This document shows positions 1 to 34,485 of a stretch of 34,485 bases of DNA, in pieces (positions within the stretch are counted from its first letter, which is position 1; every line of letters begins with the position of its first letter). This stretch comes from Candidatus Kapaibacterium sp. (GTDB lineage: Bacteria; Bacteroidota; Ignavibacteria; Kapaibacteriales; Kapaibacteriaceae). A program made the translations under genes and the position numbers. The stretch is from NCBI GenBank assembly GCA_018882585.1, contig VFFB01000015.1:1-34485 (forward strand), given 5' to 3'. Below the pieces are notes generated by a model. That model saw only the letters and a list, made by a program, of their open reading frames with translations, did no database searches and had not been told where the DNA came from.

Positions 1-1397
<1,397 letters not shown>

Positions 1398-1418
1398 GTT
1401 CTATCGCCGCAATGCATG

Positions 1419-2324
1419 TTACTTGCCTCGAGCAGCCTCGTAAATCTGGGTGTTGCCGGGATCAAGGAAGCGCAGGTCGGACCACAGTGTGTTATCCTTC
1501 GCCCCTTTGAATACATCGGCGATCTCGAGATGCTTGGCATCAAAGAAGGCCTGCATAATGACGGATCGGTTGCTGATCTTTTCGCGCTTGAAGGTGACCA
1601 GGTCGCCGATGACCAGACGCAGAGCTCCCTGTCCCTCGACGCGGTTTTCGTCCATGACGTCGATGGCGTCGTGGTAGTCGAACAACAGCCGACGAAAACC
1701 GGTGTAGCGCAGGTCAAGCAGCTCGTTCACAAGGGCCATGCGCGTGAATTCGCCCGGCTGATAGAACGTACGGAATGCGTTGACGCCCTGGTTGTTGCCC
1801 AGCTGTGCAATGAATTGCGCCGCCTTGTACGGCTCGGTCCCACCCAGCTCGTCGTACGTGTCCATGTCCATGCCAATGGCAAGCAGCATGTAGAAGTCAA
1901 GTACGCTCGTGAAGGCATCGTAGCGCGAGGACTGGAACGTCAGCGTCGGGTTGAAGTTCCACTCGAACGACCACTCCTGATCATAGACGCGGAACAACGC
2001 AGCGCCCGTTCCGGGCTTGTTGTTGACCAGACGCTTGGATACGATGGCAAGCCGCGCATTGTAGCGGTTGCCAGACCTGCCAAGCAGCCAGATGGTGACG
2101 TCGACCGGAATGCGCTCACCCTCCCAATCTGCACCCGTATAGCGCTGATTGTTCAGGTACGTCTTGACGTCATTGGCCATGGACTGTACTTCCTGCCGCT
2201 GGTCCATGGCAATGGCATCCATGTTGACCACGACGTTGGCATTCAACTCCTGCGCCCGTGATGTCACAATTGCACAGCATGCCGCCACAAAGGCAAGAAG
2301 AAGATGTCGAAAGGGGCTTTGCAT
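1419..2324 (-). CDS. DUF4835 family protein (PorD-like), secreted
   Basis: The 301-residue protein begins with a clear signal peptide (MQSPFRHLLLAFVAACCAIVTSRAQ, cleavage near residue 24), then ELNANVVVNMDAI and a long conserved body with WSFEWNFNPTLTF and a DFYMLLAIGMDMDTY segment. This is the architecture of Bacteroidota DUF4835 proteins; from memory, some databases name the family PorD and link it to type IX secretion. The frame is open further upstream, but that extension is low-complexity antisense of the neighbouring plus-strand gene, so I start at the signal peptide Met. It heads a minus-strand run with tadA-rsmI and tmk. Its start codon abuts the divergent PorV-like gene, leaving no room for an ordinary shared promoter region. 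Confidence 0.8.
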   Translation of the reverse strand: MQSPFRHLLLAFVAACCAIVTSRAQELNANVVVNMDAIAMDQRQEVQSMANDVKTYLNNQRYTGADWEGERIPVDVTIWLLGRSGNRYNARLAIVSKRLVNNKPGTGAALFRVYDQEWSFEWNFNPTLTFQSSRYDAFTSVLDFYMLLAIGMDMDTYDELGGTEPYKAAQFIAQLGNNQGVNAFRTFYQPGEFTRMALVNELLDLRYTGFRRLLFDYHDAIDVMDENRVEGQGALRLVIGDLVTFKREKISNRSVIMQAFFDAKHLEIADVFKGAKDNTLWSDLRFLDPGNTQIYEAARGK

Positions 2325-2334
2325 GACGCTCCCG

Positions 2335-3141
2335 ATGAACGATGATGGACTGAGCGTGAAGTTACGGACGATCGTACTGACGATGCTAACCTCGGGGGCG
2401 TGTGCTGTGGCACAGCCGGGTGTGCCGTTTCCGGTATCAGCCACGGGGCTGACGTCGTTGAGTGCAGCAGCGACCATGTTGCATCCCGCAACGGCCGTCG
2501 ACGTGCAGTCGCGCCTTGTCGAGGTTGGCATCATGCCGGGACCGTTCGGCCTTGTCGAGCTGACGTCGGCCAACGTGCTGCTGTTCGAGGCCGACAGCGG
2601 CCACGCAACGGGGTACGGCCTTTCCGGCGTAGCAGGCACGCTTTGGTACGATGTGGGACTGTCTGTGACACACGGTCGCCGCGTGGCCAACGATGCCGAC
2701 ATTGGTGTTGCAGCCACGGCAGGCATGGACGGTGGTGCCGATATTGAACGCCGCTGGCATCTGACGCTGACGGGCGGCCTACGGTGGCGCCTCGATTCCG
2801 CCCTGCTGTTCGGCGTCAGCGTGGCCAATGCCATGTCGATCGGCCTGACGCCGTCGCCCGGACCCCGCCTTGCGATAGGCGTCGGCATGGCCCTCGGCGA
2901 TGTGACGACGGCAACAGTCGATGCGTCGATGGAGTCGGTTGCCGGGCTTGGCATCATCATCGGCATCCTGCACGAGGCACATCCGCGCCTGACACTACGT
3001 GCTGCATTTCGGACACGGCCCATGTGCCTGACCGCCGCCGTGCGTTGCCGCGTGGCAGCATCGACGTCAATACTGTTTGACGTCGATGTGGTGACGGCCC
3101 TTGGCTTCCGCTCCCGTCTTGGTGTTGCATGGCAGCCGTGA
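2335..3141 (+). CDS. PorV/UPF0164-like outer-membrane beta-barrel protein
   Basis: About 268 residues, starting MNDDGLSVKLRTIVLTML, with a signal peptide ending near ACAVAQ. Other possible starts are ATG 2323, which overlaps the divergent start codon, and GTG 2356, which gives a tidier signal peptide beginning (M)KLRTIVL. The mature part alternates hydrophobic and polar residues, with many Gly, Thr and Ser. It has the segment order I recall for PorV-like barrels: a P-A-T-A-V stretch, PFGLVELTSAN, a GLRWRLDSALLFGVSVAN strand, a P-G-P-R-L-A-I-G-V-G strand, LRAAFRT, and a final LGFRSRLGVAW strand. PorV-type proteins sit in the outer membrane and shuttle type IX cargo, but many homologues have no known job. 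The gene overlaps the HhH gene downstream by 13 bases. Assignment is by pattern, not alignment. Confidence 0.58.
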   Translation: MNDDGLSVKLRTIVLTMLTSGACAVAQPGVPFPVSATGLTSLSAAATMLHPATAVDVQSRLVEVGIMPGPFGLVELTSANVLLFEADSGHATGYGLSGVAGTLWYDVGLSVTHGRRVANDADIGVAATAGMDGGADIERRWHLTLTGGLRWRLDSALLFGVSVANAMSIGLTPSPGPRLAIGVGMALGDVTTATVDASMESVAGLGIIIGILHEAHPRLTLRAAFRTRPMCLTAAVRCRVAASTSILFDVDVVTALGFRSRLGVAWQP

Positions 3142-5021
3142 ACACCATTGCCACCCTGCTGACATTGGCGTTGGCCTGCATGTCGATGCGTGGCCAGACG
3201 ATGTTGGACATGCTTGCCGATGCGGCCGAAGCAACACCGCAGTGGGATGCCGTGGAACGCTTTGGCGAGCAGCCGCTATGCCTGAAGGCGGCCTCGACGG
3301 CCGATCTTGTGATGATCCCCGGCATGTCGGCCCGCATTGCGACCCGCGTCCTTGCCGTTGCTGCGGCGCGGCCAACGTGGGATGTGGGACGCATCGCCGA
3401 TTCGCTCTGCCTTGGCCTGGCACAGCGTCTGATGCTGATGCTGTGCACAACCACACGCTGCGACACGATGTCGTGGTCGGCCATGACGTCCCTTCGCGCA
3501 TCGTCGCGCCTGGATGCTGCCCAACGTCTGTCCCTTCAGGCAGGCACGTGGACGCTCGACGCGACAGCATCGCGCCAACCCGAGGAGCGCCACACCGTAG
3601 GCCACGTCGGCGCAGCACTGCGCTGGCACACCAAGTCCTTGACGCTGCTGGCAGGCGACGCCGCGATCCGCGTGGGCACGGGCCTGCTGATGGGCAATGC
3701 CGGGATGTCGAGGGGGACGGCACCGACAGACCTTGACGACCCGCTGATGCTTCGGCCGTGGACGTCAACCCTGCGCACAGGCTTCCTGCGCGGGCTGGCC
3801 GTGATGCGAGACGACGATGTAGGCTCATACACGGTTCGCTCGGTCGGCGCCTTCGCACGGCGCACGCTTACCGTCCGCCTCGACACGCTTCACAACGTTA
3901 GCAGCATCCCCTCGGCCCAGCCCATGTTTGCTGCGCCTGCCGCAACCAACATCGACCTATGCACCGAAACCGTCGCCGGCGGCGCCATCGCGGTGCAACG
4001 GCCGGCATGGCACGTCGGACTGTCGGCTTGGTCCATCCGCTACGACCGACCACTGCAGACGTCTTCGGCCCGCACCATCATCGGCAGCGGCGGCATTGCC
4101 TGGTCGTTGTTCGGCGGAGCGACGTCGGATCGAAGGTCGGCACTATGGGAAGCAGCCGTTGACACACGTGGACAGCTTGCCTTTGCTGGCGGCTACGCAA
4201 TAGCCGGACGCCGTGGACGCGTGGCCATTTCAGGACGTCACATTGGCGCAGGCTACCGCGCACCCTACGGCGATGCCCCCGGCGACGCCGGTGCAGCGGC
4301 CAATCTGGCGGGTCTGTCCGTGGCAGGTACGCTCCGCGTTGACACGCTCACGCGCGTCGATGCTCAGTTGGATATCTTGGGCACGTTCGACCGTACATAT
4401 AGCGTGCCGCGTCCGGTACGTGGGTACGTCACGGATCTGACGGCACACCGACGCATGGCACGTCGCGGTGCAGCCTATCTGCGCTGCCGTCTCGACGAAG
4501 AAGACGATGCCGTCCGCCTTGCCGGTGTTGCACGTACGCTCACCTCCGTCCGCATGCGCCTGCGCATGCGGGCAGGCCTCGACTGGCGTATCGCCTCGCC
4601 CCTTACCGTGACCTCTCGTATGGATGTTGTGCACGCACAATGGTCTGCACACGTGCCGGCGATGAACGGCACGGCCATGATGGTACGATGCGTGTTCGTA
4701 CCCGTACCTTGGCTGCGGTTGACGGCGCAGACCACGGTGTACGACACTCCCGGCATGGACGCGGCCGTGTACGTGGCCGAAGCGCCGATGCCATCCATGC
4801 TTCGCATGCCGGCACTCGTGGGGTCGGGCACACGCACGATGCTCGCTGCCCGACTGTCGATCGCGCCTGGGCTGACGCTGTGGACGTCGATGCTGGACGC
4901 GCCGCGAGAGCGGCGGTACGACGTGATGCTGCGCTGGAAGCTTGGCGGAACGGTCGTCCTACCGGCGGATCAGGAACTCGTAGGCGGCCACCTCGCCAAC
5001 GAAGGCCTGGGCGATGGGTAG
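3129..5021 (+). CDS. Helix-hairpin-helix domain protein with a predicted outer-membrane barrel
   Basis: A 630-residue protein with a hydrophobic N-terminus (MAAVNTIATLLTLALACMSM) that may be a signal peptide, although it lacks the usual positive charge. Residues about 55-100 contain a ComEA-like helix-hairpin-helix: TADLVMIPGMSARIATRVL, with the IPG hairpin. The rest, from about residue 130, is a long beta-rich stretch with repeated amphipathic strands of the form xLxVRLDTL or LTVTSRMDV, suggesting a large barrel. HhH domains bind DNA without sequence specificity. The combination suggests surface DNA binding or uptake, which is inference. The start overlaps the PorV-like gene by 13 bases. The last 20 or so codons lie antisense inside the convergent amidotransferase gene, so the C-terminal tail is constrained by that gene. 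Confidence 0.65.
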   Translation: MAAVNTIATLLTLALACMSMRGQTMLDMLADAAEATPQWDAVERFGEQPLCLKAASTADLVMIPGMSARIATRVLAVAAARPTWDVGRIADSLCLGLAQRLMLMLCTTTRCDTMSWSAMTSLRASSRLDAAQRLSLQAGTWTLDATASRQPEERHTVGHVGAALRWHTKSLTLLAGDAAIRVGTGLLMGNAGMSRGTAPTDLDDPLMLRPWTSTLRTGFLRGLAVMRDDDVGSYTVRSVGAFARRTLTVRLDTLHNVSSIPSAQPMFAAPAATNIDLCTETVAGGAIAVQRPAWHVGLSAWSIRYDRPLQTSSARTIIGSGGIAWSLFGGATSDRRSALWEAAVDTRGQLAFAGGYAIAGRRGRVAISGRHIGAGYRAPYGDAPGDAGAAANLAGLSVAGTLRVDTLTRVDAQLDILGTFDRTYSVPRPVRGYVTDLTAHRRMARRGAAYLRCRLDEEDDAVRLAGVARTLTSVRMRLRMRAGLDWRIASPLTVTSRMDVVHAQWSAHVPAMNGTAMMVRCVFVPVPWLRLTAQTTVYDTPGMDAAVYVAEAPMPSMLRMPALVGSGTRTMLAARLSIAPGLTLWTSMLDAPRERRYDVMLRWKLGGTVVLPADQELVGGHLANEGLGDG

Positions 5022-5681
5022 CGAGAATGGCGAGGCGTGGTCCATCCGCTCGGGATGCCACTGCACAGCCAACAGGAAAGGCTTGCCGCCCAACGTACCG
5101 TCGGCCCATTCGAAGGCCTCGATCACACCGTCGGTAGCAGTGGCCGATACCATGAACGGTGCGGCAAGACGCTCAACCGATTGATGATGGGCCGAGTTGA
5201 TCTCGCCGTCCATCACCCGACAAAGTTTCTTGATCAACGAACCGCCTTCGACCTCGACGGCATGTCGCGCATCAACACCGTCGATCTGGCCGTGGGGTAG
5301 TGCCGACGCCACGGCTGTTGGTATGTCGGCCACCAGCGTACCGCCATAGGCCACATTCAGCACCTGAGCGCCGCGACAGATACCAAGTACCGGCAAACGA
5401 CGGTCGAATGCAGCGCGGATCGCGGCAAGCTCCATCGCATCGCGCGCTGCATCGGGCGGCTGACACAGGCCGTGCTTCTCAGGCTCGTGATAATGCTCCG
5501 GATCGACATCGGGTCCACCTGTCAGCAGCAGCCCCGAGCATGCCTGCATGGCTTGCACTGCCGCATCCGGGTCCATGCCGTACAGGTCGACAACTTCGAT
5601 CGAACTGTCGGCGGCACGAAGCCATTGTTCATACAGCGCGTACTTCTCGCTGCCGGAGGCTCTCGAGGCGGCGATCTTCAT
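4959..5681 (-). CDS. Class I glutamine amidotransferase, gamma-glutamyl-GABA hydrolase-like (peptidase C26)
   Basis: 240 residues with the class I amidotransferase triad visible: nucleophile Cys102 in LGICRGAQVLNVAYGG, and His209/Glu211 in QWHPE. LLLTGGPDVDPEHY (51-64) and HHQSV (165-169) are the PuuD/C26 family signatures, and no synthetase domain is attached. PuuD-type enzymes hydrolyse gamma-glutamyl-GABA in putrescine breakdown, but no other polyamine gene is nearby, so the substrate is open. The start overlaps the lpxK stop by four bases (ATGA), making this the last gene of the lipid A run. Its 3' end overlaps the convergent HhH gene by 63 bases. Confidence 0.85.
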   Translation of the reverse strand: MKIAASRASGSEKYALYEQWLRAADSSIEVVDLYGMDPDAAVQAMQACSGLLLTGGPDVDPEHYHEPEKHGLCQPPDAARDAMELAAIRAAFDRRLPVLGICRGAQVLNVAYGGTLVADIPTAVASALPHGQIDGVDARHAVEVEGGSLIKKLCRVMDGEINSAHHQSVERLAAPFMVSATATDGVIEAFEWADGTLGGKPFLLAVQWHPERMDHASPFSLPIAQAFVGEVAAYEFLIRR

Positions 5682-6676
5682 GATGTGATCCGATCAGAAA
5701 GGAGTGTGAGAAATTCTCGGGCGCCGTCTTCGATGGTCGCCTGCACATGCATCACCACCACATCAACGCCGGCCGCTACAAACCTGTCAACAAAGGCATG
5801 CAGCTTGACCGCATCTTTGGCCGTGGTCACAACAGGAAGGTGCGTCCTGTTGACGGCCGCAATGACGCCGTCGATATCGGTCTTCGTGTAATCGTGATGG
5901 TCGGGAAAGGGGCGGTGATCAACGACGTCGACGCCGGCGTCGGCCAGCATGCCCAGCATGCGCTCGGGCCTGGCGATACCGGAAAGGACAACGCAACGGT
6001 CCGGTAGCGGCACGTCGGCCCCGGTGGCCAGCATCGTGCATCGCCCGCGTTCGATGGTCATCCGCACCACCACGGCATCATCGCGCAGGTACGGCCGAAC
6101 GGCAGCATCCTCGATGGCCGGATGCATAAGCATCACAACGTCGGCACGGCGCAGCGACGTCAGCGGCTCTCGCAGCCGCCCTACCGGCAAAAGGCGTCCA
6201 TCCGTCATGGTGGCGCGGTCGACAAGCACAATATCGATGTCGCGTTCCAGGTCGCGATGCTGAAATCCGTCGTCCACCACGATGACATCGCACGATAGCG
6301 TTCCCGCGGCGTGAACGGCGGCGTCGCCTTTGTGAGGGCCGACGATGACGGGCACCTGACAGGACGTCGCCAACAGAAAGGGCTCGTCGCCGGCCTGCGT
6401 CCAGTCGGTACGGACGGCAACACCGTCGTGAACGACGGTGAGTCCGCGTCCGCGACGCTTATACCCCCGAGCAACAATGGCCGGCCTGCGACGCAGTTGC
6501 TTCAGCATGTCCACCACCAGCTCGGTCACGGGGGTCTTACCACTACCGCCAACGCTCAGGTTGCCGATGCTGATCACCGGCTTGTCGATGCGGATGCGCG
6601 CCTTGCGGCCGCTGTCGTAGCGTCGGTTCCGCCACGCGACGGCAGCTCCGTAGAGCCAGGCAAGCAACGTCAGCAT
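5678..6676 (-). CDS. lpxK: Tetraacyldisaccharide 4'-kinase
   Basis: 332 residues. GNLSVGGSGKTPVTELV near the N-terminus is the LpxK P-loop; ARGYKRRGRG follows, then GDEPFLLA and VVDDGFQHRDLERDIDIVLVD, all hallmark LpxK motifs. An initial hydrophobic segment (MLTLLAWLYGAAVAW) matches the N-terminal membrane anchor. The enzyme adds the 4'-phosphate of lipid A at the inner face of the inner membrane. The frame is open further upstream, but I chose Met at 6676 because it sits just before the anchor and overlaps the acyltransferase stop by seven bases. The gene is part of an lpxB-acyltransferase-lpxK-amidotransferase run. Confidence 0.93.
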   Translation of the reverse strand: MLTLLAWLYGAAVAWRNRRYDSGRKARIRIDKPVISIGNLSVGGSGKTPVTELVVDMLKQLRRRPAIVARGYKRRGRGLTVVHDGVAVRTDWTQAGDEPFLLATSCQVPVIVGPHKGDAAVHAAGTLSCDVIVVDDGFQHRDLERDIDIVLVDRATMTDGRLLPVGRLREPLTSLRRADVVMLMHPAIEDAAVRPYLRDDAVVVRMTIERGRCTMLATGADVPLPDRCVVLSGIARPERMLGMLADAGVDVVDHRPFPDHHDYTKTDIDGVIAAVNRTHLPVVTTAKDAVKLHAFVDRFVAAGVDVVVMHVQATIEDGAREFLTLLSDRITS

Positions 6677-7260
6677 ACGACGCTCCCCAGCGTGTCCATA
6701 TGATGTGTCAGACGCGCAATGATGACGTCCACGTCGTGCCGGTCCGCCGAAGGCGGCACATCCATGGCGTGGCCGATGTGCACCGTCACGCGCGACCACG
6801 GCAATGGCAGTGCGAAGGCATCCCACGACCGGTCAAAGATCTTTGCCTGCTCGATGGTGACGGCCACGGGGATCAGGCTTACGCCGGCGCGCTGCGCGGC
6901 AACGACGGCGCCGGGCTTGGCCTGGCGTGCCGGACCTCGGGGTCCGTCCGGCGTGACGATCACGGGACGTCGTGCGGCGTGACGTACAAGCTGCTGGAGT
7001 GCTTCACTGCCACCCTGCGACGATGAGCCACGCACGACGTCGTACCCCCAGTCGAGCAGCAGCTGCGCCAGCAGACTTCCGTCGGCACTGGCACTTGTGA
7101 GGCCCGTGCATCCGCGACGTCGAAAGGCATACCAAACCGGTAACATCTGTCCGTGCCACACGGTGACCACACAGGGTGCGGCCGGCAGCACGCCATCGAC
7201 ATGCACTCGCCACGTTGCGGCCAGCATGCGGATCAGCAGCGATGCAAGACGGGCTTTCAT
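6670..7260 (-). CDS. Lysophospholipid acyltransferase family protein (DUF374 type)
   Basis: 196 residues beginning MKARLASLLIRMLAATW. It shows VTVWHGQMLPVWYAFRRRG (acyltransferase His in WHG), SASADGSLLAQLL, VRGSSSQGGSEALQQLV and TPDGPRGPARQAKPGAVVAAQRAGVSLIPV, the block order of the DUF374 branch of the LPLAT superfamily. Members resemble the late lipid A acyltransferases LpxL/LpxM but are shorter. Its place between lpxB and lpxK strongly suggests a role in acylating lipid A or its precursor; that is inference from context. The start follows the lpxB stop by ten bases and the end overlaps lpxK. Bases upstream of 7260 in this frame are lpxB shadow. Confidence 0.85.
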   Translation of the reverse strand: MKARLASLLIRMLAATWRVHVDGVLPAAPCVVTVWHGQMLPVWYAFRRRGCTGLTSASADGSLLAQLLLDWGYDVVRGSSSQGGSEALQQLVRHAARRPVIVTPDGPRGPARQAKPGAVVAAQRAGVSLIPVAVTIEQAKIFDRSWDAFALPLPWSRVTVHIGHAMDVPPSADRHDVDVIIARLTHHMDTLGSVVC

Positions 7261-7270
7261 TGTTGTGCCT

Positions 7271-8386
7271 TCATTGGTCAAGCATCCGTACGATATGTTC
7301 GGCTGTGCGGGCCGATGCTCCGGGTCCGCCCAGCAGGGCACGCACCTGACGTGCAGCATCCAGAAGCTCGTTGCGGCGCTCCTCATCGTCAAGCAGGCGC
7401 AACGCTTCGCCTGCAAGGGCTTGCGGTGTTGCCTGTGCCTGCAGTAACTCGTGTACCACGTTGCGCTGCAGCAGCAGGTTGGCAAGGGTCACGCTACTGA
7501 CCTTGATGAGCCGCTTCGACAGCATGTATGAGATGGGCGACGTCTTGTAGAACGTCGTAAATGGCAGGCCCAGCAATGTTGCTTCGAGCGTGGACGTGCC
7601 CGCTTTGACAAGGCCTGCACCGGCATCGCGCATCAAGGTGCGGGCATCCTGCACAAGCTCGACACCGGCGTCGCGCAGCGGCGCATACAGGGCGGGGTCG
7701 ACGCGTGGCACCGTGGCACAGGCAAAGGTCACGTTGCCATCGCGCCGACGTATCACATCGGCCGTTGCCGCAAGCAGCGCCGCGTGGCGTTTGACCTCTT
7801 GCGCACGACTTCCCGGCAGCAGCGCCACGGTCCGCGTCACATGTGCACCAACGTCGCTGAACGTCGGATCATCAAGCAGCGGATGTCCCACATGTGTCGC
7901 CCGCACGCCGCGCTCGCGGAAAAAGGCCTCTTCGAACGGAAACACCACAAACAGCTCATTCACCAGCGTTGCCATGGCAGCCGTTCTGTCACTGCCCCAT
8001 GCCCATGTCTGCGGGGCGATGTAGTAGGCGGTGCGGACGCCGGCGCGACGGGCGTGGGCGGCAAGCCGAAGGTTGAAACCGGGATAGTCTACAGGCAGGA
8101 ACAGACGATACCGACCGCGCTGCGCAAGGAGTTCGGCACATTGTCGCAGCAGACCCTTGAAGTAGCCATACCGTTTTGCGACCTCCCAGAAACCGGTCAC
8201 GGCAAGCTGGTCAAGCCGCGCCAGCGAACGCAATCCCTGCAGCTCCATGGCCGGACCGCCGATGCCTTCGAACTGGACAAATGGTCGGCGTCGGCGTATC
8301 TCCGCCATCAGCCGGGCCGCATGCAGGTCGCCCGACGGGTCGCCCGCGGCAATGAAGATGCGCTCGATCTCGGCTGATACAGACAT
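7271..8386 (-). CDS. lpxB: Lipid-A-disaccharide synthase
   Basis: 371 residues. IFIAAGDPSGDLHAARL at the start, FEGIGGPAME, FLPVDYPGFNLRLA, YYIAPQTWAWGSDR, FPFEEAFFRERG, the THVGHPLLDD block, LLPGSRAQEV and AGTSTLEATLLGLPFTTFYKTSPISY are the full series of GT19 LpxB motifs. It joins UDP-2,3-diacylglucosamine and lipid X into the lipid A disaccharide at the inner membrane. It heads the minus-strand lipid A run and is divergent from arsM, with 88 bases between the two starts. A good -7 promoter match lies only four bases upstream of its ATG, so the transcript may have almost no leader. Confidence 0.95.
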   Translation of the reverse strand: MSVSAEIERIFIAAGDPSGDLHAARLMAEIRRRRPFVQFEGIGGPAMELQGLRSLARLDQLAVTGFWEVAKRYGYFKGLLRQCAELLAQRGRYRLFLPVDYPGFNLRLAAHARRAGVRTAYYIAPQTWAWGSDRTAAMATLVNELFVVFPFEEAFFRERGVRATHVGHPLLDDPTFSDVGAHVTRTVALLPGSRAQEVKRHAALLAATADVIRRRDGNVTFACATVPRVDPALYAPLRDAGVELVQDARTLMRDAGAGLVKAGTSTLEATLLGLPFTTFYKTSPISYMLSKRLIKVSSVTLANLLLQRNVVHELLQAQATPQALAGEALRLLDDEERRNELLDAARQVRALLGGPGASARTAEHIVRMLDQ

Positions 8387-8390
8387 GGCA

Positions 8391-8398
8391 CAAAACTA
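8391..8398 (-). promoter_or_regulatory. Candidate -7 promoter element for lpxB
   Basis: On the minus strand TAGTTTTG fits the Bacteroidota -7 consensus TAnnTTTG exactly and ends four bases before the lpxB ATG. The -33 TTG is not obvious at the usual spacing. If used, transcription would start at or very near the start codon. On the plus strand of the same gap, TAGTTTCG at 8424-8431 is a one-mismatch candidate for arsM. Confidence 0.4.
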
Positions 8399-8474
8399 CC
8401 GCCGTCGGGCACGACGAATGCAGTAGTTTCGTCACTGCACCTTGATTCATATCGTTCACCGCGTAGAGATCACC

Positions 8475-9317
8475 ATGCAAGACACCCAGATCAAGGAGAT
8501 GGTTGCCCGGACGTATGCCGGCATCGCCGAGCAATCCCGCGAAGCCAACGCAGCGTCATGCTGTGGCGTCGGCGGCTGCTCTACGGTCGACTACACCATC
8601 TTTGCCCAGGACTACAGTGCGCAGAAGGGCTACGTGCAGGAGGCCGATCTTGGACTTGGCTGCGGTATTCCAACAGAGTTCGCGCAGATCCGCGAGGGCG
8701 ACACGGTGATCGACCTTGGCTCAGGCGCCGGCAACGACTGTTTCGTCGCCCGCGCCATCACTGGTCCGGCCGGCAAGGTCATCGGCATCGACATGACGCC
8801 GGCAATGATCGACAAGGCACGCATGCATGCCGACACGCTGGGCTTCAACAACGTGGAATTCAGACTTGGCGACATCGAAGCACTTCCCGTGGCGGCCAAC
8901 CGTGCCGACGTGGTGATCAGCAACTGCGTGCTCAACTTAGTACCCAACAAGCGTCAAGCCTTTGCCGAGATGTTCCGCGTGCTGAAGCCCGGAGGCCATT
9001 TCAGCGTGAGCGACATTGTGCTGCGCGGTGATCTTCCCGAGGCGCTGCGAAACGATGCCGAGATGTATGCCGGATGCGTAAGCGGAGCCATTCAGGAGTC
9101 TGACTACCTTGCACTGCTTTCGGCTGTGGGCTTCGCCGACGTGTCGGTGCAGCGCGCCCGCGTGGTGGATCTGCCGGACGACATTCTGTCTGCCTACCTG
9201 ACGTCCGACGAGATCGCCGCCATGCGCCTGGGCGGCACGGGTATCGTGAGCGTGACGGTCTACGGTAAGAAACCCATCGACGCATCGGTCTGTTCACCGT
9301 CATCCGGTTGTTGCTGA
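8475..9317 (+). CDS. arsM: Arsenite S-adenosylmethionine methyltransferase
   Basis: 280 residues. VIDLGSGAGNDCFVA (79-92) is the SAM-binding motif I. Cys63 (LGLGCGIP), Cys151 (SNCVLNL) and Cys201 (AGCVSGA) occupy the positions of the three As(III)-binding Cys of characterised ArsM. Extra Cys pairs lie at the N-terminus (CCGVGGC, 29-35) and the very end (CSPSSGCC), as in many ArsM proteins. The enzyme methylates As(III) in the cytoplasm. I chose ATG 8475 over earlier in-frame codons because MQDTQIKEMVARTYAGIAEQ is the normal family start. The stop overlaps the crcB start by one base. No ArsR gene is adjacent. Confidence 0.92.
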   Translation: MQDTQIKEMVARTYAGIAEQSREANAASCCGVGGCSTVDYTIFAQDYSAQKGYVQEADLGLGCGIPTEFAQIREGDTVIDLGSGAGNDCFVARAITGPAGKVIGIDMTPAMIDKARMHADTLGFNNVEFRLGDIEALPVAANRADVVISNCVLNLVPNKRQAFAEMFRVLKPGGHFSVSDIVLRGDLPEALRNDAEMYAGCVSGAIQESDYLALLSAVGFADVSVQRARVVDLPDDILSAYLTSDEIAAMRLGGTGIVSVTVYGKKPIDASVCSPSSGCC

Positions 9318-9697
9318 TGTCGCTCGTGCTGGTAATGCTTGGCGGCGCCGTGGGCAGTGGCCTGCGTTTTCTGGTAGCGCAATGGCTGCCCTCGGCGCCT
9401 GGCACCATGCCCCTTGCCACCATCCTTGTGAACGTCATTGGCAGTGGCCTGTTGGGGGCAGTGACGGTACTGTCGACACAACATACCATGCTCTCGCGCG
9501 ATATGGCACTGCTGTTGGGTGCCGGACTGTGCGGTGGGTTTACGACGTTCTCTACACTGTCCGTCGAATTGCTCACGATGGCCGATCACGGGCGACTCGG
9601 TCTGTCCATCGTCTATCTTATCCTGAGTGTGGGCCTTGGCCTTGCGGCTGCCGCTGCCGGGGCCGGTCTTGCTCGCATGTTCGCCCCTGCAACCTGA
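9317..9697 (+). CDS. crcB: CrcB/Fluc fluoride ion exporter
   Basis: 126 residues, four hydrophobic segments. GGAVGSGLRFLVAQW near the start, GTMPLATILVNVIGSGLLG (with the conserved pore Asn) and GAGLCGGFTTFSTLSVEL (with the Phe-box and TTFST signature) identify the small dual-topology fluoride channel. It assembles as a dimer in the inner membrane and lowers cytoplasmic fluoride. Its ATG shares the last base of the arsM stop (TGATG), so translation is probably coupled. In-frame TTG codons just upstream are unlikely starts. I see no fluoride riboswitch, which would be hard to fit with the gene inside the arsM unit. Confidence 0.92.
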   Translation: MSLVLVMLGGAVGSGLRFLVAQWLPSAPGTMPLATILVNVIGSGLLGAVTVLSTQHTMLSRDMALLLGAGLCGGFTTFSTLSVELLTMADHGRLGLSIVYLILSVGLGLAAAAAGAGLARMFAPAT

Positions 9698-9724
9698 GTT
9701 CCATCAACCAGCCGTTCGACTACC

Positions 9725-10528
9725 ATGATCGACGTTGCCCAGATCTGGACACAACTTTCGCCGCTCCTTGTTCGCTACGGCCTGCGCGTGGTTGGCGCCA
9801 TCGCATTGTTCATCGTCGGACGCTGGGTCATCTCGATGGCGATGCGCTTGGCACGTCGATCGATGATCGCACGGCATATCGATCCCACACTGCAGCGTTA
9901 CCTTCACTCGATAGGAGGCGTTGCGCTGAACATGCTGCTGGTAATCGCCATTCTTGCGCAGTTCGGCGTCGAGACCACATCGTTCGCTGCCCTGATGGCT
10001 GCTGCAGGTCTTGCCATCGGCACGGCATGGGGAGGTCTGCTGGCCAATTTTGCTGCCGGTGCCTTCCTGCTGATCCTGCGGCCCTTTCAGGTAGGCGACC
10101 TTATCAGCGGCGCAGGCGTGACGGGTAGGGTTGACGAGATCGGCATGTTTGCAACAACACTGACAACGGCCGACGGCGTGAAGACCTATGTGGGTAATAA
10201 CAAGCTCTTTGCCGATAACATCCAGAACTTTTCTGCTTCGGCCATACGAAGAGTAGACCGCACCATGCTTCTGGCGCATGGCGTAGACATCGACGATGCC
10301 ATAGCAAAGATTCGTGCTGCAGCCGTGGCGATTCCGAACGTGCTGGAGACCCCGGCTCCGGAAGTATTCGTGCTGGAATTCACCCCATCAGGAACGCTCA
10401 TTGCCGTACGACCGTTTACGACGCCAGACAACGTAATCAACGTCGGCATCGCAACGAACGATGCGATCCGACATGTAGCTCGCGACGCGGGATTCCCCGT
10501 CCCGGCTGTCCCACAACTTCAAGTATGA
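9725..10528 (+). CDS. mscS: Small-conductance mechanosensitive channel, MscS family
   Basis: 267 residues. Two or three N-terminal membrane helices, then the pore-lining TM3 with alternating Gly/Ala packing: MAAAGLAIGTAWGGLLANFAAG, followed by LLILRPFQVGDLI, the signature start of the beta domain. A cytosolic C-domain follows with GVKTYVGNNKLFADNIQNFS. The length is close to that of E. coli MscS. The channel releases solutes on hypo-osmotic shock. The gene lies 27 bases after crcB and its stop overlaps the msrA start by four bases. Confidence 0.92.
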   Translation: MIDVAQIWTQLSPLLVRYGLRVVGAIALFIVGRWVISMAMRLARRSMIARHIDPTLQRYLHSIGGVALNMLLVIAILAQFGVETTSFAALMAAAGLAIGTAWGGLLANFAAGAFLLILRPFQVGDLISGAGVTGRVDEIGMFATTLTTADGVKTYVGNNKLFADNIQNFSASAIRRVDRTMLLAHGVDIDDAIAKIRAAAVAIPNVLETPAPEVFVLEFTPSGTLIAVRPFTTPDNVINVGIATNDAIRHVARDAGFPVPAVPQLQV

Positions 10529-11202
10529 CGCTGTTCCGTCCAATCCAGCTGGCTTGCACGATCTGTGCCTTGTTCCTTGGCCTTGTTGCCTGTGCGCGAG
10601 CCGGGGGCGACACAAACGTGCCGGCGCCATCCACGAAAGGTTCTCGCATGTCAACGTCTGATACTGCCACGGCCATCCTCGGAGGCGGCTGCTTCTGGTG
10701 CATCGAAGCCGTCTTCCAACGTCTTGACGGCGTCTTGCACGTCGAAAGCGGCTACGCCGGCGGCTCGACCGTCAGCCCGACCTATAAGCAGGTCTGCGAC
10801 GGCAAGACCGGCCATGCCGAAGTGTGCCGCGTGACGTACAACCCAAGCGTTGTGTCGTATGCCGATCTGCTGCATGTGTTCTTCACGGCCCATGATCCGA
10901 CGACGCTGAATCGGCAAGGCAATGACGTGGGCACGCAGTACCGAAGCATCATCATGTACATGTCCGACGAGCAGCGCTCGGTTGCCACAGACTATATCAA
11001 GCAACTTGATGCGTCAAAAACGTGGGCCGACCCGATCGTCACACAGGTCGTCCCGGCTGATACGTTTTACGTTGCCGAGAACTACCACCAGAACTACTTC
11101 AACGATAACGGCTCGCAGCCCTACTGCGCCTTTGTGGTCCGCCCAAAGGTCGAGAAGTTCATGCAGAAGTTCGGTGACCGCGTAAAGCAGAACTACCGTT
11201 GA
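10525..11202 (+). CDS. msrA: Peptide methionine sulfoxide reductase A, predicted lipoprotein
   Basis: 225 residues. The MsrA domain starts near residue 48 with AILGGGCFWCIEAVF (catalytic Cys56) and continues with GYAGG, GHAEVCRVTYNP, HDPTTLNRQGNDVGTQYRS and YVAENYHQNYF, all conserved. In front is a hydrophobic leader ending in a lipobox, L20-V-A-C23, which predicts an exported lipoprotein facing the periplasm rather than the usual cytoplasmic enzyme. An internal ATG at 10648 (Met42) would give a cytoplasmic form, so two products are possible. It reduces Met-S-sulfoxide. Start overlaps mscS (ATGA). Confidence 0.93.
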   Translation: MTLFRPIQLACTICALFLGLVACARAGGDTNVPAPSTKGSRMSTSDTATAILGGGCFWCIEAVFQRLDGVLHVESGYAGGSTVSPTYKQVCDGKTGHAEVCRVTYNPSVVSYADLLHVFFTAHDPTTLNRQGNDVGTQYRSIIMYMSDEQRSVATDYIKQLDASKTWADPIVTQVVPADTFYVAENYHQNYFNDNGSQPYCAFVVRPKVEKFMQKFGDRVKQNYR

Positions 11203-11242
11203 AACAGAGCATAAACCCGACGACATCACGTATCCACGGCTT

Positions 11243-13501
11243 GTGGTGACAACACGCATCGCTGATATCGGTGGCATGCATTGCGCCGCCTGCGTCCAAC
11301 GCGTCGAGACCGAGCTACGGCAGACACCCGGCATCATCGATGCAACGGTAAACCTTGTTACCAATAGGGCCACGGTTGCTGTCGACGACAGCACGTTTAT
11401 CGATGGCAGCATCGAAGCAGCCATCACCCGCGCAGGATACACCGCCGAAGGCGTCTATGCCGAACGCGAGCAGCCATCGGCCGGCCATGCGCGGCATCGG
11501 CGCGAGGCCACACTCGACGAGCTGCGCTCCGCGCTGCGCCTGAGTATTCCTCTGACGGCCGTCGTCATGGGTACGTCGATGTTGGCAATGCTACCAACGG
11601 TGCATGCTGCGTTGCATGCACATTGGGTCGACGTCGTACTGCTCCTGCTGACGTTGCCCATTCTCTGGGCCGGGCGTACGTTCTACGTCACGGCAGCACG
11701 CGGTCTGCGCTATCGGACCTTGTCGATGGATACCTTGGTCAGCGTTGGCACCGCTGCCGCCTTCATCTACAGCGCCGTGCTGATCCTGGCGCCTGATGCT
11801 GTGGCGACGCAGATGCATCATGTCGGCGCCTATCTCGACACCACGGCAACGATCATCACGCTTGTCCTTGTAGGCCGCTACCTCGAGGCCCGGGCCAAGG
11901 GCAAGGCCGCCGATGCCTTGCAACGGTTACTCGAGTTGCGTCCGCCTACGGCACGCCTGCGTCGCGGCAACGCAGAGCAGATCGTCAGCATCGACGATGT
12001 TGTCGTCAACGACGTCGTCACGGTCCTACCCGGCGAGCGCATCCCGGTTGATGCCGTCGTCATCGATGGTACGTCGACCATCGACGAGTCGATGGTGACG
12101 GGCGAGAGCATGCCCGTAGAACGTACGGTGCATGCGCCGGTCATCGGCGGTACCGTCAATGGCACGGGAGCGCTCACATTGCGCGTGACGGCCACGGGTA
12201 TCGACACCGTCTTATCGGGCATCATCGCCGCCGTAGAACGCGCGCAAAGTGGCAAAGCCCCAATTCAGCGTCTGGCCGACCGTATCAGCGGCATCTTCGT
12301 TCCCATCGTACTGTCAATTGCCGTGACCACCTTTGCGGCCTGGATGCTGTTTGGACCCGAGGCCGACACGTTCGCCCATGCCATACAGGCTGCCATCGCC
12401 GTCCTGATCATCGCCTGTCCGTGCGCGCTGGGTCTTGCCACGCCAACAGCCATCGTGGTAGGTACAGGCATCGGCGCCGAGCGCGGCGTCCTGTTCGGTT
12501 CCGCCGAAAGTCTGGAACGATTCCGTCACATCAACACCGTCGTCCTTGACAAAACGGGTACGCTCACCATGGGCACGCCGACGATGGTCGATGTGGCATA
12601 TGCATCAACGGGGACCATCGCGCCCGATCGGTTGTGGTCCGTCATCACCAGCCTTGAACGTCGCTCTGAGCACCCGGTCGCCAAGGCACTCACCATGCCC
12701 CCTTCCACTGTACAAGGGGCAGTGACGAACCTGCCTGTGGAACGGAGCGAGGCCGTAGTTGGCAAGGGAACGGTGGGTATCGTGGACGGCCTGCGCGTGC
12801 GCATCGGGACGGAGGCGCTGATGGAAGATGCGCTGTTGATCGTCCCGCAGGACCTGCACGCTGCCGCCGAATCCATGGCCATGCGCGGGGCCACAACGGT
12901 CTACGTTGCCGTCAATGGCCTCGTCCTGGCAGCAATCGGCGTGGCCGACGTGCTACGTCCCACCTCGGTCGACGTCGTCCGCTCGCTGCGCTCGCGCGGC
13001 ATTGAAGTCGTGCTGCTGACCGGCGACAACGTCCATGTGGCGAAGGCCATCGCCGCCGAAGCCGGTATTGAGTCCGTCATTGCCGGCGTCAGACCCGAGA
13101 CCAAGGCAACGCACATCGAACGTCTGCAGCATGCAGGCAAGACCGTTGCCATGGTGGGCGACGGGATCAACGATGCGCCTGCACTTGCGCAGGCAGACAT
13201 TGGCATTGCCATGGGCGGTGGCACTGATGCGGCCAAGGCATCGGCCGACGTGACGCTTGTACGCGACGACCTGCAAGGCGTGCTAACGGCCATGGACGTG
13301 TCGGCAGCGACACTTGCAACCATTCGACAGAATCTGTTCTTCGCCTTTGCCTACAACACCCTTGGCATCCCCATCGCCGCCGGCCTGCTCTACCCCATCA
13401 CCGGCATCATGCTCAGCCCGATGATCGCCGCCGCCGCCATGGCCCTGAGCTCCGTTACCGTCGTGACGAATGCGCTGCGATTACGTCGTACTGTTGCCTA
13501 G
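11243..13501 (+). CDS. copA: Copper-exporting P1B-type ATPase
   Basis: 752 residues. One N-terminal heavy-metal-associated domain with GMHCAAC (11-17), then eight predicted membrane helices. The soluble modules are in order: TGES (actuator), the ion motif CPC at 392-394, phosphorylation site Asp436 in DKTGT, the SEHP nucleotide motif, TGDN and GDGINDAPAL. YNTLGIP and the late ALSSVTVVTNALRLR, with Met and Ser in the last helices, fit the Cu(I) subgroup. It pumps Cu(I) out of the cytoplasm. No ATG is available; translation probably starts at GTG 11243 or GTG 11246. No CueR/CopY gene adjoins it. The gene ends at the edge of a strong inverted repeat. Confidence 0.94.
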   Translation: MVTTRIADIGGMHCAACVQRVETELRQTPGIIDATVNLVTNRATVAVDDSTFIDGSIEAAITRAGYTAEGVYAEREQPSAGHARHRREATLDELRSALRLSIPLTAVVMGTSMLAMLPTVHAALHAHWVDVVLLLLTLPILWAGRTFYVTAARGLRYRTLSMDTLVSVGTAAAFIYSAVLILAPDAVATQMHHVGAYLDTTATIITLVLVGRYLEARAKGKAADALQRLLELRPPTARLRRGNAEQIVSIDDVVVNDVVTVLPGERIPVDAVVIDGTSTIDESMVTGESMPVERTVHAPVIGGTVNGTGALTLRVTATGIDTVLSGIIAAVERAQSGKAPIQRLADRISGIFVPIVLSIAVTTFAAWMLFGPEADTFAHAIQAAIAVLIIACPCALGLATPTAIVVGTGIGAERGVLFGSAESLERFRHINTVVLDKTGTLTMGTPTMVDVAYASTGTIAPDRLWSVITSLERRSEHPVAKALTMPPSTVQGAVTNLPVERSEAVVGKGTVGIVDGLRVRIGTEALMEDALLIVPQDLHAAAESMAMRGATTVYVAVNGLVLAAIGVADVLRPTSVDVVRSLRSRGIEVVLLTGDNVHVAKAIAAEAGIESVIAGVRPETKATHIERLQHAGKTVAMVGDGINDAPALAQADIGIAMGGGTDAAKASADVTLVRDDLQGVLTAMDVSAATLATIRQNLFFAFAYNTLGIPIAAGLLYPITGIMLSPMIAAAAMALSSVTVVTNALRLRRTVA

Positions 13502-13537
13502 CAATTTGTGTGCTATATTTTTAGGCACACCAATTGC
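13501..13537. promoter_or_regulatory. Inverted repeat between copA and the DUF3109 gene (operator, or terminator)
   Basis: Arms GCAATTTGTGTGC (13501-13513) and GCACACCAATTGC (13525-13537) pair at 12 of 13 positions around an 11-base AT-rich loop, TATATTTTTAG. The copA stop codon ends in the left arm. No T-run follows the right arm, which argues against a simple Rho-independent terminator. The loop resembles a -7 element (TATATTTT against TAnnTTTG), so the arms may be an operator around the promoter of the DUF3109-rpoN unit. Confidence 0.5.
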
Positions 13538-13545
13538 TGAGACGC

Positions 13546-14121
13546 ATGATAACGCTTGACCATTTACTTATCGAAGAGTCGGTGCTGACATCGACCTTCG
13601 CCTGTGACCTGCAGCGCTGTAAAGGCGCATGTTGCACGTTGCCGGGCGGAGCGGGAGCACCACTCGCAGATGCTGAGGTTGACCTGGTGCAGTCGGCAAT
13701 CCCCCATGCATGGCCATATCTGAGTGCAGAGTCGCGAGCCTATATCGAGAAGCATGGTGCTGTCGAAGGTCATCCCGGTTCGTATGCAACGACGTGTATC
13801 GATGACCGGGCCTGCGTCTTCGTGACGTATGACGGTGACGTTGCAACGTGCGGCATCGAAAAGGCTTGGCATGCCGGCGCACTCGAGTTTCGCAAGCCGC
13901 TGTCATGCCATCTCTTCCCGATACGCGTGGCAAACTTTGGCGGACCCTATCTGCACTACGAGAAGTTTGACGAGTGCAAGCCCGGACGCGAACACGGTGC
14001 CGACCTCTCGCTGCCGCTGGTGGTAGCACTGAAGGATGCCATCACGCGTGCCTACGGAAGCGACATCTACGATCGCATGTTGGCCCTTGCGAACGAGGGC
14101 CGTGCCGAGGGTTCGGCATGA
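13546..14121 (+). CDS. DUF3109 family cysteine-rich protein
   Basis: 191 residues starting MITLDHLLIEESVLTSTFACDLQRCKGACC. The CxxxxCxGxCC cluster near the start and later Cys in TTCIDDRACVF, DVATCGIEKAW, PLSCHLFPIRV and FDECKPG define DUF3109, a relative of the YkgJ-type zinc or iron-chelating domain. The biochemical role is unknown to me; the Cys layout suggests a metal site. I start at ATG 13546, not the TTG upstream, which lies inside the inverted repeat. The stop overlaps rpoN by four bases (ATGA), so the two are probably co-translated. Confidence 0.85.
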   Translation: MITLDHLLIEESVLTSTFACDLQRCKGACCTLPGGAGAPLADAEVDLVQSAIPHAWPYLSAESRAYIEKHGAVEGHPGSYATTCIDDRACVFVTYDGDVATCGIEKAWHAGALEFRKPLSCHLFPIRVANFGGPYLHYEKFDECKPGREHGADLSLPLVVALKDAITRAYGSDIYDRMLALANEGRAEGSA

Positions 14122-15761
14122 AGCTAGGACTGAGTCTTCAGGTAGCGCTGCAGCAGACGCTGACGCCGCAGCAGATCCAGTATCTGAAGATGCTGCAGTT
14201 GACGGCGCAGCAGATCGAGCAACAGGTGCGCTCCGAGATGGAGAACAATCCAATGCTCGAGGAGTCGGCCTCGGACGAAGCGCCGATCGCACAGGAGTCG
14301 TACATCACCGGCACCGACGTAGCCGAGGACGTCGAGGCTGCACAGCAAGCCGCGAAGTCCGTCCCGCAAAGCGAGTCTGTCGAGGCGGAGCGCTTCCCAA
14401 CAGAAGAAGCCGGCGAGCCGCAGCAGCCGTTCGAGCCCGAAGATGCCTTCGAATTTTACAAGCTGCTCTGGGGCGAAGACCCGTCGGCCGCACGTGCAAG
14501 CGATGGCGTGGCGGCGATCGACGAGGACGACAACGAAGGCTTTCAGATACAGGATGCACCGACATTCGAAGAGGACCTGATCGAACAGCTGCGGTTCCTG
14601 CCGCTGTCTGTCGAAGATCGTCTCTTCGGCACGTACATCATTGGCAACGTCGATAGCGATGGCTACCTGCGACGCGACATGACAGAGCTGTTGCAGGAGT
14701 TCAACGCCATGATCGCCGAGCATAACCTGGCGCTGGTAACGCCGGCCTTCCTTGGCGGCCGCGCCGCCGCGGCCAAGGCCGCGGCCGTATTCGAAGACGT
14801 CGACCAGACGCTGATGCCTATCACGGCTGCCCAGGCCGAGCACGTTATCCGGCGCATTCAATCGCTCGACCCACCGGGTGTTGCCTCGCGCAACGTACGC
14901 GAGTGCCTGCTGGCACAGCTGCGCGCCGTGCGCAAGCCCAATGCCGCGCAGAAACTTGCCATGCTGGTGCTGACGGATGCCTACGAGGCCTTCGCCATGA
15001 AGCACTACCCTGTGATCGAGCGTCAGCTTGACGTCGAAGAGTCGTACCTGCGCGAAGCACTCGAGGTGATCCGACGGTTGAACCCACGGCCGGGCGGAGG
15101 TACCTTCGAGTCCGAGATGAACACGGTCGTGCCGGACTTCATCGTGGAACGCGACGAGGAACACGACGATTTTCTGGTAACGGTCAACGACTCGCGTCTG
15201 CCCACGCTTCGCGTGAACTCGGCCTATGAACGCATCAAGAAGGATGCCCGCTATCGGCAGTTCAACAAGGAAACGCGTGAGTGGATGCGGAAGAAGTACG
15301 AGGATGCGAAGTTCCTTGTGCAGGCACTGCGGCAACGCAAGAGCACGATGCTAAAGGTGATGACGACCATCGTGGCGCTGCAGAAGGACTTCTTCCGTTC
15401 AGGTCCCGAGCAGTTGAAGCCGCTGATCTACCGTGATGTGTCCGAGATCGCCGGCATGGACATCAGCACGATCTGCCGCATCGTCAACGGCAAATACGTC
15501 CAGTCGCAATTCGGCACGTTCGAACTGAAGTACTTCTTCAGCGAATCGCTGGTGACCGATGAAGGCGAAGAGGTGTCGACGCGCATCATCAAGCAGAAGA
15601 TCAAGGAGATGATCGACGCCGAGTCGAAGTACAAGCCGCTGAGCGATGATAAACTGGCACAAGATCTGAAGAAGCTGGGCTACAACGTCGCCCGTCGCAC
15701 CGTGGCAAAGTATCGCGAGCAGCTTCGCATTCCCGTTGCGCGGCTGCGCAAGGAACTCTGA
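14118..15761 (+). CDS. rpoN: RNA polymerase sigma-54 factor
   Basis: 547 residues, longer than the ~480 of E. coli. Region I is at the start (LSLQVALQQTLTPQQIQYLKMLQLTAQQIEQQV, and MENNPMLEE), which contacts activators. An acidic region II follows to about residue 150. The core-binding part includes IQSLDPPGVASRNVRECLLAQL, then KPLIYRDVSEIAGMDISTICRIVNGKYVQ (helix-turn-helix) and FGTFELKYFFSE. The RpoN box ARRTVAKYRE is at 525-534. About 30 Ala-rich extra residues (roughly 205-235) lie before the IQSLDPPG block. It directs transcription from -24/-12 promoters with AAA+ activators; no activator gene is in the window. It ends two bases from the convergent nadC. Confidence 0.96.
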   Translation: MKLGLSLQVALQQTLTPQQIQYLKMLQLTAQQIEQQVRSEMENNPMLEESASDEAPIAQESYITGTDVAEDVEAAQQAAKSVPQSESVEAERFPTEEAGEPQQPFEPEDAFEFYKLLWGEDPSAARASDGVAAIDEDDNEGFQIQDAPTFEEDLIEQLRFLPLSVEDRLFGTYIIGNVDSDGYLRRDMTELLQEFNAMIAEHNLALVTPAFLGGRAAAAKAAAVFEDVDQTLMPITAAQAEHVIRRIQSLDPPGVASRNVRECLLAQLRAVRKPNAAQKLAMLVLTDAYEAFAMKHYPVIERQLDVEESYLREALEVIRRLNPRPGGGTFESEMNTVVPDFIVERDEEHDDFLVTVNDSRLPTLRVNSAYERIKKDARYRQFNKETREWMRKKYEDAKFLVQALRQRKSTMLKVMTTIVALQKDFFRSGPEQLKPLIYRDVSEIAGMDISTICRIVNGKYVQSQFGTFELKYFFSESLVTDEGEEVSTRIIKQKIKEMIDAESKYKPLSDDKLAQDLKKLGYNVARRTVAKYREQLRIPVARLRKEL

Positions 15762-15763
15762 TC

Positions 15764-16630
15764 CTAGCCGATCCGCGGCACCCAGAGCTTCATCGAAATG
15801 TCCATGGCCACGGCGCTGTGCGTGATGGCGCCGACACTGATGAAGTCCACGCCCGTTTCGGCGTAGGCACGAATATTCTCGTACGTGATGCCGCCACTGG
15901 CCTCGGTCTCGAAACGCCTGTCAACGATACGCACGCCCTCTGCCACCTGGGCAGGCGTGAAATTGTCGAACATGATGCGATCGACTCCTGTGCACTGCAT
16001 CACTTCTTCGACGTCGGCAAGATCGCGTGCTTCAACCTCGATCTTGACGGGAGCACGACCATGAAGTTCGGCAACGCAGCGCTCGACGGCTTTGCGGATG
16101 CCGCCGCATGCGGTGATGTGATTGTCCTTGATCATGATCATGTCGTACAAACCCACCCGGTGATTCACCGCACCACCAACGCTCGTCGCATACTTATCCA
16201 GCATCCGCCATCCAGGGATGGTCTTGCGCGTATCCAGGATGCGTGCATGCGTACCCGCAATGGCGTCCACGTACTGACGCGTCTTCGTCGCCACGCCGCT
16301 CATGCGCTGAATGAAGTTCAGTGCCGTACGCTCGGCGGCAAGCAGGGCATGGGCCGGACCCTCGACGGTAGCAATGACGGTTCCGGCCGACACCATTGCC
16401 CCCTCCTCGACCTTGATGTCAATGTTGACATCGGCCGAGAATTCACGGAATACGAGGTCAAGAATGGGCAGACCGCAGATGACGCCGTCCTGCTTCATAA
16501 GGAAGCGTGCAAGCGCCGCATTCTCGGCGGGAATGGTCAGCTCGGTCGTGATATCGCCCGATCCGATGTCTTCGCGAATGGCGAACTGGATCAGACGCAG
16601 GATCGAGGCCTGATGGAGCAGGTTCTTCAT
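15764..16630 (-). CDS. nadC: Nicotinate-nucleotide pyrophosphorylase (quinolinate phosphoribosyltransferase)
   Basis: 288 residues. REDIGSGDITTE at the start, AERTALNFIQRMSGVAT, LDTRKTIPGWRMLDKYATSVGGAVNHRVGLYDMIMIKDNH and IEVEARDL, then DFISVGAITHSAVAMDISM, cover the QPRTase signature series including the basic residues that bind quinolinate. The enzyme makes nicotinate mononucleotide from quinolinate and PRPP. The start overlaps the ade stop by four bases. As nadK is three genes upstream in the same run, NAD synthesis and NADP formation are linked here. nadA and nadB are not in the window. Confidence 0.95.
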   Translation of the reverse strand: MKNLLHQASILRLIQFAIREDIGSGDITTELTIPAENAALARFLMKQDGVICGLPILDLVFREFSADVNIDIKVEEGAMVSAGTVIATVEGPAHALLAAERTALNFIQRMSGVATKTRQYVDAIAGTHARILDTRKTIPGWRMLDKYATSVGGAVNHRVGLYDMIMIKDNHITACGGIRKAVERCVAELHGRAPVKIEVEARDLADVEEVMQCTGVDRIMFDNFTPAQVAEGVRIVDRRFETEASGGITYENIRAYAETGVDFISVGAITHSAVAMDISMKLWVPRIG

Positions 16631-18225
16631 GATACAAACATAGGCGTGAAGGTGAATCGACGTCCGTCAAACAACCCTTTATCGCTCAGCTTCAGATCAG
16701 GGATCACCAGCAAGGCCATGAAGCTCAGGGTCATGAAGGGGGCTCGGAGGGGGCTGCCAAGTTCCTTGGCTCGCTGGTCGAGGTCGGCATACTTGCGTGC
16801 GACATCGTAGCCATCGCGGTCGCTCATGAGGCCCGCTACGGGCAGCGGCAGCACGTCGACTTTACCGTCGGCGGCAACGCTGATGCCACCTTCGGCGGCG
16901 ATGACGGCGTTGACCGCCGCAACGATGTCAGCATCGGTTACACCAACGGCAACGATGTTGTGCGAGTCATGCGCCACGCTTGATGCGATGGCGCCGCGCT
17001 GCAGACCGAAGCCGTGGACAAAGGCGACGGCAGGCGGGGCACTGTGGTAGCGATTCACCACGACCTTCTTGAGCACGTCGGCGTCGCCTGCCAAGGCCGT
17101 ACGCTCGCCGGTGACGAGCTGTCCGTCGTAGGCCTCGATCACACGCAGCAGCCGGCCGTCGACATCAACATGAACGTCATCGACAGTAATGGGATCGCAG
17201 CTGAACTTGTTGATGACCGGAGCACGACGATGACTGATGTGTGAGGCGCCATTCATGGCCACGCACTCTCCGCGCACGAAGGTAGCCAGCACGCGTGATG
17301 GATCATTCGGTGCGGTAATGATGCAGTCGGCCGGATCGCCTGCGCGGAGCAGACCGACGGGAAGACCGTAGTGCTCAACGGGATGCACGCAGGCAGCACG
17401 AAGCACATCGAACAGGTCGTAGCCAAGGTCCATTGCCCGTCGAACGAGCAGGTTGATATGGCCTACGGCCAGTGCATCCGGATGCATGTCATCACTGCAC
17501 AGCATCACCATGTCTGGATGCAGTCGCAACAGCGTGTGCAGAGCGTCGAAGTTGCGCGCTGCCGAGCCTTCGCGGATAAGGATCTTCATGCCGACGGCAA
17601 CCTTATCAAGGGCTTCGTCGAGCGTGAAGCATTCATGGTCGGTACTGATGCCATGCTCGGCGTAGCGCCGGGCATCGTTGCCACGCAAGCCGGGAGCATG
17701 GCCGTCGATCACACGTCCGTGAGCACGGGCGACAGCCAGCTTTTGGACAACGATGGGATCGTCATGCAGCACACCCGGCCAGTTCATCATTTCGCTCAGG
17801 TAGCGCACGCGTTCATCGGCGAACAGCGCAGCGATATCATCGGCCGTGATCTCGGCACCGGCCGTTTCGAAGGTTGTGGCGGGCACGCATGACGGAGCAC
17901 CGAAGGCGAACGTAAAAGGAACCGTCGAGGCATTATCGAGCATGTAGTGTACACCCTTGACGCCGCAGACGTTGCCGATCTCGTGCGGGTCGCTCACCGT
18001 TGCCACAGTACCGTGAACAACGGCAAGACGGGCGAACTCCGAGGGAACGAGCATCGACGATTCGACGTGGACGTGGGCGTCGACATAGCCCGGCATGATC
18101 CAATGCGTTGCCACTACGGATGCGTCTTCGGTGACAGACTCGATGCGGCCGTTCCTGATGATGACGACGCCGGGATACAGACGTCGGCCATGCACGTCAA
18201 CGATGATGCCTTCAAGGCGTGTCAT
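16627..18225 (-). CDS. ade: Adenine deaminase
   Basis: 532 residues of the amidohydrolase superfamily. A short beta domain precedes MPGYVDAHVHVESSML, with metal ligands His51 and His53. It continues with VSDPHEIGNVCG, EMMNWPGV, DGHAPGL, STDHECF, LCSDDMHPDAL and INLLVRRAMDLGYD. A C-terminal domain carries AHDSHNIVAVG and LPLPVAGLMSD, typical of Ade/YicP. It converts adenine to hypoxanthine and ammonia in purine salvage. Met at 18225 is preferred over Met at 18255, giving a 14-base overlap with the permease. It overlaps nadC by four bases. Confidence 0.94.
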   Translation of the reverse strand: MTRLEGIIVDVHGRRLYPGVVIIRNGRIESVTEDASVVATHWIMPGYVDAHVHVESSMLVPSEFARLAVVHGTVATVSDPHEIGNVCGVKGVHYMLDNASTVPFTFAFGAPSCVPATTFETAGAEITADDIAALFADERVRYLSEMMNWPGVLHDDPIVVQKLAVARAHGRVIDGHAPGLRGNDARRYAEHGISTDHECFTLDEALDKVAVGMKILIREGSAARNFDALHTLLRLHPDMVMLCSDDMHPDALAVGHINLLVRRAMDLGYDLFDVLRAACVHPVEHYGLPVGLLRAGDPADCIITAPNDPSRVLATFVRGECVAMNGASHISHRRAPVINKFSCDPITVDDVHVDVDGRLLRVIEAYDGQLVTGERTALAGDADVLKKVVVNRYHSAPPAVAFVHGFGLQRGAIASSVAHDSHNIVAVGVTDADIVAAVNAVIAAEGGISVAADGKVDVLPLPVAGLMSDRDGYDVARKYADLDQRAKELGSPLRAPFMTLSFMALLVIPDLKLSDKGLFDGRRFTFTPMFVS

Positions 18226-19549
18226 AGGTCGACCTCCGTCGAATGACAAGAACATAGATCAGCGAACCGATGATGGGCGCAACGATGGCTGCTACCTGCT
18301 GCATGGGCTTTGCCGACGCATACATGGCCAGCCAGCCAATGATGACCAGTACGACGGGCACCGGATAGAGCCACATGCGCCACGGCATGGCGGCGGCGCC
18401 CACGCGGCGGCGGAGCAGCACCAGGCCTACGGCCTGCGCAATGAACTGTGTGAACACGCGCATCGTGATAATCGCCTTGATCGTATCGTCCAGCGTGAGC
18501 GTCAGCGAAAACACGATGCCCAAGCCACCAAGCACCAGCAGCGCAACGTGGGGGAAGTCACCCGTTGGGTGCAGGCGTCCGAACACCGAAAAGAACAGCC
18601 CGTCCTTGGCTGCCGCATACGGGATGCGTGTGTAGCCAAGCATCACGCTGAAGAGCGAGGCGACGGCCACCACCAACACCAGTGCCGTCATCGCCGTTGC
18701 CACGTCGGCCCCGTACAGCCGCTCAAAGAACGTGCTCACGATGAATGGCGAAGCCGCAACGTCGGCAAATGGCACAACGGCATAGATCGACATCTGCATC
18801 AGCATGTAGATCGCCGCGATGCCGGCAATGGACACGTACATGCTGCGCGGAATGATGCGAACGGGATCCTTGACCTCGGCACCAAGGTGACACACGTTGT
18901 AGTAGCCCAGGTAGGAATACACCGTCGAGATCGTGGCCGCACCAAGGGCGGCCGCCTGCAGCGGGGGCCAGGATGCATCGCCTGACGGAGCAACCGTGAA
19001 CGCGGCAACGACCGCCGGATCGATGTTGGTAAGGCCGCAGACGATCAGCACAAGCATTGTGGCCATGACGGCCACCCACAGCACCACCGAAATGGCGCCC
19101 ACGTGGGCAATGCGTCGGTACAGCAATGCAACCAGCAGAACGATCAGCGCGACCGCAGCAAGCCTTGTCGTGAACGGATCAAGGGCCACCACGTAGCCCA
19201 AATACTTAGCAAAGCCTAGGGCGCCTGAGGTTACCACCAGCGGAGCCTGAAAGGTTGTCTGCCATGTGAACAAGAAGGCCATCAGGCGTCCCCACGTATT
19301 GCGTCCGTAGCTCTCGCGCAGAAACGCATACGTACCGCCGGCTTCGGGCATCTTCGCGCCGAGTTCACTCCAGATGGCGGCATCGACGACGCACAGCGCA
19401 GCGCCGGCCAGCCAGGCCAACAGCGCATACGGGCCGAAGCCCATCGTCGAGGCAACAAGTGCCGTCGTTACAAAGGGGCCAATGCCCACCATGTCGATCA
19501 TGTTGAGCGCCGTGGCCTGCACGGCTGTCAGATCGCGGCGCAGTGCCAT
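18212..19549 (-). CDS. APC-family amino acid/polyamine-type permease
   Basis: 445 residues with about 12 hydrophobic segments. Helix 1 carries MIDMVGIGPFVTTALVA, the unwound G-x-G substrate site of APC transporters, and AKMPEAGGTYAFLRESYG is the conserved post-TM2 loop. LGYYNVCHLGAEVKDPVRIIPRSM is the TM6 region with the E-x-K-x-P motif. Family members carry amino acids, and some carry purines or polyamines; the substrate cannot be read from sequence. Its place between nadK and ade makes a nucleobase-related or ammonia-yielding substrate worth testing, which is only inference. Gap to nadK is one base. Confidence 0.85.
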   Translation of the reverse strand: MALRRDLTAVQATALNMIDMVGIGPFVTTALVASTMGFGPYALLAWLAGAALCVVDAAIWSELGAKMPEAGGTYAFLRESYGRNTWGRLMAFLFTWQTTFQAPLVVTSGALGFAKYLGYVVALDPFTTRLAAVALIVLLVALLYRRIAHVGAISVVLWVAVMATMLVLIVCGLTNIDPAVVAAFTVAPSGDASWPPLQAAALGAATISTVYSYLGYYNVCHLGAEVKDPVRIIPRSMYVSIAGIAAIYMLMQMSIYAVVPFADVAASPFIVSTFFERLYGADVATAMTALVLVVAVASLFSVMLGYTRIPYAAAKDGLFFSVFGRLHPTGDFPHVALLVLGGLGIVFSLTLTLDDTIKAIITMRVFTQFIAQAVGLVLLRRRVGAAAMPWRMWLYPVPVVLVIIGWLAMYASAKPMQQVAAIVAPIIGSLIYVLVIRRRSTYDTP

Positions 19550-19550
19550 G

Positions 19551-20417
19551 TTACTTCGACGTTGGATCTGCCGACCATAGCAGCTTCTCGCGAAGCAGGT
19601 CGTAATAGGTGCTGTCGGCGCGCTTGATCAGCTTCACAAGATGCTCGCTCCTGCGGATGGTTATCACGTCGCCCGACGCCACTTCGGTCACCTTCTGTCC
19701 GTCGGCCACAAGGTTTGCCGTCGTTCCCTCGAATGCGAAGTCAAAGCGTATCTCGCTATCGTCAGGAATGATCAGGGGGCGAAGCGTAAGCATATGTGGC
19801 GACACCGGCGTGATACACAAGGCATTGGCCGAGGGCACGATGATGGGACCACCGGCGGCAAGTGAGTATGCCGTCGAGCCCGTGGGCGTCGTCACGATCA
19901 CGCCATCGGCGCGATAGTCTGCCACGTGATGCTCATTCACGAAGGATCGCACGGCGATCATCTTGCTGGATGCCGAGCGTTCAACCAAGACGTCGTTCAG
20001 GGCAAAGGCACGGTGCGCGCCAACGGAGACTTCGAGCGTCGTCCGGTCGACGATGCGATACGTACCCCGCACGACATCGACGATGGCCTGATCGATGGCA
20101 CTTTGAGGGAATTCTGCCAGGAAGCCCAGACGTCCAACATTGACGCCCATGATGGGCATGTCGGAACCCATCAGCAGACGTGCTGCAGCAAGCAGGGTTC
20201 CATCGCCGCCGAAGCTGATGACGACGTCGGCCTGGCGTTCGAACTGCTCGGCGGGAACGCATTCGCACTGACGTGCAACGTCGGCCGAAAAGGCCGCTGC
20301 CAGGGGTGCGTCAACAATGACGGCTGCACCTTCGCGAAGCAGCCGTGTAGCGGCATACTCGGCGCTGGCAACTGCACCGGAGCGCTCAGTAAAGCCGAAC
20401 AGGGCGATGCGTTGCAT
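19551..20417 (-). CDS. nadK: NAD kinase
   Basis: 288 residues. SFGGDGTLLAAARL is the catalytic GGDGT motif, NVGRLGFLAEF follows, then DYRADGVIVTTPTGSTAYSLAAGGPIIVP and ITPVSPHMLTLRPLIIPDDSEI, all standard for PpnK/NadK. It phosphorylates NAD to NADP using ATP or polyphosphate. Its start shares one base with the stop of the DUF1844 gene, and the permease starts one base after its stop. Length is typical. Confidence 0.96.
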   Translation of the reverse strand: MQRIALFGFTERSGAVASAEYAATRLLREGAAVIVDAPLAAAFSADVARQCECVPAEQFERQADVVISFGGDGTLLAAARLLMGSDMPIMGVNVGRLGFLAEFPQSAIDQAIVDVVRGTYRIVDRTTLEVSVGAHRAFALNDVLVERSASSKMIAVRSFVNEHHVADYRADGVIVTTPTGSTAYSLAAGGPIIVPSANALCITPVSPHMLTLRPLIIPDDSEIRFDFAFEGTTANLVADGQKVTEVASGDVITIRRSEHLVKLIKRADSTYYDLLREKLLWSADPTSK

Positions 20418-20698
20418 CAGGCGAGTTCCGCCGGAGGCGGAGCCGAAGGATTGCCAAACTCTTCCAGGAAGTTCAGGCGGAGCGTGCTCAGGGTGTTCTG
20501 CAGGAATCGCTGCTCTTCGTCAGACAGATTGCCGGCCGTCTTTGCATCCAGCACTTCCAGTAGGTCGATCACAAAGCGGGCGTGCTCAGCATTCTTGGTG
20601 ATCGTGTTCGTACCCGGGTTGAGCATCTTCCCGATGGCAACCATGCCCTCGAGCTGATACATCTGCACAATGGTCATGAAGGTAGGCGTCATGGTCAT
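20417..20698 (-). CDS. DUF1844 family small protein
   Basis: 93 residues: FMTIVQMYQLEGMVAIGKMLNP, then ARFVIDLLEVLDAKTAGNLSDEEQRFLQNTLSTLRLNFLEE. The conserved helix pair and the KT-GNL motif define DUF1844, a small helical family found across many phyla with no settled function that I know of. It sits between pfkA (one-base gap) and nadK (one-base overlap), so it is made with them. The C-terminus is a Pro/Ala tail. Confidence 0.85.
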   Translation of the reverse strand: MTMTPTFMTIVQMYQLEGMVAIGKMLNPGTNTITKNAEHARFVIDLLEVLDAKTAGNLSDEEQRFLQNTLSTLRLNFLEEFGNPSAPPPAELA

Positions 20699-20699
20699 C

Positions 20700-21659
20700 T
20701 CACACGAGTAACGTTGAAAGGTCGATCAGATAGGAGGGCACAGCCTTGTGCGTTTCCCATGTTGCTTCAAGCGGAACATACGTCAGATCGGGGCCGGCCT
20801 GGCCAACCATGACGTCGCTTTGCCCCTCGAGAAGAGCGTCGACGGCTGCCGCCCCAAGGCGGGCCGCCAGTACGCGGTCGCGCACCGTTGGTGCGCCACC
20901 ACGCTGTACGTGTCCAAGGATGGTGACCTTTGGGGCAATGCCGTAGCGCGATTCCAGACGCTGCGCCAACTGCATGGCGCCACCGGATTCGTCGCCTTCG
21001 CCTACGATCACGACCGTGCGTTTGTCCAAACCCTGCGTCACGATGCGCTCGTAGAGTACTTCGACGTCTGTGAGCGTCTCCGGCACGGCCACATATTCGG
21101 CACCACAGGCAACGCCCACGTCCATGGCAATGAAGCCGGCATGGCGTCCCATCACTTCGACAAAGAACACGCGGCCATGCGAATCGGCCGTATCGCGGAT
21201 ACGGTCGATGGCAACAGCCGCAGTATTGATGGCCGTATCGTAGCCAATCGTGTAATCCGTTCCGAACAGGTCATTATCGATGGTACCCGGCGTACCCACA
21301 ATCCTGATGCCGTGCTCGACGTGCAACAGGTGAGCGCCATGAAAGGTACCGTCGCCTCCGCAGGCGACAACGCCGTCAATGCCATGTTTCCGCAGCTGCT
21401 GCACTGCCGCAGCACGCTGATCGGCATCGTGAAACTCAGGACAGCGGCTTGTCTTGAGGATCGTCCCACCGCGGTCCAGAATATTGGCAGTCCTGATCCG
21501 ATCCAGCAGTTCGAAATGCCCGTTCAGCATGCCGGAATAGCCGCCGACGATGCCAATGGTCTCGACACCACGCTTCTCGGCCGTCCGCTCAATGGCACGG
21601 ACGTGGGCATTCATTCCGGGGGCGTCTCCCCCGCTGGTAAAAACAGCAATGCGTTTCAT
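20700..21659 (-). CDS. pfkA: ATP-dependent 6-phosphofructokinase
   Basis: 319 residues, the standard length. VFTSGGDAPGMNAHVRA, CGGDGTFHGAHLL, GTPGTIDNDLFGTDYTIGYDTA, EVMGRHAGFIA and LGHVQRGGAP are the PfkA blocks. The Gly after Asp in GGDG and the Gly in PGTIDND correspond to the two glycines that mark the ATP-using, not the pyrophosphate-using, class. It makes fructose 1,6-bisphosphate. I take Met at 21659 (MKRIAVF), not the longer in-frame extension. TATTTTCG (minus strand, 21666-21673) is a one-mismatch -7 element six bases upstream. It heads the six-gene run down to nadC. Confidence 0.95.
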   Translation of the reverse strand: MKRIAVFTSGGDAPGMNAHVRAIERTAEKRGVETIGIVGGYSGMLNGHFELLDRIRTANILDRGGTILKTSRCPEFHDADQRAAAVQQLRKHGIDGVVACGGDGTFHGAHLLHVEHGIRIVGTPGTIDNDLFGTDYTIGYDTAINTAAVAIDRIRDTADSHGRVFFVEVMGRHAGFIAMDVGVACGAEYVAVPETLTDVEVLYERIVTQGLDKRTVVIVGEGDESGGAMQLAQRLESRYGIAPKVTILGHVQRGGAPTVRDRVLAARLGAAAVDALLEGQSDVMVGQAGPDLTYVPLEATWETHKAVPSYLIDLSTLLV

Positions 21660-21722
21660 TGACGGCGAAAATAGGGATTCGGAAACACGCATGTGTAGGT
21701 ATTCACGGAACCCAGCATGCCT

Positions 21723-21751
21723 ATGTTATCCCGATGTTACGAAATGGTTAC
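21723..21751 (+). promoter_or_regulatory. Pho-box-like array: three 7-bp direct repeats with 4-bp spacers
   Basis: ATGTTAT (21723-21729), ATGTTAC (21734-21740) and TGGTTAC (21745-21751) are separated by exactly four bases, giving an 11-bp period. That is the known geometry of the E. coli PhoB box (CTGTCAT half-sites with 4-bp spacers), and the half-sites resemble it. The array lies about 80 bases before a phosphate-selective porin and the pst operon, so a PhoB-like response regulator site is the natural reading. Confidence 0.65.
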
Positions 21752-21774
21752 GCAGGGGTCGAAAACCTTCGCTG

Positions 21775-21782
21775 TATGTTCG
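21775..21782 (+). promoter_or_regulatory. Candidate -7 promoter element for the porin gene
   Basis: TATGTTCG matches TAnnTTTG with one mismatch and lies 23 bases after the Pho-box-like array, so the array would cover the -33 region as expected for an activator site. A start near 21788 would leave a leader of about 40 bases. Confidence 0.35.
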
Positions 21783-21785
21783 CCG

Positions 21786-21814
21786 CCGTTACAATTACAC
21801 AACGATTTCGTTAC
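21786..21814 (+). promoter_or_regulatory. Second, weaker Pho-box-like array in the porin leader
   Basis: CCGTTAC (21786-21792) and TCGTTAC (21808-21814) are two 11-bp periods apart, with a degenerate middle unit ACACAAC (21797-21803). It ends 15 bases before the ATG, so it may mark a second regulatory layer, or be chance. Confidence 0.35.
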
Positions 21815-21829
21815 ACGAAAGGGGCTACG

Positions 21830-23062
21830 ATGAACCCAATGCCAATCCGCCGGACAGTTACTGCCATGGTTCTGCCAATACTGGCCCTCCTCATGGCGCC
21901 TGCCTTGGCCTTCGGCCAGGCGACCACACAGTCGGCAGGCAGTTTCGACTTCAACAGCGACGGCATTGTGTTCATGACGGCCGACAGCTCGTCGAGGGTC
22001 GTCATGCGCTTCCGCACACAGAACTGGGCCACCTTCACGATGGACGATGAGTTCGACGTCGTTTCGTCCGAACTGCAGCCGCGCCGTCTGCGCTTGCGCT
22101 TTGGCGGACACCTTGTTGACCCGCGGCTGACGTACAACATCCAGCTGTCGTTCACACGCGGCGACCAGGATTGGACCGACACACAGTTCCCGAACATCGT
22201 GCGCGACGCCATGGTATTCTGGAACTTCACGCCGAATCTGCAAGTCGGCTTTGGGCAGACCAAGCTGCCTGGCAACCGCCAGCGCGTGATCTCGTCGGCA
22301 GACCTGCAGGTACCCGATCGATCCATCGTCAATGGCGCCTTCAATATCGACCGTGACTTTGGTCTGCAGGGCTTCTGGCGTCCCATCCACGGTAGCGTCA
22401 TTGTGAACTTGCGTGGTGCCGTCTCAAGCGGCGAGGGACGCAACCAGCCCACGATCACCGGCGACGGTCTTGCCTATACGGGTCGTGTCGAAGTGCTGCC
22501 CTTTGGCGCATTCAAGGGTGGCGGCGACTACTTCGAGGGCGACCTGCTGCGCGAGCCGACGCCGAAGCTGAGCGTTGGACTGACGGCCCACCGGAACGCC
22601 AATCAGACGCGCACACGCGGAACGCTCGGCACGCAGCTCTTTGCCCAGCGAACGGCCGAAGTACTGTACGCCGATGCCCTCATGAAGTATCGCGGCCTGT
22701 CGTTCTACGGCGAGTTTGCTCGTCGGACGGCCGACAACCCCATCACGGTCAACAGCAAGGACACCACGCAGAAGGCCGCCATCCTTGTCGGCATGGGCTA
22801 CATGGCCCAACTGTCGTACTGCTTCCCGTCGATGTTCGAGGTAACCGGACGCTATGCCGTTACCGATGCCGACGACGCTTTGGCTGGACTGCGCGATTAT
22901 GTCAAAAACGAGAACGCATCACTGACCTGCACCTACTATGCCAACCGGCACCGGATAAAGGGGAACGTCGAGATGGGCCTGAACCGGCAGACGGCGTATA
23001 ACAGCGGCAACGCCGTGACGACGACGTACTACGTTCGCTTCAACACCGAGTTGGGCATCTGA
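21830..23062 (+). CDS. Phosphate-selective porin O/P family protein
   Basis: 410 residues. Signal peptide MNPMPIRRTVTAMVLPILALL with cleavage near ALAFGQ, then an OprO/OprP-type barrel: FDFNSDGIVFMTADSSSRVVMRFRTQNW, LQPRRLRLRFGGHLVDPRLTYNIQLSFTRG, VFWNFTPNLQVGFGQTKLPGNRQRVISS, NIDRDFGLQGFW. It should form a trimeric outer-membrane channel for anions, probably phosphate. Unusually for this window there is a good Shine-Dalgarno, AAAGGGG at 21818-21824, five bases before ATG 21830. The final residues lack the terminal Phe usual in barrels but end in a beta strand (YYVRFNTELGI). The gene lies directly upstream of pstSCAB-phoU. Confidence 0.9.
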   Translation: MNPMPIRRTVTAMVLPILALLMAPALAFGQATTQSAGSFDFNSDGIVFMTADSSSRVVMRFRTQNWATFTMDDEFDVVSSELQPRRLRLRFGGHLVDPRLTYNIQLSFTRGDQDWTDTQFPNIVRDAMVFWNFTPNLQVGFGQTKLPGNRQRVISSADLQVPDRSIVNGAFNIDRDFGLQGFWRPIHGSVIVNLRGAVSSGEGRNQPTITGDGLAYTGRVEVLPFGAFKGGGDYFEGDLLREPTPKLSVGLTAHRNANQTRTRGTLGTQLFAQRTAEVLYADALMKYRGLSFYGEFARRTADNPITVNSKDTTQKAAILVGMGYMAQLSYCFPSMFEVTGRYAVTDADDALAGLRDYVKNENASLTCTYYANRHRIKGNVEMGLNRQTAYNSGNAVTTTYYVRFNTELGI

Positions 23063-23111
23063 CGTTACATCAAGAAGACGTAACACACGGCCCCCTTCAC
23101 CCCTCACATCG

Positions 23112-23119
23112 TAACTTTG
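23112..23119 (+). promoter_or_regulatory. Candidate -7 promoter element for pstS
   Basis: TAACTTTG fits TAnnTTTG exactly, 25 bases before the pstS ATG, in the 82-base gap after the porin gene. It would let pstS be transcribed apart from the porin. A matching -33 TTG is not seen. Confidence 0.5.
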
Positions 23120-23144
23120 TTGCACTGTAAACGAGAACACAACC

Positions 23145-23987
23145 ATGCTTCGGATCTTTAGAACGCTTGCTCCGGTCATTTCGATGATCCTGTTGCCGGG
23201 AATCCTTTTGGCATTCGCTCCGCAACGCATCTCGATCAAGGGCTCAGACACGATGGTCATCCTGGTCCAACGCTGGACCGAACTCTATCCCGACAAAGCA
23301 GGCGTCGAGTTTCAGGTTACCGGCGGTGGCTCGGGCGTTGGCATTGCCGCATTGATCAACGGCACCACCGACATCTGTGCTTCATCGCGTCCGATGAAGC
23401 CCGCCGAAGTCGAACAGATGAAGGCCAAGTACAACTACAAAGGTCTGGAAGTCCGCGTCGCCCGCGACGGCCTGGCAATCTACGTGCACAAGAGCAACAA
23501 GGTAAAGCAGCTTACCATGGAGCAGGCTCGTCTGATCTTCACTGGTAAGGTGACGAATTGGAAAGAAGTCGGAGGCGCCGACAAGCCGATCAACCTGTAT
23601 TCGCGCGAGAACAACTCCGGCACGTATGAGTTCTTCAAGGAGCATGTACTCCTGAAGCAAGACTTTGCTCCGCAGGCGCAGCATATGGCAGGCACGGCCG
23701 CTCTTATCAATGCCGTCAGCAAAGACGTCAATGCCATCGGCTTTGGCGGCGCTGCCTATGCTAAGAATGTCAAGGCAGTGGCAATTGCCGAAGAGGCCGG
23801 CAAGCCGTACATCACGCCTAACGAAACGTCGATCCTGAGCGCGACGTATCCCATCTCGCGTTTTCTGTACTTTTACCTCAGCAAGCGCCCAGAAGGCAAC
23901 ATCAAGAAGTTCATCGACTGGGTGATCTCGCCGGCAGGACAGAAGGTTGTCGTCGATGTAGGCTACTACCCCATCAAGAAGATGTGA
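23145..23987 (+). CDS. pstS: Phosphate ABC transporter substrate-binding protein
   Basis: 280 residues with a signal peptide (MLRIFRTLAPVISMILLPGILLAFA). ISIKGSDTM is the phosphate-binding N-terminal loop, VTGGGSGVGIAALINGTTDICASSRPM the second, and SRENNSGTYEFFKEHVL the third, all as in PstS. No lipobox Cys is present, so it is probably periplasmic and soluble. It captures phosphate for PstCAB. Gap to pstC is four bases. Confidence 0.95.
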   Translation: MLRIFRTLAPVISMILLPGILLAFAPQRISIKGSDTMVILVQRWTELYPDKAGVEFQVTGGGSGVGIAALINGTTDICASSRPMKPAEVEQMKAKYNYKGLEVRVARDGLAIYVHKSNKVKQLTMEQARLIFTGKVTNWKEVGGADKPINLYSRENNSGTYEFFKEHVLLKQDFAPQAQHMAGTAALINAVSKDVNAIGFGGAAYAKNVKAVAIAEEAGKPYITPNETSILSATYPISRFLYFYLSKRPEGNIKKFIDWVISPAGQKVVVDVGYYPIKKM

Positions 23988-23991
23988 GACC

Positions 23992-25227
23992 ATGAATCCG
24001 TTTCGGGCAACGAGCAGGCATGTAGGTGAACATGTTGCGGAGTGGAGTATCCGCATCGTTGCCTCGTTTTCGATCATCGTCATCTTCCTGATCTTCATCT
24101 TCGTGTTTCGCGAAGCGATGGGCCTGTTCGCAGGACCGAAGGAAGCAGCCGAGGCCGTCACGCAGGTACCGGCCGACGATCTTAGGCCGGAGGTGTACAA
24201 TCCCGACGTGATGTCGCTCGAGGAACGTCTTGCCGCCGAGGCGGCTGCGGCCGAATCGCAGGACGTCTACAATCCCGACGCCGTCCTTGCCCAGGAACCT
24301 GCGGCATCGAACGAGCAGGACGTCTACAATCCCGACGCCGTCCTTGCCCAGGAACCTGCGGCATCGAACGAGCAGGAAGTGTACAACCCCGAGGTTGAGC
24401 TTGGCACGCCTGCGCCCACGACAAGTGTCGCCACCCCGGAGACACCTGCGGCGGAACTAGCAGACCGATCGCTGTGGGACAAGCTGACGGGCTCTGTCTG
24501 GCAACCCGTTTCGGAGATACCCAAGTATGGCATGGTGCCGTTGTTCATTGGAACGGCCAAGACGACGATCGTGGCCATTCTGATCGGTGCACCGCTGGGC
24601 ATTCTTGCAGCCCTGTATACGGCCTTCTTTGCATCCCGAAGACTACGCAACATCGTCAAGCCTGCCATCGAATTGCTGGCGGGCTTCCCGTCTGTCGTCA
24701 TCGGCTTCTTCTGTCTGAGCATCATTGCAACGTACCTGCAGGACCTGTTGGGTACAACCTTCCGTTTGAACGCCCTTGTTGGCGGCATCGGACTGTCGAT
24801 CACCGTCATCCCGCTGGTCTACTCCATCGCCGAAGAGGCGCTATCGTCTGTCCCACGCTCGCTTCGCGAAGCGTCGCTCGCCCTTGGGTCGACCGAATGG
24901 CAGACGGCCTACAGGGTGATGCTTCCTGCTGCTGCCCCGGGCGTCTTCGCTGCCGTGCTGCTTGGCGTTGGTCGCGCCTTTGGCGAGACCATGATCGCCC
25001 TTATGGCAACCGGCAATGCCCCCTTGGCATCATGGAGCATCCTTGAACCGGCACGAACATTTGCCGCAACCATCGGCTCGGAAATGGGCGAAGTGGTCTG
25101 GGGCTCCGAACATTACGGCATTCTGTTCCTGATCGGCTCGATGCTCTTTGTGGTGTCGTTCGGACTGAATGCGATCACGGAGCTTTATGTGAAGCAGCGT
25201 CTCATCAAGCGGTTTCAGGGGAAATGA
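23992..25227 (+). CDS. pstC: Phosphate ABC transporter permease PstC, with a repeat-expanded periplasmic loop
   Basis: 411 residues, about 100 more than usual. TM1 is at about 20-40. Next comes a charged, Ala/Glu-rich segment (45-165) with VYNPD-type motifs at 68-72, 92-96, 111-115 and 130-134. The WQPVSEIPKYGMVPLFIGTAKTT block and the permease core with five more helices follow. The cytoplasmic coupling motif is [28 protein letters not shown], and GRAFGETMIALMATGN is the conserved PstC loop. The extension lies between TM1 and TM2, so it should be periplasmic, near PstS. The stop overlaps pstA by four bases. Confidence 0.94.
   Translation: MNPFRATSRHVGEHVAEWSIRIVASFSIIVIFLIFIFVFREAMGLFAGPKEAAEAVTQVPADDLRPEVYNPDVMSLEERLAAEAAAAESQDVYNPDAVLAQEPAASNEQDVYNPDAVLAQEPAASNEQEVYNPEVELGTPAPTTSVATPETPAAELADRSLWDKLTGSVWQPVSEIPKYGMVPLFIGTAKTTIVAILIGAPLGILAALYTAFFASRRLRNIVKPAIELLAGFPSVVIGFFCLSIIATYLQDLLGTTFRLNALVGGIGLSITVIPLVYSIAEEALSSVPRSLREASLALGSTEWQTAYRVMLPAAAPGVFAAVLLGVGRAFGETMIALMATGNAPLASWSILEPARTFAATIGSEMGEVVWGSEHYGILFLIGSMLFVVSFGLNAITELYVKQRLIKRFQGK
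24259..24372 (+). repeat. Perfect in-frame 57-bp tandem repeat (two copies) inside pstC
   Basis: Copies at 24259-24315 and 24316-24372 are identical base for base and each encode 19 residues, QDVYNPDAVLAQEPAASNE. Partial, diverged units flank them (EVYNPDVMS from 24193; QEVYNPEVEL from 24373). As 57 is a multiple of three, gain or loss of copies keeps the frame. Confidence 0.95.
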
Positions 25228-26147
25228 TGCTGACCTTTTCAGGACATCTGGCTCCACACAAACGTGTCATCGGTTTCTTTGCCGTACTGGTTGCTGCCTT
25301 CGCAGCTGTTGCCATCCTTGGATTGCTGGTGTCGATGCTTGGCACGTTTACTATTGGCGGTCTGCCGCATCTTACGTGGACCTTCCTTACCGAAGCGCCG
25401 CGTAACAGCAACATGGAGGGCGGCATCTTTCCCGCCATCATCGGCACGGCGCTGCTGGTACTGATCATGACATTGTTGGGCGTTCCCGTCGGAACGGCTA
25501 CGGCAGTCTACCTGAATGAGTACGCAAAGCAAAGCAGCGTCTTTGCACGTAGCGTACGGTTTGCCGTTAACACCCTTGCCGGCGTTCCGTCCATCGTCTT
25601 TGGATTGTTTGGCGTCGGCTTCTTCGTCCAATTTCTCGGCAAAGGGTTGGATGGGGCAGTGTATGGCGACACGAATGCCAAGGTCTTTGGCGAGGAGAGT
25701 CTGCTGTGGTGTTCGGCTACATTGGCCGTGCTGACGTTGCCCGTGGTGATCGTTGCCGTTGAAGAGGCTCTGCGAGCCGTACCCAGAGAACTGCGCGAGG
25801 CAAGCCTTGCGCTGGGTGCTACGCGCTGGCAGACCATCCGACGTGTCGTGCTGCCAAATTCGCTTACCGGTATCCTTACGGGGTCCATCCTTGCCGTTGG
25901 CCGTGGTGCCGGTGAAGTAGCCGCTATCCTGTTCGTTGGTGTGGCCTATTCCATGGGATCAGACCCCGGGCTGACGGAGAAGTTTATGCACCTTGGCTAT
26001 CACCTGTACGTGTTGGCAACGCAATCGCCCGACGTCGAAAAGGCCCTGCCGCTGCAGTACGCCACTACCCTTGTTCTGCTTGCGCTTACGTTCCTGTTGA
26101 ATTTCACCGCCATCTATATCCGGTCGCGACTGCGCGCCAAGCCCTGA
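25224..26147 (+). CDS. pstA: Phosphate ABC transporter permease PstA
   Basis: 307 residues with six predicted membrane helices. It shows a [25 protein letters not shown] segment, [16 protein letters not shown], the [21 protein letters not shown] helix, and the coupling motif [35 protein letters not shown], then [14 protein letters not shown]. This is PstA. With PstC it forms the inner-membrane channel. ATG 25224 overlaps the pstC stop; ATG 25227 is the only close alternative. pstB begins two bases after the stop. Confidence 0.95.
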
Positions 26148-26149
26148 CC

Positions 26150-26917
26150 ATGGCCAAGGAAACACCCATCAAAGCACGGACCGTTGACTTCTCGTTCTAC
26201 TACGGAAGCAAGCAGGCGCTGTACAACATTTCGATCCCGATGCATCAGCATCGGGTGACTGCCTTCATCGGCCCCAGCGGCTGTGGTAAATCGACGTTTC
26301 TGCGTTCGATCAACCGGATGAACGACCTGATCGACGGAACGCGGCATACCGGCCTGATGGAAGTGGATGGCACCGACGTGTATTCGCCCGAGGTTGACGT
26401 CACGACGCTTCGACGTCGCGTGGGCATGGTCTTTCAGAAGTCCACGCCGTTCCCAAAGTCGATCTACGAGAACATCACCTATGGATTGTCGCTGACGCAG
26501 AACAAGCCCAAGTCCGAACTCGATGGCATCGTCGAATCGTGTCTGCGTCGTGCGGCCCTGTGGGACGAGGTGAAAGATCGTCTGCATCACTCGGCGCTGG
26601 GACTTTCCGGCGGACAGCAGCAGCGTCTGTGCATCGCCCGTGCCGTGTCGATCAACCCCGAGATCCTGCTGATGGACGAACCGTGTTCGGCCCTCGACCC
26701 GATCTCGACCGGCAAGGTCGAAGAACTCATCACCGAACTCAAAGACGCCTACACCATCGTACTTGTGACGCACAACATGCAACAAGCGGCACGGGTATCC
26801 GACTATACCGGTTTCTTCCTGATGGGTCGACTGATCGAATTCGATCGCACGCGTACGATCTTCACCAGTCCGGCACAGAAGGAAACCGAAGATTACATCA
26901 CCGGTCGCTTCGGCTGA
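26150..26917 (+). CDS. pstB: Phosphate ABC transporter ATP-binding protein
   Basis: 255 residues. Walker [10 protein letters not shown] (41-49), then [12 protein letters not shown] (PstB-specific), Q-loop [22 protein letters not shown] signature [14 protein letters not shown], Walker [17 protein letters not shown] and switch His in [10 protein letters not shown]. It powers PstCA. Thirty bases separate its stop from phoU, with no terminator visible. Confidence 0.97.
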
Positions 26918-26947
26918 TGCCGAGACACCGCCAACTGACGGTATGCC

Positions 26948-27661
26948 ATGAATAAAACGTTCGAAGAGGATCTCGACAAACTCCGCACGCGCCTGATCCG
27001 CATGGGCTCGCTGGTCGAAGAACAGGTCGAGTTTGCCATGCGCGCCCTGAACGAGGGCAACACCGAACTCGCTCGGATCGTGACGGAGCGTGACGATAAG
27101 ATCGACAAGCTCGATCTGAAGATCGACAAGCAATGCCAACGCATCTTCGCGCTCAACCAACCTGTGGCAACCGACCTGCGGCTGCTGCTTACGGCCATGA
27201 AGATCAACAACGAGCTTGAGCGCATCGGCGATCGCTCTGCCGATCTTGCGCAGATGGTCATCAACGACCCCCGCACCGTCCAACTGGGCCAGCGCATCGG
27301 CATCAACCGCATCACGCAGGCCACCTACGTGATGATCAAGTCCAGCCTTGATTCGTTCATCAACAACGATCCCGAGCTGGCGCACCATATTCTTCCGACC
27401 GATGATACCGTCGACCGTCTGTACGACTCGCTTCATGCTGACCTGGTCCGCGAAATGGCAGCCGATCCATCACTCATCGAACCTGGTGCAAGGGTTATTT
27501 TGGCCCTGCACGAGATCGAGCGGATGGCGGATCATGCTACCAACATCGCCGAGAACGTGATTTTCCTCATTGAAGCAAAGCTTGTACGCCACCGCTCCGT
27601 AACCAACGACGATGCGTCGTCACGTGGCGATGAGGCCCAAGCGGCAGAAGAGAATGGCTGA
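26948..27661 (+). CDS. phoU: Phosphate-signalling regulator PhoU
   Basis: 237 residues, all helical, with two repeats each carrying the metal-binding E-x3-D motif: NNELERIGDRSADLAQM in the first and LHEIERMADHATNIAENV in the second. PhoU links PstSCAB activity to the PhoR kinase and represses the Pho response when phosphate is plentiful. phoR and phoB are not in the window. The stop overlaps rmlA by eight bases. The C-terminal tail is short and acidic. Confidence 0.95.
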   Translation: MNKTFEEDLDKLRTRLIRMGSLVEEQVEFAMRALNEGNTELARIVTERDDKIDKLDLKIDKQCQRIFALNQPVATDLRLLLTAMKINNELERIGDRSADLAQMVINDPRTVQLGQRIGINRITQATYVMIKSSLDSFINNDPELAHHILPTDDTVDRLYDSLHADLVREMAADPSLIEPGARVILALHEIERMADHATNIAENVIFLIEAKLVRHRSVTNDDASSRGDEAQAAEENG

Positions 27662-28526
27662 GACCTGCGGTATTATTCTTGCCGGCGGCGCCGGTACACG
27701 CCTGCATCCAATGACTGCAGTGGTGTCGAAGCAACTGCAACCGGTGTATGACAAGCCGATGATCTATTATCCGCTGTCGACACTGATGCTGGCAGGGATC
27801 CGCGACATCCTGATCATCTCGACACCGCACGATGTTCCGCACTTCCAGCGGTTACTCGGCGACGGGTCGCGCCTTGGCATCTCCATCACGTATGCCGTCC
27901 AGGATGCGCCGCGAGGTATTGCCGAAGCGTTCATCATCGGACGCGAGTTCATCGGCACACGACGTGTATGCCTGATCCTTGGCGACAACCTGTTCTACGG
28001 CAAGCTTGACTTCCTTCGCAAGGCATTAGCCTCGGATGCACCTGCCATTGTTTTCGGCTATCGCGTCCAAGATCCCGAGCGCTATGGTGTTGCCGAAGTG
28101 GACGCTACCGGCAAGGTGATCTCGATCGAAGAGAAACCGGCCCACCCCAAGTCCAACCTTGCCATCCCGGGCCTGTATGTCTACGGTCCTGATGTCTGCG
28201 ATATTGCAGCCAACTTGCAACCAAGTGCAAGGGGCGAGGTCGAGATCACGGATGTACACAAGGTGTATCTCGAGCAAGGCCGCCTTCATCTGATCGAACT
28301 CGGTCGAGGCCTGGCGTGGCTCGACACCGGTACTCCCGAGAGCTTGATCGAGGCCGGAACCTTTATTCACGCCATCGAGAAACGTCAGGGCATGAAGATC
28401 GCCTGCCTCGAAGAAGTAGCCCTTCGACAAGGCTTCATCGATACCGAAGCCTACGGCTCTGTCGTTGCTGCACTCCCCCGCTCCGACTATCGCCGCTACT
28501 GCGAATCTCTGCTGGGCGGCCTATGA
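27654..28526 (+). CDS. rmlA: Glucose-1-phosphate thymidylyltransferase-type nucleotidyltransferase
   Basis: 290 residues. IILAGGAGTRLHPMTAVVSKQLQPVYDKPMIYYPLSTLMLAGI is the RmlA start with the nucleotide loop; LILGDNLFYG, VFGYRVQDPERYGVAEVD, SIEEKPAHPKSNLAIPGLYVYGPDV and EITDVHKVYLEQGRL are close to canonical RmlA/RfbA. It makes dTDP-glucose, the entry to dTDP-rhamnose and other surface sugars. rmlB, rmlC and rmlD are not adjacent. The Met at 27654 overlaps phoU by eight bases, which ties surface-sugar supply to the phosphate operon; nhaA overlaps the stop. Confidence 0.94.
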   Translation: MAETCGIILAGGAGTRLHPMTAVVSKQLQPVYDKPMIYYPLSTLMLAGIRDILIISTPHDVPHFQRLLGDGSRLGISITYAVQDAPRGIAEAFIIGREFIGTRRVCLILGDNLFYGKLDFLRKALASDAPAIVFGYRVQDPERYGVAEVDATGKVISIEEKPAHPKSNLAIPGLYVYGPDVCDIAANLQPSARGEVEITDVHKVYLEQGRLHLIELGRGLAWLDTGTPESLIEAGTFIHAIEKRQGMKIACLEEVALRQGFIDTEAYGSVVAALPRSDYRRYCESLLGGL

Positions 28527-29860
28527 GCGCCCGACGTCGGATCAGCACCATTGCCAGCACCATCGGTACAACCTTTCAGGACTTCGTAGCCTCGTCAACG
28601 GCCGGAGGCATCATCATTCTGGTCTTCACGGCCGTGGCCATGCTCTGGATCAACTCTCCCTGGAGCGCGTCGTACGAGCATCTCATCCATGCGCCGATCA
28701 ACATTCAGCTGTTCTCGCTGACGCTGAACTTTTCGTTCGCCCACTTCGTGAACGATGCGTTGATGGTGATCTTCTTCGTGGCCGTTGGTCTCGAGATCAA
28801 ACGTGAATTGCTGGTGGGTGAGCTCTCGTCGCGCAAGCGCGCCCTGCTGCCCATGATCGCCGCCGTCTTTGGCATGGTTGGACCTGCGCTGATCTACCTG
28901 GCATTCAATGGCGGGACCGAGGCGGCACGCGGCTGGGGAACGCCGGTGGCCACCGATATTGCCTTTGCGCTTGGTGTGCTGGCGCTTGTGGGACCTCGCG
29001 TGCCGCTTGGCATCAAGGTCTTCCTTGCGGCGCTTGCCATCGTCGACGACCTGCTGAGCGTCCTTGTGATCGCCCTGTTCTACTCGTCGAGTCTGAACAT
29101 GGAGATGCTCATGTGGTCTGGCATTGTCGCCGGCATCCTGTTCATGGGCAATCGACTAGGCATCTACTCCATCAAGTTCTACGTCCTTGGCGGACTCGTC
29201 CTGTGGGTCTGCGTGCTGTCGAGCGGCATTCACGCCACCATTGCGGGCGTCGTGCTTGCCATGACCATTCCGGCGCGCCGCAAGCTGAACGGTCCGGAGT
29301 TCTTTACCAAGGCACGGACGTTGATGGACGAGGTGCTGCGACGTCCCGACGTTGACGTCAACGAGGCAACGCAGATGGATGCCGTGCATGACCTTGAGAA
29401 ACTTGCCGAGCGTGTACAGACGCCATTGCATCGGATCGAACATGCGCTGCAGCCCTACGTCGCATTCGTCATCATGCCGATCTTCGCCCTGGTCAATGCC
29501 GGCGTTGCCATCAACGCGTCGCTCCTTGGCGGACTGCTGTCGCCAGTCTCCTTGGGTATTGCCCTTGGTCTGTTCGTCGGCAAACAACTTGGCGTCACCC
29601 TCTCCGTGTGGGCCAGCGTCCGCCTTGGCATTGCCGACCTGCCGCAGGGTTCATCCATGAGGCAGATCTACGGCGTTTCGCTGCTGTGCGGTATCGGCTT
29701 CACGATGGCACTCTTCGTTGCCAATCTTGCCTTCCTTGATCCAGCGCATCTTGACGCCGCCAAGCTGGCCATCCTGCTGGGCTCGACAACGTCAGCCATC
29801 GTCGGATCGATCGTTCTTCGAGGGTCGCTCGCTGCCCCTTCACCAACACCAACGGCATGA
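28523..29860 (+). CDS. nhaA: Na+/H+ antiporter NhaA
   Basis: 445 residues, about 12 membrane helices. NDALMVIFFVAVGLEIKREL, WGTPVATDIAFALGVLALVG and the ion-binding pair Asp175-Asp176 in AALAIVDDLLSVLVIALFY (equivalent to D163/D164 of E. coli) are clear, as are SGIHATIAGVVLAMTIP, MPIFALVNAGV and YGVSLLCGIGFTMALFVANLAF. It exchanges Na+ for protons at the inner membrane. Between the halves is a longer hydrophilic loop (about residues 255-310). It overlaps rmlA and the DUF4286 gene by four bases each. Confidence 0.95.
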   Translation: MSARRRISTIASTIGTTFQDFVASSTAGGIIILVFTAVAMLWINSPWSASYEHLIHAPINIQLFSLTLNFSFAHFVNDALMVIFFVAVGLEIKRELLVGELSSRKRALLPMIAAVFGMVGPALIYLAFNGGTEAARGWGTPVATDIAFALGVLALVGPRVPLGIKVFLAALAIVDDLLSVLVIALFYSSSLNMEMLMWSGIVAGILFMGNRLGIYSIKFYVLGGLVLWVCVLSSGIHATIAGVVLAMTIPARRKLNGPEFFTKARTLMDEVLRRPDVDVNEATQMDAVHDLEKLAERVQTPLHRIEHALQPYVAFVIMPIFALVNAGVAINASLLGGLLSPVSLGIALGLFVGKQLGVTLSVWASVRLGIADLPQGSSMRQIYGVSLLCGIGFTMALFVANLAFLDPAHLDAAKLAILLGSTTSAIVGSIVLRGSLAAPSPTPTA

Positions 29861-30168
29861 TCTACTACACTGTGACCGTGCGGGTGCCGCTCGACCTTGT
29901 CGAAGATTGGCGCACGTGGATGCTTGCCGTACACATACCGGACGTGCTGGCAACAGGCCAGTGGGAAGACGGAACGCTGCTGCTGCAGCTTGAACCGGCC
30001 GAGGCCGACGCCGTGATCTTCCAAGTGCGCTATCGCACGACGTCGATGCAGCGCTACGACGAGTACCGAGCAAACCATGCGCCCCGATTGCAGGCCGAAC
30101 ACACGAACCGTTATGGTACGCGTGTGACGGCGATGCGCACCGTGCATGTGGCTGAGCAGCAGACGTGA
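29857..30168 (+). CDS. DUF4286 family protein
   Basis: 103 residues: MIYYTVTVRVPLDLVEDWRTWMLAVHIPDVLATGQW and HAPRLQAEHTNRYGTRVTAMRTV match DUF4286, a small ferredoxin-fold-like family common in Bacteroidota with no established function. ATGA overlap with nhaA makes it the last gene of the phosphate run. The part from residue 74 (30077 onward) is repeated almost exactly at 32700-32771. Confidence 0.85.
   Translation: MIYYTVTVRVPLDLVEDWRTWMLAVHIPDVLATGQWEDGTLLLQLEPAEADAVIFQVRYRTTSMQRYDEYRANHAPRLQAEHTNRYGTRVTAMRTVHVAEQQT
30077..30148 (+). repeat. 72-bp direct repeat, copy A (3' end of the DUF4286 gene)
   Basis: Aligns without gaps to 32700-32771 with two mismatches (30081 and 30141). Sequence on both sides differs between copies. 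Confidence 0.95.
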
Positions 30169-30277
30169 GGGGTCACCGCGGTTCACGATAGCGTCTATCC
30201 AGATCCGCTACAGCTACGGCGTCTCGTATCTCACCGAACCGGCCAGCATCACTGGAGTTTGGGTTTGAACCTTGCGT

Positions 30278-30625
30278 TTAGATCTCTTCAAGACAATCCT
30301 TGATGATCTTCTTCATCTGCCGTAGCTCCTTGATCTTGTCGTCGAGTGCCTGAAGCTTGCGCTCAAGGATCTGTCGTTTTTCTCGCTTCGTGTACGTGTC
30401 TTTATACCACGCATCAATGATCTCGCTGATCTCCTGCAGCGTAAATCCAGCAGACTTGGCGTCAAGAATGAGTTCCAGACGATCTACAGATTCCTCGTCG
30501 TAATGCAGGTGGTTATTCGAGGTGATTGTCGGGTCGCGATGACCGCGAACAAGCCCGTATCGTTCATAGAACCGAATTGTGTGGACGCTTACGCCCGCGC
30601 GTTTTGCCAGCTCGTTGATCAGCAT
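30278..30625 (-). CDS. MerR-family transcriptional regulator
   Basis: 115 residues. MLINELAKRAGVSVHTIRFYERYGLV is the winged helix-turn-helix of the MerR family; residues 30-75 hold the wing and second helix pair (LHYDEESVDRLELILDAKSAGFTLQEISEII), and 80-115 form a dimerising coiled coil rich in Lys/Glu. The short, Cys-poor tail gives no hint of a metal ligand. It is divergent from a short-chain dehydrogenase pseudogene across a MerR-like dyad operator, so that gene was probably its target. Bases upstream of 30625 in frame are not coding. The last 78 bases recur identically at the window edge. Confidence 0.88.
   Translation of the reverse strand: MLINELAKRAGVSVHTIRFYERYGLVRGHRDPTITSNNHLHYDEESVDRLELILDAKSAGFTLQEISEIIDAWYKDTYTKREKRQILERKLQALDDKIKELRQMKKIIKDCLEEI
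30282..30359 (-). repeat. Direct repeat, copy A (3' end of merR)
   Basis: Identical over 78 bases to 34408-34485, where the window stops, so the true repeat may be longer. The two copies diverge immediately past the merR stop region. Confidence 0.97.
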
Positions 30626-30656
30626 TGACGTTGTTGCCTGTGAATAACTGTACGTC

Positions 30657-30680
30657 AACCATAGACTATGCTCTAAGGTT
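30657..30680. promoter_or_regulatory. MerR-type dyad operator with 19-bp spaced promoter
   Basis: Arms AACCATAGAC (30657-30666) and CTCTAAGGTT (30671-30680) form an imperfect 24-bp dyad with AACC/GGTT ends and TAGA/TCTA inner matches. On the plus strand a -35-like TCAACC (30655-30660) and a TAACAC (30680-30685) are 19 bases apart, the long spacing typical of MerR-activated promoters. It lies 32 bases from the merR start and 79 bases before the dehydrogenase remnant. Confidence 0.6.
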
Positions 30681-30705
30681 AACACAAAGGCGATTATCGC
30701 TGTAG

Positions 30706-30722
30706 GTTGGAAGAGTTCCAAC
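30706..30722 (+). promoter_or_regulatory. Small perfect hairpin in the dehydrogenase leader
   Basis: GTTGGAA and TTCCAAC pair perfectly around GAG, followed by GATTCTTTT. Short stem and a weak T-run; could be an attenuator-like terminator or a second operator. Confidence 0.35.
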
Positions 30723-30758
30723 GATTCTTTTCTCAAGCACATCAAAGGCAGATCAATC

Positions 30759-30888
30759 ATGGCAGCAAAGACAGTACTTATCACGGGATCGAACAGCGGG
30801 ATCGAACAGCGGGATCGGCAAGGCTGCGGCAACGCTGTTTTCACAAGCCGGCTGGAATGTCGCCGCAACGATGCGCACCATCGAATAG
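30759..30888 (+). pseudogene. Short-chain dehydrogenase/reductase, frameshifted and truncated
   Basis: ATG 30759 opens MAAKTVLITGSNSGI, the start of the SDR nucleotide-binding motif TGxxxGIG. A 13-bp unit, GGGATCGAACAGC, is present twice in a row (30785-30810) and shifts the frame. Removing one copy restores GSNSGIGKAAATLFSQAGWNVAATMRTIE, a normal SDR N-terminus, up to a stop at 30886. Nothing recognisable as SDR follows 30900, and hipA ends at 30978, so the gene is both frameshifted and cut short. It faces merR across the dyad operator, a common MerR-SDR arrangement. Confidence 0.85.
30785..30817 (+). repeat. 13-bp tandem duplication causing the frameshift
   Basis: Two full 13-bp units followed by the first seven bases of a third (GGGATCG). 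The undisrupted gene would already have GGGATCG twice, 13 bp apart, a natural substrate for replication slippage. Confidence 0.9.
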
Positions 30889-30977
30889 GGTACCGACCAT
30901 TCGAGTTGACAAACATCAACCACGCATCGACGACAAAAGAGCTCACTCCCCCGGCATTCATGCGTCTGAATGGATCG

Positions 30978-32234
30978 CTAGTGGTTGAACGCTTGCTGCA
31001 TTTGATGTATCTCCTGCCGCGAAAGGCCGATCTTCTTCGCCTCATCAGACCATGTGGACACGATTGACGCCATGTACGCGATCAGCTCTTTGGCTCGAAG
31101 CGATGAGACTCTGAAGGAGGGTGCAACATCTTCGACGAGAGCAAGATCAAGGAGATTATCTGTCTCACTGATGTTCAGACGCAATCCTGTTCCAAAGGGC
31201 ACCGGGTTAATGTCATACACCGGTGCGAGCTGCCACATCCCATCAGGTCCGAGCAGAAAGCTATGATTTCGAAGATGATCATCCGTGTTCGCTATCAGAA
31301 CGTTCAAGAGAATTCGCTTCCACAGTTCTTCAAGCTGCTGTGAAACGTTCGAGCAATGACGGACGATAAAGTCAGCAAGATCAAGGTAGCTTACCCCTGT
31401 TGTATGGTCATCGCCATCCTGCCGACCCAGAAGAGTCATCGCAGACGCCGCATGAATTCGTCCGCCATTACCGGAGCGGTCAAAGCGTTTGCTCAATAGT
31501 GTGCTGTGCCCCATTCCGAAACGTTCGAGTCGCACAGTAGGTGTGTTGATTCCACACCTTGCAGCCAGTGTCGTTACCAGGTACTCCCAAGCCGCCACAT
31601 TCCACGAATCCGATCGACTAGGGAACTTCGCGATCCAAAGATTACCGTCAGGATCAATGACGCTTGCCTTTGGCCGAGCACCACCAAGTGAGGAACCGGG
31701 TGCAAGAAGTTGCAATAGACGAGCCAACTCATGCTCATCAGCATTACCTTGTTCGTAGGACAGACTAACCTCTTGGAGCTTCCGTAACGATGTTAGCGGC
31801 GGTGCTGCATAGGTATCATTATCATCGAGGAACGGCCCGTCAGGGCTGAGCTGAAATCGAAGTCCACCGAAGCGTCCCGCGTCATGGACACCGAGAAGGA
31901 AATCGCTATCGAGCATCCTGCCGGGTTCGACTCCCTGCTGCCTTGCCAGGTATGACGCTCGCTGCTGCATGATGGTTCTTCCCCAACGATCAGGAGCAGA
32001 GTCCATGAACACGCCGAACATAGACCTACCAGCCGAAACGTACTGAGGACCAGAGAATAGCTTCAGATCAGGATCGATCACAACCGCGGATTTGCTGCGA
32101 AGCCACGACGGGTCGTACGTGAAGGAAAATGTCTCCCTACCCCGTGCTGCGTGAACATTCAGCTCACCAACGCGGACGGGTCCACCAAGACCAATCCAGT
32201 CTGCAACAACATGTATCGTCCGGGACGCGCTCAT
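30978..32234 (-). CDS. hipA: HipA-family serine/threonine kinase toxin
   Basis: 418 residues. An N-terminal subdomain is followed by the Gly/Ser-rich ATP loop GSSLGGARPKAS (180-191), LLSKRFDR, the catalytic loop IANTDDHLRNHSFLL (NTDDH at 316-320) and the DFG-equivalent YDINP (340-344). This is the HipA fold. In E. coli HipA phosphorylates glutamyl-tRNA synthetase and induces dormancy; the target here is unknown. All catalytic motifs look intact. ATG 32234 follows the hipB stop by five bases, in the usual antitoxin-toxin order. The region is more AT-rich than the chromosome to its left. Confidence 0.9.
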   Translation of the reverse strand: MSASRTIHVVADWIGLGGPVRVGELNVHAARGRETFSFTYDPSWLRSKSAVVIDPDLKLFSGPQYVSAGRSMFGVFMDSAPDRWGRTIMQQRASYLARQQGVEPGRMLDSDFLLGVHDAGRFGGLRFQLSPDGPFLDDNDTYAAPPLTSLRKLQEVSLSYEQGNADEHELARLLQLLAPGSSLGGARPKASVIDPDGNLWIAKFPSRSDSWNVAAWEYLVTTLAARCGINTPTVRLERFGMGHSTLLSKRFDRSGNGGRIHAASAMTLLGRQDGDDHTTGVSYLDLADFIVRHCSNVSQQLEELWKRILLNVLIANTDDHLRNHSFLLGPDGMWQLAPVYDINPVPFGTGLRLNISETDNLLDLALVEDVAPSFRVSSLRAKELIAYMASIVSTWSDEAKKIGLSRQEIHQMQQAFNH

Positions 32235-32239
32235 GGTGA

Positions 32240-32557
32240 TCAAGTTCCTCTTCGCGTCGACACCCGTTTCCGTGCGGCAAGTCCGAGGTCCTGAAGTTTT
32301 CGGCCCAGCTCATCGTTACTGGCCGCCGTGCCGAGCCCTGTCTCCAGACCAAGGACAACCAAGACCTGCAGGTATGCTCCGATGGAGACCGATGGCGTGC
32401 CCGCCTCAATACGCATGAGTGTCAGCCGGCTGATGCCGGCGCGCTCAGCAACCTGCTCGGCCGTGAGCGAGCGCCGAAGGCGTGCCAGACGAATGTCCCC
32501 GCCGAGGCCCTCAAGGACACGTCGATGCTTTGGAAGAATGATTTCATCGGTATTCAT
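32240..32557 (-). CDS. hipB: HipB-type XRE antitoxin
   Basis: 105 residues from MNTDEIILPKHRR; an ATG 21 bases earlier (32578) is possible. RLARLRRSLTAEQVAERAGISRLTLMRIEAGTPSVSIGAYLQVLVVLGL is a textbook XRE helix-turn-helix, followed by DELGRKLQDLGLAARKR. HipB proteins bind their operator and hold HipA inactive. It is five bases upstream of hipA, so the two form one unit. Confidence 0.88.
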   Translation of the reverse strand: MNTDEIILPKHRRVLEGLGGDIRLARLRRSLTAEQVAERAGISRLTLMRIEAGTPSVSIGAYLQVLVVLGLETGLGTAASNDELGRKLQDLGLAARKRVSTRRGT

Positions 32558-32698
32558 AATGTTCTCTAAACGTCTCATTATGTGCGTTATTGTTCAATCT
32601 ACGGTACATTATTTGAAACAGAGAGCAACCATTTTCCCTCTCGGACATCCTACCTGTTACGGCGAGAGCTACCATGACTCACCGAGCCTACGTCCTCA

Positions 32699-32791
32699 CA
32701 TGCACCCCGATTGCAGGCCGAACACACGAACCGTTATGGTACGCGTGTGACGGCGATGCGCACGGTGCATGCGAGCAGACCGATGGCGTAA
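32699..32791 (+). pseudogene. Remnant of a DUF4286 gene (3' end, second copy)
   Basis: In frame it reads HAPRLQAEHTNRYGTRV, then TAMRTVHASRPMA and a stop. Bases 32700-32771 match 30077-30148 at 70 of 72 positions. It lacks a start and the first 73 codons, and the last few codons differ from the intact gene. Confidence 0.9.
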
Positions 32792-32849
32792 AGGATACGT
32801 CGGATAACGACGTCAGGCTGTTAAATCACGCAATTATTGCGTCCGTATA

Positions 32850-32859
32850 TTGCGCGCAA
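32850..32859. promoter_or_regulatory. Palindrome TTGCGCGCAA upstream of fic
   Basis: A perfect 10-bp palindrome 22 bases before the GTG start of fic. The Fic protein has its own N-terminal winged helix, so this could be an autoregulatory site; chance is possible for so short a palindrome. Confidence 0.3.
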
Positions 32860-32881
32860 CGTCAAATGCGCAAGTATCATT

Positions 32882-34279
32882 GTGTCGAATCGCATACCAC
32901 CAAACGCCATTGATGCCCTTATAGGGATTATTGCCGCGCATGAACGTGGCGCTGCTCTTGAGGACATTGCGCCATTGTGTTCGGATGTTCCACGGCGGAC
33001 ACTTCAGCATCGATTGTCGGTTCTGGTCAGCCAGCAGCGAATCATTCGGGTTGGAAAGGGGCGTGCCACGCGCTACCATCATGTACGAACGCTAACGCTG
33101 CGAGAGCAGACCGAGCGCTATCGTGCGGATGACCCCGCGTCGAATATCTCAGCAACACTTCGGCTGACGCCAGAGGGCAAAGAGGTCCAGCAATTGGTAC
33201 GTTTGCCAGTGGTAGCTCGAACGCCGGTAGCATACAACCCGGACTTCCTCCATGCGTACCGTCCGAACGAGACCTTCTATCTGTCGTCGGATACTCGAAC
33301 GGAACTGCTCGAATGCGGTCGCACGCTCGACGCTGTGCGACCTGCCGGAACGTACATCAAAACGATGTACAACCGACTCCTGATCGATCTGTCGTGGAAC
33401 TCTTCCAGGCTTGAGGGAAGCACCTACTCGCTGCTCGAGACCGAGCATCTGTTCACACAGGGTCGCATCGCCGATGGGGCGAACCTGCATGACGTCCAGA
33501 TGATCTTGAATCACAAGACGGCCATTGACATGCTTGTTGAACAGCAGGAAGACATCAATCTCAATAGGTTTACGATATTAGGATTGCACAACATTCTCTC
33601 GGACAATCTGCTTGCCGATTCCAGTGCCCAGGGACGGCTTCGCAAGCGTCCGGTTGGAATTGCAGGCACTGTCTATCTTCCACTGGAAGTCCCGCAGCTG
33701 ATCGATGAGTATTTCGGCGCAATACTCGATACCGCAGTCGCGATCAAGGATCCATTCGAGCAGGCCTTCTTCGTGATGGTGCACCTTCCGTATCTGCAGC
33801 CCTTCGAAGATGTCAACAAGCGCGTCTCACGTCTTACCGCAAACATCCCGTTCATACGGGAGAATCTCAGCCCCTTGTCCTTCGTCGACGTACCCGTTAC
33901 CGAATACATCGAAGGACTTCTCGGTGTATATGAACTCAATCGTATCGAGCTTCTTCGCGACGTGTTCGTCTGGGCCTACAAACGATCCTGTCTGCGCTAC
34001 TCGGCCATGCGGCGCACGCTCGGCGAGCCCGATCCGTTTCGGTTGCACCATAGAAACGCCTTGTATGCAACGATCGCAGAGGTCGTCCGCGCCCGAATGG
34101 ACCGCACCTCGGCGGTGGCCTTCATCCGAATGCGGGCCACAGAATCTGTGTCCGATGTCGACAGGTCCCGTTTCGTCGAAGTCTGCGAGACCGAGATCAT
34201 GAATCTGCACGAAGGCAACATCGCTCGCTTCCGTCTGCGGCCGTCAGAGTTCATGGAATGGAAGGAAGCATGGCAGTAG
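32882..34279 (+). CDS. Winged-helix Fic-domain protein with a noncanonical active site
   Basis: 465 residues from GTG 32882; a TTG at 32837 is the only earlier option. Residues 1-70 resemble a winged helix (AALEDIAPLCSDVPRRTLQHRLSVL, then RIIRVGKGRATRYH). The Fic part has an inhibitory-helix motif (S/T)xxxE(G/N), Ser174 to Glu178-Gly179 in SSRLEG, and a Fic loop at 33797-33832 reading QPFEDVNKRVSR where the canonical loop is HxFxDGN(G/K)RxxR. The catalytic His is Gln306 and the GN pair is VN. The surrounding HLPYLQPF and SRLTANIPFI are well formed, so it looks like a distinct subfamily, not decay. AMPylation activity is therefore doubtful. The gene sits alone between a DUF4286 remnant and a second merR end. 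Confidence 0.82.
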   Translation: MSNRIPPNAIDALIGIIAAHERGAALEDIAPLCSDVPRRTLQHRLSVLVSQQRIIRVGKGRATRYHHVRTLTLREQTERYRADDPASNISATLRLTPEGKEVQQLVRLPVVARTPVAYNPDFLHAYRPNETFYLSSDTRTELLECGRTLDAVRPAGTYIKTMYNRLLIDLSWNSSRLEGSTYSLLETEHLFTQGRIADGANLHDVQMILNHKTAIDMLVEQQEDINLNRFTILGLHNILSDNLLADSSAQGRLRKRPVGIAGTVYLPLEVPQLIDEYFGAILDTAVAIKDPFEQAFFVMVHLPYLQPFEDVNKRVSRLTANIPFIRENLSPLSFVDVPVTEYIEGLLGVYELNRIELLRDVFVWAYKRSCLRYSAMRRTLGEPDPFRLHHRNALYATIAEVVRARMDRTSAVAFIRMRATESVSDVDRSRFVEVCETEIMNLHEGNIARFRLRPSEFMEWKEAWQ

Positions 34280-34400
34280 GGGGCATTGAAGCACGAGGGG
34301 GTGATTCAGCGTGCGAATATCTGGATCTCGTTTGTTGGAACAGGTTGTGCCCTCAGCTACATGCCTGATGTGCAACACGAAGTAACTCGAAGCTCCGTTG

Positions 34401-34485
34401 CTACGATATCTCTTCAAGACAATCCTTGATGATCTTCTTCATCTGCCGTAGCTCCTTGATCTTGTCGTCGAGTGCCTGAAGCTTG
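34401..34485 (-). CDS. Second merR gene, C-terminal end (runs off the window)
   Basis: The minus strand encodes the MerR coiled-coil tail ending KKIIKDCLEEIS and a TAG at 34403-34401. The 78 bases from 34408 to the window end are identical to the first merR; only the last codon and stop differ. The N-terminal part lies beyond the window. Between fic and this gene (34280-34400) I see no gene or terminator. Confidence 0.85.
   Translation of the reverse strand, partial: KLQALDDKIKELRQMKKIIKDCLEEIS

Follow-up and report, generated by a model that had tools for sequence, protein, structure and literature searches.

What controls the porin and phosphate-transport genes of this uncultured Kapabacterium, and do the 11-bp repeats that stand before them constitute a Pho box? 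The window, by which we mean the whole stretch of 34,485 nucleotides analysed here, carries a divergent phosphofructokinase gene (Pfk; 20700–21692, minus strand) at the far edge of a conserved intergenic region, followed on the plus strand by a porin gene (21830–23062, with its ATG start codon at 21830) and by pstS (23145–23987), pstC (23992–25227), pstA (25224–26147), pstB (26150–26917) and phoU (26948–27661). The products of the last five match TIGR02136, TIGR02138, TIGR00974, TIGR00972 and TIGR02135, respectively, all above cut-off. The porin matches the Pfam family Porin_O_P (PF07396) at 27.7 bits against a gathering cut-off of 20.9, a weak match whose family name is no proof of phosphate selectivity. 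A first-pass annotation of the sequence had named a phosphate porin and pstSCAB-phoU as the neighbours of the repeats, and a Porin_O_P protein, PstS, PstC, PstA, PstB and PhoU are indeed what is found. The relatives of the PstS protein that bear a name are Candidatus Kapaibacterium and 'Ignavibacteria' metagenome assemblies, so that the host is a Kapabacterium or closely related to one. Further downstream of the phosphate genes, those for a MerR-type regulator, a HipA-like kinase and a Fic-domain protein are clustered (30278–34279).

From sequence, we consider it very probable that the intergenic region holds the phosphate-starvation promoter of porin–pstSCAB-phoU and that this promoter is driven by a PhoB-like regulator. 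The Pho-box reading is well supported at this level, since a footprint of the box is kept within the family, the phoB gene shares both the box and its spacing, and the pattern is specific genome-wide.

Repeat arrays and the predicted promoter

Array 1 consists of three 11-bp units, ATGTTATCCCG, ATGTTACGAAA and TGGTTACGCAG (21723–21755, plus strand), whose half-sites ATGTTAT, ATGTTAC and TGGTTAC begin at 21723, 21734 and 21745; the period is exactly 11 bp and the spacers are 4 bp, so that the coordinates, steps and spacers first annotated for the three half-sites are all exact. Within the array lies the core box, GTTAC-N6-GTTAC at 21736–21751 (plus strand), which is conserved, was scored by matrix and has the family form GTTAY-N6-KTAAC. 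A possible fourth, degenerate unit, GGGTCGAAAAC (21756–21766, plus strand), is suggested by alignment, several relatives having a third good GTTAC/GTAAA unit in its place. The -7-like element that had been annotated after array 1 is likewise present as TATGTTCG, of the Bacteroidota TAnnTTTG type, at 21775–21782 (plus strand), 23 nt past the core box. Because the TAnnTTTG consensus lies at -12 to -5 in Flavobacterium (PMC9723704), the predicted transcription start falls near 21787, on the border of array 2. This second array, GTTACAATTAC, ACAACGATTTC and GTTACACGAAA (21788–21820, plus strand), is an NTWAC direct repeat of 11 bp, with GTTAC at 21788 and 21810, 22 bp apart, and a weak ACAAC at 21799 in the same register. 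In the window, the half-sites of both arrays are in direct orientation.

A three-unit array of equal quality arose in none of 100 Markov-resampled 34.5-kb windows and, when the 138-bp intergenic region was resampled 20,000 times, in 2 of the copies. Genome-wide analysis consisted of pattern searches. The scan proposed in the first-pass annotation, run here with three copies of TGTTAC-N5 and up to three mismatches, gave a single match in the 2.79-Mb genome, that of the window, which precedes the phosphate genes; the reversed control gave two matches, so that the triple by itself is just moderately surprising and, judged on its sequence alone, would leave some doubt. These two control matches are what could be said for the repeats being a chance pattern, an explanation that is refuted by conservation across genomes, fixed spacing and specificity, and to which we assign virtually no weight. 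What makes array 1 convincing, judging from the sequences, is the comparative footprint.

The core box in relatives and at phoB

All 20 family genomes examined share the gene order NADK-DUF1844-Pfk and, across the gap, porin-pstS, and most of them carry the core box between Pfk and porin. The usual family layout is GTTAY-N6-KTAAC, about 23 nt, TANNTTYG, 4–6 nt and then three NTAAC units at 11-bp period. Since the family porins are 36–67% identical to the porin of the window, these short conserved promoter blocks are not merely a product of recent shared ancestry. The layout has exceptions: L043, L057, L061 and L062 are without one or both of its parts, the porin box is missing in several family genomes (e.g. 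L043, L061 and L062), and some genomes have a box just before pstS, in place of or beside that of the porin. The porin–pstS gap of the window contains GTTAC and two GTAAC words (23065–23115) that are not 11-bp spaced; a proper core box occupies this gap in the relatives G010, G012, G021, L045, L055 and L061.

The box sits at the -35 region of the predicted promoter. In 31 promoters, 22–24 nt separate the core from the -7 element; 11 promoters form a second cluster at 33–38 nt, longer by roughly one turn of the helix. Throughout the order, the upstream box reads GTTAY-N6-NTAAC/T. The plain direct repeat (A/T)TGTTAC-N4, which had been proposed as a consensus on the basis of the window, is not the conserved form, and the three-fold direct look of array 1 is, on comparison of these promoters, local to the window. 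Many other families of the order also have the core upstream of pstS (e.g. GTTACCAAAACGTAAC); in unrelated myxobacterial and verrucomicrobial loci it is absent from that position in nearly all cases, with one weak match (L177).

The host genome encodes three OmpR-type regulators, one of which (L041:1000-1719; G000:C46) is followed by a histidine kinase gene. The best NCBIfam match of this regulator is the Bacteroidota PhoB (NF053854) at 242.7 bits, below the cut-off of 270, and the adjoining kinase, whose nearest families are PnpS and PhoR, likewise scores below cut-off, so that the PhoB-like naming is provisional. E. coli PhoB contacts bases through T194, V197, R201 and R219 (PMC3264566; the reference sequence was confirmed against PDB 1gxp); the threonine and valine are kept in the Kapabacterial regulator and both arginines are lysine there, a pattern that would fit a box of related but altered sequence. 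The promoter of the regulator gene reads GTTATGCGTTCTTAAC, 23 nt, TAGCTTTG, and the same layout of box, spacing and -7 element stands before phoB in most relatives.

A pattern that joins the core to the promoter, RTTAY-N7-TWAC-N22..25-TANNTTYG, has exactly two matches in the host genome, those of phoB and porin–pst. Across 23 family genomes it has 34 matches, which by gene position are assigned to phoB (15), porin–pst (14) and others (5); its reversed control has 6 in these genomes. The idea at the centre of the first-pass annotation, a PhoB-type box before porin–pstSCAB-phoU, thus stands on the box and spacing shared with phoB and on the two host matches, but its direct-repeat consensus does not. 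A stricter core pattern gave 20 matches, 19 of them at phoB, porin or porin–pstS gap sites. The stricter family pattern misses the window box, a degenerate copy without the usual KTAAC second half-site; a matrix built from the phoB promoters of other genomes only ranks 21736 first in the 34.5-kb window, both strands included. When further host regulon members were sought with the core-plus-promoter pattern at up to two mismatches, 14 matches were obtained versus 12 in controls, and those above background were the top two exact matches and an overlapping register of the window site only. The core regulon is accordingly predicted to be very small, comprising phoB and porin–pst. The single stray match of the strict core, in L261 (G009:C10:240998), lies upstream of an amidohydrolase-like gene.

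The form of the core in relatives suggests another explanation, namely that the core is a palindromic operator, GTTAC-N6-GTAAC, through which some other dimeric regulator, for instance a repressor, controls the phosphate genes. The third base is nearly always T in half-site 1 and A in half-site 2, and the two arms are symmetric in most relatives, as in GTTACCGAAAGGTAAC and GTATTACggaattGTAATAC. By this third base, the relatives' counterpart of array 1, GTTAY...KTAAC, is inverted, but the flanks of its half-sites are not, so that inverted recognition of the core is favoured by the third base and direct recognition by the flanking bases. Nor would a palindromic operator sit easily with the extra units that join at 10–11 bp steps, with the plain 11-bp direct repeats of the same unit before pst in sister lineages, with the constant helical spacing of box and -7 element that would be expected of an activator, or with phoB and porin–pst being the only shared targets of the box. 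We hold such an operator to be distinctly unlikely. As in a Pho box, the half-sites stand in tandem at an 11-bp period, and the box precedes phosphate-uptake genes as well as the gene of the regulator itself; the partly inverted-repeat look of the core is a counterpoint to the PhoB-like reading, as it is not the textbook PhoB arrangement.

We propose that a PhoB-like regulator operates this promoter in the following way. When phosphate is scarce, the regulator, encoded at another locus of the genome (G000:C46) beside its PhoR/PnpS-like kinase, would become phosphorylated and would bind the core box at 21736–21751 together with a further upstream unit at 21725, its site being centred near -42. 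The bound regulator would bring in sigma-A RNA polymerase at the -7 element (21775–21782), transcription would start near 21787, and the regulator would also activate its own gene through a like box at equal spacing. Activation by the PhoB-like regulator is supported by where the box lies relative to the -7 element, by its presence before both phoB and pst, and by the fixed helical spacing.

Array 2 and the sister-lineage repeat

Array 2 overlaps the predicted transcription start. A search for it with up to three mismatches in 23 genomes returned porin-promoter sites only, and the control returned none. Its predicted place at +1 does not fit simple activation; extending from +1 to about +33, array 2 would be expected to tune or limit porin transcription and not to activate it. 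Two further candidates were considered and rejected: a second promoter after array 2, for which a conserved -7-like element some 10 nt further on is missing from the family alignments, and a divergent promoter driven by array 2 towards Pfk, for which no conserved minus-strand -7 element was seen in an inspection by eye only.

The comparison was extended beyond the order, to further orders of the class and to two loci elsewhere in the phylum; most of the pst operons there are not preceded by the exact Kapabacterial core. The sister lineages carry plain direct repeats, NTAACAWTTNC at 11-bp period, before porin–pst or pst operons (L229–L233, L235, L236, L239, L240, L243 and L246). Three copies of NTAACA at period 11 precede pst in 11 of 17 sister-lineage loci at p<=0.008, a count that involves some choice because operon starts were placed by hand, and the mean best score of the sister loci is 12.1 at period 11 versus 9.4–9.7 at other periods (8–14). 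In this part of the phylum, the NTAACAWTTNC repeat is likely to be a wider Pho box. A long ORF whose position alone suggests a porin precedes pstS in L229, L231, L232, L233, L234 and L243, and with such an ORF in several sister lineages the porin–pst order may be old.

The unit of array 2 is this same NTAACAWTTNC unit, and because of the match to the sister-lineage direct-repeat box a PhoB-like regulator is predicted most likely to bind array 2. The first-pass annotation had described a weaker second array of the same period; the 11-bp period is indeed shared, and it is this array, there called weaker, that the sister-lineage box matches. We favour, with moderate confidence, the reading that array 2 is bound by the same regulator acting as a limiter. 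A less likely, though serious, alternative is that array 2 is the operator of a second, porin-only regulator and not a PhoB site, as might be expected of an element that is porin-specific, absent from phoB and pst-only promoters, and present without array 1 in L061. This alternative leaves unaccounted for the identity of the array 2 unit with the sister-lineage pst box, and the resemblance of its reverse complement to the units of array 1. Lying where the porin mRNA is predicted to begin, array 2 could also be an RNA leader element of this transcript, which we regard as highly improbable: there is no Rfam match, the predicted fold is no better than those of shuffles (z=+1.15), the 11-bp period is exact, and the unit recurs upstream of pst genes in other lineages.

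Taking array 2 as a site of the PhoB-like regulator, one may speculate that this regulator moved from direct repeats, which the sister lineages kept, to an inverted pair at about -42, and that the older direct-repeat box shifted to the +1 region of the porin as a brake. We consider this scenario rather unlikely; if true, the built-in brake would mean that the porin peaks at moderate starvation and pst remains high. These promoters also raise the question of how regulators of the OmpR family change over between half-sites in direct and in inverted orientation.

Relation to known Pho boxes

In the open-licence literature we found no description of a Kapabacterial Pho box, and for the TTAACA-type Bacillus box and the RegX3 inverted repeats there was no usable literature match. 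The switch is of an ordinary kind, and its sequence has apparently not been worked out before in this bacterial branch: the element is known in type, and its consensus and layout are new. What emerges is a concrete consensus for the Kapabacterial Pho box, together with a related consensus for that of the sister lineages.

As is well known, Pho boxes are built of tandem 11-bp units, in each of which 7 bases are conserved and 4 are loose (PMC4415409). With the E. coli box, in which CTGTCAT direct repeats are bound by PhoB, the Kapabacterial box has in common the 11-bp unit, a half-site of the TGTYAY type and a placement in the -35 region of the promoters of pst and phoB. It differs in that its half-site is TGTTAY, in place of TGTCAT, and its second half-site normally KTAAC; unlike the E. 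coli promoter, the Kapabacterial one has 23 nt between the box and a Bacteroidota-type -7 element, and an extra array at +1. Bacteroides fragilis belongs to the same phylum in the broad sense; its PhoB has been shown to bind to the promoter of pstC and to drive pst expression when phosphate is low (PMC3547664), and we found no box sequence described for it in the open-licence literature. For the flavobacterium Riemerella anatipestifer, in-vitro DAP-seq with 583 peaks yielded the PhoP motif TTTAACA (PMC9603813). The PhoP set of this species is not a compact phosphate regulon; the TTAAC core of its motif is common to the direct repeats of the sister lineages and to array 2.
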